This document shows positions 1-62,441 of a stretch of 62,441 nucleotides of DNA, piece by piece. This stretch comes from a virus, in IMG/VR virus record IMGVR_UViG_3300036853_000205, positions 1-62,441 of that record, one strand, 5' to 3'. Numbering within the stretch: the first letter of the stretch is position 1; each line of letters begins with the position of its first letter. The notes below the pieces were generated by a model. It was not told the origin of the DNA and searched no databases. It was given only the letters and a program-made list of their open reading frames with translations. Made by a program: the position numbers and the translations under genes.

Positions 1-127
1 AACGCGCCGGGCATCACGACGTCGCCCACGGCATCGATGTTGTTGAAAACGGAGGCGAGGGCGGTGAACTGTCCTTCTTGCAGGCTCGCGTCGTCGGCGG
101 CGGTGGCCTTCACCAGCACCGCGCACG
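1..127. repeat. Terminal direct repeat, left copy
   Basis: Bases 1-127 are identical to 62315-62441. The repeat lies inside the protease coding sequence and the reading frame runs smoothly across it. The exact length of 127 is a common maximum k-mer size in de Bruijn assemblers, so the simplest reading is an assembly overlap of a circular or circularly permuted molecule. A biological terminal repeat is less likely. Confidence 0.9.
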
Positions 128-140
128 TCTTGATCGGCAT
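1..140 (-). CDS. Prohead protease, N-terminal part (gene crosses the circular junction)
   Basis: These bases encode the N-terminus of the capsid maturation protease; the rest is at 61513-62441. The ATG is at 138-140 (protein begins MPIKTCAVLVKATAADD), with a GGAG about ten bases upstream. The first 127 bases duplicate the window end, so in the closed molecule the gene is about 942 nt (313 residues). A start placed at the window end alone would miss seven residues. The function is described in the other entry. Confidence 0.85.
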   Translation of the reverse strand, partial: MPIKTCAVLVKATAADDASLQEGQFTALASVFNNIDAVGDVVMPGA

Positions 141-308
141 GGGTTAGGTGCTCCGCTCGCTCGACTGGGTGCTTGGGATTGAGGTCGGGGTGTCCTGAGC
201 GCGCGGGAGCCAGGCTCTATAGAGGTTGAAAGGGGCCCGCCGAGTCCTGGGGCTGCCTCGTGGCGTGATCGCTACCCAGGCACCTTGAATCGCCCTCGAC
301 GGGCTTGG
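141..308. promoter_or_regulatory. Gap between portal and protease genes, possible late promoter
   Basis: No open frame with a plausible start is visible in this 168-base gap. It contains the 10-base palindrome ctctatagag (about 215-224). On the - strand this gives a TATAGA-like -10 with a TTCAAC-like element upstream. It is one of the few gaps in the tightly packed late block, so a promoter for protease, capsid and tail genes is possible. No terminator is obvious. Confidence 0.25.
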
Positions 309-2276
309 TTACTGCGGGACGGAAATGCTCACGTCGCAGTTGCAGTTGCTGTCCAACTCGGCGTCGCCGGAGCCACCGGGCCAACGCGACCCGTCGCTGA
401 ATTCGGCGTCGATGGCGACGGTTTCGCCGTTGAGGGCGGCGTGTTCGGGGCGCGGGTTGTCGCCGGTGATCCAGGTTTTCGTGGCGCCGTCACCGCCGTG
501 GTGTCTGCCCGCTTCGACGGTGCCGAAGCCGGACATGGCAGATGTGAGGGTCGCGGCGATCTGCGAGGCGCGGCCGGACGGCGCTTGAGTGTCCGGGTCG
601 GCCTTCCAGCGGTCGAACAGTGCGTTCACTGCGCCCAGCGCGGCGCCCACCTCGGCGGCGGCAAGCACATCGCTCAGGCGCCGCGCGGTGGTGGCGTTGA
701 TGGCCTTGGCTACGCCGTCGGCGTGCGCGGCGAGCCAACCTGCGATGACCTGCGGGTCGAAGTCGGCCGGGTCCAAGCCCATCTTGGCCATTGTGGCGCG
801 AGCCGCCGACACCGCCATCTTGCTGCCGAGCAGCAGCAGATCAGCGGCCAGCTCTCCGTCCCAGCGGGACGCGTCGAACACGTCGACCACGGCTGCTTTG
901 ACGACTCCCCTGGACTTCTCCGCACCGAGCACCGATGCGATGGCGTTGCCCTGCCGGGTGAAGAACCGCGACAGGGTCACCGCGGCCTTGTCTGTCTCGG
1001 CCTGCGGCACACGCGCTTTCGCCAGCACTGCCACGCTTTTCGGCGGCACGAGTTCCGCCGGCGGGAGCGCCGGAGAACCTGCGGGTGGCGGAGTCACGCC
1101 GACGTTCAGCGGCCGGATCAGTTCGTCGCCGCCGTCAATCATCGGCAGGTTCAACCGGGCGCGTCCCTCATTGGGGACCATGTAGGGAGCACCGATTGCG
1201 GCTTGCAACTGAACGGCCTGCTCCTCGAAGCTACCGTTGAGCTTGGCGGCAATGTTGAACTCGACGTAAACGTTCTTGGTGTCGGGCACGTCCGGCAGCA
1301 GTTGCAGCTCAATTTCCTGCTGCATGTTCTCCAGCCACGGGCCGAGGCAGTCCTGATACAGGTTCTTGTGCAGTTCCTTGATGTTGGTGAACGTCGCGTG
1401 ATCGAGGATGCCGACCATAGGCAGCGGCACGTGGTAGGTGCGGGCGACCTCTTCACGGGTCAGCTTGCGGGACTCGATGTACTGCGAGTCGCGGGGGGTG
1501 ACGGCGGCGGCCGTGAAGGTCATGCCGTCCTCAAGAATCGCGGTTTCGCCAGCCTTTGTCGAGTCGCCGGAGTAGCTGGCCTGCCACTGGTCGCGGAACC
1601 GCTTCTTGGCTTGCGTCCCCCATTCCGGGGCGTCGACCGGGCGCGAGATGTAGCCGGAGAGCCGGGCGCCGTTGCGCCACAACTGTTCGCGGTAGACGTT
1701 CGCAGCCCACTCCTCGGACAGGATCTGCCGCAGGCTTTCCACCGGCGGAGTGCCAAGCCGGTCGTCGTTGGGGTTGTAGCCGCGAAAGTGGACGACGTCG
1801 TCAGCGCGGACCTTCAGGCGCGCACGGCTGCCGATGATCTCGTAGCCCTCAGGCTCCAACCAGTCGTCGCCGGTCGGAACGATGCGGCCGGGGCGCACCC
1901 GGCGCAGGGCCAGTGTCGTCCCGTCGTCGTCGCGGACCTTCAGCCAATAGCCGTTGTCGAAGATGCACACGTCGTGGACCAGCGCGTCAACCATCCGGTA
2001 TGCCGTGGTGCTCGGATTCGGGCGCCCGAGCAGGGCCGCGAGGGGGTGATCGGTCAGCCGTACCCGGTCAACGTCACTTACCCGCCGGAACACGTGCAAG
2101 CCGAGCTGGGCGAGGTTGCGGGCCAGGAAGTCGACCACAGTGCGCAGTTCTGGTTGCGCCCGCCACAGAGCGGCGTAGTCGCGGTACTCGTTGCCGCCGA
2201 TACGCATGGAGTAGACGGGTGGGGGTGCCGCGCGCTCCACGCCGCGCAGCGCGCCGGAAGAGACCACGAACGCCAT
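309..2276 (-). CDS. Portal protein fused to a MuF-like head morphogenesis domain
   Basis: This 655-residue protein forms the dodecameric portal through which DNA is packaged and ejected. Residues about 25-400 look like the HK97-type phage_portal family: an N-terminal region with YRDYAALWRAQPELRTVVDFLARN, the phrase LTDHPLAALLGRPNP, and a wing/stem region. After a Pro-rich stretch (about 400-420) a second helical region leads to a C-terminal segment of about 60 residues with KTWITGDNPRPEH, LNGETV, F.DG..WPG and a final NCNCD. That is the MuF/SPP1 gp7 signature, normally a separate minor head protein. HK97 portals are about 400-450 residues, so the extra length fits a fusion. The gene lies downstream of terL and upstream of the protease. 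Confidence 0.9.
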   Translation of the reverse strand: MAFVVSSGALRGVERAAPPPVYSMRIGGNEYRDYAALWRAQPELRTVVDFLARNLAQLGLHVFRRVSDVDRVRLTDHPLAALLGRPNPSTTAYRMVDALVHDVCIFDNGYWLKVRDDDGTTLALRRVRPGRIVPTGDDWLEPEGYEIIGSRARLKVRADDVVHFRGYNPNDDRLGTPPVESLRQILSEEWAANVYREQLWRNGARLSGYISRPVDAPEWGTQAKKRFRDQWQASYSGDSTKAGETAILEDGMTFTAAAVTPRDSQYIESRKLTREEVARTYHVPLPMVGILDHATFTNIKELHKNLYQDCLGPWLENMQQEIELQLLPDVPDTKNVYVEFNIAAKLNGSFEEQAVQLQAAIGAPYMVPNEGRARLNLPMIDGGDELIRPLNVGVTPPPAGSPALPPAELVPPKSVAVLAKARVPQAETDKAAVTLSRFFTRQGNAIASVLGAEKSRGVVKAAVVDVFDASRWDGELAADLLLLGSKMAVSAARATMAKMGLDPADFDPQVIAGWLAAHADGVAKAINATTARRLSDVLAAAEVGAALGAVNALFDRWKADPDTQAPSGRASQIAATLTSAMSGFGTVEAGRHHGGDGATKTWITGDNPRPEHAALNGETVAIDAEFSDGSRWPGGSGDAELDSNCNCDVSISVPQ

Positions 2277-2288
2277 GTGGTGCTCCCT

Positions 2289-2507
2289 TTATCCGGTGAC
2301 TTGAATGAATTCGATTTGGCGGCGTTCGATGACGATCTCCCCGTCGACCGGGGCCGCTGCCGCGCCAGGCTCGTGCATGGTGACGTTGCGCAAAACGATG
2401 AGCGGGCCACGCTTTGCCCAGAAAATGCCGACGAAGGCACGGCTGGAGTGAAGATTGACAACGACCTTTTTGCGTAGCAGGGTGCGCCGAAAGTCGAGCC
2501 CGATCAC
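2289..2507 (-). CDS. Small conserved protein between terminase and portal
   Basis: This 72-residue protein has a GTG start at 2507 that overlaps the upstream stop as GTGA. It alternates beta-strand-like hydrophobic residues (KKVVVNL, AFVGIFWAKRG, LIVLRNV, GEIVIERRQIEFIQV), giving the look of a small Sm/SH3-like beta barrel. Similar short proteins sit between terL and portal in many actinophages. The true frame is supported by the overlap; longer upstream extensions are arginine-rich shadow sequence. Function unknown. Confidence 0.7.
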   Translation of the reverse strand: MIGLDFRRTLLRKKVVVNLHSSRAFVGIFWAKRGPLIVLRNVTMHEPGAAAAPVDGEIVIERRQIEFIQVTG

Positions 2508-2764
2508 TGGTCGGCGATCCCGATGTTGGCCGGGCGGTTGCCGCCCCATACGTGCGCCTGGCCGGTACCGCGTCGATGGTCGGAGGGGCACGGCAACTCT
2601 CCGTTTGCGGGAGGGTGACCGGTGAAGGCGACGCCCCAGAGCTTGCGCAGCAACTGCCAGCCGGGATTTTTGTCGCAGTACTCGCACTCGCCGGGGGCGT
2701 GCAGCACGTCCTGGTCACAGTGCGGGACCTTGCCCAGCTTTACGAAGTCCTCGAACGTCGTCAT
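2504..2764 (-). CDS. Small cysteine/histidine protein downstream of terL
   Basis: This 86-residue protein (MTTFEDFVKLGKVPHCDQD) starts with an ATGA overlap on the terL stop. It contains CDQDVLHAPGECEYC and a later CPSDHRRG, a possible single zinc site. No known catalytic motif is seen. The tight overlap on both sides places it in the packaging operon. Confidence 0.7.
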   Translation of the reverse strand: MTTFEDFVKLGKVPHCDQDVLHAPGECEYCDKNPGWQLLRKLWGVAFTGHPPANGELPCPSDHRRGTGQAHVWGGNRPANIGIADQ

Positions 2765-4485
2765 GACACGCCTTCGCCTTCGATCTCGTCGTTGGGGTCC
2801 TCGTACGCCGAGCGGCGCGGCTTGCCTGTGACCATTGCCCGCGAAAGGGCGGTGACGAGGGCGGCCACTCCGTCGATCTTGTCGACGGACCGTGCCCGGT
2901 CGGGTTTGACGTTGCCCGCCGGGTCCATCGCCACTGAGATGTTGTCGATCATCCAGCGCATGACCGGGTTGGCGCCGTGCCGTACCAACGGCTTGGCGGC
3001 GGTGCCTTGCAGCAACAGTCGGCTGAGTTGCTTCATGGGCGGGGACAGCGATGCGTATCCCTGCCGCACGGTGACCATCGGGGCGCCGTCGCTCTGCAAA
3101 TCGGTGACGAGTTGGGTGGCGTTCCACGGGTCGTAGGCCAGCTCGACCACTTTGAACGTGGTCAGGTCCTTGTTGATCTGTGCGCGCACATGGGCGTAGT
3201 CGGTGACCTCACCCGGGGTGAGCCGCAGGTAGCCGCGTTTCACCCAGCTCGTGGCGGCCCCGGCGGTGCGGTCGTCCAGCTTGCGCAGGTTCATCTCCGG
3301 CGTCCAGAAGCGCCACAGTGCGTCGTATCCGGCTGCGTCGTCGGGGAACAGCCAACACAGGGCGGTCAGGTCTGATGTAGACGCGAGGTCGAGCCCGCCG
3401 AACGCGTGCCGCCGCTTCAGCCGCGACTCGTCCACGAGACTCGCGTTGCGGTCCCAGACGGGCAGCTCGAAGTACTTGGTTTCCTGGCGGGTGCGCACGC
3501 CCAGGTGCAGGCGAAGGAACCGAGCCAGGTTCACCGGATTCTGTTGCGCCTTGGAGGCTTCGACCTTCAGGAAGGCCCGGGTGGGGCTGATGCCGTAACC
3601 GGGGTTGGCTTTCTTCCACGTCGACTCCAGGAACGGGTCATCGAGCGGGTCGGCTGCGAACACCACCCCGTACACACTGGGCTGCTTGATGCCGCCACGC
3701 GCCAGCCGCTCGATGTAGTCCCGTTTGTGGGCGTAGACGCTCTCCGGGCGACCATCGTCGGCGGTGGTGATGGTGATGATCAGTGGCTGAGACCTGGCTC
3801 CGGTGCCGGATTCAACCGCATCTACAACGGCGGATGTCTTATGGATGTGTAGCTCGTCAATGCCCGCGGCGTGAATGTTCGCGCCGTGCAACAGGTCGCC
3901 GAGGCTGGCAGCGACAGCGAAGTAGCTGCCGCTGGACTCCTGCACAATGCGCGACTGCAAGGGGCGGATGCCCGCCTGCTTCAGTTGCGGCGAGGACTGC
4001 GCGAGCTGCTTGGCGGGGTCGAAGCAGTGCCGGGCCTGGTCTTTGCTTCCCGCGACGGCCAGCACTTGCGCGCCGGCCTCGTCGTCTGCGAACGCCAGCA
4101 CGAGCAGCAATCCACTGATCAGAGTGGTCTTGCCCGCCTTGCGGGGCACGTCGATGTACACGGAGCGCACGATCCGCACGTAGACGCCGTCATCGTCGGG
4201 CGCCACCCACCCGAAAACCGGTGCGAGGATGTAGGCGACCTGCCAGGCGTCGGGCTTGAGGGGCCTGCCTGCCCACTTGCCCTGCGTGTGGCGCAGGCAC
4301 TCCAAACCAGCGATGACCTTGTCGACCCGGGATGCGTCAAAAACGGCACGGGGGTACCGGTTCGGCTCGGGCGTGCGTACGGCGGGCACGCACCAGTCGG
4401 GCACGACGTAGCCGCGCGACTCCAGATACCAATTGACCTCGGGAGACAGATCAGCCCGTGTGCGAGAACGGGTTCGTGTTGGCAT
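2761..4485 (-). CDS. terL: Terminase large subunit (TerL)
   Basis: This 574-residue protein is the ATP-driven DNA packaging motor and headful/cos nuclease, of the Terminase_1 family. The Walker A motif is VPRKAGKT at residues 113-120 and a Walker B-like segment is AAGIDELHIHK at about 205-215. A C-terminal RNase H-fold nuclease is indicated by FGGLDLASTSDLTAL, VELAYDPWNATQL and the final DKIDGVAALVTAL acidic motif. Length is normal for the family. The start lies 35 bases inside terS, so the two are translationally coupled. Confidence 0.95.
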   Translation of the reverse strand: MPTRTRSRTRADLSPEVNWYLESRGYVVPDWCVPAVRTPEPNRYPRAVFDASRVDKVIAGLECLRHTQGKWAGRPLKPDAWQVAYILAPVFGWVAPDDDGVYVRIVRSVYIDVPRKAGKTTLISGLLLVLAFADDEAGAQVLAVAGSKDQARHCFDPAKQLAQSSPQLKQAGIRPLQSRIVQESSGSYFAVAASLGDLLHGANIHAAGIDELHIHKTSAVVDAVESGTGARSQPLIITITTADDGRPESVYAHKRDYIERLARGGIKQPSVYGVVFAADPLDDPFLESTWKKANPGYGISPTRAFLKVEASKAQQNPVNLARFLRLHLGVRTRQETKYFELPVWDRNASLVDESRLKRRHAFGGLDLASTSDLTALCWLFPDDAAGYDALWRFWTPEMNLRKLDDRTAGAATSWVKRGYLRLTPGEVTDYAHVRAQINKDLTTFKVVELAYDPWNATQLVTDLQSDGAPMVTVRQGYASLSPPMKQLSRLLLQGTAAKPLVRHGANPVMRWMIDNISVAMDPAGNVKPDRARSVDKIDGVAALVTALSRAMVTGKPRRSAYEDPNDEIEGEGVS

Positions 4486-4906
4486 CGGAACGGCCCTCCG
4501 CCACGATTCGGGTCCGCCCTGACGGCGTCAACCCGAACTCCTGCGCGAAGCCGCGCACCGTGTGGGCGGCGTCGCGCTGGATTTGGAGTGCGGGATTGCG
4601 AACCATGTTGCCGTGCATTCCCCGCACCAACACCGAGGTCTTGGCGAGGATTGCGCTTGCCTTCCGGTGCGCCACCACGGCTTCGCAGTAGCAGCGAAGG
4701 GTGTCACGGTCGGCGGACGTGGCGATCTTCATCACGAGCAGTTCGTTGAGTGTGTAGTCCCAGATTTCGCGGACGTCGTCGGCCATGTCGGGCGGCGGCT
4801 CGGGAGGAAAGTCGCGGGTGATCGGCTCACGCAGATTGACGTGGCTCGGTCGGCTCTCACCCCGCAGCAGCCGCAGTTTCAGGGGCACTGGCGGTGGTCC
4901 GGACAT
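4451..4906 (-). CDS. terS: Terminase small subunit, P27-like
   Basis: This 151-residue protein should bind the packaging start site and recruit TerL. It has a Pro-rich N-terminus (FPPEPPPDMADDVREIWDYTLNELL), then a helical block (DRDTLRCYCEAVVAHRKASAIL and RDAAHTVRGFAQEFGLTPSGRTRI), as in P27-like small terminases. The start is well supported by an AAGGAGG eight bases before ATG 4906. The upstream TET gene runs 50 bases past this start, so terS begins inside the modification cassette. Confidence 0.88.
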   Translation of the reverse strand: MSGPPPVPLKLRLLRGESRPSHVNLREPITRDFPPEPPPDMADDVREIWDYTLNELLVMKIATSADRDTLRCYCEAVVAHRKASAILAKTSVLVRGMHGNMVRNPALQIQRDAAHTVRGFAQEFGLTPSGRTRIVAEGRSDANTNPFSHTG

Positions 4907-5810
4907 CGGTCAAACCTCCTTGCCCCTCGCGGAGCCTCACAGCCCGTTCGTATTCCTCGTCGGGCGACCCGCACTGGGCGATTTTCGTTCGGAAGTAGCT
5001 GACGACGCTGATGCGTTCCGCGCCGCAGCTCTCACAGGGGGCGCGCACCCGCTCTCCGCAACCGCAGACGATGGTGGTGTTTCCGTGCCAGTCGTGGGCA
5101 TCCATCAGCAACAGGTCACCGTCGTGCATGTCCACGGCCACCCGATAGGCGGGAAACACCAGTTGTCCGCCGGTGTAGGGGCCGCGCCGCAGGCAGGCAA
5201 TGGTGGAGAACCCGGCGTCGAGATCGCCCCTGTCGGTGTGGACCCCCGTCGGGTAGGTGTTGTTGACGGTGACCGTGGAAAACGGGGTACCCGGCACGAT
5301 CCACGCCGCATCACTCACGGCGGCCTGCGCGGCCTGGTTGGCGTAGCGGTCGGGGACGTGCTCGGCCAGGTGCCCGGCCACAGCCCGCAGCAACGGGTGG
5401 AGCTGCTGCCAGTAAGGCAGATTGCGCGCGGTCCACGACGTCTGGCGACAGTAGCGCTGCTGTCCTAACGCATCCACCGCACCGACCACCATCGACGGGG
5501 TTTCGGCCGCATAGGAGCGGCCACGCCCCGTCGGGTCGAGACGCGGCGTTCCGCTGGCGGCGCCACGATTTTTGGTGACCATGCCGCGCAACGAGTGCAG
5601 CACGTCATAGGTGACAGGGTCGGCGACCTGCGCGGCGAGCGCACCCGGCAAGTACACGCACAGGGGGCGCCCGTCGGGTTTGATGAGGCGCGCCGGGCCG
5701 GTCAGCAACACGTCGAAGTCCGCCGCGCCGAGCACCTTACCGGCGAGGCTTTCGCGGATGGCGGAGTCAGCGACCCGGCTGCGTAGCCGAAGTTCGGTGT
5801 GAACCGTCAT
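4857..5810 (-). CDS. TET/JBP-family 2-oxoglutarate Fe(II) dioxygenase
   Basis: This 317-residue protein is predicted to oxidise the 5-methyl group of a pyrimidine in DNA. The double-stranded beta-helix core shows the iron triad H191-x-D193 (YPTGVHTDRGD) and H242 (HDWHGNT). A 2-oxoglutarate-binding arginine lies in RISVVSYFR (R274), and GPYTGGQLVFP and MHDGDLLLMDAHD are typical TET/JBP elements. An insert at 249-262 carries CGCGERVRAPCESC (CxC and CxxC), a likely extra zinc site. Characterised phage TETs act on 5mC made by a co-encoded C5-methyltransferase; one is present here at 22513-23205. The start at ATG 5810 overlaps the kinase stop by four bases; longer forms add only Arg/Pro shadow sequence. 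The C-terminus overlaps terS. Confidence 0.88.
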   Translation of the reverse strand: MTVHTELRLRSRVADSAIRESLAGKVLGAADFDVLLTGPARLIKPDGRPLCVYLPGALAAQVADPVTYDVLHSLRGMVTKNRGAASGTPRLDPTGRGRSYAAETPSMVVGAVDALGQQRYCRQTSWTARNLPYWQQLHPLLRAVAGHLAEHVPDRYANQAAQAAVSDAAWIVPGTPFSTVTVNNTYPTGVHTDRGDLDAGFSTIACLRRGPYTGGQLVFPAYRVAVDMHDGDLLLMDAHDWHGNTTIVCGCGERVRAPCESCGAERISVVSYFRTKIAQCGSPDEEYERAVRLREGQGGLTDVRTTASAPETAAAAG

Positions 5811-6367
5811 TGCAGTACCCGCAGCGGAAGCCGTGCCAGCGCCGGAAGCAGCTCCGTCAACCGCGCGACGTTGGCGGCGGGGTGGGCGGTGCCGTCGAGC
5901 TGGACCAGGCGGTGGCGGCCTACGGCGTGCTCGGCGAGCCTGGCCGCCTTGGTGGCGCGGCCCGTCCGCCACGACACCGACTGGGCGGAACCCCGGGAGG
6001 CGGCACGCCGGTCCAACTCATCGTCAGGCACGGTCAGATAGACCGCAGTGACTGTGTAGCCCGCGTTGACGCCCGCGTCGAGAAAGCCACTGTGGGCCAA
6101 CCGGTCACCTTCACCGAGCACCAACGCGGACGGCTGACCGGCAAGAAACGACTTGGCCAGGGGGGAGACGTTGAGGCCGAGGGCATCAGTGCCGGAGAAC
6201 GCGGCCCGGCGCTTGCCCAGTTCGATCCCGACGACATCGGCGCTGCGCGTGAGGAGGTCGTGGGCGAACGGCTTGGCCATCGGGTGGCGCCCACAGCCAC
6301 CGGTCAGTTCAGCCATGAGCGTCGACTTTCCGGCGGCGGGCGGCCCGAAGACGTAGACCAGGTTCAC
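5807..6367 (-). CDS. P-loop kinase of the DNA-modification cassette
   Basis: This 186-residue P-loop NTPase starts with MNLVYVFGPPAAGKST (Walker A, residues 8-16). It has hydrophobic core strands SALVLGEGDRL and TVTAVYLTVPDDELDRR, and an arginine-rich lid RRAASRGSAQSVSWRTGR. This small-kinase architecture matches the kinases that phosphorylate 5-hydroxymethyl bases in hypermodified phage DNA. Between a TET enzyme and a transferase-like protein, the expected substrate is 5-hydroxymethylcytosine in DNA. A nucleotide-level kinase cannot be excluded. Both ends overlap neighbours by four bases. Confidence 0.75.
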   Translation of the reverse strand: MNLVYVFGPPAAGKSTLMAELTGGCGRHPMAKPFAHDLLTRSADVVGIELGKRRAAFSGTDALGLNVSPLAKSFLAGQPSALVLGEGDRLAHSGFLDAGVNAGYTVTAVYLTVPDDELDRRAASRGSAQSVSWRTGRATKAARLAEHAVGRHRLVQLDGTAHPAANVARLTELLPALARLPLRVLQ

Positions 6368-7482
6368 GCCGCGACGTCTCTGCCGTCGATGATCGCCTGG
6401 CGGACGTGGGCGTCGGCCAGCACGTCAACGACCAGATGCACCCGATCCACGCCGGAACGGTTATCCACGGCGTGCGGCTTGCGGGCGTCGAGATACCACA
6501 TCGACCAGGCGGGCAGGTGCGCGTTGTACCGCTCACCCCGCAGATTCCACGCGGACATGGTGATGTCGGGATGGGTGACCAACGGGATGTGGAACCGCAC
6601 AATTTGCCGGTCACGGGTGCCTGCGGCGCGATCGGTGATGTCGGTGTGGCGCGAGAGGCTGCCACCCTTGCCGCCGCGACCCGCCATGCGTAGCAGGCGC
6701 ACCCGCTCCAGTTGCCCCCACCACTCCACACCGCGCACCAGCTCCACCGTCGCCGGGCACTTCGCGGCGAGCACGGTCCAGGCGCATCGGGTGTACTGCA
6801 CGGCCTCAGGGTGCGCCGTCCACCACGCCTTCGACATCTCGGCGGGTTTGATGCCCCAGGCGGGGTCGGCGGGGTTGAAGCCCCGCAGGCTTACCGCACC
6901 CCAGGAGCCGTCGGAATAGTACGGGTAGTCGTCGGTCCAACCACGGATATTCGTGGCCTCGGCAACGATCGCGGCGCGCTGCGTCGCGGTGACCGCCAGG
7001 GGCACGCGGACAAGGGTGGCGGAGTCAGCGGCGGGGTAACTGTGCCCGGAGCCAGCCCGACCCCAGCAGTTGACGATCTCTGATGCCGCCGACACGCGCA
7101 CTGCCGCGATCTCGCGGTTTTGCAGCCGCAACTGCCGGGTGATGTGGGTGTCTTCGGCATAGGCGAAAACGTAGTCGAAGGCCGCCAACGAGGGCAGCGT
7201 CACGCTCGGCAGGCACGCCAGGTGGGTGATGACGCGGGCACCGTCGCCGAGAACGTAGGCGCGGCCGGAGAAGTCCAGCCGAGTCGAGCTGCGGGTCAGC
7301 CGCCGCGACACCGCTGCCGCCCCTTGGCCCCACCAGTGCCACGTCCCGTGGGCCATGTGGTTGTCGATCTCGGCGGCAGTCGGTACGGCGAAGGCGCCGG
7401 CGGCGAAGTTCTTCGCGTAGGCCCCCAGGAACCGTGCGGCTTCGCGGCCGGTCGTCGGGGTCCTCAGGTCGACGGCGGTCAT
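6364..7482 (-). CDS. Two-domain protein with C-terminal Asp/Asn-hydroxylase-like dioxygenase
   Basis: This 372-residue protein has a C-terminal cupin-like oxygenase domain (about 255-360). It includes LSRHTDITD (H279-x-D281), VRFHIPLVTHPD, SMWYLDARKPHAVDN (H337) and DRVHLVVD (R347). This is the pattern of aspartyl/asparaginyl beta-hydroxylase-like 2-oxoglutarate enzymes, different from the TET gene nearby. The N-terminal 230 residues (FDYVFAYAED, QLRLQNREIAAVRV, SEIVNCWGR) are not assigned; a GNAT-like fold is a weak guess. Within this cassette a plausible role is tailoring an aminoacyl or alkyl group on the modified base. It is joined to both neighbours by four-base overlaps. Confidence 0.7.
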   Translation of the reverse strand: MTAVDLRTPTTGREAARFLGAYAKNFAAGAFAVPTAAEIDNHMAHGTWHWWGQGAAAVSRRLTRSSTRLDFSGRAYVLGDGARVITHLACLPSVTLPSLAAFDYVFAYAEDTHITRQLRLQNREIAAVRVSAASEIVNCWGRAGSGHSYPAADSATLVRVPLAVTATQRAAIVAEATNIRGWTDDYPYYSDGSWGAVSLRGFNPADPAWGIKPAEMSKAWWTAHPEAVQYTRCAWTVLAAKCPATVELVRGVEWWGQLERVRLLRMAGRGGKGGSLSRHTDITDRAAGTRDRQIVRFHIPLVTHPDITMSAWNLRGERYNAHLPAWSMWYLDARKPHAVDNRSGVDRVHLVVDVLADAHVRQAIIDGRDVAA

Positions 7483-8387
7483 GCGGCCCCCTCCATCACG
7501 GCGAGCTGTGGCGTCCGCACGATCCCGGTCTCGCGGTAGCAGCGCCCGAGTTTTTTGTCCGCGCCCGGAGGTACGTCACGCCACGGCGCGGGGACCGCCG
7601 AGCGGAACGCCTCGCGCAGCACAAGCTTGTCCATGAGTAGGGCCAGGCCCTCGATCTCTTCACGGATCATCGCCAGGTGCTTGCCGGGGTAGTACCGGCC
7701 CTTGCGCATGACGTTGAAATCGCAGATGACCGTCTCGAAGTCCCACCAGGACAGGGCCACCCCGTTGTCAGCGAGCATCGCTCGGCACTCGACGGCAGTG
7801 GCGTTGAGCCAATCCACGCTGGGCTGATCGTTGCCGTACAGACGTTCCAGCGACTCGCGGGGCCCGCTGGACTCCCACAGGAACGCGTGCGGAGTCTCCA
7901 CCGGCAGGCCGATGACCTTGGCCGTGAACTCAGCCCATTCGAACGCGGTCAGCCGCCCGACGCCCCAGACACGACGCAGGTAGGGCATCAGCGTCAGAAA
8001 AGCGTCAGCGGGGTCGGCGTCGGCGGGCACCGCTTCCCGCAGCCACAGCAACTGCCGCTGCCCGCCGAGCAGGCTCACGTACGAGTCGAGGTGCTGAAGA
8101 ACTTTGCCGCCGCGCAGGTTGCGGCGTTCACCCGAGCAGGGCAGCCGAGCCACGGCGGCACGGTCGACGTGTGGCCAGGCCACAGGTTCTGGGCAGCCGG
8201 CCAGCACGGTCATCGCGGAGCCGAGGTCGTCGAAGGCGTTGTAGAGCTTGACCGCCCAGAGCAGCCGTTCGGTGTCCCACCCGGCGACGGTGCGCAGCTC
8301 GGCGAGCACGGCCGCCCACGGTTCGATGTCGGCGGCGGCGACTTCGTAGCGGGCGAACGTCACCAGGTCGGCCAGCACAACATCCAT
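7479..8387 (-). CDS. Helical DNA-modification protein, amino-acid:DNA-transferase-like
   Basis: This 302-residue, mostly helical protein begins MDVVLADLVTFARYEV at ATG 8387, coupled to the ParB-like stop as TGATG. Notable segments are LLWAVKLYNAFDDLGSA, NLRGGKVLQHLDSY, YLRRVWGVGRLTAFEWAEFTAKV, and ETVICDFNVMRKGRYYPGKH near the end. These resemble the helical (HhH/glycosylase-like) alpha-glutamyl/putrescinyl-thymine pyrophosphorylase and hydroxymethyl-base kinase-associated families found with TET/JBP genes in phages. I infer a transferase that replaces an activated hydroxymethyl group with an amino acid or amine. Assignment is by pattern and context only. Confidence 0.5.
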   Translation of the reverse strand: MDVVLADLVTFARYEVAAADIEPWAAVLAELRTVAGWDTERLLWAVKLYNAFDDLGSAMTVLAGCPEPVAWPHVDRAAVARLPCSGERRNLRGGKVLQHLDSYVSLLGGQRQLLWLREAVPADADPADAFLTLMPYLRRVWGVGRLTAFEWAEFTAKVIGLPVETPHAFLWESSGPRESLERLYGNDQPSVDWLNATAVECRAMLADNGVALSWWDFETVICDFNVMRKGRYYPGKHLAMIREEIEGLALLMDKLVLREAFRSAVPAPWRDVPPGADKKLGRCYRETGIVRTPQLAVMEGAA

Positions 8388-9235
8388 CAGGCGGCCACGT
8401 CCGCCGTCCATCCGGCGTACTTGGCCAGGTCGGCGGCGGCCGGGTCGTGTGGTGCGGCGTGCAGCACCGCACCCATCGTGCGCAGCCCGCGCAGCATTAC
8501 GTCGGATGCGCGCAGGTCGCCGTCACCCAGGGCGGTGCGGGCGGCGGCCACCAGGGCCACGGCTTCAGCGCGGTCGTCCTCGGAGTACACGAGGATCATT
8601 TCGGTGAAGCCGCCGCTTGCCGGGCCGATGCGCGGCTCGTAGGCGGCGATGCGGTCGGTACGCGCGGCGAGCTGTTCGGGGGTTTCGGCGTAGGCGGCGT
8701 CCGTCGCGGGCACGGCCACGGCCTGCTCCGGCTCGGGTAGCTCGGCGGCGGCCAGCAGGTCTTCCAGCTCTGACGGGGTCCACCCGGCCAGCTCCGCCAG
8801 GTCGAAGTCTTCGCCAGCGAGTGAGGTCAGCACGTCGGCCAGACCAGCGTCATCCCAGCCGCCCAGTTCGGAGTGCTTGTTGTCGGCGAGTAGGTACGCA
8901 TCGGCCTCAGCGTCGGATCGGCTGGCCCAGCCACGAACTACCGGCACCAGCCACCGTCCGGTCGCGTCGAGCTGCACACCGTCGGGTGGGGTCTGGCCCG
9001 CGTCGCGCATCAGCGCCAGCGTTTCGGCCCGGCCGTGACCCACGACCAGGCGGCCGGTGCGCTCGTCTCGCAGTACGGGGGCGGCGAAACCGAAGCGGTC
9101 CATGGAGGAGCGCAGCAGATCGAGCCGGTGTTTCTTCGGGTTGCGGGTGGCCGGGACGATCTCATCCAGCGGCATATAGATGATGTTGCGCGCGGGTGCC
9201 TGCTTCATATTGATGCCTATCGCTGATGGCTTCAT
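8387..9235 (-). CDS. ParB-like nuclease-domain protein of the modification cassette
   Basis: This 282-residue protein starts with a ParB/Srx-fold domain (IIYMPLDEIVPATRNPKKH, LLRSSMDRFGFAAPVLRDERTGRLVVGHGRAETLALM, DAYLLADNKHSELGGWDDAGLADVL). An acidic linker and a C-terminal domain follow, with MILVYSEDDRAEAVALVAAART. Such proteins commonly accompany phage DNA methylases and base-modification genes, where they may recognise or handle DNA. A start at the internal ATG 9208 is also possible; neither start has a strong ribosome site. It is the first gene of the cassette after a non-coding hairpin region. Confidence 0.78.
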   Translation of the reverse strand: MKPSAIGINMKQAPARNIIYMPLDEIVPATRNPKKHRLDLLRSSMDRFGFAAPVLRDERTGRLVVGHGRAETLALMRDAGQTPPDGVQLDATGRWLVPVVRGWASRSDAEADAYLLADNKHSELGGWDDAGLADVLTSLAGEDFDLAELAGWTPSELEDLLAAAELPEPEQAVAVPATDAAYAETPEQLAARTDRIAAYEPRIGPASGGFTEMILVYSEDDRAEAVALVAAARTALGDGDLRASDVMLRGLRTMGAVLHAAPHDPAAADLAKYAGWTADVAA

Positions 9236-9322
9236 TGACTGGACTCAACCTGCGCAACCTGACCGGCGGTGCGCTACATCACCACGGCGTCTCGCGTGAT
9301 GGTCCCCTCCGGAGATTTGGAA

Positions 9323-9360
9323 CCCCCCTACCCATCGGTGCGTGTCAATAGGTAGGGGGG
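9323..9360. other. Perfect 10-bp inverted repeat in the gap between HNH and ParB-like genes
   Basis: Arms 9323-9332 (ccccccTAcc) and 9351-9360 pair perfectly around an 18-base loop, inside the non-coding gap 9236-9388. No T-run follows on either strand, so it is a poor intrinsic terminator. Its place next to an HNH nuclease and upstream of the terminase genes makes a packaging (cos) or regulatory site possible. Confidence 0.5.
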
Positions 9361-9388
9361 CGGCTTTGATGCTGGGGTTGATGCGGGT

Positions 9389-9802
9389 CTATGCGCGCGG
9401 CTTGTGCCAGCCGCCAGGCTGGAGACGCGCGGTCGAGCTGGAGTGACAGCGACGGCACAGGCCGCGCCCGTGGGCGGGGTCGTCGCTGTCGAGCCCGGCC
9501 GCGAGCAGGGCGCGCTTGTCTATGGGCCAGTGATCTGCGTCAGTGCTGGGCGCGGGGCACGGACCCTTACCGTGCCAGGCGTGGTCGTGCAGATCGCATT
9601 GGCAGTACGGGTGCTTCTTCAGCACGCCGCGCCGGAAGCGCCAACGGTGGCTCGGGCCGTAGACCACATCTTGACGCTCGCGGCGGAATCTCGCGCTGAC
9701 GCGTCGCGCGTGGGAGACGTGCTCGTCGCAGCGCCCTCCGCCGCCATAAACCAGCGTGGGACAACCGAGAAAGGAGCAGGGCGTGGGCGGTCGTAGCGGC
9801 AT
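9389..9802 (-). CDS. HNH endonuclease
   Basis: This 137-residue protein has an N-terminal CSFLGCPTLV...RCDEH zinc knuckle, CQCDLH, the HNH core (DADHWPIDKRALLAAG and GLCRRCHSSSTA) and a Gly/Trp tail. Small HNH proteins near terminase genes stimulate or carry out cos cleavage with TerL in several phages. Here the base-modification cassette separates it from terS. ATG 9802 (MPLRPPTP) with a GGGGGA upstream is preferred to the start seven codons earlier. Confidence 0.85.
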   Translation of the reverse strand: MPLRPPTPCSFLGCPTLVYGGGGRCDEHVSHARRVSARFRRERQDVVYGPSHRWRFRRGVLKKHPYCQCDLHDHAWHGKGPCPAPSTDADHWPIDKRALLAAGLDSDDPAHGRGLCRRCHSSSTARLQPGGWHKPRA

Positions 9803-9888
9803 CGTTGGCGTCCCCCGCCCCAACGCCCTGCCCTCAGGTGATGCGCGGGGTCAAGCGCCACGCGGCGGTCGCTCCGGGGCGCCCCGCG

Positions 9889-10224
9889 TCACGATCCGAC
9901 CTTCGTTGTCACCGGCGCGCCGTCCTCCCAAACGAACTCGCCGTGGGCGCCGACGGGGCGATGCTGCCCGCACGTTGTGCAGTAGGTGGCGCCGTAGAAG
10001 CCGGGGTTGCGGGCGTAGGTCTCGGCGAGTGCCTGGCTCATGGTGGTGACCGCGCCGCAGGTCAGGTGCCTGTAGCTGCGCCGGACGGGCCGAACAAATC
10101 CCTGCGCGCGTTCCTGCTCGGATAGCACCAGGTAGGCGGCGGCCTGCGGAACACGTGGACCGTCAACCGGGTCTTCACCGTGGGTCAGGTCAGGGTCTTC
10201 GGGGTCAGACGTGATACGACCCAT
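9889..10224 (-). CDS. Conserved actinophage protein with CxxC motif
   Basis: This protein of about 111 residues begins MGRITSDPEDPDLTHGEDP. Its C-terminal half, with SYRHLTCG, AETYARNPGFYGATYCTTCGQHRPVG and GEFVWEDG, looks like a small zinc-binding fold found repeatedly in actinophages. Two cysteines in CTTC and one in LTCG could bind metal. No function is known. It lies two genes upstream of the modification cassette. Confidence 0.75.
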   Translation of the reverse strand: MGRITSDPEDPDLTHGEDPVDGPRVPQAAAYLVLSEQERAQGFVRPVRRSYRHLTCGAVTTMSQALAETYARNPGFYGATYCTTCGQHRPVGAHGEFVWEDGAPVTTKVGS

Positions 10225-10308
10225 CGAGGCCACCTTTCGCTGGGTACAAACGGGGCAAAAGGCAGACTGCGGTGATGATGGACATATTGGGTGATAGCTG
10301 AGTGAATG

Positions 10309-10533
10309 TCAAACCGACGCGCGGTGCCTCTTGCCTCGCATCGCAGGCCACGGCGTCACGCCCTCCAGGGCCGCCCTTGCGGCGTCATGGTCGTAAAGAG
10401 CGCGGCCCGTATTTTCGTCGTAGGCCACGGCCCGCAGCCGCACCCGAATGGTGACTTCTGACAGCCCTGTCTCATCGGCGAGCACCTGACGGTCGACCAG
10501 GGCCCCTCCCCCGGCGAGGTGCTGAACGATCAC
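10309..10533 (-). CDS. Small winged-helix-like protein
   Basis: This 74-residue protein has a GTG start at 10533. LVDRQVLADETGLSEVTIRVRLRAV reads as a helix-turn-helix, followed by YDENTGRALYDHDAARAAL, like the second half of a small winged-helix DNA binder. It may be a regulator of the surrounding genes. The HTH call rests on pattern only. Confidence 0.55.
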   Translation of the reverse strand: MIVQHLAGGGALVDRQVLADETGLSEVTIRVRLRAVAYDENTGRALYDHDAARAALEGVTPWPAMRGKRHRASV

Positions 10534-10548
10534 GTTGCCCCCCGATCC

Positions 10549-10752
10549 TCACGCACGGAACCAACCCCTACGGTACGACTGCGGCGTGGCATTCGGGTCC
10601 GTGTCCCAATCCGGGTCGTAGAACTCGCCGTATGCGCGTTCGAGGTCGGCTTCAGCCTCAGCGGCACGGGAAACGCGCCACAGCTCGTCGCATTCGCAGT
10701 CGTCCCACGGGTCAGGGCAGCGCGCGTGATGCGAGCCAGCGAAGTACCTCAC
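10549..10752 (-). CDS. Small acidic Cys/His protein
   Basis: This 67-residue protein has a GTG start at 10752 overlapping the upstream stop (GTGA). HHARCPDPWDDCECDELWRVSRAAEAEADLERAYGEFYDPDWD suggests a small metal site followed by an acidic helix. The overlap gives confidence in the start. No function recognised. Confidence 0.65.
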   Translation of the reverse strand: MRYFAGSHHARCPDPWDDCECDELWRVSRAAEAEADLERAYGEFYDPDWDTDPNATPQSYRRGWFRA

Positions 10753-11918
10753 GTGAACGCTTCGCAGCCCGCTGAGCAGGTCAGCTTGCCGGGGCGCCAG
10801 AAACGCTCCCGGTCGGCCCGCTCGGTCGCTTCGATCCACTCCACCGCAGTGGGTTTGCCGCACCTGGCGCACGGGGGTATGCGGAGCACTTTGATCAGCC
10901 CGCGTGGGTAGCGGCGGCGGGGGTCGATCGGCCACGTGTCGAGGATGCGCCGGGCGAGCCAGACACGGCGGTCGTGGCTGGTCTCGGTGTGGCATCGGGG
11001 GCATGTGATCACCGAGGCGTAGGGGTCGTGCCAGAGCGGGGCGCCGCAGACTGCCACCGCGCCACTCGCTCTGTTCGTGATCTCGTCGGGGCATCGCCCC
11101 AGATACTCCAGGTCGTCGCGGTCGTCCAGTGCGGCCCGCACCGCGCCGGTGAGTGAGCGGAGGCTTGCCGCGAAGTCGCCGATGTGCTGCTGCGTGTCGC
11201 ACGCCTCTTCCAGCCAGGTGTACAGGTACGAAAAGTGGTGTCGCGTCGCCGGGCCCCAGCCGGCGGAGTCAGATGGCCACCGTAGCTGCCACTCCTGCGC
11301 CGTCGGGTCGTCGGGGCGGTCGGCGGGCTGCCGCGCCGGGGCGATGCCCAGCCGTGCCATCGCCAGGGCCCTGCGCTGTTCAGCCGTAAGGGCGGGCGGC
11401 TCGGGCTGCGGGTGCCGTCGGGCGTCCGAGCCCCGGCGCGCGGTGTTGTGCCCAAATGCGTGCCGCCATTCCAGGGCCCACGCGCGCAGCCACTCCCGAA
11501 TCGGCAACACCCCAGCCTGGTCGTCCGCCAGCACCATCACGGGTTTGCCCTGCGCGTCGTGGATCGGCTCCCGGTGCCAGCAGAGAGCCGGTCGACCCAG
11601 ACCACCATCCGAGTCGACCGGACCGGGTTCCACGGTAGTCCACACCCGTACACCGGGCACGAACAGGCACCGCGCGTCGTCGCTGCCCCCGGCTTCGAGA
11701 GTCAGCGCTGCCAGGCGTGCGGGCATCGGTGCCTCGCCGCGCGGGGAGGTGATCCGCTCGCCCGTGCAGTTGGCGGGCACCAGCGCGACCCGCAACCGCT
11801 TCTGTAGGGCGGGCAGGTCGGTCAACGCGTTGGCCATCCGGGTGCGGCATCGGTCGCACACGGGGCCCGCACCCCGGCCGCAGACCTTGCACGCGTCAGC
11901 CTCGTCGTCGTTTTTCAC
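10749..11918 (-). CDS. Zinc-finger-rich protein of unknown function
   Basis: This protein of about 389 residues starts at GTG 11918 (VKNDDEADACKVCGRG), overlapping the upstream stop. It has at least three possible zinc sites: CKVCGRGAGPVCDRC at the start, CGAPLWH...CPRCHTETSH in the middle, and CARCGKPT...CSAGC at the end. The region between has no known fold. Position just downstream of the replication fusion suggests a role in replication or transcription. Similar proteins occur in other actinophages without known function. Confidence 0.75.
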   Translation of the reverse strand: MKNDDEADACKVCGRGAGPVCDRCRTRMANALTDLPALQKRLRVALVPANCTGERITSPRGEAPMPARLAALTLEAGGSDDARCLFVPGVRVWTTVEPGPVDSDGGLGRPALCWHREPIHDAQGKPVMVLADDQAGVLPIREWLRAWALEWRHAFGHNTARRGSDARRHPQPEPPALTAEQRRALAMARLGIAPARQPADRPDDPTAQEWQLRWPSDSAGWGPATRHHFSYLYTWLEEACDTQQHIGDFAASLRSLTGAVRAALDDRDDLEYLGRCPDEITNRASGAVAVCGAPLWHDPYASVITCPRCHTETSHDRRVWLARRILDTWPIDPRRRYPRGLIKVLRIPPCARCGKPTAVEWIEATERADRERFWRPGKLTCSAGCEAFT

Positions 11919-12211
11919 CGTAGAGCCTCGTTGAGCCCAACCAGCCGCACCAGCCGGAGCATGTCTTCGCCGCTGGGCCGCTCCAGGCTGCGCAGGGTGG
12001 CTGAGCGGGACGGCGACCACGCAACCGCCTGCCAGGCGTGGGTGAGTTTGTCAACGAACACCCCAAGTTCGTCGTCTTGCCAGGTCCACCGAGCGAGGTC
12101 GGGGTCTTTCTCGGGCGGACCCAGACGCTCGACCAGGACCGGCAGCCATTGGTCGGTCTGAGCGGGTGCGAAAGTCGAGGACATCGTGGCTCCTTCGGGG
12201 TTGTCGGTCAT
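11915..12211 (-). CDS. Small protein downstream of the replication fusion
   Basis: This 98-residue protein (MTDNPEGATMSSTFAPAQTDQWLPVLVERLG) starts in an ATGA overlap with the polymerase stop. WTWQDDELGVFVDKLTHAWQAVAWSPSRSATLRSLE is well-formed but unassigned. A four-base overlap also joins it to the following Zn-finger gene, so the three form a translational unit. Confidence 0.7.
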   Translation of the reverse strand: MTDNPEGATMSSTFAPAQTDQWLPVLVERLGPPEKDPDLARWTWQDDELGVFVDKLTHAWQAVAWSPSRSATLRSLERPSGEDMLRLVRLVGLNEALR

Positions 12212-15200
12212 GCCGAGTCGGCCCAGGCGAACGCGGGCGCGCTGGGTTCGGCTTCGATGCTCACGCCGAACAGTTCGGTCTTCATGCATCGCACCAGTTC
12301 GGCGGTCGCCACCTCGGCGTCGGCCGCAGGCACGAACACGTCCAGTTCGTCATGCACGGGCAGTAGCACGCAGGCACCCCAACGGGTCTCGCGCCACCGA
12401 ACCAGGGCATCGACTAGCAGCTCCCTTGCGGTCCCCTGGATGCAGAAGTTCGGGCCCTTGTGGGGGAACTCGCGGGGTAGGTGGATGACGCGTCCGGCGT
12501 AGGTGGCGAACTGGGTCTGGCCGCGCTGAACCGCTTCCCGGATCGACTGGGACCAGGCCGTCAGTTGCGGCGCAAGCGCGTCCAGCGCATCCACCACCCG
12601 CTGCATCTCAGCGTGCGACACGCCCAACTGCGCGGCCAGGGCGGGCACCCCACCGCCGTAGATCCGCCCGAACACACCGCGCTTGACCCGGTAGCGCTGG
12701 GCCTTGTTGGCGTCCGGCCCGTACACCATGCGGGCGATCTCCCAGTGCAGGTCGCGTCCGTCGAGCAGGAATTGCAGCAGGTTGCGGTCCTGGGACAGGG
12801 CGGCGGCCACCCGGATTTCTACGCTGGAGAAGTCCGCCCCGATCATGAGCATTTCCGGGTCCGCGGTCAGGCACGCCCGCATTCCGCCTTCGCGGGGCAG
12901 TTGCTGGAGGTTGGGCCGGACGCAGGACATGCGGCCGGTGTCAGTGCCGAGCGTGTAGACCGTGGGTCGGGCACGCCCGTCGCCGCGTTCGCACAGTTGC
13001 CGGTACGGGTCCAGGAACAGCCCAAGAGCGGTGTCGGCGTGCCGGTAGTCGAGCACCGCCCCCACGAGGACGCCGAGCGGCCCTTCAGCGGCCCGTAGCG
13101 GCTCCAGAACGCCCGCAGCCACTGAGGGGCGCCCCGTCTTCGTTGTCGGCAACGTCGCGCCGAGCTGGGTGGCTGCCTGGCCCACCTGCTGGTCGGAACC
13201 GGGGTTGTCGATCCCGAACGTGCGCACCCGGACGGCGGCGTCGGCCCGGCCCGCGATGTGCAGCTCGCTCAGCCGGGCGATGTGCTCGGCGTCGAGCCGA
13301 ACGCCTTCATGCGCTACTCGGGCAGTCATGCGCTGCGCCAGCCGCTCCCGCCAGTACACCTTGGGGGCTGGCTGGGGCAGGACTTCGGCGAGGGCAGCGG
13401 TGTCGAGCACGTCCGACGCCGCGTAGCGCAGCATCGTCGCCGAGTGGGTGTCGACCTGTGCCCAGCCGGACCGCTCAACCGGGGTGTCGGCCTTGGTCTT
13501 TTCGAGCCAACGGCCCGCCTTGAACAGCGCTGCCCGACTGGCGTCGGCAGCCGGAGCGACCGCGCGCACGCCGAGCACGGCCGCCGCCAACTTCTTCAGA
13601 CCGGGATCGGAGCCGGTGCTGGCGGGGTCGGCGAGCTTGGCGGGGATGACGGTGTCGCGCATCCGCAGCCATGCCGCGTCGGCGTCGATCAGTCCCGCGT
13701 GGGCCAGCGGCACCAGGTCGGCGGTGGCCGAGTGCGCGTGCAACGTCGGCGCCTCGTCCAGCAGGGAGCTGATCAGCGCGGCCTGCTCGATGGGGTCGAA
13801 CACCACGGCGGCTGTGGCGTCGCCGAGCTGCACTGACCGCAGAGCGTAATCACCGTGGCCCACCGGGTAGCCCGTGGTCTCCACGTCCACGGTCAGCGCA
13901 CCCGAGCGCTCCACGGCACCCCGGACCACGGCTGCGGCCTGCTCCAGACTCAGCGCCATGATCGTGCCGTCGCGGTCGACCACGGCGGGCAGCGCCACCG
14001 TCGCGCCAGCCGCCGCAAGGATCGACGCCGAGCGTGCCTCAGCCTTGAGCTGCGCGCGGGCCTCGGTTTTGGTGATCTTCGATGTGCTGGCACGTAGCGC
14101 CACGTCGGCGAGGGTGGTCTGTGACGGGGTGACCCGTGACGGGACCTGTTCCCCTTTATCTGTATTTATATAGTGTGTGTTATTTGTATGTTGTTGATGA
14201 TTGTTGTCTAAACTATTCAAACTAGTCACTGAACAAGAAGAAACAGGGTCTGACCTGGTGTTATCGTCCGTGACGGGCGTGGTCGAAACCAGTCGCTCAA
14301 CGCGTCCCACTCCAGTCACCGATGCGTCAGACGTTTCGACCTCCGGACTCGTTCGTCCTAGGAAGGCGGCCGGGGTGGGTGTCGTCGGCATGGACCCTTC
14401 GGTCCAACCCAGGATCGAGAGCGGTCTGACCTTTCCGTTTCGCGTGTGCTGCGCCGGAAAACCCATCTCCGTCAGGGTCCGACCGAAGGAAGTCACTGAT
14501 GGTATGACCGTTTTCCGGTAGATGGGATTGTCCTGATGCCACTGCGCGAACGCGTTGTAAAGGGTGCGGGCGGCGGTGCCCGGCTCGGTCGGGATGGTGC
14601 GGTTTTCGACCCACTCTCGGACCGGGTTCTGGTCCTCCGCGAGCGTCTGCGCCAGGCCGCGCACAGCCGCCGGGGCCACTGCGTTCGACGCTGAGTCCCG
14701 GTCGGCCAGATAGCCCGCCGTCTCCCGCATCAGGGCGGCCAGGATGCCTGGTGCCTCCTCGGCCAACGCAACGCCGAGCAGCGCGAGCCGGGCTGGTCGA
14801 ACGTCACTCTCCGTAGCGTTGCAGGGGATCAGGCGCATCCGGGCGCGTAGGGCGGGGTCGGTCAGGTGGGGCTCGTCGTTCGTCGTCATGACCAGGGTGT
14901 GACTCGGCGGGAACGTCACCGAGTTGGCGCGCATCGGGCGCCCGGTCAGCGACCCTCCGCCGGTGAGCTGCTTCAGGCGTTCGGTGGCGTCGTGGCCGCG
15001 CCGGGGCCCCTCGTCGATGAACGAGAACCGGCGCCCTTTCAGGTCCCAGATAATCTCCGGGTGGCTGGTGTCCTGCGCGCTGAGCAGTCTCGGGCTGGCG
15101 GCGTGCGCATAGGAGCCCAGCACCTCAACCAGCATCTCGATCAGCGAGGTCTTGCCCGAGCGCTCCGTGCCGTAGAGCACCGGCAGGGCTGCGTCCGCGT

Positions 15201-16842
15201 GGCCTGTGAGGCCGATGGCCAGCACCCGCAGCGCCCACGCGCGCACCTCGGGGTCGGGAAGCACCGCGGCCACGAACGCATCCCATCGTGGCGTCGCGCA
15301 GTTCGGGTCCGGGGCGCACAGGGCAGTACGGAGGTGCGGGGTGCCCGGGTCGACCCACCGTGCCAGGGTCGGCACGTCGCCACTCGCCCGCAGATCCCAT
15401 GGAGCTCCCCCGGCCCAAAGAATCTCCGGGTTGGCGTCGAGTGTTGCGCTGCGCAGGGCGGCCGGATGGTCAGAGCTGACGATGGCGCGCAGCTTGCGGG
15501 CGACCTTGCTCGCGCCCGCCGACGACATGAACTGTGCCCGCCGCACGGCCCGCCAGTGCGCTTCTGTCCGGTCGCCCAGCTCCTTCGGTACCGGTGTCTC
15601 CCCGATCGGCATCAACTCCGCCAGCACCGCGATTGCCCACTCGGACAGGTCGTCGGCGTGCTCCCGCCACACGTCCCGGCCGCGCACGATCCACAGCTTG
15701 GCGTCGCTGGCGAACCGCAGCGCCGGATACATCCGGTAGGCGACAGCCTTGGCCAGGCCCTGATCGCTGGAGTCCAGCGCCGGATCGAACGGCTCCCCGC
15801 CCAGCACCGCATACACTGACCACGGAGGCTCTGCCGGAGGTGCTTCGTCACCCGGCGGAGCCTCCCCCTGCCCGGCGATGGCCTCGTGCTCGTGCTGGTG
15901 AGCCTGCTCCGCCGTGAACACGTGGAACGGCTGGACCGCCCCGTCGTCCAGACCCTGTTGCACCCAGAGCTGGTCATCGGCATCGGGGCAGCCCCACACC
16001 TCACCGATGGCCTCTTCCAGCCGCTTGCGGGCCACCCCTTCATCGAGGTATCCGCCGCCGACATACCCGCCCAGGGTCAGCGCCGCGCGCAGCAGCACCG
16101 TTCGGAAGCCGATCCCGCCGTCGCTGGTCCACGTCGACACCTCGGCGAGCTTGGCGGAGATGGCCTTCTCGGCAGCCGGCGCGGACTGCGGCTCGCGGCA
16201 GGCGACGAACGACTGCCACCAGTCAGGCCCGCCGGCCGAGCGCATACCCGTCCCCGCCGCACGGACCTCCCCGATGCGCGCCGCGAGCGCTGACCCGCTG
16301 GCGTCTTGCCCTGTGCGCCAGGCGTAGTCGCCGAATCCGCCGGGGTCGGGTACCCGCTGCCACTGGTAGGCGACCGGTGCCCGCGTCACAGCCGACGCCC
16401 GCACGGTCGGCGCGATGAAGGCGAACCCACGGCCGCTGCCGTCCGGCAGGCCGCCCTTGACGTCGATGCCGGGCCAGAGGTTGTCGCGGCTGCCCACGCC
16501 GAGCGACGCGATGAACAGGTGCCAGCCGCCGGACGGCGTGGCCGCACAGGCGTACACCGTGGGCATCAGCCCTTCCAGCGCACCGAGGTCAGCGCCGTTG
16601 CGCGGGTCGATGTCGATCAGATCCAGACCGCAGCCCATCACCGCGCACAGCGCGAGTCCCGGCACCCACAGGTCGACGACGCCCGGGTCAGGCTCGGTGC
16701 GTTCCCAGTGCTTCGGCGGCCGGAATCCGGTCTTCGCGTCCGGGTCGGGGTGCGCCAGGAACAGCGGAACGCCCGCAGCGACCAGGGTCCGGGCCACGTC
16801 CAGGTCGGCGCGCTGCTGTTCTGTCAGGTCAGGATTAGTCAT
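12208..16842 (-). CDS. Primase-polymerase / helicase / DNA polymerase I fusion
   Basis: This single 1,544-residue protein joins three replication activities. Residues 1 to about 230 are a Prim-Pol domain (GLDLIDIDPRNG acidic motif, ATPSGGWHLF, DVKGGLPDGSG). About 500-760 is a D5/SF3-type helicase with Walker A YGTERSGKTS (about 555), RRFSFIDEGP and HTLVMTTNDEPHL. About 830-960 is a low-complexity linker rich in Asn, Thr and Gln. From about 975 there is a DEDD 3'-5' exonuclease domain (LTVDVETTGYP) and then a family A polymerase (IGADFSSVEIR near 1335, a KRGVFGRIYGGG O-helix, HDELDVF near 1495). No stop interrupts the joints. ATG 16842 overlaps the upstream gene by eight bases; longer starts add shadow sequence. 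Normally primase-helicase and Pol A are separate genes. Confidence 0.93.
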   Translation of the reverse strand: MTNPDLTEQQRADLDVARTLVAAGVPLFLAHPDPDAKTGFRPPKHWERTEPDPGVVDLWVPGLALCAVMGCGLDLIDIDPRNGADLGALEGLMPTVYACAATPSGGWHLFIASLGVGSRDNLWPGIDVKGGLPDGSGRGFAFIAPTVRASAVTRAPVAYQWQRVPDPGGFGDYAWRTGQDASGSALAARIGEVRAAGTGMRSAGGPDWWQSFVACREPQSAPAAEKAISAKLAEVSTWTSDGGIGFRTVLLRAALTLGGYVGGGYLDEGVARKRLEEAIGEVWGCPDADDQLWVQQGLDDGAVQPFHVFTAEQAHQHEHEAIAGQGEAPPGDEAPPAEPPWSVYAVLGGEPFDPALDSSDQGLAKAVAYRMYPALRFASDAKLWIVRGRDVWREHADDLSEWAIAVLAELMPIGETPVPKELGDRTEAHWRAVRRAQFMSSAGASKVARKLRAIVSSDHPAALRSATLDANPEILWAGGAPWDLRASGDVPTLARWVDPGTPHLRTALCAPDPNCATPRWDAFVAAVLPDPEVRAWALRVLAIGLTGHADAALPVLYGTERSGKTSLIEMLVEVLGSYAHAASPRLLSAQDTSHPEIIWDLKGRRFSFIDEGPRRGHDATERLKQLTGGGSLTGRPMRANSVTFPPSHTLVMTTNDEPHLTDPALRARMRLIPCNATESDVRPARLALLGVALAEEAPGILAALMRETAGYLADRDSASNAVAPAAVRGLAQTLAEDQNPVREWVENRTIPTEPGTAARTLYNAFAQWHQDNPIYRKTVIPSVTSFGRTLTEMGFPAQHTRNGKVRPLSILGWTEGSMPTTPTPAAFLGRTSPEVETSDASVTGVGRVERLVSTTPVTDDNTRSDPVSSCSVTSLNSLDNNHQQHTNNTHYINTDKGEQVPSRVTPSQTTLADVALRASTSKITKTEARAQLKAEARSASILAAAGATVALPAVVDRDGTIMALSLEQAAAVVRGAVERSGALTVDVETTGYPVGHGDYALRSVQLGDATAAVVFDPIEQAALISSLLDEAPTLHAHSATADLVPLAHAGLIDADAAWLRMRDTVIPAKLADPASTGSDPGLKKLAAAVLGVRAVAPAADASRAALFKAGRWLEKTKADTPVERSGWAQVDTHSATMLRYAASDVLDTAALAEVLPQPAPKVYWRERLAQRMTARVAHEGVRLDAEHIARLSELHIAGRADAAVRVRTFGIDNPGSDQQVGQAATQLGATLPTTKTGRPSVAAGVLEPLRAAEGPLGVLVGAVLDYRHADTALGLFLDPYRQLCERGDGRARPTVYTLGTDTGRMSCVRPNLQQLPREGGMRACLTADPEMLMIGADFSSVEIRVAAALSQDRNLLQFLLDGRDLHWEIARMVYGPDANKAQRYRVKRGVFGRIYGGGVPALAAQLGVSHAEMQRVVDALDALAPQLTAWSQSIREAVQRGQTQFATYAGRVIHLPREFPHKGPNFCIQGTARELLVDALVRWRETRWGACVLLPVHDELDVFVPAADAEVATAELVRCMKTELFGVSIEAEPSAPAFAWADSA
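14157..14250. other. AT-rich island inside the replication fusion gene
   Basis: This stretch is strongly AT-rich (tatttatata, ttatttgtat, several att/aat runs) inside otherwise GC-rich coding sequence. In the gene frame it encodes the Asn/Gln/Thr linker between helicase and polymerase domains and includes a TTA leucine codon at 14209-14211. It could be a fusion scar, a DNA-unwinding element or an internal control point. Confidence 0.7.
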
Positions 16843-17047
16843 GCTGCACGCACCGTTCGCCATTTCCGCCAAGGTGCTCGATCTGAAACGACCGGACCTG
16901 ATCAAGCGGTATCCAGGTGCGCGGCACCCCTCGGCCGATCACCAGGCAGCGACTCGGTGCGTCAATCTTCCAGCCGCCGCCCTCGGCACTAACGGGGTAG
17001 TACATGTGCGTGTGGTCGTGATAGAGGATTACCAGTTGCAGCCTCAT
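16835..17047 (-). CDS. Small protein upstream of the replication fusion
   Basis: This 70-residue protein (MRLQLVILYHDHTHMYYPVSAEGG) has strands separated by turns and ends GERCVQHD. It starts in an ATGA overlap with the resolvase stop and overlaps the replication fusion by eight bases. VRSFQIEHLG near the end suggests a small beta fold. Function unknown. Confidence 0.7.
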   Translation of the reverse strand: MRLQLVILYHDHTHMYYPVSAEGGGWKIDAPSRCLVIGRGVPRTWIPLDQVRSFQIEHLGGNGERCVQHD

Positions 17048-17531
17048 GTTGCACGCGCCTTTGCCGAGAGTGGGTCGGGCAGACCGCAGTCACGGACGGC
17101 GGCGAACAGGGCGTGTCGGGCGGCAGCGCGAGCGTGCGGCATGGCCCTGGTGATGTCGTACAGGCCAGCGGCCGTGAGCCGTTTGTCGCTCGCCCACGGC
17201 ATCACCTCCGCCGCGCAGCGCTGCACCACCGACACTCCGGGCAGTTCACGGCCGAGCGCTGTCACCGCGCCTACCATGTCCCGGGTGGTGGCTGCTGCGC
17301 GCGGCGTGGACAAGCGGCTAGAGCGCATGGCGACGATGAACCGCTCGACGGCCAGCACCACCGGGCCGCACTGATCGCCGATCGTCAGCAGCGTTTGGAC
17401 GAGCCGCAGGACTGAGCCAGGGTCGCACTGCAAGACGGTGTGCAGCCTCTCTTGCCCGCCGCCGCCGGTCAGCAACATCACCACGCCAGGGATGGGCCCC
17501 GGGTCAACGCCAACGACGCGAAACGGCGAAG

Positions 17532-17535
<4 letters not shown>
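17044..17535 (-). CDS. RuvC-like Holliday junction resolvase
   Basis: This protein of about 163 residues has an RNase H-like fold. It has VVGVDPGPIPGVV (first acidic residue), VVLAVERFIVA (second), a central TRDMVGAVTALGREL and a C-terminal KRLTAAGLYDI...RHALFAAVRDCGL, as in phage RuvC-type resolvases. It would trim branched replication or recombination intermediates before packaging. The GTG start at 17535 overlaps the stop of the membrane gene. Confidence 0.72.
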
Positions 17536-17660
<125 letters not shown>

Positions 17661-17722
17661 CTTTTGCCTCCGGTTCTCGTTGTTGTTGTCATTTCGCGGA
17701 TTCAGCACTGCCAAGCAAAAGG

Positions 17723-18145
17723 TCAGCCCCGCACGGTCACCACATCGGGGCAGTCGCATGTGGACAACGGCCCGTCTGCGCTCGGGTCGTAGCCGAGGCA
17801 GCGGAACGGAGTAGCTGGATCGGTGGGGTCTAAGTTCAGCGTGTCGTCTAGTCGGTGCCAGTCATGCGGATGACGACAGCGCAGGCACATGGGCAAACGG
17901 GAGCACTCGATCGGGTCGAGCGGTGGCCGGGCGTTGGCGAATACCAAAAGGGACAGTGCGTGCTCGTACTCCACTACGGCGTCGAGCGGGTCGACCCACC
18001 GATGCCGGTCAACCCACGCGCGGGCGATGTTCTTTTCCGCTTCAGTCGGCTCGCGGTGGGGTGGATTGCCCAGCGTGAAAATCCAGTCGCTGAGGTCGGA
18101 GCCTTCCGGCCGCACGATCGCTGCATACTCCGGCGCTTCATTCAT
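17723..18145 (-). CDS. Small Zn-knuckle protein downstream of the helicase
   Basis: This 140-residue protein (MNEAPEYAAIVRPEGSDLSDW) has a C-terminal cluster CLRCRHPHDWHRLDD...FRCLGYDPSADG...CDCPD that could bind one or two zinc ions. ARAWVDRHRWVDPLDAVVEYEHALSLLVF precedes it. It starts in an ATGA overlap with the helicase stop. Unknown function; paired with the helicase. Confidence 0.7.
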   Translation of the reverse strand: MNEAPEYAAIVRPEGSDLSDWIFTLGNPPHREPTEAEKNIARAWVDRHRWVDPLDAVVEYEHALSLLVFANARPPLDPIECSRLPMCLRCRHPHDWHRLDDTLNLDPTDPATPFRCLGYDPSADGPLSTCDCPDVVTVRG

Positions 18146-19938
18146 GCCGCTGCCCTCTTTCTACGTAGGTCGCGGACTTCCGCGCCGCCCAGCAACTCGG
18201 CGACAACGCGTGGGTCCTGAACGAGATCGGCGAGCTGTCCGGCGCGCTCGCGCAGCACGGCACGCACACGGGTGTCGATTGTTTTCGACGCGACGATGTC
18301 AATGACTTCGATGGATTCGTGCCCCTCGGCGCCGATGCGGTGCAAGCGGTCCTCGGCCTGCATCGCTTCCACCAAGCTCCACGGACGTTGGAGAAACACG
18401 GCGGTGCGTGCCGCGGTGAGGGTCAATCCGACTCCGCCGGCGCCCGTGGTGACGCAGACCATGTCGAGGTCTCCGCGCTGGAACGTCTCCCGTACTGCTG
18501 TGCGCTCCTTGGGGGTCTGCCCGCCGACGATGTAGCCGACCTTCAACCCCACTGCGGCTGCCGCGTTCCCTGCCAGCACCATCAACTGGCGCGACGGCGC
18601 GAACGCGACCACAGGTTGACCAGGCCGCTCCTCCAGCACCTCCAGCAGAGCATCGACCTTCCAGCTCGGCGCCTTCAGAGTGACCTTCTGGTGCTCCCGT
18701 TCGATGGGCAGACCGGTCATCGGGTCCGCCACGACCTCGGTGGTGATCTCGATGTCGGCGGCGGCACTGGCGAGCTGGGCAAGCCGGGTCAGTTGGGCGA
18801 GCACCGACATGACCGACAGCTCACCGCCGTCGGGTAGCTGCGCGAGCATGTCTTCTTCCAACCCGTCATACGCTTCGCGGTAGCCGGGTGGAAGGTCCAC
18901 GGTCCGCACGGTGTAGACCTTGGGCGGCAGCTCGGCGAGCACGTCCGCTTTGGCGACTCGGCGGTGACGCCCGAGCAGGGTCGTACGAAATTCGGGCTCG
19001 GCGTGCTGGTTGAGGCCGAGCGCGGTGGTGCTGTAGTCGCCGGGACGGTTGAGGCAGTACCGCTGCACCCAGCGTTCCCGCGACGGCCACGCCCCCGGCT
19101 CCAACGCGACCAGGCTCGGCCACAGGTCGGCCGGGCTGTGCGTGATCGGAGTGCCGGACAGGCCGATGAACGTGGAGGCACCACCCGCCAGCCGCCGCAC
19201 CGCCCGAGACTGCGCGCTGGCCTGGTGCTTGAGCATGTGCACCTCGTCCGCGACGACGACGGCCGCGCGCAGTCCGATCAACGGCGACGTGCGGGGGTTG
19301 GTGTCGGGCGCGTCGCGGCGGGCGGTGCCGTAGCTGGTGACGTACACGTCGGCGGTACCAGCAAGGGCTCGCCGCTGCGCGGGACTGCCCCGCCAGGCGC
19401 GCACTCTCCAATGCGGTGCCCATGCTCGGAATTCGTCAATCCACGGGTCGACCACCGACGATGGGGCGATGACGACGGTGGGGTGGACGCGATGCCCGGC
19501 GTGCGCACGTTCCACCAGCCCGAGAACCGTTTCCATGCTCTTGCCGGTGCCGGGTTCATCGAAGATCAGCATGGACCCGGCTTCCCGGATCATGCATGCT
19601 GCTTCAACCTGGTAGCGGCGCGGCACCTTGCCCGGCGGCGGCGGCACGGCGAGCGCGAGCGTGGCAGGGTTGGCGGTGCGACGGCGGACCTGGTCAGCGA
19701 TCCAGGCGGCGAGGCCAGGGCCCGGCCGCCAGTACCGGCCGAATGCCGCCGACAACTGCACCACCCCGGGCCAGGAGGCGGGCATCTCAAGGGCTCCGGG
19801 TGGGGTGGTCGGTTTGCAGTGTGGTGTCAGGACTTGCAGGAGGCGGCTGGCGTCGGCGACTTCCCAGTCCGGGCCGACCGCCATGAGAACGATGTTGCAG
19901 CGGTTGGTGGTCAGCTCCCCCACGACGATCGCTGGCAC
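18142..19938 (-). CDS. SNF2-type superfamily 2 helicase
   Basis: This 598-residue helicase has Walker A DEPGTGKSMET (about 130), the DExH-type box VVVADEVHMLKH, motif III LSGTPITHSP, a second RecA domain with VVAFAPSRQLMVLAG and TTGAGGVGLTLTAA, and motif VI EAMQAEDRLHRIGAEG. These are SNF2/Rad54-like features and imply ATP-dependent DNA translocation or remodelling in replication/recombination. GTG 19938 follows AGGAGGACCT. It lies between the SSB-like and resolvase genes. Confidence 0.9.
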   Translation of the reverse strand: MPAIVVGELTTNRCNIVLMAVGPDWEVADASRLLQVLTPHCKPTTPPGALEMPASWPGVVQLSAAFGRYWRPGPGLAAWIADQVRRRTANPATLALAVPPPPGKVPRRYQVEAACMIREAGSMLIFDEPGTGKSMETVLGLVERAHAGHRVHPTVVIAPSSVVDPWIDEFRAWAPHWRVRAWRGSPAQRRALAGTADVYVTSYGTARRDAPDTNPRTSPLIGLRAAVVVADEVHMLKHQASAQSRAVRRLAGGASTFIGLSGTPITHSPADLWPSLVALEPGAWPSRERWVQRYCLNRPGDYSTTALGLNQHAEPEFRTTLLGRHRRVAKADVLAELPPKVYTVRTVDLPPGYREAYDGLEEDMLAQLPDGGELSVMSVLAQLTRLAQLASAAADIEITTEVVADPMTGLPIEREHQKVTLKAPSWKVDALLEVLEERPGQPVVAFAPSRQLMVLAGNAAAAVGLKVGYIVGGQTPKERTAVRETFQRGDLDMVCVTTGAGGVGLTLTAARTAVFLQRPWSLVEAMQAEDRLHRIGAEGHESIEVIDIVASKTIDTRVRAVLRERAGQLADLVQDPRVVAELLGGAEVRDLRRKRAAA

Positions 19939-20016
19939 AGGTCCTCCTCTTTCGTGTCTACCGGCGCGTCGGCCGTGGGTTTGCTGCCGAGCAGAATGGT
20001 TGGATGGGCAGGGCTG

Positions 20017-20122
20017 GCCCCCGTGGTGGAATTGGTAGACACACCCGCCTTAAAAGCGGTCCTCGCTTGGGAGTGCGCAATACACGCCCTGGCATGTGCG
20101 GGTTCGAATCCCGCTGGGGGCA
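20017..20122 (+). tRNA. tRNA-Leu (anticodon UAA) with long variable arm
   Basis: The acceptor arms gcccccg and tgggggc pair. The D arm (gtggaattggtagac) and T arm (gcggg-ttcgaat-cccgc) are standard, and the anticodon loop cttaaaa gives UAA. This closely follows bacterial tRNA-Leu(UAA). The variable arm is about 37 nt, longer than usual, with a GGGAGTG/CACGCCC stem containing one mismatch; total length is 106 nt. CCA is not encoded. It lies on the + strand in a gap between two leftward genes and reads UUA codons, which are rare in GC-rich actinobacteria. Confidence 0.88.
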
Positions 20123-20172
20123 CGAGCGCGGTCCGGGCTCTCCAACCGTCGAGCCCGGACCGCGCGTTGCCG

Positions 20173-21021
20173 CTAGCTCTGGCCGGTGAGTTGTGCGAGC
20201 AGCGCCGTCTGCTCGGGGCTCAGCTCGACGGGTGGGGCGGCGACCGGCGTGGGCGGCACGGGCGAGGTCGCGTGGGTGGCGGTGTTGGAGGCGTAGACGG
20301 GCGGCGGTGCCGGTTGGTAGTGACCCATCTGCACGTGCGCCATCGCCCCGTTGAGGTTGGTCGGTGCGGGTGCGGGCGGCTGGTAGGCGGGCGCGTCGCT
20401 CAGCGGCGCCGGGGCTGCTGCGGGAGCCGTGTTTTGCGCGCCCTGGGGGCGGCGGTAGCTGACGTGGAACAGCTTCGTCGGGTTCATTCCGGCGCCGCTG
20501 GGTCGCGTTCCGGTCATGGTGATCGTGATGACGGAACCGGCTTCCGGGGGCCCTTCGGGTGCGCCCGCCTCCGCCATCGCGCGCACCAGCTCGTCCCGCG
20601 CGGCACCCTTCACGTACCACTGCGCCAGGCCGTCCGGATACGCCTGGCTCGGCTGCATCTGCAACGGCACCTTCATCACGAACTTCGGGCGCCCGTCCCG
20701 AAAGAACGACGGTCGGCCCTGGGTGTCGGTCTGCTGAGAGATGTCGCCGTTGCCGAGCGGCCGAGTCACGATGCCGGTGTAGCTGGTGTTGGGTGCCTCG
20801 AAGGCCAGGGACTTTCCGCCGCCGGTGCTGGGCTGGCTGTAGAACTGGTCCAGGGTGCCAGGCACGACCGGGGCGGCGGGGGCGGGTTGCTGATACTGCG
20901 GCGGCGGCGGGTAACCCTGGGGCGGCCCGTACTGCGGCGGGGCGGCCGGGTAGGGCTGCGGCGCGTAAGGCTGCTGAGGCTGCTGCGGGTACTGCGGCTG
21001 CTGCGGGTATTGCGGCTGCAT
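20173..21021 (-). CDS. Putative single-stranded-DNA-binding protein with Pro/Gln tails
   Basis: This 282-residue protein has a 50-residue N-terminal Gln/Pro/Tyr repeat (MQPQYPQQPQYPQQ) and a Pro/Ala-rich C-terminus. Between them, at about 55-195, is an OB-fold-like core: KSLAFEAPNTSYTGIV, GRPKFVMKVPLQMQ, GSVITITMTGTRPSG, KLFHVSYRRPQG. This layout (OB core with disordered Pro/Gln tail) resembles actinophage SSB-like proteins. It lies between a recombination nuclease and a helicase, which fits. No direct motif proves ssDNA binding. Confidence 0.5.
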   Translation of the reverse strand: MQPQYPQQPQYPQQPQQPYAPQPYPAAPPQYGPPQGYPPPPQYQQPAPAAPVVPGTLDQFYSQPSTGGGKSLAFEAPNTSYTGIVTRPLGNGDISQQTDTQGRPSFFRDGRPKFVMKVPLQMQPSQAYPDGLAQWYVKGAARDELVRAMAEAGAPEGPPEAGSVITITMTGTRPSGAGMNPTKLFHVSYRRPQGAQNTAPAAAPAPLSDAPAYQPPAPAPTNLNGAMAHVQMGHYQPAPPPVYASNTATHATSPVPPTPVAAPPVELSPEQTALLAQLTGQS

Positions 21022-21036
21022 GACTGGTTTTCCCTT

Positions 21037-21864
21037 TCAGGGTGTGAGCGGCGGGGTGTCGGGATAGGTGCTTCCAGTGCCGGGACAGCCAGGTCCGCTG
21101 TCCCGGGCAGACTGAGGGCGAAAGAACTCGCAGAAATGACATCCGTCGGCGGTGTCCGCCGGGACGTCCCGCAGTTGTGCAGCGCCGCGCATCAATGCGG
21201 CTGCCCAGTCCTTGCGGGCGTTGAGCTGATGGACGACGTCGTCTAAGAGATCGTCATCAGCCGGGGTGTACGGCCGGTCCCAGACGTACAGCCCGTCCAG
21301 TGAGGCGAGAGTGCGCGGGTAGGCCAGGATCGTGACCCGGGTGACCGGGAGGCCGAGACGCCGGTAGCCCCGTGCGTACAACAGCAGTTGCACCACGTAA
21401 TGCCGCGGTGGTCCGCCGGCCGAGCGGACCTTCGCCATGCTGGTATGGCCGAGGACTTTGTGGTCGCACACCGCCTGCTCCTCGGCGTCGTACAAGTCGG
21501 CGGTGCCGGGGTGCCCGTCAATCGGGGTGACCCGTGCCTCAGGTACCCAGCGGATGCAGCCGATGCGATCGTTCTCCGAGCGGAAAGCCTGCTCCAGCCA
21601 GGCATGTGTGGCGGTGCCGACGATGGAGGGCCAGGGGTCCTGGACGTGGTTGGTGCGCGCGAGCCCGGCGAGCTTCCCGGCGACCTGGCGATCGCAGACG
21701 TGCCCGATCTCTGATGGGCCGAGGTGGTGCTGCAACGACCGGGGGGCCTGCGCGGCGGCGGCGAACACCACCCGCCGGATCTCCGACGCGTACCGCGCAC
21801 CCCACGCCGTGTTGGAGTTGAGTGGTCGCGGTGCGGCCTTCATGAATTCGGCTGGCGTGGTCAC
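21037..21864 (-). CDS. PD-(D/E)XK exonuclease, RecB/Cas4-like
   Basis: This 275-residue nuclease has SEIGHVCDRQVAGKL, GTATHAWLEQAF, the catalytic GTADLYDAEEQAVCDHKVLG (D...DxK), YVVQLLLYARGYRRLG (QxxxY motif), and C-terminal CHFCEFF...GCPG that may complete an iron-sulfur site with the early cysteine. GTG 21864 overlaps the upstream stop. Role: DNA end processing in phage recombination. No cas genes or CRISPR are nearby, so it is not an adaptation Cas4. Confidence 0.8.
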   Translation of the reverse strand: MTTPAEFMKAAPRPLNSNTAWGARYASEIRRVVFAAAAQAPRSLQHHLGPSEIGHVCDRQVAGKLAGLARTNHVQDPWPSIVGTATHAWLEQAFRSENDRIGCIRWVPEARVTPIDGHPGTADLYDAEEQAVCDHKVLGHTSMAKVRSAGGPPRHYVVQLLLYARGYRRLGLPVTRVTILAYPRTLASLDGLYVWDRPYTPADDDLLDDVVHQLNARKDWAAALMRGAAQLRDVPADTADGCHFCEFFRPQSARDSGPGCPGTGSTYPDTPPLTP

Positions 21865-22166
21865 GACGACTGCTCCGGCAGCGGCGTGGGCGCGTAGCTC
21901 GTCACCGCGAGCTGGGCTTGAATCATCGCGCGAGCCCGGGTGGCGCAGTCCTCCACTGTGCCCGCGATATGGCTGGGGTCCAGCTCGCAACCGAGGATGT
22001 CGAGACTGAGTGTCAGCGTGAGCTTGTCGTGAGGCCCGAGGGTGACCGCGTGCGGTCTGGGCAGCTCACGCATCGGCTGAACCTCGGTCGACGTGCTGTC
22101 GGGCGTGCGGCGTAGCGGTCGGACAGCCTTAAGCTTGCGGAGGAGCCTCCATGGCCAGATGTTCAT
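21861..22166 (-). CDS. Small protein of the recombination operon
   Basis: This 101-residue protein (MNIWPWRLLRKLKAVRPLRRTP) has a basic N-terminus and a core HAVTLGPHDKLTLTLSLDILGCELD followed by an Ala-rich helix. It starts and ends in four-base overlaps with its neighbours. No family recognised. Confidence 0.65.
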   Translation of the reverse strand: MNIWPWRLLRKLKAVRPLRRTPDSTSTEVQPMRELPRPHAVTLGPHDKLTLTLSLDILGCELDPSHIAGTVEDCATRARAMIQAQLAVTSYAPTPLPEQSS

Positions 22167-22516
22167 GACTGCCCCCGCCCGGCGACGGCGCGAAGCTCCC
22201 AGTACGTGGCCTGCTTCGCGTACTGCACATAGATGTGAGGTACCTCGGCCTTGAGCCGGGTGGTGTCGAGTCGCCACGACGTCTTCGCGGCCAGCCGCAG
22301 CGGCGCATCGAGGGCCGTTGCGGTGAAGTCGACCTTGTGTGCGCCGGGGGCGGCTTCGCTCAGCGCGAGCTTGAGGGCGGCGGTGATCTCCTCCAGGCGG
22401 CCCTTCGCCGCGTCGGCAGCGGGCTTGGCGATTGCGTACGCTTCCGCGAGCTGTTCCAGCCGGCTGCCTGGCTCTGCCACGACGGCGGCGTGCTCGGGGG
22501 TCAACGGGTCGGTCAT
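22163..22516 (-). CDS. Small helical protein of the recombination operon
   Basis: This 117-residue protein has a long helix (EQLAEAYAIAKPAADAAKGRLEEITAALKLAL). A beta segment KVDFTATALDAPLRLAAKTSWRLDTTRLK and YVQYAKQATYWELRAV follow. Similar short proteins sit with nuclease genes in other actinophages. It overlaps the methyltransferase stop by four bases. Function unknown. Confidence 0.68.
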   Translation of the reverse strand: MTDPLTPEHAAVVAEPGSRLEQLAEAYAIAKPAADAAKGRLEEITAALKLALSEAAPGAHKVDFTATALDAPLRLAAKTSWRLDTTRLKAEVPHIYVQYAKQATYWELRAVAGRGQS

Positions 22517-23205
22517 AGTGTGACTCCGGTGGAAAGGTGCGCGGTGCCGAGCCAATGTGTGTAGGCGGGCGGAATGGCTTCAGTCAGTTCTGGTCGGGCG
22601 TCAGTCCAGTCGATGCCCATTGCCTGCTGCATCTCCGTCACGGAAGCCTTACCGCCGCCGTCCCCGTAGGCGGCGACGTACGGGCCCTCGCGCCAGACGC
22701 CGTGGCGCATTCCACGAACGAATCCCCGATGGGCGATGTGGTCGGGTTGTTGCACGGCCCACCCACCCAGCTCGAAGTTGCGGTGCCGCAGAACGCCGAG
22801 GCCGAACATTTCGCCGCACAGCCGCACGTCCTTACGGATCGGGGCCCCGCCGTTCGGCTGCTCGATCACGTAGGGCACGCCCGCCCGCACCAGCAGCCTG
22901 CGCAGCGGGGGCAGTAGTCGGGGGTGGAGCTGGCCGCGCGTCGCGCGGTTGGTGCCCTGGGTGAGCGCGCAGTCGGCCTGGCACGGCGGCGAGGCGTGAA
23001 CCAGCGCGTACCGCTTGACACCTCCCGACTTAATCAGGAGCGACAGCGCTGCCAACGCGTCGACTTGCAGCAGTGGGTACGGGTAGCGCGGCCGGTCGGC
23101 GATGTCGATGCCGGTCACGTCGAAGCCAGCGCGGGCGTACCCGACCGAGGCGCCCCCGGCGCAGCAGAACAAATCGAGCAGGCGCGGCCGGGTGGGTGGG
23201 GTCAC
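22513..23205 (-). CDS. DNA cytosine-C5 methyltransferase
   Basis: This 230-residue enzyme has motif I (LLDLFCCAGGASVGYARAGF), motif IV (HASPPCQAD, catalytic C75), motif VI as VIEQPNG, motif VIII as RHRNFEL, and a final EAIPPAYTHWLG (motif X-like). It is a compact form with a short target-recognition region (about 145-205), so it probably recognises a short site. It would supply 5mC to the TET enzyme at 4857-5810, although it lies 13 kb away in the early operon. Confidence 0.9.
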   Translation of the reverse strand: MTPPTRPRLLDLFCCAGGASVGYARAGFDVTGIDIADRPRYPYPLLQVDALAALSLLIKSGGVKRYALVHASPPCQADCALTQGTNRATRGQLHPRLLPPLRRLLVRAGVPYVIEQPNGGAPIRKDVRLCGEMFGLGVLRHRNFELGGWAVQQPDHIAHRGFVRGMRHGVWREGPYVAAYGDGGGKASVTEMQQAMGIDWTDARPELTEAIPPAYTHWLGTAHLSTGVTL

Positions 23206-23780
23206 TCGACGCCTCGCCGGTGATCAGAGCGGGAGTCGTCCCAGATGATCTGAGCAAGCTCCTCGCCAGCGCGGTCCTCCACCGCTTCGTCGTGGTACGC
23301 AACGCTGACGATCAGGCCGTCACGGGCGAGCTTCGACAGCACCTCGGCGGCTCGTTCCGCGGTGACCCGTCCGTCAACCCAGTCGGCAAAGGCTTGGCCT
23401 GCCTCGATGAAGCTGGCGGGCCCGTCGAAGGGGTCGGGGTCCGGGTCGCCGGGGTCGGGTGTGTCGTCTGGGCGAAGGTCGCCGAGCAGCTTTTCGCCCA
23501 GAGGACACAGCTCGACGGGAAGGTGGCCGAGCGCGGCCAACACGTTCAACGCCACGTCGGGCGTCTCGACCGGCACCAGAGTCACCCGGCAGCGCAACGG
23601 CGACGAGTCGGGGTCAACCCGGGCGATGACCAGGGTGCTGTCAATCGAGTCGAACCGCACGTGGGTTCGGTCGTCGGTGGAGCGAAAGGTGTTCGGGTAT
23701 ACGTCGTGAGCCCAACCGTTGAAGCGTGACCAGCGCATTGCGCGAGCCAGGCTGTTGCGGTGTTCGCGGGCAAGCGGCAT
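23202..23780 (-). CDS. First gene of the leftward operon, unknown
   Basis: This 192-residue protein (MPLAREHRNSLARAMRWSRFNG) has an N-terminal beta-rich part (DDRTHVRFDSIDSTLVIARVDPDS), an acidic Asp/Pro-rich centre and a C-terminal helical part (AERAAEVLSKLARDGLIVSVAYHD). ATG 23780 has a GGAGG five bases upstream. It overlaps the methyltransferase start by four bases. As the first gene after the divergent promoter region it is likely expressed early. Confidence 0.7.
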   Translation of the reverse strand: MPLAREHRNSLARAMRWSRFNGWAHDVYPNTFRSTDDRTHVRFDSIDSTLVIARVDPDSSPLRCRVTLVPVETPDVALNVLAALGHLPVELCPLGEKLLGDLRPDDTPDPGDPDPDPFDGPASFIEAGQAFADWVDGRVTAERAAEVLSKLARDGLIVSVAYHDEAVEDRAGEELAQIIWDDSRSDHRRGVE

Positions 23781-24360
23781 CGCCGCCTCCAATGGCAGGA
23801 GTCGTTGAAAAGAAGGACGGTTTTGTGCCGGGTACTACTGGCGGCTGAGCGGCATCGGTAAACCCCCGTTGGATCGGTAACTGGGCAGCGCGAAATGATC
23901 GCCGAACAACTTGGGTTTCCCCTCGCGGCTTGTCGGCGAGACGGGTCCAAAGGGCAGTTGGCGATGGTGATTGCGGTGGCTGGTCATTGCAGGCTACGAC
24001 GGTTGGCGGCCGTGTGTGCGAAGAGTCAACGCGGTGAATACGACCGGTTTAGGGCATGGTTGCGGTGCCGTGCCCCGGTCTGCCCCACGCCCAGCCGGGG
24101 TCCGAGCCCGGAAGGTCACCCGTTCGAGTGACAGAAACCCACCCTCAAGCGGTCGAAGCAGGCATGTCGCACGTTCCGTTCAGGTGCGGGGTCGTCGCCG
24201 CGCGTAACTGTGGACGGGGCACCCTCGTTGGGTGCTCGACCGGTCTACGCCTGGACCCGGCGCGGGGGCGACGGCACACTATTGCGAAGAGGGGGTTCGC
24301 CTGCTCCACCCCGGATGGACAAAGATCAATACGAGTCATCAAAACGAATGGGGACGCGTA
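23781..24360. promoter_or_regulatory. Divergent non-coding region between leftward and rightward operons
   Basis: No gene is supportable in these 580 bases; the short open frames on both strands read as shadow sequence. The genes on either side point away from it, so it must carry promoters for both. A short self-complementary stretch around 24114-24131 (gtcac...gtgac) looks faintly like a tRNA T arm but lacks the rest of a cloverleaf. Operators or a replication origin could also be here. Confidence 0.5.
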
Positions 24361-25647
24361 ATGGCTACTCGCAGCACCGACGCAGCAGCTCTCATAGCTC
24401 GATGCAAAAGAGCCGGATGGAAGGTCGAGCACAGGCCGGACGGTGAGCTGCTTACCGCCGTCAACGGTTGGAGCACGATTCTGCACCGCTCATTGTCCGA
24501 CATGAATGCCCTCAAGCAGGCCGAACGCAACATGAAGCGGTACGGCAACCTACTGGAGGACGAGGCAAAGGCCGAAGCCGCCCGGACCAAGCTCAAAGAG
24601 GCGCGAGCAGCCGCCGCGAAGAAGGCCACGGATGACAAGCTTCGCCTGGCCGCCAGCCGACAAACGCTCACCGAGAAGGCGGCCGGTCCGTACGCGGGCC
24701 CAGAGGAGGTGCCGCTGTCGTGGTTCCTCGCCGAGCACCCAGCGCCGTGGATGCGGTGGGTCATCATCACTCCGGAACTCGCCACCGAATTGATGAAACG
24801 CAACACCGACAACCGGCCGATGATCAACAGCACCCGCGAGGACTACGGCCGGATCGTGGAAGCCAACGGGTGGCGCCTCACCCACCAGGGCGGGGCGATG
24901 GACCGGCGCGGCGTTCTGCAAGACGGACAGCACCGGTTCCAAGCGTGCATCGACACAGGCAAACCAATCGTGATGCCGTTCTTTGTCGGCATGGACCCAG
25001 AGAACTTCAAAGCTATCGATGAAGGCCGCAACCGGCGAGCCGCTGACCTGTTCGGCAAAGATGGAGAGGTCGACGTTACTTTGCTGTCTGCGACGGTGCG
25101 CCTGGTGCTCGCGTATCGAGAGCCGTACCCCCGGGCCTTCCTGCGACGCAAGATGACCAATGCGACCATCTACGACGCATTCAAGGGTGACCCGGACCGG
25201 CTGGCCACGGCCGTGCGATGGGGCCGCAAGAACTACCAACGGGCCCATGTGGTCGGTGCGGCAATCAGCGCTGCGCGCTATCTGATGCTGGAGGCCAACG
25301 GCCCGGACAATCAATACGTCCACGCGTTCTTCGAGGGCCTGGCCCATGGCTGCAAGCCGAACAGGATGCTGCTGGACATGGACGACCCCCGTGCGTTGGC
25401 CCGCACCGTCATGGAGAACCGGCGCGGCCGAGGCAAGCGCTTCAATTCCATTGAGCAGGTTGGCATTCTGATCACCGCCTGGAACCAACTCGTGGCCGGC
25501 CGGCGGGGCGGCAGTTACCTCCGGTGGGCGGAGACGCAGCAGGACATCCCGTCGATCACCGTCTGCGTGGACAAGGGCCACAACGCCAGCGCACCACCCG
25601 AATTCCTGCGCGGAGAGTTCGTTCCAGAAGAGAGCGACCAGCGGTGA
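24361..25647 (+). CDS. ParB-like-domain protein
   Basis: This 428-residue protein (MATRSTDAAALIARCKRAGWKVEHR) has an N-terminal coiled coil rich in Lys, Ala and Glu (about 45-95). A ParB/Srx-like domain follows: WVIITPELATELMKRNTDNRP, GRIVEANGWRLTHQGGAMDRRGVLQDGQHRFQACIDTGK, MDPENFKAIDEGRNRRAADLF. The C-terminal half is helical. Such DGQHR proteins occur in phages and mobile elements, with unclear function. It is the first rightward gene and is coupled to the next by GTGA. Confidence 0.7.
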   Translation: MATRSTDAAALIARCKRAGWKVEHRPDGELLTAVNGWSTILHRSLSDMNALKQAERNMKRYGNLLEDEAKAEAARTKLKEARAAAAKKATDDKLRLAASRQTLTEKAAGPYAGPEEVPLSWFLAEHPAPWMRWVIITPELATELMKRNTDNRPMINSTREDYGRIVEANGWRLTHQGGAMDRRGVLQDGQHRFQACIDTGKPIVMPFFVGMDPENFKAIDEGRNRRAADLFGKDGEVDVTLLSATVRLVLAYREPYPRAFLRRKMTNATIYDAFKGDPDRLATAVRWGRKNYQRAHVVGAAISAARYLMLEANGPDNQYVHAFFEGLAHGCKPNRMLLDMDDPRALARTVMENRRGRGKRFNSIEQVGILITAWNQLVAGRRGGSYLRWAETQQDIPSITVCVDKGHNASAPPEFLRGEFVPEESDQR

Positions 25648-26225
25648 CCGACGCGACGAACGATCAGGAGCCCGACGGAATTTGGGTCACAACCGACCTG
25701 AACCTTGACGGGACCTCCACGTACACCGTGACTGTCTCCGTGAACGCCGACCTCGCGCTGTCCTTGCAGGCAGACAAAGCGGTGCGCTACGTCGCAGCGG
25801 TGTACCGGGCGGCGGTCATCGCGCAACACGACTCCGCCGTGATTCAGCAGCTCAGCGGCAGGCTCGGACTGGACAAGAGCACGGCAGCGTCAACGGTCGT
25901 GGACCTGCGCCAAGATCGGGAACCGGTGCAGAATGCCGCGACCGTGCCGCTGCGCTTTGAGCCGATCGTCTCGGGCAGTACCTTGCGGCCGTACGTACAC
26001 GTCTGGGCGGGCAAGCAGCACATCACACAGTGGACACCGGAAGACTGCTTTCAGCACGCGAGTCAAGTGATGCAGGTCCTCGCGGGTGTGGACCTGGACT
26101 CCGCGTACTGCCGGTATCTCACAAACAAGATCGGCGTCGACGCCGCAACCGCCAGGGCTGCCGTACATGACCTCGGCAGCTATGCCACGGGTCTGCGCGA
26201 CGACAAGCCCCGGGAGGCCCCGTGA
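25644..26225 (+). CDS. Unknown protein in the rightward operon
   Basis: This 193-residue protein starts at GTG 25644 within the upstream stop (GTGA). GIWVTTDLNLDGTSTYTVTVSVNADLALSLQADKAVRYVAAVYRAAVIAQHDSAVIQQL is followed by repeated short helix pairs (GLDKSTAASTVVDLRQDR, GVDAATARAAVHDLGSY). The two similar helix pairs suggest an internal duplication. No family recognised. Confidence 0.65.
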   Translation: MTDATNDQEPDGIWVTTDLNLDGTSTYTVTVSVNADLALSLQADKAVRYVAAVYRAAVIAQHDSAVIQQLSGRLGLDKSTAASTVVDLRQDREPVQNAATVPLRFEPIVSGSTLRPYVHVWAGKQHITQWTPEDCFQHASQVMQVLAGVDLDSAYCRYLTNKIGVDAATARAAVHDLGSYATGLRDDKPREAP

Positions 26226-26293
26226 TCAAGGCCCGAGCCGCAGTCGTCGGCAAACCCTGTGTCGTCATCGCTAACCCGAGGGAGGCCACGTGA
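26222..26293 (+). CDS. Possible 23-residue peptide linking two genes
   Basis: A tiny frame (VIKARAAVVGKPCVVIANPREAT) begins in a GTGA overlap with the upstream stop and ends in another GTGA overlap with the next gene. Its last codons contain GGGAGG, the ribosome site for the next gene. It may serve translational coupling more than make a functional peptide. Confidence 0.4.
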   Translation: MIKARAAVVGKPCVVIANPREAT

Positions 26294-26610
26294 CTGAGCC
26301 CACGGACGCCGAAGTGGCGACGGAGCTGGAGGCGCAGGTGCGTGCGTATGCCGACGGGTGGGACAACTACCGGGCACGCCGCGCCAAGCTCGCTCGATTG
26401 TTCGCCATCCCCTACAGCATTCTTGCGCTCGTCACGGGCATAGCTATGGCGAAGGTATTTGATCACGGAATGCGGGCTACGTTCATAACGCTGGCCGTCG
26501 GCTATTCCGGCGCGGTCTTTCTGCCAGTTTTCGAATCGGCGCTGCTGCTGCGAAGCGTCTCGCCACGGGCCGTGAACGGGCGCCGAGACAAGGACGGTGA
26601 AACGCCATGA
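26290..26610 (+). CDS. Two-span membrane protein
   Basis: This 106-residue protein has an acidic N-terminus (MTEPTDAEVATELEAQVRAYADGW) and two hydrophobic segments (LARLFAIPYSILALVTGIAMA and FITLAVGYSGAVFLPVFESALLL). A short basic C-tail follows. It is expected in the inner membrane with both ends inside. It may be a superinfection or accessory membrane protein; nothing specific is seen. Confidence 0.65.
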   Translation: MTEPTDAEVATELEAQVRAYADGWDNYRARRAKLARLFAIPYSILALVTGIAMAKVFDHGMRATFITLAVGYSGAVFLPVFESALLLRSVSPRAVNGRRDKDGETP

Positions 26611-26972
26611 CGACGTCGATCACGTGTCCACGCTGCCATATGACCAGCCATCACCCGAAAGACGTGGAGAACCGCTATTGCGGCAACTGCCACAAGTTCA
26701 TCGATGACCTTGACGTAATCCTGCGTGGAGCAAGCTTCGAGGGAACTGGCCACGAGCACGATTACCTGTCCACCGCCTGTCTGCACGGCCAGCACACCTA
26801 CTGCCAGTCGGACAGCGGCGCTGCCGGAGCCAAGATCCCCGGCAAGTGCAAGTTCTGCCCGGCCCTGTGTAGCTGCGAGTGCCACGGCTGGGAAGAGCCC
26901 CGGCCCGCCGGTCACGCGTGCAGCTCGGCTTGCACCCACACGCGACCAGCCAACGGCGAGATAGCGGCATGA
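26607..26972 (+). CDS. Zinc-ribbon protein
   Basis: This 121-residue protein has CPRCHMTSHHPKDVENRYCGNCHKF (a CxxC...CxxC ribbon), then ACLHGQHTYCQSDSG and CKFCPALCSCECHGW, and a final CSSACTH. At least two metal sites are likely. Short ribbon proteins of this kind recur in actinobacterial phages and prophages. ATGA overlap with the previous gene. Confidence 0.7.
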   Translation: MTTSITCPRCHMTSHHPKDVENRYCGNCHKFIDDLDVILRGASFEGTGHEHDYLSTACLHGQHTYCQSDSGAAGAKIPGKCKFCPALCSCECHGWEEPRPAGHACSSACTHTRPANGEIAA

Positions 26973-27493
26973 CCATGGCTAACGTTCCGCAGGCCGAGCT
27001 AGCCGCTCAGCAGTGGCACGACGAGAGCGTCCAGGCAGTTGCTGACTACGTGTTCGTCCGGCCCAACGGCAAGCCGTACCGTCCGCGCACCGACAAGCTT
27101 CGTGCGCGCGCCTGGGAAAACCAGGGCGGCCACGACGACGACTCCTGCGGTGTGATCGTCTTTGGCACCCTCAGTGTCGAGGAAGCACAGACGTTCGCGC
27201 GGGAGTCGGCAGCACACTGGTTCGGCGTCGGTACCGTCGCCGAGCCAGTCAGCGGTTGGTGGCGGGACGCCATCGAGCGAGGCGAGCGGCGCTGGGTCGG
27301 AGACGATATCCGGGGTGCTCCCGGCGTCATGTTCACCTGGGAGCCCACGTACGCCGGTCTGGCGCTGGCGACTACCGGTTCGCGTTCGTCGACGGTGAAC
27401 TGCGGCTGCCCGCGACGGTGGTCACCCTCTACGAGATCAGCGGTGAACTGTGGCTGCCCCCGACGGTGGTCACCTACGGAGTCCGGAGGCTGA
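26969..27493 (+). CDS. Unknown protein, probably frameshifted near its 3' end
   Basis: From ATG 26969 the frame reads convincingly (MTMANVPQAELAAQQWHDESVQAVADYVFVRPNG, CGVIVFGTLSVEEAQTFARES, WRDAIERGERRWVGDDIRG, FTWEP). After about 27370 it turns into CGCPRRWSP repeats that look like shadow sequence. The -1 frame from the same place reads GDYRFAFVDGELRLPATVVTLYEISGELWLPPTVVTYGVRRLR and stops at 27498, giving the ATGA overlap usual in this operon. A one-base indel near 27345-27375 is likely. Function unknown. Confidence 0.65.
   Translation: MTMANVPQAELAAQQWHDESVQAVADYVFVRPNGKPYRPRTDKLRARAWENQGGHDDDSCGVIVFGTLSVEEAQTFARESAAHWFGVGTVAEPVSGWWRDAIERGERRWVGDDIRGAPGVMFTWEPTYAGLALATTGSRSSTVNCGCPRRWSPSTRSAVNCGCPRRWSPTESGG
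27393..27474. repeat. Two 34-base near-identical repeats, 48-base period
   Basis: Copies at 27393-27426 and 27441-27474 differ at two positions. In the -1 frame they encode GELRLPATVVT and GELWLPPTVVT. The short duplication sits just beyond the suspected frameshift. Confidence 0.85.
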
Positions 27494-27494
27494 G

Positions 27495-27770
27495 ATGACT
27501 CCTCGAAAGACCGCCCGGAAAAAGGCTTCGATGAGTGGGCTAGCCAGGCGCACTTCGGACACTCGACCGAGCGCGGCTGAAATGGCGGCGCAGATGTGGC
27601 ACAAGGAATGGCACAGCGGCCCCGGCTACAGAAAGTGCTGGTGTTGCTGCGTCGCCTGCAAGCACGCCAACCCGCACCACTGCGAGGCTCGCAAGGCTGC
27701 GGTGGCAGACATCGCAGCGCGGATTCGTGACTCGTTCGCAAGCGCACTGCCACCGAAGCCCGAGCAGTAG
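27495..27770 (+). CDS. Small Cys-rich protein ending the rightward operon
   Basis: This 91-residue protein starts MTPRKTARKKASMSGLARR (basic). AAEMAAQMWHKEWHSGPGYRKCWCCCVACKHANPHHCEARKAAVADI contains a dense Cys/His cluster, likely zinc-binding. The MAAQMWHKEWH phrase echoes the AAQQWHDE of the preceding gene. No function known. Confidence 0.65.
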   Translation: MTPRKTARKKASMSGLARRTSDTRPSAAEMAAQMWHKEWHSGPGYRKCWCCCVACKHANPHHCEARKAAVADIAARIRDSFASALPPKPEQ

Positions 27771-27787
27771 AGGAGTTGGTCAGATTT

Positions 27788-27880
27788 GGCGAGGCGGAAC
27801 GGCAGGCACGTGGAGCTGGGTCGGCAAACCCGTCGACTTCGTTGCCCTCGTGAGTCGCTGAGTAGCTGTTCCGCCTCGCC
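27788..27880. terminator. Long-loop inverted repeat between convergent genes
   Basis: Arms 27788-27800 (ggcgaggcggaac) and 27868-27880 pair perfectly over 13 bp, with further pairing of ttt and aaa outside one bulge. The loop is 67 bases. It lies between genes converging from both sides, so a bidirectional terminator is the likely role. Confidence 0.55.
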
Positions 27881-27893
27881 CCAAACGGTCGCA

Positions 27894-28382
27894 TCAGCGC
27901 AGGTCGTCGCGCACGTGAGTGAAGGACTCATCCTGCCCTGGGTGTAATTGCGACGAATCGGGCGGCCGTCGGGTCCAACGCAAGAAACGTTCGAACAGAA
28001 CTCCCTGCTTCTCGCGCGGCAGCTCCCCGGCGGCCAACCGCATCCACTCCGACATCACCACCGCGAGGGTGCGCCCGGTCAGAGAATTCCTGAGCGCGGT
28101 TCGGGCCCACTCGCACGGCCACGGCGCCAAACAAATTCGGCAATGCCAGTTCTTCGGTCTCGACGGCAAGTGCCCGTCGGTCAGCCACCACTGCGTTGCT
28201 GCTGCCCACGATTCGTCAATGGAGCACGTAGCTGCTGAAAGGGGGTCAACAGAGGGGCGCGCAGCACCGTGGGCACAAAACGCGTCGGCTGATTCCAATC
28301 GGGGCCTGGGGTACCAGGCGCCTCCCATGCCGCCCCCTCCTCCGCCGTTCCATTCGGTGTTGTCGTTCCAACGTCGATCCAT
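27894..28382 (-). CDS. Host-type protein divergent from the XRE regulator
   Basis: This protein of about 162 residues starts at ATG 28382 (MDRRWNDNTEWNGGGGGGMGG) with a GGAGG eight bases upstream. WHCRICLAPWPCEWARTALRN (a CxxC...C knuckle) and LAVVMSEWMRLAAGELPREKQGVLFERFLRWTRR resemble small proteins found beside XRE regulators in streptomycete and pseudonocardial chromosomes. It probably shares the divergent promoter region with the regulator and may be part of a regulatory pair. Confidence 0.65.
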   Translation of the reverse strand: MDRRWNDNTEWNGGGGGGMGGAWYPRPRLESADAFCAHGAARPSVDPLSAATCSIDESWAAATQWWLTDGHLPSRPKNWHCRICLAPWPCEWARTALRNSLTGRTLAVVMSEWMRLAAGELPREKQGVLFERFLRWTRRPPDSSQLHPGQDESFTHVRDDLR

Positions 28383-28443
28383 CTCCGCCACCTCCGGGGA
28401 CGCCACTTGAATTGGCCCATTGACGCACCCCTCTCCGCCCGGT

Positions 28444-28476
28444 TTGTATGGAAGAACCCTGTACCTAGGTAGTAGC
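28444..28476 (+). promoter_or_regulatory. Putative promoter/operator of the XRE regulator
   Basis: A ttgtat element (28444-28449) is followed, 16 bases on, by taggtagtagcc, with the palindrome-like gtacctaggtag overlapping it. Genes diverge from this region, so an autoregulatory operator is plausible. Confidence 0.4.
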
Positions 28477-28541
28477 CTGCCGCTCACACACAGTCGCCCG
28501 CGACCCCACCGGCGACTCCAATCCACTCCAGAGGTCCACGG

Positions 28542-29738
28542 ATGGTCGACAGCTTCGGTGCCACACTGCGAGCCTTACGTCAGCAGAACGAACTCAGCTT
28601 GGAAGCCCTCGCCGAGCGCACCACCTTCAGCGCGGGCTACCTCGGCAACATCGAGACGGGCGAACGCGCACCCACCCTGGGCGTAGCCGCAGCCTGTGAC
28701 GACGTGTTCGGCTGCGCCCCCTTGCTGGCAACCCTGCACAGCATCGAGCGAGGAGACCCCATGCTGCGACGGGCGTTACTCGGCGGTACTTTCGCCGCCA
28801 CATCCACTGCGCTGCTCGCCACCGTGGACGGCACCGCGGCATTGGCCGCCGTCCTGCAATCGAGCCTCCACGACGCGATCGAGGCGCCCACCGACTGGGA
28901 TGCCCTGGCCGCCAGCTTCGCCCGCCGTCACGTGCTGGCCCCGTCCCCCGCGTTCGGCGTCGAGCTGGCCGCACAGATCGCCGTTGCGCAACATCGCGTC
29001 ACCGCCGGGGATCGTGATGCTGCCCGGGGCGCCGCGCTGCTCGCGCTCACATACGGGCTGTGGATCGCCGATACCGGGCGGGTGCCCACCGCGCACGGCC
29101 TGTACGCCACCGCTGCTGCCCTCGCTGACCGCTCCGGCGACCCCGCTACCCGCGCCCTGGTCCGGGCCCGCGCCGCGAACCGGGGCATCTACGAGGGCTG
29201 GACCGCTGACCGGGCACAGGCCACCGCCGACGAAGCCCTCGCAATCTCCACCACCGGCACGGCCGCGCTGGAAGCGCACGCTGCCCGGGTACACCTACAC
29301 GCGCTGACCGGCAACCTGTCGGCGGGGCGGGCAGCCGTGGCACAGATGCGGGCGGCGGCTGACTCGCTGCCCGAAGCCGGCGGACCCACGGCGCATCAGC
29401 GCGTCGCCTCGTTCCACGCCTACCTGGAGTGCCGCGCGGGCAGCCTCACAGACGCCCAACGGGCCTTCGAGCAGGCCGAGCGGGATCTTCGGCAGGTGCC
29501 GCTGTGGCTGGCGGACGCCACGATCTACATGGGTCGAGCCCTGGTCGCGGCGGGTGACGTCACCGGCGGGGCACAACTCACCCTGGACGCCGTGCAGCAC
29601 CTCCCGTTCTCAACGCGCATCCTCGGTATCGGGGTACGTGACGTGCTCTACGCTGCCGGGCGTCGGCGCAGCGACGTCCTAGACGTGCTGCGCGGCTACG
29701 CCAGCCCCGGCCCGGCCCCTTGGGAGACCCTGACATGA
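28542..29738 (+). CDS. XRE-family regulator with TPR-like C-terminal domain
   Basis: This 398-residue protein has an N-terminal XRE helix-turn-helix (LRALRQQNELSLEALAERTTFSAGYLGNIETGERAPTLG, about residues 8-50). A long Ala-rich helical region follows with repeating TPR-like pairs (AAQIAVAQHRVTAGDRDAARGAALLALTYGLW, GLYATAAALADRSGDPATRALVRARAANRG, YLECRAGSLTDAQRAFEQAERDL). This architecture is typical of actinomycete chromosomes, not phage repressors, and suggests host origin. It could be a lysogenic conversion regulator or act as the phage immunity regulator. The next gene overlaps it by four bases. Confidence 0.85.
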   Translation: MVDSFGATLRALRQQNELSLEALAERTTFSAGYLGNIETGERAPTLGVAAACDDVFGCAPLLATLHSIERGDPMLRRALLGGTFAATSTALLATVDGTAALAAVLQSSLHDAIEAPTDWDALAASFARRHVLAPSPAFGVELAAQIAVAQHRVTAGDRDAARGAALLALTYGLWIADTGRVPTAHGLYATAAALADRSGDPATRALVRARAANRGIYEGWTADRAQATADEALAISTTGTAALEAHAARVHLHALTGNLSAGRAAVAQMRAAADSLPEAGGPTAHQRVASFHAYLECRAGSLTDAQRAFEQAERDLRQVPLWLADATIYMGRALVAAGDVTGGAQLTLDAVQHLPFSTRILGIGVRDVLYAAGRRRSDVLDVLRGYASPGPAPWETLT

Positions 29739-30208
29739 CTAAGCCCCGTCAACACGAACCTGTACGGCAGCCATCACCGGATCAGATCCTGGCGCTAATC
29801 GGCGAGTACGGCGAGGTGCGCGAGCAAATGGGCGTGGTACTGGGTAGGAATGGCTTTGGCCGCACCAGCAGAGACCTTGACATTGACGCGGCCACGCTGG
29901 GCCAGAAGTCGGCCGGGCTGCTCGCGTTGATCGACGTATATGGCGAGCTACGCGAGCGCATCGGCGTGCTGATGGGCAACGGGCCGCTCGACGCGGATTC
30001 GGCGCGAGCCGTTGAGGTCGGCGTCTTGCGCGAGGACGCGGCCAACCTTTTCGCCCGGATCGGAGCGCGGTTGCTTAGGGCGGAGAAACCAAGCGCGGCC
30101 GAGGCAACGGTGCAGTTCCGGGCCGGGCACCGTGGCGACCCCGAACGGGTACAGGGCTCTATCCAGCGCCGGGGCAACTGCGCCGACGACGGCCTGTGCG
30201 AAATCTAA
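29735..30208 (+). CDS. Unknown protein downstream of the XRE regulator
   Basis: This 157-residue protein (MTKPRQHEPVRQPSPDQILALIGEYGEVREQMGVVLG) contains two similar helical units: IGEYGEVREQMGVVLGRNG...LGQKSAGLLALID, and VYGELRERIGVLMGNG...LREDAANLFARIG. This indicates an internal duplication of about 55 residues. ATGA overlap couples it to the regulator. No function recognised. Confidence 0.65.
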   Translation: MTKPRQHEPVRQPSPDQILALIGEYGEVREQMGVVLGRNGFGRTSRDLDIDAATLGQKSAGLLALIDVYGELRERIGVLMGNGPLDADSARAVEVGVLREDAANLFARIGARLLRAEKPSAAEATVQFRAGHRGDPERVQGSIQRRGNCADDGLCEI

Positions 30209-30283
30209 AGCGCGCCTGTGGATTTCCTTTCACTTGCCTTTTGCAACTCTAACCAACCCGAGTAAAAAAGGAGCGTCACCGTC

Positions 30284-30385
30284 GTGAACCGGTACAACAA
30301 CTCGCCGTGCGACTGGTGCGGGCACCCGCACGACTACGACCAGCCATGTCGGCTACCGCTGCCAAAGCCTAGGCTCAGCGCATAA
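30284..30385 (+). CDS. 33-residue zinc-knuckle mini-protein
   Basis: GTG 30284 follows GGAG by eleven bases. The peptide contains CDWCGHPHDYDQPC, a CxxC...H...C knuckle, and its TAA overlaps the next gene's ATG (TAATG). Short but well-formed; likely real and co-translated with the methyltransferase. Confidence 0.55.
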   Translation: MNRYNNSPCDWCGHPHDYDQPCRLPLPKPRLSA

Positions 30386-31182
30386 TGGACGATGCGTACG
30401 AGCGGAAGCTGAACGTAGAAATACCGCAATCAGCGCGCATCTACGACTGGTGGCTCGGCGGCAAGGACAACTTCGCCATCGACCGGCTGGTGGGCGCCCA
30501 GATGGTGGAGGCCATTCCCGAGCTGCCGGAGATGGCACGCGAGAACCGCAACTACATGAACCGCGTGGTGCGCTACCTCTCCGAGCAGGGCATCCGGCAG
30601 TACCTGGACATCGGTACCGGCATCCCGACCAGCCCGAACGCGCACGAGGTCGCCCAGTCCATCAACCCGGAATCCACAGTGGTCTATGTGGACAATGATC
30701 CGCTGGTGCTGGTCCACGCCCGCGCCCTGCTGACCGGCGTGCCGCAGGGCGAGGTGGCCTACATCGACGCGGACTTCACCCAGCCCGCGCAGATCCTGGC
30801 CGACCCGCAGCTACGCGCGGTGCTGGACCTGAACAAGCCGGTCGCGTTGCTGATGATCGCGGTGCTCATGCTGGCCGACGACTCCGCGGACCCGTGGGGC
30901 GCCACCCGGACCCTGATGGACGCCCTGCCTTCGGGTAGCTACCTGGCGGTCACTCACCCCAGCAACGACTTCGACCCCGAACGCATGGGGGCGGCGGTGA
31001 AGGCGGCAACCAGTCACGGCATGACTTTGGTCCCCCGCCCCCGCCACGAAGTTGAACGCTTCTTCGACGGCTGGGAGCTTCTGGAGCCCGGTGTGGTGCC
31101 GGTTATGGACTGGCGCCCCGACGGGCCACACGAGCCGGGCAAGATCGCCTATTACTGGGCGGGACTCGCCCGCAAGCCATAA
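30385..31182 (+). CDS. SAM-dependent methyltransferase, Methyltransf_19 (DUF574) type
   Basis: This 265-residue protein has the family opening YDWWLGGKDNFAIDRL, motif I QYLDIGTGIPTSPNAHEVAQS, VVYVDNDPLVLVHARALL, DADFTQPAQIL, and a C-terminal RPRHEVERFFDGWELLEPGVV with WRPDG. This is the Methyltransf_19 family, abundant in actinomycete genomes; the substrate is unknown. With the XRE gene it looks like a host-derived cargo module. It is followed by a strong hairpin. Confidence 0.9.
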   Translation: MDDAYERKLNVEIPQSARIYDWWLGGKDNFAIDRLVGAQMVEAIPELPEMARENRNYMNRVVRYLSEQGIRQYLDIGTGIPTSPNAHEVAQSINPESTVVYVDNDPLVLVHARALLTGVPQGEVAYIDADFTQPAQILADPQLRAVLDLNKPVALLMIAVLMLADDSADPWGATRTLMDALPSGSYLAVTHPSNDFDPERMGAAVKAATSHGMTLVPRPRHEVERFFDGWELLEPGVVPVMDWRPDGPHEPGKIAYYWAGLARKP

Positions 31183-31303
31183 CTTTGTGCGAGCTGGCAG
31201 TAACCCTCCGCCCTGCCGGTCGTTGCAGTCAGTAGGGCCTCGGCGCCGGGGTTCTTCCTCTCCAGGCCATCTCAAACCGGCGCCGAGTCCCGCTAAGACA
31301 GGG

Positions 31304-31369
31304 CCCGCAGAACTTGCCGTCCACTACCCGAGGTCACCCACCCGGAGCCTCGGGGGCAAGTTCTGCGGG
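31304..31369. terminator. Nested stem-loop after the methyltransferase
   Basis: The outer arms 31304-31318 and 31355-31369 pair over 15 bp. The inner arms 31327-31333 (cccgagg) and 31348-31354 pair over 7 bp. There is no T-run after it. It could end the methyltransferase transcript or form a structured RNA element. Confidence 0.55.
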
Positions 31370-31395
31370 TCCGCCGCCGGAAGGGCCGATCTTTC

Positions 31396-31542
31396 GTGAG
31401 CGCGCAGTCAGGCCGAGGTCGACTCAAACGCCTCGGGGTCAAGTTCAGCGACAAGCCGTTGCGAAAGACGCACCTACCCGCCTGGTGGCGGCGCCGCCTA
31501 CGCCGCTTGGAGCGTCGACGCAGGAACAAAGAGCAGGACTGA
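31396..31542 (+). CDS. Possible 48-residue arginine-rich protein
   Basis: A GTG frame reads SAQSGRGRLKRLGVKFSDK...WWRRRLRRLERRRRNKEQD. It is very basic and could bind nucleic acid. Supporting signals are weak (no good ribosome site), so it may be spurious. Confidence 0.3.
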   Translation: MSAQSGRGRLKRLGVKFSDKPLRKTHLPAWWRRRLRRLERRRRNKEQD

Positions 31543-31580
31543 TCCCCTGCTCAGGCCCCTCACTGCCTTACCGTTGACCC

Positions 31581-32003
31581 GTGAACGGGCAGGGGGCCGA
31601 TGGGCGATGGGTGTCAGCCATGCACACGCGACTGTGGCGCCGGGTCGGGCGCCGGGGCGCCACCCTGCTGTTTCTCGCATTGCTCGACCTGCTGTACCCG
31701 CTCGGGCTCGCGGGGCAGGCACCAGCCGCTCGCGCCGGCTACGAACTGATCGCTCCCTGGCAGGCGTGGGCCGGACTGTGGGCGGCAACCGGGCTTGTGT
31801 GCCTGGTTCAGGCGTTCGCGCGTCGAGACCGCATCGCGTTCACCGCCGCAGTCGGGATCAAGCTCGCCTGGGGGTCAACGTCGCTGGCCGCCTGGGCGGT
31901 GGGGATGAGCCCGCGCGGCTGGCTGGCTGCCGTGATCTGGCTGTCGTTCGCGGGGCTGATAGCCGTAGATTCAACCTGGTCCGAGCATTGGGACCGGCCG
32001 TGA
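31581..32003 (+). CDS. Four-span membrane protein
   Basis: This protein of 140 residues (GTG 31581) or 127 (ATG 31620, MHTRLWRRVGRRG) has hydrophobic segments around TLLFLALLDLLYPLGLAG, PWQAWAGLWAATGLVCLVQAF, IAFTAAVGIKLAWGSTSLAAWAVG and GWLAAVIWLSFAGLIAVD. It is coupled by GTGA to the next gene, which also has a membrane segment. Holin-like topology is possible but the location is away from the endolysin. Confidence 0.65.
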   Translation: MNGQGADGRWVSAMHTRLWRRVGRRGATLLFLALLDLLYPLGLAGQAPAARAGYELIAPWQAWAGLWAATGLVCLVQAFARRDRIAFTAAVGIKLAWGSTSLAAWAVGMSPRGWLAAVIWLSFAGLIAVDSTWSEHWDRP

Positions 32004-32329
32004 CCGTCGGGAGCACCCTGATTCAAAGCGGCCTCGCTGTGCTGATCGCGGGGGTGCCCACCTCGATCGGCGGCTGGTTCGCGTTCCGCCAGGCGACCAA
32101 GGTTCAGCGAAGCGCCGACCGAGCCAACCTGACCGACGATTTGCAGGACGAGGTGGCGGCACTGCGGGCTGCCGTGGCCGAGGCCCGCAAAGAGTGCGAC
32201 CAGCTACGGTACCGGCTACGCGGCGCGATGGAGTACCTGGACGTGTGCATGGCGGTGATGCGGCGAGCGGACCTCAACCCCCCGCAACCCTCGATCACCG
32301 TCTACCCGTGGGAAGGCGACATCAAATAG
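32000..32329 (+). CDS. Membrane-anchored coiled-coil protein
   Basis: This 109-residue protein has an N-terminal membrane segment (GSTLIQSGLAVLIAGVPTSIGGWFAF) and a coiled coil (LTDDLQDEVAALRAAVAEARKECDQLRYRLRGAMEY). GTG 32000 overlaps the upstream stop. The pair with the upstream four-span protein looks like a small membrane complex of unknown role. Confidence 0.65.
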   Translation: MTVGSTLIQSGLAVLIAGVPTSIGGWFAFRQATKVQRSADRANLTDDLQDEVAALRAAVAEARKECDQLRYRLRGAMEYLDVCMAVMRRADLNPPQPSITVYPWEGDIK

Positions 32330-32580
32330 TGGGGTGCGGGGGTCAGCCCTGCCATGTTGGGTTGGAGTGCTGGTAGCTTTTGCGCTCGGCAGTACCTCGC
32401 ACCAAGCCGGTAGCTCTGGCGCGAGTGCGGGCGGGCGAGACGAGCGGGCGGGCTGATCATCCGTCGGGGCGTAGGCCGTGGTCCGCGCCCCTTAAGGAAG
32501 ACGCTCCCAGCCTACGGACACACAGATAGGGCGGCCTCCCGCTTCCGAGGGATGACCGCCCTGCCTTGCTCTCAGGCCCC
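32330..32580. terminator. Convergent gap with hairpin at 32528-32562
   Basis: No gene is visible in this 251-base gap. agggcgg (32528-32534) pairs with ccgccct (32556-32562), with an inner cctccc/gaggg pairing. Rightward and leftward genes converge here, so a bidirectional terminator is likely. Confidence 0.55.
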
Positions 32581-32883
32581 CTAGCAGGCTGCCCACGCGT
32601 GAACCTGCATCCAGGCCCCGTCCGTCCGCCGCGCCACACTGATCCGCCGCTCGCCGCTCGGCATCACCGTCACCGTGAACGAGTAGGGGTGACCGTTGAT
32701 CGTGCGACCCCACGCCCGCGCGGTGCCGCTGGTGGTGTCGCGGCGCCGGACCGGCGGGCGGACGAACACCGTCGAGCGTGGCCCGATCTCCATTCGTTCT
32801 GCGGTGTCCGCAGCGGTGGCCTGACACGCTGGGCAGTCAGGTACCGACCCGACCAGGTGCGGGTACGCCAGATGCCGAGTCAT
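32581..32883 (-). CDS. Small conserved protein, last gene of the leftward early cluster
   Basis: This 100-residue protein (MTRHLAYPHLVGSVPDCPACQATAADTAERMEIGPR) has a CPAC knuckle, then RTINGHPYSFTVTVMPSGERRISVARRTDGAWMQVHAW, a beta-rich domain. ATG 32883 overlaps the excisionase-like stop as ATGA. Function unknown. Confidence 0.65.
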   Translation of the reverse strand: MTRHLAYPHLVGSVPDCPACQATAADTAERMEIGPRSTVFVRPPVRRRDTTSGTARAWGRTINGHPYSFTVTVMPSGERRISVARRTDGAWMQVHAWAAC

Positions 32884-33113
32884 GCCCGTGCTCGGGTCTT
32901 GCGGAGGCGACCGGGGGCGCCGCGTCCGGGCCGCTGCTGGGGGTCGGCGAGCCACGCCTTGATCGTGCTCTCGAACCAACGCGGCCGGTCCGGGGCGGGC
33001 AGGGCGTCCGGGGCGGGCATCCGACCGTGCGCCTTGTAGTGGCGCAGCGTGGCGACCTTGAGACCGGTCAACGCGGACACGCCCTTGTAGTCCAGCGGCT
33101 CGGGCTCGCTCAT
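32880..33113 (-). CDS. Excisionase/MerR-like DNA-binding protein
   Basis: This 77-residue protein has a winged-helix core DYKGVSALTGLKVATLRHYKAHGRMPAPD...RPRWFESTIKAWLADPQQRPG. The order (helix-turn-helix, short wing, WFESTIKAWL) matches AlpA/Xis-type regulators. With a serine integrase 4 kb away it is a candidate recombination directionality factor or regulator. ATGA overlaps at both ends. Confidence 0.7.
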   Translation of the reverse strand: MSEPEPLDYKGVSALTGLKVATLRHYKAHGRMPAPDALPAPDRPRWFESTIKAWLADPQQRPGRGAPGRLRKTRARA

Positions 33114-33421
33114 GACGCGTCCTGCGGGGTGCCGGGGCAGTCCTGGTCGTCGTGGCCCGAGGTGTCGCAGATTCCGCAGTCGGCGGTGCGTCGGGCGTAC
33201 ACCCGGTGTTCGTTGCCGACCCGTCGCGCCGTGGCCTCGAACCCTTCGCCGTACTCGCGGCCGAGCATGACCCGTTCGACCATCGCGGTGGCGCGTGCCG
33301 CCCGGTCGTGCCGAGCGACGATCGCCCAGTTACCCGGCCGCTCCAACAACAGCTTTGCGATGTCGTCGCGGGTGAGCGCGTACGGGTTGTCAGTCTCCGG
33401 GGGGGTCTCGAACGTCAACAT
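33110..33421 (-). CDS. Small protein under repeat promoter 1
   Basis: This 103-residue protein reads LTRDDIAKLLLERPGNWAIVARHDRAARATAMVERVMLGREYGEGFEATARRVGNEHRVYARRTADCGICD and then a Cys-containing tail. It starts at 33421 with GGAGCAATCG upstream, part of the conserved leader that follows the repeat at 33450-33492. Unknown function. Confidence 0.7.
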   Translation of the reverse strand: MLTFETPPETDNPYALTRDDIAKLLLERPGNWAIVARHDRAARATAMVERVMLGREYGEGFEATARRVGNEHRVYARRTADCGICDTSGHDDQDCPGTPQDAS

Positions 33422-33449
33422 CGATTGCTCCTTTTGGGCGGTACTGGCG

Positions 33450-33492
33450 GGCGAGACATAAACATACCGCGCCGCGCGTTATCTTAAAATCG
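33450..33492 (-). promoter_or_regulatory. Promoter-like repeat, copy 1
   Basis: The 43-base element is nearly identical to 33963-34005 and 34633-34674. On the - strand it reads cgattttaagataacgcg, then GC-rich dyad sequence, then ggtatgtttatgtctcgcc: a TTTAAG and a TATGTT 16 bases apart, followed by a conserved GGAGCA ribosome site and ATG. It also contains the TAA stop of the gene at 33484. It drives the gene at 33110-33421. Confidence 0.75.
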
Positions 33493-33726
33493 ACTGTTCG
33501 GCCCCACTGCGTACACGCCGCTGTGCTCGGCGCTCGCGCGGATCAGTGCAACCGGGTGATTCGCCATGAGCACCCAGCCGTGGACCTTGTCCGCCGGAAA
33601 CGTGCTACGACCCAGAGCTATAGCCCGGTCCATGCCCTCAGGGTGCGTCGGGCAGGAGCACCTGATCTCCACGGCGGACTGCCCTCCACGCTCAGTGATG
33701 CTGGTGACAGTGATGGTGTGTTTCAT
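33484..33726 (-). CDS. Small beta-rich protein
   Basis: This 80-residue protein (MKHTITVTSITERGGQSAVEIRCSCPTHPEGMD) continues RAIALGRSTFPADKVHGWVLMANHPVALIRASAEHSG. It is likely a small beta-alpha fold with a CxC. The stop lies inside promoter repeat 1. No family recognised. Confidence 0.65.
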   Translation of the reverse strand: MKHTITVTSITERGGQSAVEIRCSCPTHPEGMDRAIALGRSTFPADKVHGWVLMANHPVALIRASAEHSGVYAVGPNSRF

Positions 33727-33736
33727 CGGAATGATT

Positions 33737-33943
33737 TCAGGCCGGGTCGCTCGGCTCAACCTTGCCATCGACAACCACCAGGCGCCCGAGCTTGATGAGA
33801 GCGTGGACGGCGGTGGCATTTACACCCTTGTACGCCTTAACCCCCGAGTAGGAAATACCCGGCTCGACCTTGCCGTACGGCGCATCCGCCGGAAGATTGC
33901 GAATCGCTTCGAGGGTTACGGCCTGAGTCTTGGTGAGATTCAT
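33737..33943 (-). CDS. Small protein under repeat promoter 2
   Basis: This 68-residue protein (MNLTKTQAVTLEAIRNLPADAPYGKVEPGISYSGVKAYKG) ends VNATAVHALIKLGRLVVVDGKVEP. It looks like a small winged-helix domain: helix, helix TAVHALIKLG and wing LVVVDGKV. Its ribosome site GGAGCACCCG is in the conserved leader of repeat 2. Confidence 0.65.
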   Translation of the reverse strand: MNLTKTQAVTLEAIRNLPADAPYGKVEPGISYSGVKAYKGVNATAVHALIKLGRLVVVDGKVEPSDPA

Positions 33944-33962
33944 CGGGTGCTCCTGTTCGGCG

Positions 33963-34005
33963 GGCGAGACATAAACATACCGCGTGGCGCGTTGTCTTAA
34001 AATCG
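33963..34005 (-). promoter_or_regulatory. Promoter-like repeat, copy 2
   Basis: This copy differs from copy 1 at three positions in its GC-rich middle. It contains the TAA stop of the gene at 33997 and precedes the gene at 33737-33943. The layout is the same as at the other two copies. Confidence 0.75.
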
Positions 34006-34260
34006 GCCAAACGGTTCGCGGGCTCCGGGAAGAGGGCGAAAGGTGGCGGCCTGATCGGGGGTGGTCTTGCGGTACCGGGGGCCCCGTACTGCGTTAGCGT
34101 TGGTGAACAAGACGAATTCGATACGGACCTCCTCGGCGTTCGTCGCAGTGGTGCCGTCCGCGCTAAAAGTCGTCACTTTGTAGGTGTTCCTGTGGGCTGT
34201 GCGGCGGGTGCCGTCTGCCATCGTGACGGTCCCGGCTACGCTTTCGATCAGCTTGTGCAT
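33997..34260 (-). CDS. Small beta-rich protein
   Basis: This 87-residue protein (MHKLIESVAGTVTMADGTRRTAHRNTYKVTTF) continues with EEVRIEFVLFTNANAVRGPRYRKTTPDQAATF. ATG 34260 has AAGGGG upstream. The stop lies inside promoter repeat 2. Position relative to its repeat matches that of the 33484 gene. Function unknown. Confidence 0.65.
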   Translation of the reverse strand: MHKLIESVAGTVTMADGTRRTAHRNTYKVTTFSADGTTATNAEEVRIEFVLFTNANAVRGPRYRKTTPDQAATFRPLPGAREPFGRF

Positions 34261-34314
34261 CGAGCCCCTTTTCCCTGTCGGGCGTTGAGTCGGCACCCCC
34301 CGGACCCGAGGTTT

Positions 34315-34599
34315 TCAGCAGGCACCGCAATCGCTCTCGCACAGGCACTCGACGGGGGCTGCACCGGCGGCGGGAATGATGCGCATGTGCTCGAACACCC
34401 ACGACTCCGCCATCATGTCGTCGCGCTTGCCGGTGCGGGTGTTAAGCGACGAGAACGTGTACCCGCTCTCCGAGAGGCCACCGACCACAAAGTGCGTTCC
34501 GACGCTGCGCTCCGACCAACGCGGGTTGAGAAATGTGAGGTCCTTGACGAACGTGAACACAGTGCCAGCGGTCAGGTCGGCGGCGGTGATGGCGTTCAT
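34315..34599 (-). CDS. Small protein under repeat promoter 3
   Basis: This 94-residue protein (MNAITAADLTAGTVFTFVKDLTFLNPRWSERSVGTHFVVGGL) is beta-rich and ends with PVECLCESDCGAC, a Cys cluster. GGAGCACCCG precedes the ATG in the same leader as the second copy. Function unknown. Confidence 0.7.
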   Translation of the reverse strand: MNAITAADLTAGTVFTFVKDLTFLNPRWSERSVGTHFVVGGLSESGYTFSSLNTRTGKRDDMMAESWVFEHMRIIPAAGAAPVECLCESDCGAC

Positions 34600-34632
34600 C
34601 GGGTGCTCCTTTTGCTTGGGGGCGCTTTGTGG

Positions 34633-34674
34633 GGCGAGACATAAACATACCGCGCGGCGCGTTATCTTAAATCG
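34633..34674 (-). promoter_or_regulatory. Promoter-like repeat, copy 3
   Basis: This 42-base copy lacks one A relative to the others and precedes the gene at 34315-34599. No stop codon of an upstream gene is needed here, and a terminator lies immediately upstream. A fresh transcript probably starts here. Confidence 0.78.
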
Positions 34675-34689
34675 AACGTTCAGGCGGAC

Positions 34690-34735
34690 AAAAAAGCTTT
34701 AGGGCGGCCACCCCGTGAAAGGGGGTGGCCGCCCT
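34690..34735 (-). terminator. Intrinsic terminator (leftward)
   Basis: Arms 34701-34714 and 34722-34735 pair perfectly over 14 bp with a 7-base loop. On the - strand the hairpin is followed by aaagc and six T residues (34690-34695). It should end transcripts from the 34751-36495 genes just before promoter repeat 3. Confidence 0.88.
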
Positions 34736-34750
34736 ATGGTTGGCGTTTTC

Positions 34751-34915
34751 CTAAATCAGGCCGAGCCGCACGAGCCACGATGGGTGGCCGTGGTGGCAGG
34801 TTCCGTCCGGCTCGATGGCACAGCCGTCCGTGGCCTCGGGCATCTCGACGTCCAGAATCCAGTTCTCGATGGTCGTGTCATCTGGTGGGTCGGTGGTGGG
34901 TTCCGGGTAGGCCAC
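34751..34915 (-). CDS. 54-residue conserved actinophage protein
   Basis: GTG 34915 opens a short frame ending IEPDGTCHHGHPSWLVRLGLI, with NWILDVEMPEATDGCAIEPDG before it. The DGC...EPDG.C.HGHPSWL.RLGLI ending recurs in small actinobacteriophage proteins. It lies between the previous gene stop and the terminator. Function unknown. Confidence 0.72.
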   Translation of the reverse strand: MAYPEPTTDPPDDTTIENWILDVEMPEATDGCAIEPDGTCHHGHPSWLVRLGLI

Positions 34916-34921
34916 CGTGGA

Positions 34922-35551
34922 CTACTTCGCGCCGCGCGGGCGGGCACCCAGGCCGCTGTGCCACGCGGTACCGGGGCAGTAGCTGAGCCAGGTTGCGATC
35001 AGCTCACCGGCGACCTTGGCGCTGACACCATCGATGTCCTTCTGGGTTTCGTCGGTGGCGGCGGCCGTGGCGCGCTCCCAGTTGTTGGCTACCATCTCGC
35101 CGACCTGCTCAATGAGGACTGCGGCGACGGCGCGCTTCTGCTCGCGGGTCATCTCCTTGACGGTGGTCGGCTTGACCTTGACCGGGGTGGCGGCCTTCGC
35201 GGGGGCGGTCTTCGCCGGGGTGACGGCCGGGGCCTTCGCCATCGTGGTCGGTGCGGCCTTGCCCGGGGTGGTGGCGGGGGCAGCGGTGTCGGTCTTGGGG
35301 GCGGTCATGGGGGGCTCCTGGTTGCTCGGGGTGGCGGTGACCTTGGCGCGGTCGGTGCCGTAGTGGTGGACCGTGAGCTGCACGTCACCGTAGGCTTCCG
35401 TGATCGACTCGTACTTGCTGACCTCCACCGCGAACTTGACAACGCGCCGCTGGCGGGCGATGGCCGTTGCGCTGAGGGTCCGCCCTGCGTTCTCGGCGAA
35501 CTCTTTGGCGTGGGCGGCGGTGATAAAGGTGGCGGTGAAGTCGGTGATCAT
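34922..35551 (-). CDS. Protein with a Lys/Ala/Pro histone-like linker
   Basis: This 209-residue protein (MITDFTATFITAAHAKEFAENAGRTL) has an N-terminal beta/alpha part. A low-complexity linker follows (KAAPTTMAKAPAVTPAKTAPAKAATPVKVKP) resembling histone H1 tails, then a helical C-terminal part (KEMTREQKRAVAAVLIEQVGEMVANNWERATAAATDETQ). An internal ATG (MTAPKTD) has its own GGAG, so two products are possible. It may bind DNA through the basic linker. Confidence 0.65.
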   Translation of the reverse strand: MITDFTATFITAAHAKEFAENAGRTLSATAIARQRRVVKFAVEVSKYESITEAYGDVQLTVHHYGTDRAKVTATPSNQEPPMTAPKTDTAAPATTPGKAAPTTMAKAPAVTPAKTAPAKAATPVKVKPTTVKEMTREQKRAVAAVLIEQVGEMVANNWERATAAATDETQKDIDGVSAKVAGELIATWLSYCPGTAWHSGLGARPRGAK

Positions 35552-35667
35552 GGGGTGGCTTCCTCTGCTTCGGGTGGGCCGTGCGGCGCTTGTCCGGGTA
35601 CAACTCCAATTAGTGGGGTTACGCCCAAGTTCCGCGCCGCACGACCAGCCCATGCTTATGGGGCCGT
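35552..35667. other. Gap with no visible gene
   Basis: No gene is supportable in this 116-base interval. The leader of the 34922 gene has gaggaagccacccc before its ATG. No clear hairpin. Confidence 0.4.
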
Positions 35668-35769
35668 TCAGCTATAGATCATCCGGGGGCGATTTGAAGA
35701 GATCCACAGCCTTCGCGGTGGCTTCGAACGTCGCGCGGGGATTGCCCTCGCGTCCGTTAGCTCACTCAT
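35668..35769 (-). pseudogene. Small gene with probable one-base frameshift
   Basis: ATG 35769 overlaps the upstream stop by eight bases and begins MSELTD. The same frame then reads ARAIPARRSKPPRRLW, a shadow-like sequence, to 35668. The frame one base over reads EGNPRATFEATAKAVDLFKSPPDDL and stops at 35672, which is far more protein-like. A single-base loss near 35748-35752 would join MSELTD to that segment. Confidence 0.5.
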
Positions 35770-36172
35770 GGTCAGCCACCTTACGGTCGGCGGCCTGCGC
35801 CACTGCGGGCTCATGGTGCCCGATAAGAGGGTCACCCGCACCGTCGTACATGACGTCGGCGCCACAGGCGGTACCGTCGCGCGCTGTCCAATCTGCCACG
35901 CCGTCGACTACCACTCGCGTAAGTGCCATGCCGCACTTGCCGCAGCACACGACTTCGGGGTTACGCACGTCGACCACCTCAATACCCTGACGCTCCAATA
36001 TCGGCAGCACCGTCTCCCAAGACGCGACGGGCATAGTCCGCTGCACAACATCGTCAGCCGGGTACGCCACGTCCAACACGGCGCGCATGGCGCCAATGTT
36101 CTTGTCGTCGGGCGCGTACAGGTAGACCGTGCCCCCGCCTGCCAGCAGCGTCACGCGCTCGCCGCTTACCAC
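35762..36172 (-). CDS. Unknown early protein with CCGKC motif
   Basis: This 136-residue protein starts at GTG 36172 in a GTGGTAA overlap with the previous stop. GGGTVYLYAPDDKNIGAMRAVLDVAYPADDVVQRTMPVASWETVLPILERQGIEVVDVRNPEVVCCGKCGMALTRVVVDG is well formed, with a CCGKC metal site. Function unknown. Confidence 0.65.
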   Translation of the reverse strand: MVSGERVTLLAGGGTVYLYAPDDKNIGAMRAVLDVAYPADDVVQRTMPVASWETVLPILERQGIEVVDVRNPEVVCCGKCGMALTRVVVDGVADWTARDGTACGADVMYDGAGDPLIGHHEPAVAQAADRKVADHE

Positions 36173-36495
36173 TTCTCCGCTCCCACGAGAGTCGACTTCG
36201 GCATGTTCGCCTCGGCGAAGGACCTGGCCCACTCCGGCGCATTGTTCATGTTCAGAATCCCGACCCCGGACCCGAAGAACTCGCCGAGCCACCGGCCTCT
36301 GATCTCGATGTTGCCGATGGTCCAGCCCTCGTCGCCGAGCTGGGTGCGCCAGTGGTACTTCACGGTGACACGGCCCGGGGTGAATGCGCGCCTACCTAGC
36401 GTGATCGGTTCGGCGCCGGCGACGTCGGCATACGCGGTTGCGTGGGCCTCGGTGTAGGCCCGAACGTCGGTGATCTGTGGTTCGTCCTCAGCCAT
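36166..36495 (-). CDS. Unknown early protein, divergent from integrase
   Basis: This 109-residue protein (MAEDEPQITDVRAYTEAHATAYADVAG) continues AFTPGRVTVKYHWRTQLGDEGWTIGNIEIRGRWLGEFFGSG and ends EWARSFAEANMPKSTLVGAEKW. It is the first leftward gene facing the integrase. Its promoter must lie in 36496-36648. No family recognised. Confidence 0.65.
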   Translation of the reverse strand: MAEDEPQITDVRAYTEAHATAYADVAGAEPITLGRRAFTPGRVTVKYHWRTQLGDEGWTIGNIEIRGRWLGEFFGSGVGILNMNNAPEWARSFAEANMPKSTLVGAEKW

Positions 36496-36777
36496 GGTGG
36501 TGGCCTCTCAATCGTTTGGCTTGACAAGCTGCGCGCAACAGTGCATACCGGGGCGCCGCGCGGACCTCGACCCTATATCACCGCCTAGCAAGATGGCCCT
36601 GACCTGGGGTTATGTGGCCCGCGCTGGACGGGGGTATAGGCTCTAGACTAGGGGTACCCTAATCCGGGGTACCGGTAAGCCCGTACCCCGGATTAGAGAC
36701 CCCTAACTGTGCAAGGGTAAAGATGTTGGCCCCCCCGGTCACCTGGCCTGCCCTGCCGGAACCGAGGAGGGAACCCC
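36496..36777. other. Divergent region with 57-base dyad, candidate attP or operator
   Basis: No gene is visible. Arms 36659-36672 (ctaatccggggtac) and 36683-36696 pair perfectly over 14 bp around cggtaagccc. Outer taggggt (36649-36655) and accccta (36699-36705) extend the dyad to 57 bases. Serine integrase attP sites are about 50 bp imperfect dyads often beside int, so this is a candidate attP. It could instead be an operator shared by the divergent promoters. Confidence 0.5.
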
Positions 36778-38262
36778 GTGACTGCCACCGACCTATACGT
36801 CAGGTACTCCGACCTAAAGGCCGAGAATCTAACGCCTGACGGTGAGGCGAAGAACATCGAGAACGCAGTTCAGTTGCTACGCGGGCGGGCCACACTGTAC
36901 GGCTGGCAGGTCGCTGAGGTGATCGTTGAAAACGACGTGTTGGGCGACGGGCGACTCAAGCCCGCGTCGGCGTACAAGCGGCGGGCCGTCATTTTGCCGA
37001 ACGGCGACGTGATTCAGCGTGTGATCCGGCCAGGTTTCACGCGGCTGGTGGACCGACTCAAGGCGGGCGTATCGCAGGCCGTGGTGGCGCTGGACCTTGA
37101 CCGGCTGGTGCGCGATCCGCGCGACCTGGAGGACTTCATTGACGTGTGCCGGGCGACCAACGCTAACGCCCGGTCGCTATCAGGCTCGTTGACCTTCACC
37201 GACGGCGGCACCGACGGGGAGATCACCATGGCGCGGATCATGGTGGCGGTAGCGAGCAAAGAGTCGGCGGACAAGGTGCGGCGACAGAAGGTGGCCCGCA
37301 AGCGCAAGGCGGAGGCGGGCGAATTCGGCGGCGGCCCGCGACCTTACGGGCGAGAGGCAGACGGCAGAACTCTGCGCGAACCCGAGGCCGAGGTGATCCG
37401 TGTGGGGTGCCGCCGGGTGCTTGCGGAGCCGCCCGTCAGCCTGCGCTCACAGGTCCGCTCCCTGAACGAGCAAGGCTTCCGCACCGTGGCTGGTCACCTG
37501 TTCAAGGCCCCGGACTTTCGGGAGATGCTGCTTCGGCCGTGGAACGCCGGTCTGCGCGTTCACGACAAGCAGATCATCGGGGAGGACCCAGCAGCAGCCA
37601 TCGTCAAGCGTGAGGTGTGGGAGGCGGTGGTGGACAAGCTGACTGCCCCCGGCCGCCGCAAGTGCCCCCCGGGTCCGGCACACAAGTACCTGGGCACCGG
37701 GTTGTTTCTGTGCTGGTGCGGCAGCACGGTCACGCCCCGGATCTCCAGCCGGAGGTCAAACCGGTACGGGTGCAAGCTGGGGGCGAACGGGGGCGCCGGG
37801 GGCGGGCACGCGGTGCGGGTCATGGCGGACGTAGACGCCTGGGTGGTCGACAACGTGCTTGCCCGCCTGGCCGAGCCGGACGCCGCCGAGCTGGTCGCGC
37901 CGCGCGCCGGTGCCACGATCGACGTAGCCGCGCTGCGCGCCGAGGTCAGGCAACTACGCGACCGCAAGGTTCGGCTGGTTCGGATGTTCGTCGAGGACGG
38001 GGACGAGGAAGCCCTGATGAAGGGCAAGCGGGATATCGACGCGAAGTTGAACACGAAAACGGAGCTGCTGCACGCGGCCACCGAGGTCTCACCACTGCGT
38101 GACCTAGTCGGCGCCGACGACGTGCGGGCCGTCTGGGAAACGATGACTCTCGGCGAGCGGCGAGCCGTGATCGCGCTCGTTTGCCGGGTCGAAATCTGGC
38201 CGCTGAACCACGGGGAGCGCCGGTTTGACCCGAGCGCGGTTCGGGTTCTCTGGAACGCCTGA
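36778..38262 (+). CDS. Large serine integrase
   Basis: This 494-residue site-specific recombinase would integrate the phage into the host chromosome. The N-terminal resolvase domain has the catalytic serine in LYVRYSD (S11), VVALDLDRLVRDPRDLEDFID and ITMARIMVAVASKESADKVRRQ. The recombinase domain has GGGPRPYGREADG and VRSLNEQGFRTVAG. A zinc ribbon lies around CWCGSTVTPR...YGCK, then a coiled coil (AALRAEVRQLRDRKVRLVRMF). The N-terminus has an insertion around VILPNGDVIQRV. GTG 36778 follows GGAGGGAACCCC. Confidence 0.95.
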   Translation: MTATDLYVRYSDLKAENLTPDGEAKNIENAVQLLRGRATLYGWQVAEVIVENDVLGDGRLKPASAYKRRAVILPNGDVIQRVIRPGFTRLVDRLKAGVSQAVVALDLDRLVRDPRDLEDFIDVCRATNANARSLSGSLTFTDGGTDGEITMARIMVAVASKESADKVRRQKVARKRKAEAGEFGGGPRPYGREADGRTLREPEAEVIRVGCRRVLAEPPVSLRSQVRSLNEQGFRTVAGHLFKAPDFREMLLRPWNAGLRVHDKQIIGEDPAAAIVKREVWEAVVDKLTAPGRRKCPPGPAHKYLGTGLFLCWCGSTVTPRISSRRSNRYGCKLGANGGAGGGHAVRVMADVDAWVVDNVLARLAEPDAAELVAPRAGATIDVAALRAEVRQLRDRKVRLVRMFVEDGDEEALMKGKRDIDAKLNTKTELLHAATEVSPLRDLVGADDVRAVWETMTLGERRAVIALVCRVEIWPLNHGERRFDPSAVRVLWNA

Positions 38263-38355
38263 CTTCGCCGCCGCTCGGCGTTGCGCCCGGTTGCCGCTCG
38301 GGTCGGTGTCGAGTAGGCGGTGCTCGCGCCGTCGGATCTTGCGGGGTCGGCTCAT
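38104..38355 (-). CDS. Possible small basic protein antisense to the integrase end
   Basis: This frame of 83 residues (MSRPRKIRRREHRLLDTDPSGNRAQRRAAAKSGV) begins beyond the integrase stop and overlaps its 3' end for about 160 bases. The NRAQRRAAAK phrase resembles short phage proteins, but overlap with a solid gene makes it doubtful. Confidence 0.3.
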   Translation of the reverse strand: MSRPRKIRRREHRLLDTDPSGNRAQRRAAAKSGVPENPNRARVKPALPVVQRPDFDPANERDHGSPLAESHRFPDGPHVVGAD

Positions 38356-38370
38356 CCCCTGTCAAACGAG

Positions 38371-38409
38371 AAAGCCCCGGTGCCGGATACGGCCGCCGGG
38401 GCTTTTCAT
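38371..38409 (+). terminator. Intrinsic terminator after integrase
   Basis: Arms 38371-38380 (aaagccccgg) and 38396-38405 pair over 10 bp with a 15-base loop, followed by ttttcatt. It fits a rightward terminator for the integrase and, with A residues before it, may work in both directions. Confidence 0.82.
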
Positions 38410-38468
38410 TCCTCCGACTTTCGCGGAATCCCGGACGGCTGCCCTTGTGCCCGGTGTTGCATAGGGGC

Positions 38469-38696
38469 ATGGGGACTGGCACGGAAGCGGCCGACGAACG
38501 CGCGGCTCTGATCACCCGCAACGTGGCGAATGCCCCACCGTTCACAACCGCGACGCTGGAAAGGTTGGCCGTGCTGCTTGGCCCAGTCGCGGCGGAGGTT
38601 CAACGGCGGAAACGGTCGCCGTCGGGGTCACCGTCGGGGTCGAACAGGTCGCGGGCGACGGGCTCGACGCTGGGGCAGGCGCACGGGATGCCGTAG
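38469..38696 (+). CDS. Small protein typical of actinobacterial phages and prophages
   Basis: This 75-residue frame (MGTGTEAADERAALITRNVANAPPFTTATLERLAVLLGPVAAEVQRRKR) matches the common pattern of apolar APPxT...LxxLAVLL followed by a basic stretch. Its last 97 bases overlap the leftward gene end. Function unknown. Confidence 0.5.
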   Translation: MGTGTEAADERAALITRNVANAPPFTTATLERLAVLLGPVAAEVQRRKRSPSGSPSGSNRSRATGSTLGQAHGMP

Positions 38697-39004
38697 CTGT
38701 CCAGTGCCCGGCAGCGGCCCTCGCCCCGGCGGCGGTGCTCTCCGCGGTAGTGGTCGCACTCGCAGAGATCCCCCGGGGCGGGCAGCGGTTGCGCTCGGGT
38801 GAGCCGGTCGATGATGTCGAGCAGGAAGGCTTCAAAGCTGGTGGTCTTCACACTTACTAGGGCCACGGCAGGCCGCATTCGTGAAGATGTGTGGCGCGGG
38901 TCACACCGACGATTTTGCCCAACGGCCCAGGAGGTGGTCTGCTGGGCGGGTAAGGCACCCGCCGCGCCGTCAATCGGCTCGCCGTCCAGCCCGTAGAACA
39001 TCAT
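38600..39004 (-). CDS. Zinc-binding small protein, end of the late block
   Basis: This 134-residue protein starts MMFYGLDGEPIDGAAGALP at ATG 39004, in an ATGA overlap. FEAFLLDIIDRLTRAQPLPAP is followed by CECDHYRGEHRRRGEGRC...YGIPCACPS, a C/H cluster common in actinophages. It ends with a repeated Asp/Gly/Pro tail (DPDGDPDGD). Function unknown. Confidence 0.68.
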   Translation of the reverse strand: MMFYGLDGEPIDGAAGALPAQQTTSWAVGQNRRCDPRHTSSRMRPAVALVSVKTTSFEAFLLDIIDRLTRAQPLPAPGDLCECDHYRGEHRRRGEGRCRALDSYGIPCACPSVEPVARDLFDPDGDPDGDRFRR

Positions 39005-39564
39005 GCTTCGCAACGAAACCGGCCGAGAGGCCCGATGTCGACAGCGGCGCAGATAAGACCCCGGAGGCGGGCCCGCTCGTCTGGGTAGAGGGCCCCTGTC
39101 AGTGCCTGAGGCCCGAAGATGGTGCCCGCCTTCGGGCCGGTCACGAAGTGGTGCCCGATCCACCGACGGCCGTCTCGGCACGCCGCGTACAGAGTCGTCA
39201 TCTCGATAGCGCTGGGATGCTCGTGCAGCCTGCGCTCGGGGCCCAGGATGCGGGCACGATTCTCGGTCACTTCGTTGCCGTCGGGCATGACGACGAAGAC
39301 CTCGCTCGCCAGCCCGGCGAACTGGATCACCGCCTTTTTCTCGCGTGCCTCCGCGACGGCTGCCATGACCGCGCGGGCGATGAACGCCGCGTCACTTGAC
39401 TCCGGCGCGATGGCGTAGATCGTGGTGGACAGCGAAGGAACGCCGAGCGCGGTTTCGGCGCCGGGCGCCGTGGTGGCGACGAGCAGATGATGCAGGACGG
39501 CACCCGGCTCGGAGTTCCCGAGTAGGCAGGCGAGGTACCCGTCAATGGTGTCCTGCGGGATCAC
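39001..39564 (-). CDS. Unknown protein of the distal late block
   Basis: This 187-residue protein starts at GTG 39564 overlapping the previous stop. It contains LSTTIYAIAPESSDAAFIARAVMAAVAEAREKKAVIQFAGLASEVFVVMPDGNEV and MTTLYAACRDGRRWIGHHFVTGPKAG, a well-formed alpha/beta protein. Neighbours include a Zn protein and a glycosidase-like gene. Function unknown. Confidence 0.65.
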   Translation of the reverse strand: MIPQDTIDGYLACLLGNSEPGAVLHHLLVATTAPGAETALGVPSLSTTIYAIAPESSDAAFIARAVMAAVAEAREKKAVIQFAGLASEVFVVMPDGNEVTENRARILGPERRLHEHPSAIEMTTLYAACRDGRRWIGHHFVTGPKAGTIFGPQALTGALYPDERARLRGLICAAVDIGPLGRFRCEA

Positions 39565-39968
39565 TCCGACACCCCCTGGGGCGCCGCAACAGTGTAGATG
39601 TTGGAATCAGCGCGAGTCGTCATCTGCAAGTGGTTGCGGCGCAGCCAGCGCTCGAAGCGACCGCGGAGGACGCTGGACATGACGATGGTGAACGTCTCGT
39701 CGCAGGCGGTGACGGGGGTGGGCGTCCCGTCGCCGTCGTCGCTTCGCAAGGTGTTGCGGCGCCTCCACTCGGGGTCGCGCAGGCGACGCCACAGTTCGCG
39801 TGCGGCTACACGGCTCGTCGGGTCGTAGCCGGTGCAGCGGCAGACGCCGTAGTCGTGCCCCACGGTGCCGAGGGCCAGACACTCCGGGTGTGCGTCTGTC
39901 TGGGCGCGGGGCGTCAACCCCATCGGCTCGCCGCAGACCAGACAGGAGTAGCCGACGGGGACGCTCAC
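39561..39968 (-). CDS. Zn-knuckle protein of the distal late block
   Basis: This 135-residue protein begins with CLVCGEPMGLTPRAQTDAHPECLALG and YGVCRCTGYDP (two Cys clusters), then a helical part (ARELWRRLRDPEWRRRN) and FTIVMSSVLRGRFERWLRRNHLQ. It is joined to neighbours by four-base overlaps. Function unknown. Confidence 0.65.
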   Translation of the reverse strand: MSVPVGYSCLVCGEPMGLTPRAQTDAHPECLALGTVGHDYGVCRCTGYDPTSRVAARELWRRLRDPEWRRRNTLRSDDGDGTPTPVTACDETFTIVMSSVLRGRFERWLRRNHLQMTTRADSNIYTVAAPQGVSE

Positions 39969-40945
39969 GACGCGCTCTCGCGGTTCACGGCGAACACCAC
40001 GGCGTCAAGAACCTGGGTGTAGGTGCCGGACGGGACGGTGCCGTCTCCGGCGCACAGCGGGCACCTGACGGGCGTGGGCGGGAGCGACGGGGGTTCCGCC
40101 GGCGGAAGCGCGGCAAAGGGCGTCAGGGCCGCGAAGAGGCGGTTGACGGCGGCCTGCCCCGCCGCGTCCAGCACGATCAGCGCGTCATCCTCCGTGCCGG
40201 GCGAGTTGAAGACGAGATAGAAGTCGGGCAGCGCGTCGGGTGCGAGCCCCGCCAGCCAGGCGCACTCATCGTCGATGGCGCTGGCGCGCACCAGGGACTC
40301 GGAGCTGTCCGCGATCCAGCCGCGCTCGCTGACGGCCCAGCGTGCCCCGGGCGGACGCGTGGCCTTCCATCGGCGCCAGGCGGTCGACGTGCCGAGAGTC
40401 ATGGTCAGCGGGAACGAGCGACCGCTGTACAGGTCGATGCTGTGGATGGATGCCTCAGTCACCCATTCCGTGGCCTCCTGGTCGGTCATGCCGCCGTCGC
40501 GGTAGGCGTAGCCGAGCGCTGCGTGACTGGTCAGGATGGTGGGGTCGACGCTCTTGAGCCAGCCGTGGACCTTGTTGAACAGCCGCACGAAGGTGGCGGG
40601 CGTCGTGAAAAACTTGCCGATGTCGTTCTCGGGCTCGTGCCAGATCACGATGACGGTGCAGTCCTGAAGGTTGTTATCGACTAGGTACCGGGCGAGCGCC
40701 AGCACGTGCGGGCGCCAGGCGCCAGACTGGACGTCGGCAGGCAGCGGCTTGAAGCTCCACACCACAGTCTTGCCCGCCGCCCACGCAGCGCCGCACCGGG
40801 CGGTGATCCGCTTGACGAGATCCTGCGCGCCAATGGGCTTCGTCTCGAACTCACGCGTCACCCCCATTTGCGGAAATGCGAAGACGGTGTGTCCCAACGT
40901 CGTGGGCTTCTTCCCGCGATAGTTCTCATGTACCCCGAGCCTCAC
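39965..40945 (-). CDS. Putative glycoside hydrolase-like TIM-barrel protein
   Basis: This 326-residue protein starts at GTG 40945 with GAGAGG upstream. Its segments recall GH-type barrels: RLGVHENYRGKKPTTLGHTVFAFPQMG, KTVVWSFKPLPADVQSGAW, TVIVIWHEPENDIGKFF (candidate acid/base Glu), LTSHAALGYAYRDGG, IDLYSG, ARWAVSERGWIAD (candidate nucleophile), LPDFYLVFNSPG. A Pro-rich hinge leads to CPLCAGDG. A role in degrading host surface polysaccharide is inferred. Confidence 0.5.
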   Translation of the reverse strand: MRLGVHENYRGKKPTTLGHTVFAFPQMGVTREFETKPIGAQDLVKRITARCGAAWAAGKTVVWSFKPLPADVQSGAWRPHVLALARYLVDNNLQDCTVIVIWHEPENDIGKFFTTPATFVRLFNKVHGWLKSVDPTILTSHAALGYAYRDGGMTDQEATEWVTEASIHSIDLYSGRSFPLTMTLGTSTAWRRWKATRPPGARWAVSERGWIADSSESLVRASAIDDECAWLAGLAPDALPDFYLVFNSPGTEDDALIVLDAAGQAAVNRLFAALTPFAALPPAEPPSLPPTPVRCPLCAGDGTVPSGTYTQVLDAVVFAVNRESAS

Positions 40946-40970
40946 TGCGCATCCTCTCGTTGGGGTTGAC

Positions 40971-41102
40971 CTACCAGTATTTGGCGATGAAGTGCCAAGC
41001 GGCGATGCCGCCTGCGATCCAGAAGCCCGACCCGAGCAGCGCGGCAGAACAAGCGAGCACGGTCCACGATCGTGGTGCACGTGGAAACTCGTGTCTGCTC
41101 AC
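40971..41102 (-). CDS. 43-residue membrane protein
   Basis: This short frame reads SRHEFPRAPRSWTVLACSAALLGSGFWIAGGIAAWHFIAKYW from GTG 41102, overlapping the previous stop. It has one transmembrane segment and a basic N-terminus. It could be a small lysis or accessory membrane protein. Confidence 0.6.
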   Translation of the reverse strand: MSRHEFPRAPRSWTVLACSAALLGSGFWIAGGIAAWHFIAKYW

Positions 41103-41242
41103 GGGTTCACCTCCCTGTTGCAGCGGACGCAGCGTCCGCGTGAGTCCATCTTGACGCGATGCCGTCGGCGCACCTCGCACTCGATCAGCCGTTCCCACAG
41201 ATCAGCGAGGGCCCCGTTCGCTGGCTCCTGGCAATGCTTCAT
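41099..41242 (-). CDS. 47-residue zinc-knuckle protein
   Basis: The frame from ATG 41242 reads MKHCQEPANGALADLWERLIECEVRRRHRV and ends GRCVRCNREV, a CxxC. It is coupled to the membrane mini-protein by GTGA. Small but well formed. Confidence 0.55.
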   Translation of the reverse strand: MKHCQEPANGALADLWERLIECEVRRRHRVKMDSRGRCVRCNREVNP

Positions 41243-41279
41243 GACCAGCCACGTTAACCCTGCCGGAGACACAAAAGAG

Positions 41280-41330
41280 CCGCCTCGCCGTACCCGATCC
41301 GGTGAAAGGATCAAGGGTCCAGCGAGGCGG
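41280..41330. terminator. Hairpin between small genes
   Basis: Arms 41280-41288 (ccgcctcgc) and 41322-41330 pair perfectly over 9 bp with an inner acccgatcc/ggatcaagggt pairing. attttg follows on the + strand and caaaag lies upstream, so it may terminate in either direction. Confidence 0.6.
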
Positions 41331-41392
41331 ACTCATTTTGCGTACCCCCCAGCACGCACGATCACTCTACCCTGACGCACGGGCGGGGATCG

Positions 41393-41560
41393 TCAGCGCC
41401 GTCGCGATTCCTGATGGGAGCGAACGCGGCGCGGCGAGGTGATGTGGAGGCGGTTGCAGTTGGGGCAGCCGTGGCAGCCGTGGACTATCAGCGGGGGTGC
41501 GGTTTCCAGCACCCACAGAAGTCGGTCGCCGATTTCCAGTGGAACAACGCGGTGATGCAT
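41393..41560 (-). CDS. 55-residue Cys/His protein
   Basis: The frame from ATG 41560 (MHHRVVPLEIGDRLLWVLETAPPLIVHGCHGCPNCNRLHI) has GGAAGGAACC upstream. CHGCPNC is a zinc-type motif. The tail is basic. Function unknown. Confidence 0.6.
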   Translation of the reverse strand: MHHRVVPLEIGDRLLWVLETAPPLIVHGCHGCPNCNRLHITSPRRVRSHQESRRR

Positions 41561-41660
41561 GAGTTGGTTCCTTCCGAACCGGGGTCTTGGGCTCGCTTGC
41601 AAGCGGAAAAAGCGTGCCCGGTGCGGCTCGGCGGCGGCAAGGGACGCCACCCGATCGGGG

Positions 41661-41948
41661 TCACTCGAAAGAGGTGGCGCTTTCGATGGCAGGCGCAAGG
41701 CCGCTCGGCTTCCACAGCGCGTGATACATGACCAGGGCGGCACCGGTCACCAGAATGGCCGTAGCGCGCCAGTTGTCGAAGGTGAGTGTCCCGTGTAGTG
41801 CGCAGAGCAGAGCGGCGGCGCCGAGGCACAGCCCGAACGCGACGATGCCTCGCAGCTTGGGCCCCCAGCTCGACTGGTTGACGAGGGCGATCAGGAACGG
41901 CATCGCTACGCCACCGATGGCGAGGTCGACGCTGGCAGTCTCGGGCAT
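41661..41948 (-). CDS. Holin-like membrane protein
   Basis: This 95-residue protein has three hydrophobic segments (VDLAIGGVAMPFLIALVN, GIVAFGLCLGAAALLCALHG, ATAILVTGAALVMYHALW) and a short polar tail. Size, topology and place near the endolysin fit a phage holin. The neighbour at 41970-42527 is a second membrane protein, so lysis may use both. Confidence 0.65.
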   Translation of the reverse strand: MPETASVDLAIGGVAMPFLIALVNQSSWGPKLRGIVAFGLCLGAAALLCALHGTLTFDNWRATAILVTGAALVMYHALWKPSGLAPAIESATSFE

Positions 41949-41969
41949 GATGATCCCTTTCGAAGGGTT

Positions 41970-42527
41970 TCAGTGCGTGGCGAGCGCGATGGCGAAGTTG
42001 ACCACAAGGACGATCACCGAGACCCCGGCAAGCAGATAGCCCCAGCCGGATTGCAGTCCCGACGAACGACCGGCGGTGGTAGTCGCACCGAGCTTGAGGT
42101 CGTCGACCTTTTCAGAGATCGAGTTCAGTCGGGCCTCCGCCTCGGACCGGGGGATGAACGTCGCTGTCTGGTCGGTCAGGGTCTCCCGAAAGGCGTTGAC
42201 GGAGTCGAATCGTTTTTCTGACGCCTGCTCGGCTTTCATGGTGGCCTTCTCGGCGGCGACGAGCGCTGTCTGAACCGCCTCCTTCTGTGCGGCAAGGGCC
42301 GCGTCGAGCGCTTTGGTCTGCGCGTCGAAACGCTGCTGGTAGCGCAGGTCGGTGTCGATGAAGCGCTGGGCGATGTACTCCTTGAGGTCGGAGTGCGAGG
42401 TGTCGAAGCGTCGGTCCAGGGTGGCGACCAGGCCGGTGACGTGTTCCATCACACGGTCGCCGAGAGTCGCTGTCACCTTTTGGTCCGACGGCATTGGCGG
42501 TTGCGGGGGCAATGGCGGCAGGGACAT
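41970..42527 (-). CDS. Coiled-coil protein with C-terminal membrane anchor
   Basis: This 185-residue protein (MSLPPLPPQPPMPSDQKVTATLGDRV) has a long coiled coil (DLRYQQRFDAQTKALDAALAAQKEAVQTALVAAEKATMKAEQASEKRF) and a final transmembrane segment (GWGYLLAGVSVIVLVVNFAIALA). Proteins of this pattern are usual in actinophage lysis regions and may act as holin partners. The longer upstream frame is shadow sequence. Confidence 0.7.
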   Translation of the reverse strand: MSLPPLPPQPPMPSDQKVTATLGDRVMEHVTGLVATLDRRFDTSHSDLKEYIAQRFIDTDLRYQQRFDAQTKALDAALAAQKEAVQTALVAAEKATMKAEQASEKRFDSVNAFRETLTDQTATFIPRSEAEARLNSISEKVDDLKLGATTTAGRSSGLQSGWGYLLAGVSVIVLVVNFAIALATH

Positions 42528-42591
42528 GGCGCTCCTCTCGCTTGTGGTGGGTGGGGGCGTAACCGGGTGGGGCGTCAGTCGTTGTCCCGGC

Positions 42592-43242
42592 ATGGACATG
42601 ATCACCTTGGACACGAAGCGCATTCGTGACATCCGCCCTGAGGTGTTGGACAGCGATGGCCGGATGCGTGTGCTCCCGGCGGCGTACTGGGCCAACACGA
42701 CGGTGCTCGAACGCGCGTTGTTCGGGCACCGCAACGGCATCTACTCGTTCCCGACGACGGAGCTGGTCCACTACCTGCGCAAGGTGATCGGCGACCGTCG
42801 GGCGATTGAGATCGGTGCTGGCCACGGCGTGCTGGCGCAGGCGTTGGAAATCCCGGCCACCGACAGCTATCAACAGGACAAGCAGCCCTACCGGCTGGTG
42901 TACGAGGCCACGGGGCAACCGCGCGTGCGGTACGGGCCGAACGTCATCGACTGCGACGCGAGCCGCGCCGTGCGGCTCTTCAAGCCGGAGGTGGTAATCG
43001 GCTGCTGGGTCACGCACGTCTTCGACCCGGCTCGGCCCGGGGCGAAGGGAAACGAGGCGGGCGTGGATGAGGAGGACATCCTGCACAACACCCAGACGTA
43101 CGTCGCGATTGGAGACTCGCACGTTCACCGGCACAAAAAGATCTGGGGTCGCTCGCACACGCTTGACTGCCCGCCGTTTCTGTACTCGCGGGCCCACAAC
43201 GGGAGCCGTCAGTTCATCGCGACGTGGCCGGGGCAGGGCTGA
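42592..43242 (+). CDS. SAM-methyltransferase-like protein, rightward island
   Basis: This 216-residue protein (MDMITLDTKRIRDIRPEVLDSDGRMRVLP) contains motif I-like RAIEIGAGHGVLAQAL, VIDCDASRAV, KPEVVIGCWVTHVFDP, and DILHNTQTYVAIGDSHVH...KIWGRSHTLDCPP. It looks like a Rossmann methyltransferase with unknown target. It reads against all its late neighbours and ends inside a perfect 16-bp hairpin, consistent with an inserted moron gene. Confidence 0.65.
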   Translation: MDMITLDTKRIRDIRPEVLDSDGRMRVLPAAYWANTTVLERALFGHRNGIYSFPTTELVHYLRKVIGDRRAIEIGAGHGVLAQALEIPATDSYQQDKQPYRLVYEATGQPRVRYGPNVIDCDASRAVRLFKPEVVIGCWVTHVFDPARPGAKGNEAGVDEEDILHNTQTYVAIGDSHVHRHKKIWGRSHTLDCPPFLYSRAHNGSRQFIATWPGQG

Positions 43243-43273
43243 GACTCACCCGCGCGGGAGTCTCAGCCCTGCC
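43232..43273. terminator. Perfect 16-bp hairpin
   Basis: Arms 43232-43247 (ggcagggctgagactc) and 43258-43273 pair perfectly around acccgcgcgg. The left arm contains the stop of the methyltransferase-like gene. There is no T-run, but the stability suggests a terminator insulating the island. Confidence 0.7.
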
Positions 43274-43325
43274 AGCTCCGGTGCGCGCCCGTCACCGCCA
43301 GGCGTGGTTGCGCGTTGGGGCATGT

Positions 43326-43535
43326 GTGACCCGACGATTTGGCCCCAAGCAAGCTGACCACCCCAGTGTCGGCGACGTGTGCCGCGCTTGTTCCGAGCTG
43401 TTCGACGTGGGCGACTTCACGGCGCTGATACCGCTAGGGCCCGGCGGCGACCCGGAAGCGCGCAAGGCACGCGATGAGGGGCGCGCGTACAACGCAGTAG
43501 CGATCGAGATCCACTACGAGTGCGCTGACCACTAG
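43326..43535 (+). CDS. Small conserved actinophage protein
   Basis: This 69-residue protein from GTG 43326 reads VGDVCRACSELFDVGDFTALIPLGPGGDPEARKARDEGRAYNAVAIEIHYECADH. This pattern (CxxC, LIPLGPG, EAR, AYNAVA.E.H..C) is widespread in actinobacterial phages. It converges on the endolysin stop. Function unknown. Confidence 0.7.
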   Translation: MTRRFGPKQADHPSVGDVCRACSELFDVGDFTALIPLGPGGDPEARKARDEGRAYNAVAIEIHYECADH

Positions 43536-44320
43536 CCGAGCGGGCGGCTCCACGGCAGCGGCCACGTCGTGGGCCCGATGTCACCGTCGACCGCGACCCG
43601 GCACACCTTCTGGAAGCGGCGCACCACGTCCTCGGTCTTGGGTCCGAACAGGCCGTCAGCGGTGCCGAGCGAGCGCCAGCCGCGTGCGATCATGCGCGCC
43701 TGCCACAGCCGCACCGCCGGGTCGGGGCGCGCCGAGCCGTGCACCTGTTGCAGCACGCGGCCCGGGTAGAACGGCACCCGGACATGCGACGTGGATGGCT
43801 TGACGCCGATACTGATCAGGTACTCCGCGACCGTTTCCCCGCGCAGGGCGGACAGGATCGCCTTGTAGGCGGCTGCGCAAAGAATGTAGCGGCGGCGCAG
43901 CTCCAGGTGAAGGTGCCACCTGTGGTCGCTGCTGGCGCGGCTCATGGTGCGGGTGATGAAGTCGTAGCGGGTGGCGTCGCCGCTGCCGAGCCAGCCATTG
44001 AAAGCGTTGATGTACTTGCGTCGCGGGTCGCTGCGGTTGGTGAACACGGCGACGAGTCGACGCGTCGCCAGCACCATGTCCGTGCGGTTCATGCTCATGT
44101 CGATGGCCGAGGCAGCGTCGTCAGGGCCGTTGCCGGGCCGGTCGTCGCGGCGCACCACGCTGAAGTTGGTAGCCGGTTGGCAGCGGCGGCAAATGTGGTA
44201 GCCGCCGCGTAGCTGGTGCGCCCGGTCGCCGCAGATGCCGCTGCACACCGCCGAGCGGAAGCTGTCCTCGAACGACTGGGCGAACTGCCGGGTTGCCGGG
44301 TAGGCGACGGTGGCTTTCAT
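43532..44320 (-). CDS. Endolysin with C-terminal peptidoglycan-binding domain
   Basis: This 262-residue protein has an N-terminal peptidase-like domain with GGYHICRRCQPATNFSVVRRDD, DAASAIDMSM and HRWHLHLELRRR. The His/Asp/His set resembles M15/hedgehog-type DD-peptidases. The C-terminal domain LWQARMIARGWRSLGTADGLFGPKTEDVVRRFQKVCRVAVDGDIGPTTW is a PG_binding_1 domain. It would cut peptidoglycan at lysis and is close to holin-like genes. ATGA links it to the upstream gene. Confidence 0.78.
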   Translation of the reverse strand: MKATVAYPATRQFAQSFEDSFRSAVCSGICGDRAHQLRGGYHICRRCQPATNFSVVRRDDRPGNGPDDAASAIDMSMNRTDMVLATRRLVAVFTNRSDPRRKYINAFNGWLGSGDATRYDFITRTMSRASSDHRWHLHLELRRRYILCAAAYKAILSALRGETVAEYLISIGVKPSTSHVRVPFYPGRVLQQVHGSARPDPAVRLWQARMIARGWRSLGTADGLFGPKTEDVVRRFQKVCRVAVDGDIGPTTWPLPWSRPLG

Positions 44321-44730
44321 GTGACCACCGGGCCTTCAGGGTCGAAGGCGAGCACGTCGAAGCTGATGCCTTCGGCTGCGGGCCTCACGCTCTCGATGTC
44401 AACGACGTCGGTGGCGTTGCTGTGCAGGGCGTGGAATTCGTCGGGCCGCAGGGGGTCTGCGGCGTACAGCCACATGCGCCTGCCGGGCTTGTCGTACAGC
44501 AGGAATCCGTCGGGGAACCGGACGGCGACTGCGCGCCCATCGTACGGGCCACCTCGGCAGACTCCGCTGAAAGCGGGCTCGCGCGGCACGTAGACATCGG
44601 CGTCAAGCGGATCAATCTCCGCCTCGCCTTCGGGCATCAGCCGGGACAGCACCGGACCGTCGTCATCGACCTCCGCGGCGAGGTCGTCGTCGGGGTCAAC
44701 AGCCGGCGGGGACGCCGGAATATCAGACAT
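44317..44730 (-). CDS. Acidic small protein between tail and endolysin genes
   Basis: This 137-residue protein has an acidic N-terminus (AVDPDDDLAAEVDDDG) and a beta domain (GVCRGGPYDGRAVAVRFPDGFLLYDKPGRRMWLYAAD). It follows the minor tail genes and is coupled to the endolysin by ATGA. Probably tail-associated; no family named. Confidence 0.65.
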   Translation of the reverse strand: MSDIPASPPAVDPDDDLAAEVDDDGPVLSRLMPEGEAEIDPLDADVYVPREPAFSGVCRGGPYDGRAVAVRFPDGFLLYDKPGRRMWLYAADPLRPDEFHALHSNATDVVDIESVRPAAEGISFDVLAFDPEGPVVT

Positions 44731-44749
44731 GTGGCTCCCTCATGGAAAG

Positions 44750-45190
44750 TCAGGCCGCGTCGAAGCGCCACGCGACGTCGGAGGTATCGGTGTTCTGCGA
44801 GGCGAGAATCGTGAATCCGGTGCCCGGAGTGCGCGCGGACACCGTCAGCGCCGACGGGACGGTGACCGTGCCAAGGTTCTGTGCGTTCAGCCGGATGCGG
44901 GACAAGGCGGTGACCGACGGCTCAGCGATAACGGCGGTACCGGCGACCAGCGTGACCAGCCCCGAGACCACGCCGGGTGTCGCCGGGACCAGCGACACCC
45001 ATCCGGTGCCGTCGTGGCGGAGGTGCCCGACGCCGGTCACGAAGCAGATCTGGCCTTCGACTGCGCCGCCCATCTGCGCGTCGCGCTCGACTGTGCTCAC
45101 GAAGCGGCAGACGACCTGCCCGACGAGGTATCCGTTGACGTCGTCGCTGTTGAGAAAGTCGTCATCGGTCCAGGTGCGATACCCGGCCAT
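44750..45190 (-). CDS. Minor tail protein
   Basis: This 146-residue protein (MAGYRTWTDDDFLNSDDVNGYLVGQVVCRFVSTVERDAQ) opens like many actinophage distal tail proteins, then has GQICFVTGVGHLRHDGTGWVSLVPATP and a beta-rich C-terminus with TLVAGTAVIAEPSVTALSRIRLNAQNLGTV, resembling trimeric fibre tips. Start and upstream stop overlap as TGATG. Confidence 0.72.
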   Translation of the reverse strand: MAGYRTWTDDDFLNSDDVNGYLVGQVVCRFVSTVERDAQMGGAVEGQICFVTGVGHLRHDGTGWVSLVPATPGVVSGLVTLVAGTAVIAEPSVTALSRIRLNAQNLGTVTVPSALTVSARTPGTGFTILASQNTDTSDVAWRFDAA

Positions 45191-46632
45191 CAGGGTCTCC
45201 TCGCTGCGATCGGCACGGCCGGGAACTGGAAGTCGACGCTGGCCCGGAAACCCTGCGGGGTGAAGGTGAGCGTGACGTGCTGCACCGGGGCGGGCGGCAG
45301 GCCCCCGTAGACGGGCAGCCGATCGGGAATGCGCCACCGGGAGCGGACCAGCCGCACATCGTCGGCGACGAGGTCCGCCGCGCCGGTGACGGTGACGGCG
45401 CCCGCGTTGGTGGCGAGCACGACATCGGTTGCGGTGTTGGCGGTGGACGCCGCGTGGTACAGGCTGTTGCCGTCCGCCGCCGTCCAGCCGGGGGGCAGTG
45501 GCACCGCCGGATCGACCATTTCGATTGTGGTGGGGCCGGTGATGCGTACTGCCCGTTTGACCCGCGACGAGAAGATCCGCACGAGATTCAGCAGGGTGTC
45601 CTCGCCGGTGTCCAACGTGGGCTGTATGACGCCCGGATCAAAGGGATCGGTAGGCAGGATTCCCGGGTCCGTCCACACGTCGGGCGGCGGCGGGGTGTAC
45701 TTGTTGGGGTCGTTGGTGGGCGCCTGTACGACGGATTTGGCGCCGGTCAGCCAGAGTTGGTACTGCTGAAAACCGACGACGCCGTTCGACGGCACGGCCG
45801 GGTACTGCGATCCGCCGGGCTGACCCACGAGTCCGATCTGGATATAGATCAGGTCGTGGGCCTGCACGCTCGCCGTAGTCTCGGCCGGGTTGCCGTTCAA
45901 CGACGACAACAGCGTCAGCACGCCGTCCGTCCCGGCCCGGTACACCGACACGCCCACGTCCTGGAAGTTCTCGGGTGTGGTGAAGGCGGTGGCGTGCAGC
46001 GTCGTGTCCGACAACGGCTCGTACTTCCACCAGGCGGTACCGAGCCGGATCAGCGACTGGTCGTCAATCGCCGCCAAACTGTGCGTGAAGCCGTAGTTGA
46101 ACACGGTCGGGGATTTGTAGGTCTGCCCGTCCGCCGCGATGATGACGTCAAACGCGTCGTCGCGCAGGTCGTTGGACTGCGTCGACGCGTAGTCGACTTC
46201 GAGAACGATGTCTTGACCGAAGCCACGTCCGTCGTTTGCGATGCCGCCGCTGCCGACGAGCAGATAGTAGGTCTGCCCCGACACCAGGAAGAACTTCAGG
46301 GCGGCTGTGCAGGTGAAGTAGTCAGGGTCAGGCGGCGCAGGCGATCCGACGCCGAGCGACACAGCCTCGTAATAGCCATAGGCGCCGGGCGCCTTGTCGA
46401 GATTGACGAGTGCGAGAGTGACGCCCTGATAGGTGCCCGTGGCGTAGAACGCTACGTCACGGCCTTCACCGACAATGCTGTAGACGACGATGTTGCCGCC
46501 ATAGGTGGGGCTGACGTGGTGCAACGGCTCGCTGTCGCCACCGTCCGGCAGGGCCGTGACGAAGTCGGAGCTGTACGAAACGATGAACGGCAAGACGTCG
46601 ATCGACTCGCCGGGCCAGTAGTGCTCGGGCAT
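45190..46632 (-). CDS. Minor tail protein
   Basis: This 480-residue protein (MPEHYWPGESIDVLPFIVSYSSDFVTALPDGG) has several beta-sandwich-like segments (VVYSIVGEGRDVAFYATGTY, GQTYYLLVGSGG, SLIRLGTAWWKYEPL), a Pro-rich hinge (NKYTPPPPDVWTDPGILPTDPFDPG) and a C-terminal domain ending QHVTLTFTPQGFRASVDFQFPAVP. Possibly receptor-binding or adhesion. Identification rests on position and composition. Confidence 0.72.
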   Translation of the reverse strand: MPEHYWPGESIDVLPFIVSYSSDFVTALPDGGDSEPLHHVSPTYGGNIVVYSIVGEGRDVAFYATGTYQGVTLALVNLDKAPGAYGYYEAVSLGVGSPAPPDPDYFTCTAALKFFLVSGQTYYLLVGSGGIANDGRGFGQDIVLEVDYASTQSNDLRDDAFDVIIAADGQTYKSPTVFNYGFTHSLAAIDDQSLIRLGTAWWKYEPLSDTTLHATAFTTPENFQDVGVSVYRAGTDGVLTLLSSLNGNPAETTASVQAHDLIYIQIGLVGQPGGSQYPAVPSNGVVGFQQYQLWLTGAKSVVQAPTNDPNKYTPPPPDVWTDPGILPTDPFDPGVIQPTLDTGEDTLLNLVRIFSSRVKRAVRITGPTTIEMVDPAVPLPPGWTAADGNSLYHAASTANTATDVVLATNAGAVTVTGAADLVADDVRLVRSRWRIPDRLPVYGGLPPAPVQHVTLTFTPQGFRASVDFQFPAVPIAARRP

Positions 46633-46633
46633 G

Positions 46634-47641
46634 TCAGTCCCAGCCCTTCACGGTCACCCAGCGGCGGATGCGTCTGATGGCAGTCTCTTGCGGCAGGTTC
46701 TTCCACTTGACGATGCGGCCCATCATCACCGCGTACGTTCCGGCTGCGGTCGCCGAGAAGTCCACGCGCCGGGTCGCGCCGTGCCTGCTGGCCTCGGGGT
46801 CGATCACGTAGGTCAGCGCCGTCGAGTCCACTGTGCCCTTGAACAGCAGTTCACCCGCGTAGCGCACCTCGATGATGTCGCCCGCGTACAGCAGCGGTCC
46901 CGGGTTGTCCCAGTAGCTCAACGCGATGCTGGCGGTCTCCTGCTCGATGAGCAGTGTGTGGAAGCAGCGCTGGGGCCCTTTCGGGGGCGGTGTCGGGTAG
47001 GTGGTGGTGTCGGGGGCGTAGCTCTGATTGATCGTCACCGTGGCTGCGGGAATGTTTACCCAGACCGTGGCGGGGGTGGCGAACTTCGACTTGCCGAGGG
47101 TGAACGCGCCGAGCCGCGAGGTCACCGACGTTGCCCGGCGCAGCACCAGCAGGTCCGGGTTGTAGTCGTGGTACACCTTCGCAGGCAGCCCCCCGCCAAG
47201 CGGCACACCGGTCGCGCCGGCTACCTCGATGCTCAGGTCGGTCTCGAACGCGATCGGCACGACTGCCAGCAACGTCGACAGCGGCACCCGCGCGTCGACC
47301 AGCGCAGCCGTCAAGGTGACCGTCGCGGCGAGGTGGGTTGCCCCCAGTACCGTCGCGTCGATCAGTGTGGTGGTCACGAGGTCGAGCGTCACGGTGATCG
47401 GGGCCGGGTCGAGCGCCGTCGCGTCGATCAGCTCCGTGGCGGTCAGGGTGAACGCTACGGCGATCGGCTCCGGGTCGAGCAACACCGTGGGGATGACAAC
47501 GTCGAGCGACGTGGCGATGGTGATCGCGGTGGTGAGGGCGGCCGGGTCGAGTAGGTCCGTGTCGCCGGGATTCTCGGGCGTGACCAACAACGTGCGTGTG
47601 ACAACGGTTGGCGCGTCCGCGGAGTCGACAATGACGGTCAT
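46634..47641 (-). CDS. Minor tail protein with N-terminal repeats
   Basis: This 335-residue protein has an N-terminal region of short repeats (about 18-20 residues) built on TLLDPxPI.VxFTLT/TLIDATVLG motifs to about residue 125. A unique domain follows with GLPAKVYHDYNPDLLVLRR, CFHTLLIEQETASIALSYW, LYAGDIIEVRYAGELLFKGTVDS. It probably belongs to the tail tip or baseplate. The adjacent small frame 47655-47732 resembles its first repeat. Confidence 0.7.
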   Translation of the reverse strand: MTVIVDSADAPTVVTRTLLVTPENPGDTDLLDPAALTTAITIATSLDVVIPTVLLDPEPIAVAFTLTATELIDATALDPAPITVTLDLVTTTLIDATVLGATHLAATVTLTAALVDARVPLSTLLAVVPIAFETDLSIEVAGATGVPLGGGLPAKVYHDYNPDLLVLRRATSVTSRLGAFTLGKSKFATPATVWVNIPAATVTINQSYAPDTTTYPTPPPKGPQRCFHTLLIEQETASIALSYWDNPGPLLYAGDIIEVRYAGELLFKGTVDSTALTYVIDPEASRHGATRRVDFSATAAGTYAVMMGRIVKWKNLPQETAIRRIRRWVTVKGWD

Positions 47642-47654
47642 GGCCGCACCGGTC

Positions 47655-47732
47655 CTATCTTGGCGCGACGATGATCGTGCGGACTACCACCACCGGGGTC
47701 TGGTCGTCGTCCGGCACCGTGGCGGACGGCAT
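47655..47732 (-). CDS. Possible 25-residue peptide upstream of the repeat tail protein
   Basis: A short frame (MPSATVPDDDQTPVVVVRTIIVAPR) begins in a TGATG overlap with the upstream stop. It resembles the opening of the next protein (VIVDSADAPTVVTRTLLVTPE), suggesting a split or duplicated leader. Could be a translational link only. Confidence 0.45.
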   Translation of the reverse strand: MPSATVPDDDQTPVVVVRTIIVAPR

Positions 47733-48610
47733 CACTCCCACCTGATCGCGGCGCAGTGGCCCACGACAGGCGCCGCCGACCAGTAGTTCACGAACACGCC
47801 CATCGGCAGGTACACGTGGGCGGAGCCCAGCACGGTGGCGGTAAACGGGGTCAGGGCCCCGAACTCGGCGTTGTAGTACGTCAGCGCGCCGAGCGAGGGC
47901 CGCACCCCCGGCACCATCATGTAGTGCCGGAACACGTTGACGTTGGAGCCTTCCGACGACGTCGTGGCCGTCTTCGACGGGATCATCGCCGGAATGAACG
48001 CGTCGTTGGTGGCAGGTGACGCCGCGCCGAACAGCGACCTGCTCTGTGAGGCGGCGGTGGCGCAGGTGGTGCAGGACTCGGCAAGGAAGCCGGTGGCGGT
48101 GGCGGTGCCGGTGGCGTCGCGGGAGCGGTCCACCACCAGCGACGCGACGCAGTTGTTGGCGGTGCCGCCCGAGAGGTACCCGGCGCCCAGCACCATCGTG
48201 AACGTTCCATCGACGTAACACGCGTACGAGGTCAGCCCGGACTGCAACGCGCCCATGTTGGTGTTGTTGGCCAGGCTGAACGATGGGCTGGACAGGGTGC
48301 CCGCCCCGTTGGTGACCGAACCCACGTCCAGGCGCAACGCCGGACGGGCAAGGCCGTCGGTGTAGTAGGTGACCTTGACGATGATCGGAGTGGTCGTTTG
48401 CAAGGTGTCCGGGAATTTGAACGCGTGGTAGCCGAGGTTCGTAGTCGACGTGTTCACGGTGGAGGTGATGGTGCTGACGTCGAGCTGCCCGGTGTCGGTC
48501 GTGGCGACGAGCCCGGCAGCGATGATCAGGTCGTGGACGCCGTTGATCCAGGTGCGGGTGTCCACGGCGGCGGTGTTGGACCACGAAAAGACGCTGGTGG
48601 CGGTCGTCAC
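47732..48610 (-). CDS. Minor tail/fibre protein
   Basis: This 292-residue protein (MTTATSVFSWSNTAAVDTRTWINGVHDLIIAAG) is rich in Thr, Ser and Gly with beta-strand patterning (PIIVKVTYYTDGLARPALRLDVGSV, CYVDGTFTMVLGAGYLSGG, HVYLPMGVFVNYWSAAP). This suits a tail fibre or tip protein. No enzyme motif seen. Confidence 0.7.
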   Translation of the reverse strand: MTTATSVFSWSNTAAVDTRTWINGVHDLIIAAGLVATTDTGQLDVSTITSTVNTSTTNLGYHAFKFPDTLQTTTPIIVKVTYYTDGLARPALRLDVGSVTNGAGTLSSPSFSLANNTNMGALQSGLTSYACYVDGTFTMVLGAGYLSGGTANNCVASLVVDRSRDATGTATATGFLAESCTTCATAASQSRSLFGAASPATNDAFIPAMIPSKTATTSSEGSNVNVFRHYMMVPGVRPSLGALTYYNAEFGALTPFTATVLGSAHVYLPMGVFVNYWSAAPVVGHCAAIRWE

Positions 48611-48612
48611 GG

Positions 48613-49020
48613 TCAGACCGCCGTGATGGAGATCGAACCGGCGGCCAGCGTCGGCACTGCGCCGGAACCGATGGCGCGGGGCGTCGCCAGCAGGGAGAAC
48701 GCCCGCACCGTCCCGGACGCACCGTCCTTGAAAACGACGTACGTCACGGTGCCCCAGCTACCCGTGGCGGTCGGGAACACGATGGCCACCCCGTTGGTCT
48801 TGGCGCCGGAGGCGGCGTCCGGGAAGTTGGTGGCGTTGTTCACCACGGCAACAGTCGCGTACCCGTTACCGGACGGCTCGGTGACGTTGCCGCCGGTCGC
48901 GGTCGGGGTGGTGGTCGACAACCCGACGTAGTAGGTACCTGGGGCGTTGGTCGCCGCCGCCGCACCGCCGCCGAACCGGGAGTCGAGACTGTTGTTGCAA
49001 TCGCTGGTCACGAGCGGCAC
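48613..49020 (-). CDS. Tail fibre-like protein
   Basis: This 135-residue protein (MPLVTSDCNNSLDSRFGGGAAAATNAPGTYYVGLSTTTPTATGGNVTEPSGNGY) resembles the small phage proteins with YVGLSTT.P...TEPSGNGYARV. These are structural and lie downstream of the tape measure. Function within the tail tip is unknown. Confidence 0.75.
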   Translation of the reverse strand: MPLVTSDCNNSLDSRFGGGAAAATNAPGTYYVGLSTTTPTATGGNVTEPSGNGYATVAVVNNATNFPDAASGAKTNGVAIVFPTATGSWGTVTYVVFKDGASGTVRAFSLLATPRAIGSGAVPTLAAGSISITAV

Positions 49021-49044
49021 GGGAAATCCCTTCGTTGAGTTGTG

Positions 49045-52000
49045 TCAGGACGTGGTGGGCAGCAGGCGTCGTCGCCCGGTGCGCCGTTCGTACGCTTCGA
49101 TGGCGGACACGACCTGGCGGCCCGCTTCGGCGGGGTCGGCGCCGGGCGCAACGCTGACGTTGATGACGATTCCGGGTAGCGGCGCGGCCGATCCGGCGAG
49201 CGCCGTCACGGGCACCCGCCCGGTCGCCGAAAGGTCGACATTGGCTTGGGCCGAGACGCCACCCTGGATCAACGAGGACACGCCCGCAAGCTGGGTCCTG
49301 AGCGTGGGGACCTGTGACTGGATTCCGTCGATCAGGCTGCCGAGGATGAGCTTCCCGTTGGCGTGCAGCAGCTTCGCGTCTCGGGCAGGAGGGCCCTTCC
49401 ACGACGCGATCTTTCCGGTGAGGTCCGTGAAGACACCCCGGACCTTGTCGAAACCAGCGCGCACACCGTCGATGAAGCCTTGGATGATCGAGCCTGCGAT
49501 ATCGCGGAATTTCTGGATCAGCCCCGAAACAACAGCGATCACCCGGTCGCGGAATGCGATTGCGCGGTCGACCAGTGCGGTAAGGCCCCCCCAGATTATC
49601 GCTACTCCGGTGATGAAGTCGCGGAACCGGTCTCGCACCCATTTGAACACGTTGACGAAATAGCCCCGGATTTTGTCGAACACGGCCACCGTCGTGTCGT
49701 GGATCTGCCGCCAGTGCGACGTCACGAAAAGCACGATTAGCCCAACCGGGCCGGTGATAATGCCGAGGACAAGCTTCCAGTGGTCCTTGAGCCACCCGAA
49801 GACTTCCTTGGCCCCCTCCCACAGGAATTTGAACGCCGAGGCGACCGCGCGGAATGCCCCGTCCACGATCTTGCGGAACGTCTCGCTGTGCTTGTACGCG
49901 TAGATCAATCCGCCCGCCAGCGCGGCGATCGCCAGGACGATCAAGCCAATCGGGTTGGCGTCCAACGCGACGTTGAGCAGCCACTGCGCCGCCGTCGCCA
50001 CACCGCTGGCCACACTCGACGCGATCATTGCCACCTTTGCGGCGATAAACGACACGCCCGCGCGCACGTTGGCGAGAATGGTCGAGTTGATGGCTGCGTT
50101 GTAAAGGCCCTGCGCGATTGCGGAGGCCCGGGTGGCGACCGCCTGAGCCTTCGTAATGATCAGAGCCTTGGCGGCGTCGGCGGCGAGCTTCGCCATACCC
50201 GCACCCTTGATGACGACGTTGTATGCGCCCTGGGCGATCACCCCCGCCTTGGTGGCTACGGCCTGCGCCTTGGTGGTGACCAGCATCTTGGCGTATTCCA
50301 GCCGGAACGGGATCAGCTTCGCAACGTCCATGACCGCCGTGTAGGCGACCTGCGCGGCCTTTGCCACATCCACGGCGTTGGCTAGCGCAAGCTGCGCCAG
50401 TCTCCACGCCTTGACGGCGACCACAATCCCGAGGACAGCAAGAGCGAACGTGCCGAACGCCGGGTTGGCGACCAGCGCGGTCAGCTTGTCGAGAATCGGC
50501 ACCAGAATGGCCACGGCGCCGGGAACAGCTTTGCCGATCGCATCAGCGACATCGACCAGGGTGGGCACCAGCGCCAGCGCGGCCGGAACCAGCGAGGTCA
50601 GCAGAGCGGCGGCGAGCTGCCCGACCGGCGGGATCAGCGGCAGCAGCGCGACGAGGATTCTGCCGAGCGGATCGACCAATGTGCCCGCTGCGGACACGAT
50701 CGACGGCAGTGCGTCACCAAGGGCCGCCAACACCGGCGTCACACCGGTCGAGACAGCCGCAACGACCTTTGTCAGCACCGGAAACAGCGGGGCGAACGAC
50801 GTCAGCAACTGCGCGACGGAGCGGGCGACCACGATGATGGCGGGCACCAGCGCGGCCACCAACACGGGCGCGATCCGCACCAAGGCGATGACCAGAGCAG
50901 CAATCGGCGGTATCAGCTTCGCGAAGACGGGGAACAGCGGCGCGAGCGCGGTGAGCAGCTTCCCGCCGGTTTGGGCTACGACAATGAGCGCGGGGGCGAG
51001 GTCCGCGACCAGGATCGGTGCGACCTTCACGAACGCCACGATGAGCGCGGATACCGGCTTCAGTAGTGCGATCACCGCGCCGACGATCAGGGCGAAGACC
51101 GGTCGGAGCTGAACCAGGGCCGCGCTGACCGCCTGGACCACCGGGATCATCGCTTCACGGAACGCGAGGATCAGCGGGTACAGGATCGGCAGGAACGTGG
51201 CGAGCACGCTGACAATGCCGACCAGCGCGGGCAACAGCGGCGAAAGGCCAGTGAGGACGTTGACAAACACGTCGGCGAGCTGCTTCACGATCGGCAACAG
51301 CGTCGGCACCAGCGGCACGAGCTGACCGGAGATGACGTCCGCGAATTTCAGGAACGCGGTGATCAGCACGGACACGATCGGTGCGACCGCTGGAACGATC
51401 TTGGCGATGTGGGCGACGAACGCGCTGATTTCCGGCCCGGCGAACGCGACCTTCAGGGCGCCCGCAATCGCGGCCAGGGCGTGGAGGACGGGCCCGGCGA
51501 GCGGCGCAGCGGCCTTGATGAGGTTGCCGAACGCGCCCCCGAGGTTGCTGAGGAGGCTGCCGATGACGGGCAGCAGCGCAGTCGCTGACCGGGCGAGGGC
51601 GTCGAAGTTGATCAGGCGCATTGCGGCGGTCAGCGGGATCAGCTTCGCAAGGATCACGTTGCCGAGAGGGGCGAACGCGGTCACCAGGTGTCCCGCGACC
51701 ACGAGCAGGTTGCCGATGGTGGTGGAGACGGACAGGAACGCGGGTACGCCCTGGGTCTTGATCAGCGACACGAGCGGCCCGACGCTGCGGGTCAGCCCTG
51801 CGAAGCCCTTGGAGCTGACGCTCTGGACCGCCTTGCCCATGTCCGTGATAGCCGGCGTGAGCCGAGGGATGATCCGGCCCAGGGTTCCCGCCGCCGTGGA
51901 GATGATGCCCAGCACCACGGGCGCCTGGGACTCGGACAGGTCGCTCCACGCCTTGTTCATGGCGAGGGTTTGCAGGGTGGCGGCCCGCTGCAACGGCGTC

Positions 52001-52545
52001 AACGCGCCCAGCGACGAGGCCATGGCCTGCTGCGCCTTCGTCATGGCCTTGGTGTCGCCGATGGACTTGGCACGGTCGTACGCGTGGCTGGCCGTGTTGT
52101 ACTCGCCCACGGCCGCTGTAACAGCTTTGAAGGTGGGGGCCGCTACCGCCGCGAACAGGCCCACGCCGATGGTGGCGGCGCCCAGGGCCGCGCCTACCGC
52201 GAGTGTCGCCGCGACCAGGGGCAGCGTTGCGGAGGTGGCGGCGAGCGCGCCAGCGGCGACCAGGGCGTACTTGTTCGCCACGCCGGTCAGTCCGAACGAC
52301 AGGTCCGGTAGGCCCTGGCGGATGCGGTCGAGCGCGAGATTCGCCACGACGATCTGTGCGACGCCTTGCGCGAATCCCTTGGTCTTCAGCTCGATGTCGA
52401 CATTGCGTCCGTCGAGCTTGTCCACGCGCCGTTGCAGAACGGCCAGGCGTGCCCCGGTCTGGTCGGCGGCGGAACCAGTGTTTCGCAGGCCGCGCACGGC
52501 GTTGGCGGCATCGGCCAGAATGGAAATACGGATGGTTGATGCCAC
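49045..52545 (-). CDS. Tape measure protein
   Basis: This 1,166-residue protein sets tail length. It begins MASTIRISILADAANAVRGLRNTGSAADQTG, followed by many hydrophobic, Ala/Val/Leu-rich helical repeats (for example LVPTLLPIVKQLADVFVNVL, LLPALVGIVSVLATFLPIL), membrane-like segments, and a C-terminal GDRVIAVVSGLIQKFRDIAGSIIQGFIDG as in lambda-type tape measures. Length predicts a tail of about 175 nm at 0.15 nm per residue. It directly follows the tail chaperone genes. Confidence 0.95.
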   Translation of the reverse strand: MASTIRISILADAANAVRGLRNTGSAADQTGARLAVLQRRVDKLDGRNVDIELKTKGFAQGVAQIVVANLALDRIRQGLPDLSFGLTGVANKYALVAAGALAATSATLPLVAATLAVGAALGAATIGVGLFAAVAAPTFKAVTAAVGEYNTASHAYDRAKSIGDTKAMTKAQQAMASSLGALTPLQRAATLQTLAMNKAWSDLSESQAPVVLGIISTAAGTLGRIIPRLTPAITDMGKAVQSVSSKGFAGLTRSVGPLVSLIKTQGVPAFLSVSTTIGNLLVVAGHLVTAFAPLGNVILAKLIPLTAAMRLINFDALARSATALLPVIGSLLSNLGGAFGNLIKAAAPLAGPVLHALAAIAGALKVAFAGPEISAFVAHIAKIVPAVAPIVSVLITAFLKFADVISGQLVPLVPTLLPIVKQLADVFVNVLTGLSPLLPALVGIVSVLATFLPILYPLILAFREAMIPVVQAVSAALVQLRPVFALIVGAVIALLKPVSALIVAFVKVAPILVADLAPALIVVAQTGGKLLTALAPLFPVFAKLIPPIAALVIALVRIAPVLVAALVPAIIVVARSVAQLLTSFAPLFPVLTKVVAAVSTGVTPVLAALGDALPSIVSAAGTLVDPLGRILVALLPLIPPVGQLAAALLTSLVPAALALVPTLVDVADAIGKAVPGAVAILVPILDKLTALVANPAFGTFALAVLGIVVAVKAWRLAQLALANAVDVAKAAQVAYTAVMDVAKLIPFRLEYAKMLVTTKAQAVATKAGVIAQGAYNVVIKGAGMAKLAADAAKALIITKAQAVATRASAIAQGLYNAAINSTILANVRAGVSFIAAKVAMIASSVASGVATAAQWLLNVALDANPIGLIVLAIAALAGGLIYAYKHSETFRKIVDGAFRAVASAFKFLWEGAKEVFGWLKDHWKLVLGIITGPVGLIVLFVTSHWRQIHDTTVAVFDKIRGYFVNVFKWVRDRFRDFITGVAIIWGGLTALVDRAIAFRDRVIAVVSGLIQKFRDIAGSIIQGFIDGVRAGFDKVRGVFTDLTGKIASWKGPPARDAKLLHANGKLILGSLIDGIQSQVPTLRTQLAGVSSLIQGGVSAQANVDLSATGRVPVTALAGSAAPLPGIVINVSVAPGADPAEAGRQVVSAIEAYERRTGRRRLLPTTS

Positions 52546-52555
52546 GACGCGTCAC

Positions 52556-52983
52556 CTACCTCTGTTTCATCGCATTGACGGCGGTGGCGAACGCGTCTCG
52601 TTGGCGCAGGGTCAGGCTGTAGAACACGTCGGGGCCGAATCCGGTGCCTACGCACCAGTTCGCAAGCGACTGGTCGGCGTCGCGTCTGGCTAAAATCCTT
52701 TTCCCAGCTCGGTGTCCGGGTCACTCGCGTCGGCGTCGATCGGCTCAGGCGCGAACACCGCGTTGAGTTGCTTGAGGGTCATCGACTTCACTGCGTTCCA
52801 CGACAGGGTTGCCCCGTCACGGTTTCCGTACGCCCAGACGGCTCCGAGCAGGGTCCGGGCACCACCGAGGTCGGACAGGTCCGCCTTGAAGTGCGTTTGG
52901 ATGGCGATGACCTCGAAGCCGGTCAGTTCTTCGGCGGCCACGGACAAAGGGAGGTCACAGTTCAGCGCGGGTACATCGGTCAT
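52556..52983 (-). CDS. Tail assembly chaperone, -1 frameshift product (G-T)
   Basis: Ribosomes slipping back one base at GGGAAAA (52699-52705 on the + map) leave the short gene and read on in the -1 frame: AGKRILARRDADQSLANWCVGTGFGPDVFYSLTLRQRDAFATAVNAMKQR, stopping at 52556. The zero frame stops a few codons after the slip. The extension is clearly protein-like and sits just before the tape measure, as in lambda G/GT. Confidence 0.88.
52690..52983 (-). CDS. Tail assembly chaperone, short form (G)
   Basis: This 97-residue protein (MTDVPALNCDLPLSVAAEELTGFEVIAIQTHFKADLSD) ends ASDPDTELGKGF at TAG. It is the product made without slippage and binds the tape measure during tail assembly. The ATGA overlap joins it to the gp10-like gene. 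Confidence 0.88.
   Translation of the reverse strand: MTDVPALNCDLPLSVAAEELTGFEVIAIQTHFKADLSDLGGARTLLGAVWAYGNRDGATLSWNAVKSMTLKQLNAVFAPEPIDADASDPDTELGKGF
52699..52705 (-). promoter_or_regulatory. Ribosomal -1 slippery heptamer GGGAAAA
   Basis: In the zero frame it reads G GGA AAA, the canonical X XXY YYZ form. Slippage gives GGG AAA AGG ATT TTA. It links the two tail chaperone products. Confidence 0.85.
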
Positions 52984-53351
52984 GACAGGTTTCTCTCTCT
53001 GAGCAGTCGATCGACAGCGGTCACGAGGTCACGCAGCACGCGCGGTCGGATGGCCACGTCGGCTTTCTGCATGAATCCGTCGCCCTTGATGTTGCGTTTG
53101 GGCCAGCCGTAGTTGATCGGTCCCGCGTAGGGCGCGCGGGTACCGCCCGCCGAAACGGTGGCGTAGTTCTTGGCGGAGCTGCCGCGAATGGTGGCGGCGA
53201 GCTTTCCGGAGCGGTGCGGCGCAAAGCCGGCTGCCAACGACCTGGCCTCCTGGGCGATGCCCCCGAACGCCGCTTTGAGGTCCGCGACCTGGACCCCCGT
53301 TCTTTCCAGGTCGCGGACCAGCTTTGTTAGGCCGTCAACCTTCACGGTCAT
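52980..53351 (-). CDS. HK97 gp10-like tail completion protein
   Basis: This 123-residue protein (MTVKVDGLTKLVRDLERTGVQVADLKAAFGGIAQEARSLAAGFAPHRSGKLAATI) contains the family signature HRSGKLAATIRG...YAGPINYGWPKRN. It acts at the tail top or in tail assembly. It is set between the major tail protein and the chaperones. Confidence 0.85.
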   Translation of the reverse strand: MTVKVDGLTKLVRDLERTGVQVADLKAAFGGIAQEARSLAAGFAPHRSGKLAATIRGSSAKNYATVSAGGTRAPYAGPINYGWPKRNIKGDGFMQKADVAIRPRVLRDLVTAVDRLLRERNLS

Positions 53352-53353
53352 GA

Positions 53354-53773
53354 CTAGGCCGTGACCTTGGTGGGCTTGGCCGTGAAGATCCATTCCACTT
53401 CGGTGACGAACCGGGCGGACGTGCTCGGGTCGGCGTCGCCGCCGAGGAAGTCTCCGGACGGTTCGCTGATGGTGACGGTGCCGTGGAAGTGCGGCTCCGT
53501 CGCCGATGCAGTCGCGTTGCCGTACGGGCGCACAACGACTGCGACGTCAGTGCCCGCCGCAGACCACACCTGATTCCACAGGCTTGTCGACTCGGCGTCC
53601 TGAATGAACTTCAGCTTGAGGCCGTATTCGCGCGAGCCACCGGCGGCGGCGTCGGCGAAGGAGACGAAGTCGCTTTTTGCTTCCTTGCTGGTGATGGTGG
53701 CGCTGCTCACCTCAGCCGCGACTTCATCGCCGTCGATGGTCAGGGTGAGCTTGCGGGTACCGATAGCGGCCAT
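53354..53773 (-). CDS. Major tail protein
   Basis: This 139-residue protein (MAAIGTRKLTLTIDGDEVAAEVSSATITSKEAKSDFVSFADAAAGG) is beta-rich with EYGLKLKFIQDAESTSLWNQVW and SARFVTEVEWIFTAKPTKVTA, as in siphovirus tail-tube subunits. Position upstream of the chaperones supports this. Confidence 0.82.
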   Translation of the reverse strand: MAAIGTRKLTLTIDGDEVAAEVSSATITSKEAKSDFVSFADAAAGGSREYGLKLKFIQDAESTSLWNQVWSAAGTDVAVVVRPYGNATASATEPHFHGTVTISEPSGDFLGGDADPSTSARFVTEVEWIFTAKPTKVTA

Positions 53774-53790
53774 GGCTGATTCCTCGATCT

Positions 53791-54165
53791 CTACAGGGTT
53801 ACAGGCTTGGACAGGTGCAGCACGGTGCCCAAATAGTCAGCGCCGCTTTCGGTGACGGTGATGGGTGCAGGGGGCTCGACACCGGCCAGAACCCAGTCCA
53901 TCGAATTGACGATTGCCAGCTCGATAAGGTCTTCCAGCGTCTCCAGGGACTCGACCACGTCAGCGTGATCCGCGAGAATCGCCACGTCGATGTGCACCAG
54001 GTACTCGCGGAAGTTGGGCCCAGCGGCAATGTAGACACTTCCCAGCGGGGGCATGACGTAGACGCAGGGCAGCGCTATCTGATCTGGCCACGAGGCGAAG
54101 ACGGGCACTCCGAGCACCGCCAGGTCGGTGGTGAGTTGGACCCGCAAATCTCGAAGTACAGACAC
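53791..54165 (-). CDS. Tail terminator-like / connector protein
   Basis: This 124-residue protein (MSVLRDLRVQLTTDLAVLGVPVFASWPDQIALPCVYVMPP) has a central beta meander and acidic helix (ADVVESLETLEDLIELAIVNSMDWVL). It fits a tail terminator or tail completion protein. Its exact place in the neck is inferred from order. Confidence 0.65.
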   Translation of the reverse strand: MSVLRDLRVQLTTDLAVLGVPVFASWPDQIALPCVYVMPPLGSVYIAAGPNFREYLVHIDVAILADHADVVESLETLEDLIELAIVNSMDWVLAGVEPPAPITVTESGADYLGTVLHLSKPVTL

Positions 54166-54196
54166 GTTTTCAGGGCTCCCTATGGCGGCTGAGGGG

Positions 54197-54607
54197 TCAC
54201 GGACGCGTCACCAGCGCGAGCCCTAGGACGTAGTGCGACACGTTGGGGTCGTCGGCGTTCGGTGCCCACGTCAACCCGGCCGCATCCGCCACGTCGTACA
54301 GGCTGAGGCCCTGGCCGGTGAATGCGCTGCGCGCGGCGAACACGGCTGCCCGCGCGGCCACCGCCATGTCGTAGGCGGCTGCCTTGCTCTCGGCGAAGGA
54401 CTCGATGTCGATGACGGGGTTGTCGAGTTTCATCCACAGCGTGGGCACCCCGCCGGTGCGCGCCACCCGCAACCTACGGGCGGGGTAGGCGTAGCCGACG
54501 AGATCGGTGGCGACGGTGACGCCGGTGATGGCCGTGATGTGGGTGCTGGCCCGCAGAATGTCGCACACTGCTGCTTCGGCGTCGCCAAACACGGTGTAGT
54601 CGGCCAC
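54197..54607 (-). CDS. Neck/tail connector protein
   Basis: This 136-residue protein from GTG 54607 (VADYTVFGDAEAAVCDILRASTHITAIT) with GVTVATDLVGY, VPTLWMKLDNPVIDIESFAESKAAAYDMAVAARAAVF, resembles small actinophage neck proteins (tail terminator class). GGAAGG precedes the start. It and the 53791 gene may share the terminator role. Confidence 0.65.
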   Translation of the reverse strand: MADYTVFGDAEAAVCDILRASTHITAITGVTVATDLVGYAYPARRLRVARTGGVPTLWMKLDNPVIDIESFAESKAAAYDMAVAARAAVFAARSAFTGQGLSLYDVADAAGLTWAPNADDPNVSHYVLGLALVTRP

Positions 54608-54609
54608 GG

Positions 54610-54939
54610 TCAACCTTCCACGCGCTGGAGGTCGGCTTCGATGTGGGCGAGGGCGCCGGACGGTGACGCCCAGCGCCGCACCTCGCCGGTGACGTCGTAC
54701 AGGGTGCCGTTCCAGCGAATGCGGTTGGCGGAGACCAGGGCGGTGCCGAGCGGGGCGAACAACACCCAACGCCGGGTGAGCCGGTCTAGCACCTCATCGC
54801 CCGGTACGGGTTGCACCCGGCACCCGGTCACCGTCGTCACGACCGGGCTGTCCCAGTCCAGGGCGGTGGTGTTGCCGTACCGGTCCGTAAGGGGCGGGGC
54901 CTCCAACACGTCCACGGTTTCGGTGTGGAAGGAAATCAT
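54610..54939 (-). CDS. Head-tail stopper
   Basis: This protein of about 109 residues starts MISFHTETVDVLEAPPLTDRYGNTTALDW and has GCRVQPVPGDEVL, RWVLFAPLGTALVSANRIRWNGTLYDVTGE. The DRYGN...W...V and NGTLYxVxG features are those of head-closure (gp16/stopper) proteins. A start eight codons earlier (54963) is possible. Confidence 0.75.
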   Translation of the reverse strand: MISFHTETVDVLEAPPLTDRYGNTTALDWDSPVVTTVTGCRVQPVPGDEVLDRLTRRWVLFAPLGTALVSANRIRWNGTLYDVTGEVRRWASPSGALAHIEADLQRVEG

Positions 54940-54943
54940 GTCG

Positions 54944-55540
54944 TCAGGCCGCCAACGGGACACGGATGCGGTCGAGCATCCGCTTTTCGAACGTCAACAG
55001 GGTCACCGTGCCGGGTGGTGCCGTGGGCAAGGTGGTCGTTCGGGGGGCCGAGTAGGTGACGGACTCCCCGCCCGAGGTTTCCTGTGTGATCGGGCCGGAC
55101 CTGGCGTCGGCGGCGAGGGCGGGGCCGATGGCCCGTCCGGCGACCGCGCACACGAGCGTGATGACCCAGCCGGGTGTGGTGGCGAAGCCGTGGCCCATCT
55201 GCGTGATGACGCCCCGACGTCGCCCCGTCCAGCACCCTCCGCGACGCTTCTCCATCACCCCGTTGGTGGACCAATCGATGCCGGTCACGTCGAGCGCTCG
55301 CCCGTCCTCGCTGACGGAGGTGAGCGATAGCAGGTTCATCGTGGGCAGGGTTTGGATGGCGGTGCCTGTGCCGTCCACGACCACTGTCGCGTCGAGCACT
55401 GGCGCGATGTGCCAGCCGCAGTAGTCCGTGACCGCGTCACAGGCCCCGTTCAGCAGCAGTTGTGCGGTGTAGGCGTCGAACGCGTCCAGGTCCCGCTTCA
55501 GGTATGCCGCGAAGTCTTCGATAGTGACCAGGGTTTCCAT
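54944..55540 (-). CDS. Head-to-tail adaptor
   Basis: This 198-residue protein (METLVTIEDFAAYLKRDLDAFDAYTAQLLLNGACDAVTDYCGWHIAPVLDATVVVDGTG) has the helix pair and LL.LTSVSEDG of gp6/gp15-like connectors. It then shows CAVAGRAIGPALAADARSGPITQETSGGESVTYS. It forms the ring under the portal. Confidence 0.82.
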   Translation of the reverse strand: METLVTIEDFAAYLKRDLDAFDAYTAQLLLNGACDAVTDYCGWHIAPVLDATVVVDGTGTAIQTLPTMNLLSLTSVSEDGRALDVTGIDWSTNGVMEKRRGGCWTGRRRGVITQMGHGFATTPGWVITLVCAVAGRAIGPALAADARSGPITQETSGGESVTYSAPRTTTLPTAPPGTVTLLTFEKRMLDRIRVPLAA

Positions 55541-55548
55541 GTGCGCGC

Positions 55549-58500
55549 CTACCTCTGGGGTCGTGCGACTGCGGCGGTGGCGCGCGGCCTGGTGACCGGC
55601 CCGTGTGCTGTGCGGGTGACGACGGGGTTGGGGTCGCTCGCCCCTGCCCGGTCGGTGTAGTGCCGGACCCGCAGCAGCGCGCCGTCCGCCCGATCGGTCA
55701 CGGTGGTGGTGTCGATGAATCGGATTGCCGCCGCCGCCGCGAGGCCACTGGCGGCGCCCGCCGAGTCGGTGAGCCCGATTTTGAGGGTCAACCGCACCAG
55801 GTCGACAACGCTGGCCAGGTCAGGGAAGGCGAACGTGCGGGCTGGAGCGGCGGCGTCGGTGGGTGCCGCGTCGTCGGTGAACGCCTTGGTGAAAGTGCCC
55901 GTGGAACGCATCGCGTCCGTTGCGCCCGCCACGCTCGCAGGGACTCGCCGTAGGTCGGCCTGGCGCCCGAACGAGTCGGCGGCGGTGACCTGCTCGGTGA
56001 TGCTGAGCACGACGTGGTGCGCGAGCACCGGCGCTGCTGCGTCCGTGCAGCCGGCGGAATCGGTGAAGACCAGGCGATGGTGTACGGACACGTCGTCAAC
56101 CGCACCGGCCGTGCTGGTCAACAGCCCCACTCGGCGCGCGGACAGAGTGGCCGTGTCGGACGGTGCGGGCAGAAGCCACGGGTACGCGAACGGTGTGGCC
56201 AGCTCCGACAGGCGCCGCACCGTGTCCCGAACGGCGGCGGTCGTGTCGTCCGCGGTGACCGTGTCGATCAACGCTCGCACTCCGCCGAGCGTCATTGCGT
56301 CGGAGGCTACGGCCGAGTCGGTAAACGCCAGGTTGATGCCGAGCGCGACTACGGGCGCGGCGGAGTCGGTGGCTCCGGCAACGGCTGCGGGCAGAGTGAC
56401 CGACGCGGTACGGCTTACCTGGTCGCTGGCGTCGCTCGGCGAGGTGCGGCGCATGATGCGGGTGCGGCGCAGCACCCCGCCCACCAGAACGTCGGTGGTG
56501 GTGTCGGTGTCGGCATCCGTGGCGTGGGTGTCGTCAAGCGGCTGCATGAGCCGCTGCCACACGAGCCCGTTGTCGCGCGCCCCGGCGGACTCGGTGAACG
56601 TGAGGGTGGTCGACGTGGCGCGGGTGAGCGCGTCGGCAGCGTCGGCTTGATCGCTCAGCGTCAGTGTAAAGGCTCGAACGAGGGTGTAGCTGTCCGCCGC
56701 TTCCGCAGTGTCCAGGACGGACACACTGTGCCCGGCCCAGAAGGTGACAATGTCTGACGCCGCAGCGGTGTCAACGAGCGGCGACTGTGCCGCGAACAAG
56801 GTGTTGTCGGCGGACCCGGCGACATCGGTGTAGGTGACGTGGTTGTCGCGGGTCAGCGCCACATCGTCGACCGCACCGGCGAGGTCACTACGCAAGAGCA
56901 CACCCGAGCCGGATATCTGCACGCTGTCAGTGCTCGTGGCCAAATCGAGCAGAGGCAACGTGCCGGAGGCGGTGAACGTCGTGGCGTCTGTGGCGCCAGC
57001 GTCGTCCTGCGCGGTCCAGGCGATCGCACCTCGGATGGTGGGCGTGGCCGTGTCGGCAGCGTCAACTGTGTCGCCCAGCTCCAGCCGGGTTGCCAGAGCG
57101 GCAGCATCGGCGGCCCCTGCCGAATCGGTGACGGCCTGGTGCAGCGACGAGGTGTGCGTATCGCGCGCCCCGGCGTCGTCGGCGGGCAAGGTGATGCTGT
57201 ACGCGGTGACCAGGCTGACAATGTCGGAGCCAGCAGCAGTGTCTTGCAGGGCCACCGTGGGGCGCAACAGGGCGTCGTCAGAGGCGCCCGCGTCCTCGTC
57301 CGGCGCGGTGGCCAGCGCGGCTGCTCTCGCGTCGCTGCTGGCGGCTGCGTCGGTGCGGGCGAGGGTCAGCGCAGCGGTGCGGCTGTCTCCCGCTCCGGCG
57401 TCGTCGGCGAAGCTCAACGTGGTGTGCAGCGCGTAACTGTCGCTGGCGCCAACGTCGTCGGCCAGCACGATCGCCGATGCCGTCGCATCAGAGGCGCCCG
57501 CGTCGTCGGCAAGCGCGGGGGCCAGCGCGGCTGCTCTCGCGTCGCTGCTGGCGGCTGCGTCGGTGCGGGCGAGGGTCAGCGCAGCGGTGCGGCTGTCTCC
57601 CGCTCCGGCGTCGTCGGCGAAGCTCAACCCGGCGCCGGCGGTCACGGTGACCGTGACGGCGTCAGAGGCCCCAGCGCGGTCCTGCCGGATCAGACGAGTT
57701 GTGCGCGCGGCGGTGTCGCTGGACCCGGCGCGCTCAGCAGGCCGCTGAACCTTTCGCAGGGCGGCGGTGTCGGTGACCGTACTGGATTCGGCGTAAGTGA
57801 AACGCCGAATGAGGGAGTCGGTGGCCCCTGCGGTCTCGGAGAACTTGACGGCCGACAACTTGATGGACGACACGGCGACATGGATGCTGATCGGGTTCGG
57901 AGCGACATACTCGGGCTCGAACTCAAACAGGGCGGCAGAAGTCCACGGCGGATAAGTCGTGTTCCAGGTCTGGGCGACCGTCGAAGACACGATCTTGTAC
58001 TGCGAGCGCACCATGACGTTGGTGGTCGCCGTGCCGCCGGTAGTGCCCGCACCAAGGATCGCCGACCAGGACCCAGCGGTGGTGTCGGCGTCGCCGGTCA
58101 CGGCGGTTGTGGGTGCCGCCGAGGCGGACAAACCGACAACCAGATTGAGTGCGGCGGCAGGGGTCAACGTGCTCGACAGCGCCGAACTCACTGAAGAGTT
58201 GACAACCGCAGTAGAGGCGTTGACCGCGCTTAGGCCAAGGTATTTGAATGCGTAAATGTTGACGGTCTGGGCGGTGGCGCCCACCGTGGTGCCAGCCCAG
58301 TCGAACGTCAAGTTGGTCGTGGTCAGCCATGCCGTCGTCAGGCGCGATGTGTAGATGACGCACAAGGCCTTCGGGTACGCGCCTGCCTCGTTGGTGAAGA
58401 GACTTTGGGCCCCGAGAACGTTGCCAAGGTCGTCTGAAAGATTCGGGTAGTTCAGGTCTGGCCCTGGTAGCGAGAACCCGACAACGATCAGTGCGACTGA

Positions 58501-58605
58501 CCCGGCAGGGACCGCGAGCCCGGTCGGTACGCTCCACGGGCTCTGGTTTGTCGCCTTGAGGGAGGTGACAGTGCCAGCGCCCAGAAACGTGATCGCATAA
58601 GCCAC
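55549..58605 (-). CDS. 1,018-residue repeat-rich structural protein
   Basis: The N-terminal 230 residues form a beta-rich domain (MAYAITFLGAGTVTSLKATNQSPWSVPTGLAV). About 700 residues of imperfect repeats follow, about 18-22 long, built on (D/E)xAGAxDA (for example ADDAGASDA, TDSAGAAD, ESAGARDN). It ends TRPRATAAVARPQR. Repeats of this type occur in surface/fibre proteins of actinophages. It lies in the head region between connectors and capsid, so it could be a head fibre or decoration protein, or a tail protein out of order. Two exact 109-bp DNA repeats are inside it. Confidence 0.7.
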   Translation of the reverse strand: MAYAITFLGAGTVTSLKATNQSPWSVPTGLAVPAGSVALIVVGFSLPGPDLNYPNLSDDLGNVLGAQSLFTNEAGAYPKALCVIYTSRLTTAWLTTTNLTFDWAGTTVGATAQTVNIYAFKYLGLSAVNASTAVVNSSVSSALSSTLTPAAALNLVVGLSASAAPTTAVTGDADTTAGSWSAILGAGTTGGTATTNVMVRSQYKIVSSTVAQTWNTTYPPWTSAALFEFEPEYVAPNPISIHVAVSSIKLSAVKFSETAGATDSLIRRFTYAESSTVTDTAALRKVQRPAERAGSSDTAARTTRLIRQDRAGASDAVTVTVTAGAGLSFADDAGAGDSRTAALTLARTDAAASSDARAAALAPALADDAGASDATASAIVLADDVGASDSYALHTTLSFADDAGAGDSRTAALTLARTDAAASSDARAAALATAPDEDAGASDDALLRPTVALQDTAAGSDIVSLVTAYSITLPADDAGARDTHTSSLHQAVTDSAGAADAAALATRLELGDTVDAADTATPTIRGAIAWTAQDDAGATDATTFTASGTLPLLDLATSTDSVQISGSGVLLRSDLAGAVDDVALTRDNHVTYTDVAGSADNTLFAAQSPLVDTAAASDIVTFWAGHSVSVLDTAEAADSYTLVRAFTLTLSDQADAADALTRATSTTLTFTESAGARDNGLVWQRLMQPLDDTHATDADTDTTTDVLVGGVLRRTRIMRRTSPSDASDQVSRTASVTLPAAVAGATDSAAPVVALGINLAFTDSAVASDAMTLGGVRALIDTVTADDTTAAVRDTVRRLSELATPFAYPWLLPAPSDTATLSARRVGLLTSTAGAVDDVSVHHRLVFTDSAGCTDAAAPVLAHHVVLSITEQVTAADSFGRQADLRRVPASVAGATDAMRSTGTFTKAFTDDAAPTDAAAPARTFAFPDLASVVDLVRLTLKIGLTDSAGAASGLAAAAAIRFIDTTTVTDRADGALLRVRHYTDRAGASDPNPVVTRTAHGPVTRPRATAAVARPQR
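57310..57418. repeat. 109-bp exact direct repeat, copy 1
   Basis: Identical to 57520-57628, offset 210 bp (70 codons), inside the repeat protein. Amino-acid repeats nearby differ at many codons, so this pair is a recent duplication or conversion. Confidence 0.95.
57520..57628. repeat. 109-bp exact direct repeat, copy 2
   Basis: Second copy of the pair at 57310-57418. The offset is a multiple of three, so recombination between them would delete or duplicate 70 codons in frame. Confidence 0.95.
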
Positions 58606-58636
58606 TGTGACCGCCCAATCCTTCGCTGCCTACTGC

Positions 58637-59059
58637 CTACGCTATGGACAGAATTTTTCCGAGGACGTTGAGGCTGAGGGTGATCGATCCGGTGGGCGGA
58701 TAGACGGCAATGCCCGCACCGGTGTCCGCGTAGCAAATGAGCTTCTGGGCACTGGTAGCGACGTCTGCTCCACCGGTGACTGCGGACGACTGATAGAACA
58801 GCAACGCATGAGCCACGGCGGACGCTGTCGTCGTGAGAGTCGCGTCGGCGGCGGTGAAATTGCCACCGGTGATCGCCGCTGATGCCAGGGTCGCGGAACC
58901 GTTGACGACAGCCCCGGCGGCAAGAGCGTCGGCCATGGTGGCGTGTGCCGCGCTGAACGTGTAGGAGCGCACCAGTGCGACTTTCACGGTGGCGGTGTTC
59001 AGGTCGTACTCGGCGTTCATCACACCTGTCACGAACGCGGTATAGGGCAGATTGGCCAC
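58637..59059 (-). CDS. Small structural protein of the head region
   Basis: This 140-residue protein (MANLPYTAFVTGVMNAEYDLNTATVKVALVRSYTFSAAHATMADALAAG) has Thr/Ala/Gly-rich beta segments (SAAITGGNFTAADATLTTTASAVAHALLFYQSS). It resembles phage head or fibre proteins. It precedes the repeat protein in transcription order and may form a complex with it. Confidence 0.68.
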   Translation of the reverse strand: MANLPYTAFVTGVMNAEYDLNTATVKVALVRSYTFSAAHATMADALAAGAVVNGSATLASAAITGGNFTAADATLTTTASAVAHALLFYQSSAVTGGADVATSAQKLICYADTGAGIAVYPPTGSITLSLNVLGKILSIA

Positions 59060-59129
59060 AGCGGTACTCCTTTGACTGGTCGGGCGGGCCGGTTGCCAGC
59101 CCGGCCCGCCATGTCAGATCAGAGGTGCC

Positions 59130-59651
59130 CTAGCTGCCGAGCTGCTTGTGTGCCCACGCGATGGCCAGAGTGTCCGTCGCGCCCTTGGGTGTCGCCGTGA
59201 ACACCACGCGGGCGATGGTGTTGGCGGCGGTGCTGGTGGCGTTGCTCGCCGCGTCGTTCACCAGCACGACTTCGGTCAGTGCGGCGTGCGTGCCGACACC
59301 AGCGACGAAGGTCGTCTGATACGTCACCGTCCACCCGAGACCGGAGCCCAGGTTCTGCGTGGTCGGGAAGCCCGTGTCGAAGGCGACGTTGGTGCCGGTC
59401 AGATAGGTCACCAGCGCCGCACCCGCGCCAGCCTTCGAGGCAGCGGTGGTTCCGGTGCCCAGCTTCATCCCGGTGACCTTGGTGGCGTCGGCGGGTGCGA
59501 GCGGCACGACCGCCGAGGCGATACGTGTCACGTGGTACTGGTCGCCCGCGTCGGTGATCAGATTCTTGACCGCCTGCTGCGACTTGATGTTGCCGTTCTT
59601 GTCGATCAGTGTGACGACGACGAGGCCGGTTACCTCAGAGGTCTCAACCAT
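59130..59651 (-). CDS. Structural protein of the head region
   Basis: This 173-residue protein (MVETSEVTGLVVVTLIDKNGNIKSQQAVKNLITDAGDQYHVTRIAS) has VTGMKLGTGTTAASKAGAGAALVTYLTGTN and ALTEVVLVNDAA...TIARVVFTATPKGATDTLAIAWAHKQLGS. The VKNLITDAG...MKLGTG pattern is common in phage structural proteins of this location. Decoration or fibre role inferred. Longer N-terminal forms are shadow. Confidence 0.72.
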   Translation of the reverse strand: MVETSEVTGLVVVTLIDKNGNIKSQQAVKNLITDAGDQYHVTRIASAVVPLAPADATKVTGMKLGTGTTAASKAGAGAALVTYLTGTNVAFDTGFPTTQNLGSGLGWTVTYQTTFVAGVGTHAALTEVVLVNDAASNATSTAANTIARVVFTATPKGATDTLAIAWAHKQLGS

Positions 59652-59697
59652 GGTGAAGCTCCGTTTCAGTGTGTGACGTTGGTTGGTGGTTCGACGC

Positions 59698-59907
59698 TCA
59701 TCGGTCGCCCGGGTCCGTGCCGCGCATTTTGTTGGTGACAAGCCGTGGGGGCTTGGCCTCGCGGGGCGGAGCCGGCGGCGGCGGTTTTGGTGCCTCCGCC
59801 ACGGGAACGGCGTTGTCGCCCATCGCCTTGGCGTCGCGGTCGTCAAGCCGCATCCGGGTCTTGTTCGCGCCTACGGTCACGTCGTATAGGCGCAGTTCGC
59901 TACCCAT
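59698..59907 (-). CDS. Small paralogue (second copy) downstream of capsid
   Basis: This protein of about 69 residues begins MGSELRLYDVTVGANKTRMRLDDRDAKAMGDNA and continues into a Pro/Lys-rich tail (VAEAPKPPPPAPPREAKPPRL). The opening matches the C-terminal half of the next gene upstream (LQLYAVTLYGTTTQMRLNTSDAARYGDAAALIA). Function unknown. Confidence 0.7.
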   Translation of the reverse strand: MGSELRLYDVTVGANKTRMRLDDRDAKAMGDNAVPVAEAPKPPPPAPPREAKPPRLVTNKMRGTDPGDR

Positions 59908-59923
59908 CGGAGGTTGCCTCCCG

Positions 59924-60199
59924 CTAAGCAATGAGGGCGGCGGCGTCGCCGTAGCGGGCCGCGTCGCTGGTGTTGAGACGCATCTGTGTGGTGGTGCCGT
60001 AGAGAGTCACGGCGTAGAGCTGAAGCGGGCCCCCGGCCACGGCTGTCTCGTCGCTGTCGGGGTCAACCGGCGGGTACGGCATCGGGACCGCTGCGGCGTC
60101 CGGGCATGCGCCGGTTGTGTCGCAGATAGGGCAGCGGTCACCGATGCCGTCGTGAAGGCCCGTGTACGGGCGGCCGGAGCGGTACGGGTCGGGGTACAC
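59924..60199 (-). CDS. Small paralogue (first copy) downstream of capsid
   Basis: This 91-residue protein from GTG 60199 has DRCPICDTTGACPDAA (a zinc knuckle), a short linker, and LQLYAVTLYGTTTQMRLNTSDAARYGDA. The last part is shared with its neighbour. Shared modules suggest duplication followed by divergence. Possibly capsid-associated. Confidence 0.7.
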   Translation of the reverse strand: MYPDPYRSGRPYTGLHDGIGDRCPICDTTGACPDAAAVPMPYPPVDPDSDETAVAGGPLQLYAVTLYGTTTQMRLNTSDAARYGDAAALIA

Positions 60200-60211
60200 G
60201 GGAACCCGGAC

Positions 60212-61516
60212 TTACGGGGTGAGGTCGATGCTGGCGAACGCGGACGGCTGGAGAATGCCGAACGCGGCGCGCATCTCGGCGAGGATGGCCACGAGGTTCT
60301 GCACGAAGAACGAGGCGTGACTGTCGCTCATGGTGATGGACGACTGCTCCCGGTCCCACAGGATCGCCTTGCGCCAGTCACCGATCCACGCCTGCCCGAC
60401 AGGTGTGGCTTCGGACTCGATCACCGGCAGGTTCCACACCGGTGCCGTGGTCGCCCCGGCGAGACCCCCGTTGCTGAGGGTGCCGCTCGGACCGCCGAAG
60501 TAGTACCGGCCCGTCAGGTCCGTCAGCAGGTCCAGGTCTTCCACGTCGGCCGGATTCATCACATAGCCGGTGGCGATGGACCGGCCGACCGTACGGATCT
60601 TCGTCTTCGCCTTGCGCAGGGTGACCAGCTTGCTCGTGTCGTACGCCTGCGCCTGCACGCCCGAGGTGGCGGTGAGCCCGGTGAAGTTCTCACCGAGACC
60701 GTCCCCGGAGATCATCTGGTCTTCCAGCTCCTCTTCGAGCCCGTACTCCAGGAAGTTGTCGATGAGAGTGCGGATCTGCGCCGCGTCGGACAGCGCTCGC
60801 TTCGTGATGGGAATCCAGTGCGCGATGGTGCGCACGGGGGTACTGACCTTGACGGTGGCGATCCCCGACTCGGGCTTGGTGCCGTTGGCGGTGGTCGTTG
60901 CCTCGGCCACGGGTGCGGCGTTGTTGGTGGTACCGGTCACGCGCACGTATTCGATGTGGTCGGTGCTGGTGGTGCCCGGGGTCACCAGGTCGCGCAGCAT
61001 CAACGGACGCTCGAAGGGGCCCAGGCCGACCTGGAGGCCGAGGTGGTCCGGCACGAGCAGCGATCCGGCGGACGTGGTGCTGGCGCCGGTCACCAACGCC
61101 TTGGAGCGGTTGCGCAGCAAGCTGTCCACGGCGACGGGACGGGTCTGCACGCGGTGGTCCTTGGAGAAACTGCCGCCGGGCACCGACCCCAACAGTTGGG
61201 TGTACTCGCTGGACTCGGTGAACGTCTGGCCCAGGCCCTTGCCGCTGCGGCGGGCGTTCGGCACGGCAGCCGGAGCGGCCTTGCCGTCGGCTTCGAGGTC
61301 GGCGCCGAGACTGGCGAGGGTCTGACGGACCTTCGCGTCGGCCTGCGCTGTCTTCAGTTCCGTCTTGATCGTGCCCGACTCGTTGATGAGCGCGGCGACC
61401 TCGGTACGTTCCTCGGTGGTGAAGTCACGGTTCTCCTCGTCGGCCTTCGTGGCGATGGCCTGCGCCTTGCCGAGGCATTCCTTGAGCCGCTGAAGCAGCT
61501 TGTCTGCGTTGTTCAT
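60212..61516 (-). CDS. Major capsid protein, HK97 fold
   Basis: This 434-residue protein has an N-terminal coiled-coil delta domain (MNNADKLLQRLKECLGKAQAIATKADEENRDFTTEERTEVAALINESG). A phage_capsid domain follows: SLLVPDHLGLQVGL, RTIAHWIPITKRALSDAAQIRTLIDNFLEYGLEEELEDQMISGDG, PVWNLPVIESEATPVGQAWIGDWRKAILW and SFFVQNLVAILAEMRAAFGILQPSAFASIDLTP. ATGA couples it to the protease. Confidence 0.95.
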   Translation of the reverse strand: MNNADKLLQRLKECLGKAQAIATKADEENRDFTTEERTEVAALINESGTIKTELKTAQADAKVRQTLASLGADLEADGKAAPAAVPNARRSGKGLGQTFTESSEYTQLLGSVPGGSFSKDHRVQTRPVAVDSLLRNRSKALVTGASTTSAGSLLVPDHLGLQVGLGPFERPLMLRDLVTPGTTSTDHIEYVRVTGTTNNAAPVAEATTTANGTKPESGIATVKVSTPVRTIAHWIPITKRALSDAAQIRTLIDNFLEYGLEEELEDQMISGDGLGENFTGLTATSGVQAQAYDTSKLVTLRKAKTKIRTVGRSIATGYVMNPADVEDLDLLTDLTGRYYFGGPSGTLSNGGLAGATTAPVWNLPVIESEATPVGQAWIGDWRKAILWDREQSSITMSDSHASFFVQNLVAILAEMRAAFGILQPSAFASIDLTP

Positions 61517-62441
61517 TGGTGGGAACTCCCATTCGTCTCATGCGAAGTGACATCGGCCGACAACAGGTCGATGGCGGTGCGCAGACGAGACTCGGCGGGT
61601 CCGTGCCGGGTAGCTGGCGAATCCGTCTTGACCCCTTGGGGTTCCTCGGCGGTAGCGGGCTGGGCGGGATTGGCCTTGCCGTCGTTGCTCGTGTCGAGGG
61701 AGTCCAGGACCGACTTCACGTCGGCCATGCCCCCGGCGATCTGGTCGAGTGCGGCGCGTAGCGTCGACTCGTTCTTGGCGGAAAGGGTGCGGCCCGCTTT
61801 GCTGGCAGGCGCATCGGTTTTGGATGTGGTCTGGTCCGTGCCGGGGGCGGTCGGGGGCTCGGCGGGCTGGATCAGGCTCAGCATCTGCCCGAGCAGTTCG
61901 GCGAGCTGCGGGTCGGCGGAAGCGTCCTTGAGCAGGTGCGCTTTGCGGCGTTCGGCTGCGGCCTTGACCTGTTGGATGGTGGCGGCCGGGTTCGCGGGCA
62001 CCTGCACCACGGACACCTCGTGCAACTTGAGCTTGCGCAGCTCGTACACGCCTTGGCCGTTGCGCTCGCCGGGGGCCCCGTCCTCGATGTCGTAGGCGAA
62101 CGACATCTTCCTAACCCGCTTGCCCTTGAGTAGCCGGTACACCTGCGCGGCCTTAGGGTTTTCGAGGTCCAGTTGCGCGGTGATCAGCAGCCCGGCGTCA
62201 GTTTCGCTGGCCTGCAACACCTCCCCGATGTTCATGTCGGGGTCCTGCATCTGGTGGCCCCACAGCAGCGGGATCGGGTCGCCGGACGCTGTCCACGACT
62301 TGAGGTCGTCGGTGAACGCGCCGGGCATCACGACGTCGCCCACGGCATCGATGTTGTTGAAAACGGAGGCGAGGGCGGTGAACTGTCCTTCTTGCAGGCT
62401 CGCGTCGTCGGCGGCGGTGGCCTTCACCAGCACCGCGCACG
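61513..62441 (-). CDS. Prohead protease (C-terminal part, continues at 140-1)
   Basis: HK97-type serine protease that cleaves the capsid delta domain. GQFTALASVFNNIDAVGDVVMPGAFTDDLKSW and LLWGHQMQDPDMNIGEV (candidate catalytic His), then KRVRKMSFAYDIEDG (candidate Ser) and LHEVSVVQVPANPAA are typical. The last about 130 residues are low-complexity (Ala/Pro/Asp/Lys) with coiled coil, perhaps a scaffold-like tail. The true start is ATG at 138-140. TGA overlaps the capsid ATG. Confidence 0.92.
   Translation of the reverse strand, partial: CAVLVKATAADDASLQEGQFTALASVFNNIDAVGDVVMPGAFTDDLKSWTASGDPIPLLWGHQMQDPDMNIGEVLQASETDAGLLITAQLDLENPKAAQVYRLLKGKRVRKMSFAYDIEDGAPGERNGQGVYELRKLKLHEVSVVQVPANPAATIQQVKAAAERRKAHLLKDASADPQLAELLGQMLSLIQPAEPPTAPGTDQTTSKTDAPASKAGRTLSAKNESTLRAALDQIAGGMADVKSVLDSLDTSNDGKANPAQPATAEEPQGVKTDSPATRHGPAESRLRTAIDLLSADVTSHETNGSSHQ
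62315..62441. repeat. Terminal direct repeat, right copy
   Basis: Identical to bases 1-127. See the left copy. Confidence 0.9.

Follow-up and report, generated by a model that had tools for sequence, protein, structure and literature searches.

A phage gene cassette with TET/JBP and AspH-like dioxygenases, predicted to hypermodify DNA bases

The window analysed here is the whole of a 62.4-kb virus record with 67% GC. Its cassette consists of five minus-strand genes, running from 9235 to 4857. Read 5' to 3', they begin with a gene for a ParB-like protein, followed by those for an amino acid:DNA transferase (ADDT) and an AspH-like dioxygenase, and close with genes for a kinase of the Ploopntkinase3 family and a TET/JBP dioxygenase. 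An earlier note on this DNA had described five overlapping genes at 4857-9235, and all five are present there. The cassette and the genes that bear on its interpretation are:

8387..9235, minus strand: ParB-like protein, 282 aa, first cassette gene (phrog_620, 1.5e-30; phrog_498, 4.8e-28)
7479..8411, minus strand: ADDT, up to 310 aa (PF18724, 5e-11, gathering score passed)
6364..7482, minus strand: AspH/proline-hydroxylase-like Fe(II)/2OG dioxygenase, 372 aa (PF05118, 3e-6)
5807..6367, minus strand: P-loop hydroxymethylpyrimidine DNA kinase, 186 aa (PF18751 Ploopntkinase3, 4.6e-34)
4857..5810, minus strand: TET/JBP dioxygenase, TET1 clade, 317 aa (PF12851, 6.7e-21)
4451..4906, minus strand: terminase small subunit, the next gene past the cassette (PF05119, 8.9e-21)
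2761..4485, minus strand: terminase large subunit (PF20441, 2.7e-39)
22513..23205, minus strand: compact C5-cytosine methyltransferase (C5-MTase), 230 aa (phrog_363, 5.1e-31)

Each junction within the cassette overlaps by 4-5 bp, the shared letters being TGATG, ATGA, GTGA and ATGA in order; given these overlaps, the five genes look translationally coupled. A TET open reading frame of 371 aa (5972-4857) was rejected as too long. We place the start at 5810, because homology begins there and the ATG overlaps the kinase stop in the ATGA junction. The ADDT has a possible alternative start near 8387. Downstream of the cassette lie the small terminase, the large terminase and then a portal gene. The closest relatives of the large terminase subunit are from actinophages, at no more than 56% identity, and the virus is probably an actinophage-like phage, a placement that forms part of our main explanation. 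With the operon beside the terminase, the cassette perhaps has a role in packaging too.

The transferase, kinase and TET/JBP assignments bear out the view that this is a DNA hypermodification cassette. The protein described earlier as helical and transferase-like is an amino acid:DNA transferase: it passes the PF18724 gathering score, and a profile built from ten ADDT relatives matches two solved structures, 25qc 'Amino acid:DNA transferase' (2e-13) and 8z2m 'Glycinyltransferase' (9e-8). It is 45-64% identical to its closest homologues, compared with about 30% for outgroups. The P-loop kinase belongs to the hypermodification kinase family (PF18751) and has an intact Walker A motif, GPPAAGKS, that is conserved among its relatives; homologues occur in 401 phage records, mostly of mycobacteriophages. 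Profile matches put both of these proteins, whose families the earlier note had singled out for checking, in DNA hypermodification families. The ParB-like assignment also stands (phrog_620), and this gene is found ahead of nearly all related cassettes; a role in DNA binding or targeting may be inferred.

The TET/JBP enzyme, likewise named in the earlier note, is confirmed both by sequence (PF12851) and by fold, a DSBH with HxD...H...R. Its metal and cofactor residues are kept (H191xD193, H242, R266), and its AlphaFold model (pLDDT 91.7) matches CcTet, TET2 (TMq 0.66), NgTet1 and CMD1 in Foldseek. Related enzymes fall into two clades, TET1 and TET2, whose joint alignment was too divergent for use as a scan query.

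The second dioxygenase had been called Asp/Asn-hydroxylase-like, and this holds at the level of profile, residues and fold. It scores 27.6 bits against PF05118, for which the cut-off is 22.6 (3e-6), and the residues H279xD281...H337...R347 are invariant in 25 sequences, with metal and cofactor residues kept. For its AlphaFold model (pLDDT 92.9), the best PDB matches in Foldseek were L-proline cis-4-hydroxylase (3e-10) and proline 3-hydroxylase; further matches were a nucleoside-antibiotic hydroxylase and AspH, over part of the length. The protein carries an extra N-terminal region, which has no match of its own among the best Foldseek matches listed. Of the viral models, only gp4 of Mycobacterium phage LilMcDreamy matched this protein's architecture over its full length (TM 0.88), the next match being partial. 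When 84,980 prokaryote species genomes were scanned, none held a relative, and the family therefore looks phage-specific.

Both dozens of uncultivated phages and LilMcDreamy keep the cassette together as one unit. Scans of IMG/VR gave 36 AspH loci, 29 ADDT loci and 53 TET1-clade loci, partly overlapping. Every one of the 29 distinct AspH loci has the kinase (29/29), and all but one have the ADDT (28/29, the remaining one being a truncated contig). A TET of either clade and ParB accompany them wherever the contig extends far enough, with one possible exception, L051, in which a TET was not recognised. That the gene set is repeated across so many distinct AspH loci puts the cassette far beyond chance. 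Gene order varies, with TET either last, as in the window, or second.

Sister cassettes share a slot between ADDT and kinase that holds an AspH, FAD/DAO or PLP enzyme. A FAD-dependent oxidoreductase occupies it in L077, L078, L082, L115 and the cultured phages Phelemich and Kozie, and a PLP enzyme in L086 and L087. None of the 29 distinct AspH loci combines AspH with a FAD or PLP slot enzyme. This shared slot, together with the lack of co-occurrence at those loci, suggests that the AspH-like enzyme is probably the tailoring step. In the published chemistry of the M6/PaMx11 type, the amino acid on the base is remodelled by the enzyme that acts after the transferase; by analogy, the AspH-like enzyme probably modifies it here by oxygenation, as a tailoring enzyme. 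The earlier note was right to pick out the second dioxygenase as the unusual part of the cassette.

We propose, with a probability of roughly 0.6, that the cassette carries out post-replicative hypermodification of a DNA base through oxidation (most likely of thymine), phosphate activation, amino-acid attachment and amino-acid oxidation. TET/JBP would first hydroxylate a pyrimidine in DNA at its 5-methyl group. The pyrimidine is most likely thymine, in which case the product would be 5-hydroxymethyluracil, as made by JBP in trypanosomes. The P-loop kinase would then phosphorylate the hydroxymethyl group, and the ADDT would swap the phosphate for a free amino acid. Finally, the AspH-like enzyme would oxidise the attached amino acid, either by hydroxylation or by oxidation beside the nitrogen that splits part of it off. 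The ParB-like protein probably assists in bringing these enzymes to DNA. Gene content, enzyme families, folds, intact catalytic residues and linkage of the genes are directly observed; from these we infer the order of steps and thymine as the base, as well as the amino acid with its final form and protection of the DNA against host nucleases.

For the last step, we give about an even chance to the AspH-like enzyme being a new DNA-tailoring class, one that would hydroxylate an amino acid already on a DNA base. Two different Fe/2OG dioxygenases would then act in one pathway, on the base methyl and on the side chain, and the product would be a hydroxyamino-acid or aminomethyl base not seen before. 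Alternatively, the enzyme may stand in for the FAD enzyme of M6/PaMx11 and hydroxylate a glycyl adduct at the carbon adjoining its nitrogen, yielding a 5-aminomethyl base and glyoxylate by oxidative N-dealkylation, with no stable hydroxy-amino acid. AlkB/JmjC-type Fe/2OG enzymes carry out such chemistry, the slot is shared with FAD/DAO enzymes that never co-occur with AspH, and the ADDT profile matches a solved glycinyltransferase. However, the nearest folds, those of proline hydroxylases, AspH and the nucleoside-antibiotic hydroxylase, leave stable hydroxylation products, and we consider N-dealkylation possible but doubtful.

The identity of the base bears on a second alternative. The earlier note had started the pathway from 5mC made by the C5-MTase at 22513-23205, which TET would convert to 5hmC; kinase action, amino-acid transfer and dioxygenase tailoring would then give a hypermodified cytosine. 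The methyltransferase is indeed a real gene, with a phrog_363 match and intact C5-MTase-like motifs I, IV and VIII (DLFCCAGG, SPPCQ and LRHRNFE); Pfam PF00145 does not report it. It is located 13 kb from the cassette, and any link between the two is conjectural. In L010/G006, a 46%-identical C5-MTase comes directly after the kinase, and biochemically tested phage TETs reportedly act on 5mC. The TET itself offers a further hint. Asp196 is invariant in 40 TET1-clade sequences, with Asn in the TET2 clade, and aligns with Asn1387 of human TET2, a position close to the base in solved TET structures. The equivalent Asp of NgTet1 contacts the cytosine amino group, so the TET1-clade Asp would favour cytosine. 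Human TET2 has Asn at this position, yet uses 5mC, and we rejected the Asp/Asn difference as proof of base choice.

A census of C5-MTases in related phages led us to reject the cytosine pathway, as drawn from the presence of the methyltransferase, as the main reading. The census was run with phrog_363, a first one with PF00145 having missed the window-type enzyme; a regular-expression motif scan was too strict and missed two methyltransferases found by HMM. Among contigs of at least 40 kb, which may be incomplete, phrog_363 detected a C5-MTase in 3 of 17 of the TET1 clade and 3 of 12 of the TET2 clade, leaving 14 and 9 without. Two of the three positive TET2-clade contigs (G020 and G024) look near-identical. 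No C5-MTase was detected in the closest relative (G001, a 103-kb contig whose TET is 72% identical), or in any of the six cultured phages whose genomes combine TET, ADDT and kinase (LilMcDreamy, Wooper, Phelemich, LittleMunchkin, Tonitrus and Kozie). Moreover, actinophages commonly carry a methyltransferase of the window's family as a stand-alone gene. Its homologues occur in 306 phage records, a spread from which the background rate in phages was gauged only indirectly.

A source of hydroxymethylated nucleotides is also missing from the TET phages examined. The PF00303 dUMP hydroxymethylase, a thymidylate-synthase homologue, is absent from the window, where TET/JBP takes its place. No nucleotide-stage hydroxymethylase accompanies TET in 34 TET1 contigs, and the one PF00303 match among 29 cassette records falls in a record from which TET is absent. 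A TET with neither a methyltransferase nor a nucleotide-stage hydroxymethylase would need a methylated pyrimidine that is ever present, which is thymine. L007 lacks TET, and its ADDT, which shares 50% identity with that of the window, adjoins a thymidylate-synthase homologue and another kinase; this homologue has an Asn aligned with the Asn of thymidylate synthase (dUMP-type), a position at which CMP hydroxymethylase differs. Thymine is thus the more economical starting base and, in our judgement, quite likely the true one, while a cytosine-derived product, including one that starts from 5mC made by the window's own methyltransferase, is unlikely.

That the AspH-like dioxygenase acts outside the base pathway altogether, as a co-transferred protein hydroxylase or regulator, is very improbable: proteins or free amino acids are common substrates of the PF05118 family, but at 29 loci the gene invariably lies in the operon between ADDT and kinase, it is exchanged exclusively with FAD/PLP enzymes, and it has no relative across the prokaryote genomes scanned.

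Hypermodified bases allow phages to block many restriction enzymes, and they are a source of new DNA chemistry. The cassette would extend the range of known tailoring enzymes to an oxygenase class, and it combines a fixed TET-kinase-transferase core with a swappable slot for an AspH, FAD or PLP enzyme. LilMcDreamy is a cultured phage of Mycobacterium smegmatis with the same five families, which makes base and product directly testable.

LilMcDreamy (NC_051582) is also the nearest known system. Its genes 1-5 comprise the same five families just upstream of the terminase, with identities to the window of 45% for ADDT, 46% for the AspH-type dioxygenase and 44% for the kinase. In contrast to the window, where a TET1-clade enzyme is encoded last, its TET belongs to the divergent TET2 clade and is encoded by the second gene, and it has no detectable C5-MTase. 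Its genes are annotated as ParB-like, queuine tRNA-ribosyltransferase, hypothetical, hypothetical and terminase small subunit. The earlier note had not recognised the combination with a second dioxygenase as described; it is indeed unexplained in annotation, but the five families already occur together in LilMcDreamy.

Rhodococcus phage Tonitrus and Gordonia phage Wooper share with the window a ParB, a TET-like protein, an aGPT-Pplase/ADDT-type transferase and a kinase, located at the genome end. Their fifth gene, downstream of the kinase, encodes a Rossmann-like protein instead of the AspH dioxygenase. The related gene set of Tonitrus has been described as (five-gene) thymidine hypermodification (PMC11955845), a description that also counts in favour of thymine as the base.

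Phage systems that use TET with a C5-MTase on cytosine have both enzymes in one genome, as does the window. Those systems are said to use glycosyl- or carbamoyl-type transferases, whereas the window has a kinase and an ADDT, and its methyltransferase is distant and not conserved.

Pseudomonas phage M6 and Salmonella phage ViI share the logic of a 5-hydroxymethylpyrimidine, a P-loop kinase, an amino-acid transferase and a tailoring enzyme, and kinase then transferase acting on 5hmdU is the published scheme for phages of this type (PMC6449724). The hydroxymethylpyrimidine DNA kinase and the ADDT, both needed for a pathway of this kind, are present in the window. In M6/ViI, 5hmdU is made at the nucleotide stage by a thymidylate-synthase homologue, whereas the TET of the window is predicted to act on DNA. 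Since PF00303 is absent and TET/JBP is in its place, the pathway would work like the M6/ViI kind but not as the M6 subtype. Tailoring in M6/ViI-type phages is reportedly done by flavin, PLP, radical-SAM or acetyltransferase enzymes; an AspH dioxygenase, as found in the window, is not known to be among these classes. We conclude that the pathway logic (PMC6449724; Tonitrus, PMC11955845) and the five-family set in LilMcDreamy are known already, and that what is new, on the evidence of gene content, is the putative AspH-type tailoring dioxygenase, its fixed linkage, across many phages, to a core of TET, kinase and ADDT, and the apparently swappable slot that it occupies.

Among the loci examined here, a methyltransferase is physically within a cassette in a single instance, the phage locus L010, where it immediately follows the kinase and lies ahead of the terminase.

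L010 13695-14306: C5-MTase, homologue of the window C5-MTase, between kinase and terminase

The window TET itself carries a cysteine cluster after the distal His and before the Arg. Several of these cysteines are kept in close TET1 relatives and are missing from the TET2 clade; the cluster is a possible zinc site.

Window 5025-5066: CGC...CESC, TET residues 249-262

Elsewhere in the window, a single ORF unites three parts: a DUF5906/primase-helicase-like region, a 3'-5' exonuclease and a family A DNA polymerase. The window also encodes a serine recombinase, which suggests that the phage is temperate.

Window 12208-16905 (-): 1565-aa ORF, primase-helicase-like/exonuclease/polymerase
Window 36778-38262 (+): serine recombinase, resolvase and recombinase domains

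At L007 (9063-12290), the place of TET is taken by a thymidylate-synthase homologue with the dUMP-type Asn, which adjoins ADDT, together with an MTase-like protein and a different P-loop kinase. Three TET1 loci (L085, L089, L092) have the order ParB-PALP-PALP-kinase-TET with no recognised ADDT, which seems to be replaced by the two PLP-dependent (PF00291-type) enzymes, perhaps an alternative way of joining an amino acid. In L110, L112, L121 and Nonlabens phage P12024L (L151), where no phrog_363 C5-MTase was found and P12024L instead has an N6/N4-type MTase, TET accompanies a TET-associated glycosyltransferase (PF20691; match weak in L112 and L121), and these phages may make glucosylated hydroxymethyluracil, resembling base J.

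Follow-up and report, generated by a model that had tools for sequence, protein, structure and literature searches.

A gene of a soil phage, long enough for 302 amino acids, encodes a member of the amino acid:DNA transferase (ADDT) family, which, as judged from its sequence and its modelled fold, very likely transfers an amino group onto an activated pyrimidine in DNA. It is the second gene of a five-gene operon that also encodes a ParB-like protein, a 2OG/Fe(II) oxygenase related to proline hydroxylases, a P-loop kinase and a TET/JBP-type oxygenase (Table 1). Taken as a whole, a post-replicative base hypermodification pathway, in which the ADDT works on a thymine route and the 2OG oxygenase tailors its product, is a reasonably probable reading of these sequences and models. 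The transferase belongs to a clade in which the ADDT is paired near-strictly with such a 2OG oxygenase. Amino acid:DNA transferases are a small family, and their structures have been solved from very few phages. In what follows, the window is the whole stretch of DNA analysed, 62,441 nucleotides of the IMG/VR record IMGVR_UViG_3300036853_000205, and L with a number denotes a locus of a relative.

Table 1. Positions in the window of the operon genes, the conserved ADDT segment and the candidate methyltransferase.
Feature	Position	Strand	Basis
ParB-like protein, first operon gene	8387..9235	(-)	phrog_620 1.5e-30, phrog_498 4.8e-28
ADDT, gene under study, 302 aa, all-helical	7479..8387	(-)	PF18724 and PUGT fold
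Conserved segment CDFNVMRKGRYYPGKH, ADDT residues 222-237	7677..7724	(-)	alignment of relatives
2OG/Fe(II) oxygenase, Asp/Asn/Pro hydroxylase kind, 372 aa, proposed tailoring enzyme	6364..7482	(-)	PF05118 3e-6
P-loop nucleotide kinase (Ploopntkinase3), proposed hydroxymethyl-base DNA kinase	5807..6367	(-)	PF18751 4.6e-34
TET/JBP-type 2OG/Fe(II) oxygenase, 317 aa from ATG 5810	4857..5810	(-)	PF12851 6.7e-21
Small C5-methyltransferase-like protein, unlinked, only candidate 5mC source seen in the window	22513..23205	(-)	phrog_363 5.1e-31

The transferase gene and its family

A sequence-only reading of the window had placed here a divergent helical protein that may transfer an amino acid or amine to DNA. 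The frame it named is present and is conserved across relatives, with 46-65% identity in 19 other loci and 25-36% identity in 19 more of the aligned set. The likely start is the ATG at 8387, since it shares bases with the stop codon TGA of the preceding ParB-like gene (CTGATGG); an alternative in-frame ATG is possible at 8411. The length of the frame alone is no evidence, because in GC-rich DNA such as this, long frames often arise by chance: an antisense frame of 321 aa spans 7677-8642 across the same region. Since such frames occur here, the reality of the gene rests on conservation, not length.

The AlphaFold2 model of the protein is confident (pLDDT 96.2, pTM 0.92) and contains 18 helices and no strand, as had been expected of an all-helical protein. 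The segment that had been singled out as conserved, CDFNVMRKGRYYPGKH, proved in the alignment to be a conserved motif of the ADDT family: C222, D223, G230 and G235 are invariant in all 39 sequences, and Y232 and Y233 occur in at least 90% of them. Outside this segment, D20, P23, R88, R89, G175, P176 and E218 are likewise invariant. The motifs D-x-x-P, ERR, ETxxC and GxY, common to the characterised members of the family, are all found in the protein.

Assignment to the family comes from three sides. The protein matches the Pfam family PF18724 (amino acid:DNA transferase) with 43.3 bits (cut-off 26.2; E 4.7e-11). A search of the PDB with the single sequence gave no match, but a family profile built from 39 relatives matched 25qc at 8.1e-24 and 8z2m, the glycinyltransferase of phage PaMx11, at 1.3e-14. 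The fold closest to the model is that of 8z2n (PUGT), with Z 21.3 and an rmsd of 2.6 Å over 245 residues, and every other fold match has a Z of 10.8 or less. The suggestion of amino acid transfer to DNA is thus well supported as a family assignment. "Divergent helical protein" holds as to the helices, but a protein recognised by PF18724 is not an unassigned one. Membership of aGPT-Pplase clade 3 (PF18746) was rejected, the score of 16.3 bits lying below the cut-off of 25. Only two relatives of the ADDT were found in one-per-species bacterial genomes, which for that reason give no information on the host.

The operon and its other enzymes

From 9235 down to 4857 the genes follow one another in the order ParB-like, ADDT, 2OG oxygenase, kinase and TET. 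Each overlaps the next, by TGATG (ParB-like/ADDT), ATGA (ADDT/2OG oxygenase), GTGA (2OG oxygenase/kinase) and ATGA (kinase/TET), and therefore the five genes form one tightly packed, translationally coupled operon. That the ADDT lies in a modification cluster, as the earlier reading had it, is confirmed by the Pfam matches of its neighbours and by the neighbourhood scan.

In the 2OG oxygenase, the catalytic residues H279, D281, H337 and R347 are invariant in 17 sequences. Its model is closest in fold to two hydroxylases of proline, the 3-hydroxylase 1e5r (Z 16.8) and the L-proline cis-4-hydroxylase 4p7w (Z 16.5). Both have amino acids as substrates, and this agrees with an action on the amino acid moiety of a conjugate. 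The protein carries in addition a conserved N-terminal domain of about 150 aa, and no match in the fold search with the model covers these 150 residues.

The active site of the TET-type protein is intact (HxD, H and R), with H191, D193, H242 and R266 invariant. A PDB search with the single sequence gave no match, but the profile search found human TET2 at 3.2e-5. In TETs of the window type, the second His and the Arg of the active site flank a cysteine-rich insert (CxC...CxxC), which is absent in the type found in Mycobacterium phage LilMcDreamy. The kinase beside the ADDT belongs to PF18751, and a search of the window for an HMUDK-family kinase there gave no PF18748 match. A search for a thymidylate synthase (TS) homologue gave no PF00303 match in the window, the record of which may be incomplete; since no TS is seen there, the TET is left as the one visible enzyme that could supply the hydroxymethyl group.

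Clusters in relatives and the lineage of the transferase

How far does this arrangement hold among the relatives? In the ADDT tree, the transferase is followed by the proline-hydroxylase-like 2OG oxygenase and then by a PF18751-type kinase in 19 of the 20 loci of the clade that contains the window (clade I), with a TET-like gene nearby. The cluster is conserved across these 19 loci, and a ParB homologue adjoins it in 16 of them, the window included, the other three being contig ends. The ADDTs of clade II, in turn, mostly have a FAD-type oxidase near the transferase and kinase. When the tree is labelled by tailoring enzyme, 2OG-linked or FAD-linked, a single change is required, against a mean of 12.2 for shuffled labels (none of 500 shuffles as low), whereas five are needed for labels that distinguish TET from TS as the hydroxymethyl source. 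The lineage of the transferase therefore tracks the tailoring enzyme and not the hydroxymethyl source. The tree was built by a quick method, with SH-aLRT as the sole measure of support, and in it M6 gp51 and L062 stand on long branches.

The single exception in clade I is L003, which is without the 2OG oxygenase and has a TS homologue (PF00303) together with an HMUDK-type kinase and genes; its ADDT nests with those of the window, L001, L002 and L004 (SH-aLRT 96). Between its ADDT and kinase, in the slot occupied elsewhere by the 2OG or FAD enzyme, L003 has an ORF at 6843-7526 that looks by eye like a SAM-methyltransferase and has no Pfam match. Missing genes are weak evidence in such comparisons, because many of the contigs are fragments.

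The two groups also differ within the transferase itself. Four positions are fixed within each group and differ between clade I and the FAD-linked and M6 ADDTs (A25/Y, D53/Y, E150/K and H237/D), and because of these fixed differences an amino donor other than glycine is plausible for clade I.

Thymine or cytosine, and alternative readings

The earlier reading had supposed that the enzyme acts on cytosine rather than thymine derivatives, and this part is unsupported. Two observations stand against it: the grouping of L003, with its dUMP-type TS homologue and HMUDK-type kinase, and the absence of any C5-methyltransferase match in six complete phage genomes that carry such clusters, searched by PF00145, by phrog_363 and by homology to the window protein. 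Asn at TS position 177 selects dUMP over dCMP (PMC8670742). All six TS homologues found near ADDTs, that of L003 included, have Asn at this position, and L051 joins a TS of this type to an ADDT, a FAD-type oxidase and a kinase of the same PF18751 family as that of the window. The FAD-type oxidase of Kozie (L010) has as its best PDB match a flavin-dependent lyase (8z2o/8z79, 3.5e-4), which we take, from the accession series and the name, to be the PaMx11 enzyme. This relation of the oxidases of clade II, the sister clade, to a solved flavin-dependent lyase of the pathway also favours thymine. On these sequence comparisons the modified base is probably thymine, and cytosine is the less likely target.

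A cytosine pathway would start from 5mC made by the small C5-methyltransferase-like protein of the window; the TET would oxidise it to 5hmC, the kinase would phosphorylate this and the ADDT would attach the amino acid. The strong TET/JBP domain in the operon fits such a route, as do the phrog_363 methyltransferase in the window and a PF00145 methyltransferase on the contig of L004. In L026, moreover, a homologue of the window methyltransferase (9695-10306) lies about 600 bases downstream of the cluster kinase. The window TET is of the phrog_24024 kind and differs from that of LilMcDreamy (phrog_6059 kind), and phage TETs are reported in Burke 2021 (cited in PMC10273834) to be active on C5-cytosine in cytosine hypermodification. 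However, the window methyltransferase is unlinked to the operon, has no match in a PF00145 search and is of a type common in actinophages, with homologues in 306 phage records. In the six complete genomes neither PF00145 proteins nor homologues of it were found, a PF00145 match was obtained in just 4 of another 34 contigs, and the nearest relatives of the ADDT include a 5hmU pathway of the dUMP type. Because C5-methyltransferases are not consistently present in the relatives, the cytosine reading is lowered, and we consider it unlikely; that the operon yields an aminoacyl-cytosine via phosphorylated 5hmC, with subsequent oxidation by the 2OG enzyme, is quite unlikely.

Two further readings concern the transferase itself. 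The ADDT fold may have been kept for a nucleophile other than glycine or a simple alpha-amino acid, for instance a polyamine or a basic amino acid; the clade-specific D53 for Tyr, E150 for Lys, E22 for Asp and A25 for Tyr speak for it, acidic residues standing where the relatives have Tyr or Lys. Yet the partner oxygenase resembles amino-acid hydroxylases, and the core E87-R88-R89 and E218-T-x-x-C222 is common to the glycinyltransferase, so that such a nucleophile seems improbable. That the protein is a helical DNA-binding or base-flipping protein of the HhH glycosylase kind, devoid of transferase activity, is very improbable indeed. The folds next after 8z2n are those of the queuosine-salvage protein DUF2419 (Z 10.8) and of several HhH DNA glycosylases (Z 8-10), but according to the fold tool values of 8-10.8 are within the range seen for unrelated helical proteins, against 21.3 for the transferase, with which family and synteny also agree.

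Proposed pathway

For the preferred thymine route we infer the reactions below, which base and which amino acid take part, and where in the sequence the last step falls. The TET/JBP oxygenase would convert thymine in the phage DNA to 5hmU by hydroxylation of its 5-methyl group, and the PF18751 kinase would phosphorylate the new hydroxyl group. The ADDT, with its PUGT fold, would then swap the phosphate for the amine of an amino acid, which would produce an N-linked aminoacyl-thymine. Finally, the 2OG oxygenase would oxidise the attached amino acid, either by hydroxylation or by hydroxylation at the alpha-carbon with breakdown to 5-aminomethyl-U. In a glycine conjugate the latter would release glyoxylate together with 5-aminomethyl-U, by a route unlike that of the flavin enzyme; the flavin lyase of PaMx11 is likewise said to give 5-aminomethyl-U. 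Hydroxylation of the side chain of another amino acid and hydroxylation at the alpha-carbon are equally likely actions of the 2OG enzyme. The amino acid of the conjugate is its somewhat favoured substrate, and action on the free amino acid before transfer is unlikely. Phage DNA modified in this way would be camouflaged and would withstand restriction.

Comparison with known systems

PUGT, gp46 of Pseudomonas phage PaMx11, is a 5-phosphomethyl-dU (5-PmdU) glycinyltransferase (PDB 8z2m/8z2n). It shares with the window ADDT the whole fold and the D-x-D/E-P, ERR and ETxxC motifs at an identity of only 16-17%, and the two systems differ in the hydroxymethyl source and in the tailoring enzyme. At the positions where the FAD-linked and M6 enzymes have Y25, Y53, W146 and K150, the window ADDT has A, D, L (Q in its clade mates) and E.

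Thymidine hypermodification is established in phage M6 (PMC6449724), the gp51 of which also belongs to PF18724 (1.4e-46). Both M6 and the window have the PF18724 transferase, a kinase and tailoring enzymes in one cluster, but M6 carries a homologue of TS, a kinase of the HMUDK type, and PLP and radical-SAM genes where the window has a TET, a PF18751 kinase and a 2OG oxygenase. In Rhodococcus phage Tonitrus, a five-gene cluster has been reported as one of thymidine hypermodification, with its transferase annotated as aGPT-Pplase2 by the authors (PMC11955845), and thus the general idea of a cluster of ParB, TET, ADDT and kinase is already known. Tonitrus and the window share the ParB-like, TET/JBP, ADDT and PF18751-type kinase genes; the Tonitrus ADDT, however, belongs to clade II, and the fifth gene of the Tonitrus cluster encodes a protein of the Rossmann/FAD type instead of a 2OG oxygenase. 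The phage TET cytosine pathways reported in Burke 2021 are similar to the window in having a TET/JBP oxygenase in a hypermodification cluster, but no C5-methyltransferase is linked to the window cluster.

LilMcDreamy (L005) shares with the window, in its gp1-gp5, a clade-I ADDT (46% identity), the 2OG oxygenase (46%), the kinase and the ParB; its TET-like protein sits between ParB and ADDT, unlike the window TET. In the public records gp1-gp5 bear the names hypothetical protein, queuine tRNA-ribosyltransferase and terminase small subunit. The TET-like "queuine tRNA-ribosyltransferase" (855-1787) and the PF18751 kinase called "terminase small subunit" (3761-4333) both look misnamed.

With respect to the literature compared here, the 2OG-linked ADDT clade is new, and LilMcDreamy, the only isolated member found, is annotated with hypothetical proteins. 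The clade bears three marks: a TET/JBP enzyme replaces the nucleotide-level hydroxymethylase, the transferase has distinct fixed residues, and a proline-hydroxylase-like oxygenase replaces the flavin enzyme. Together these predict a DNA base decoration that, to our knowledge, is undescribed. The prediction is directly testable, because both the transferase and the oxygenase of this kind occur in LilMcDreamy, an isolated phage with a laboratory host, Mycobacterium smegmatis mc2 155. As a general rule, the pairing suggests that the tailoring chemistry can be predicted from the transferase lineage, while the routes to the hydroxymethyl group are interchangeable.

Other features of the window

Elsewhere in the window, 12208-16905 (minus strand) encodes a 1565-aa protein in which a D5-like helicase region (DUF5906) is joined to a 3'-5' exonuclease and to a DNA polymerase of family A. 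The frames at 36778-38262 and 28542-29738, both on the plus strand, resemble by eye a serine recombinase and a regulator of the XRE type, respectively, and thus suggest a temperate phage.
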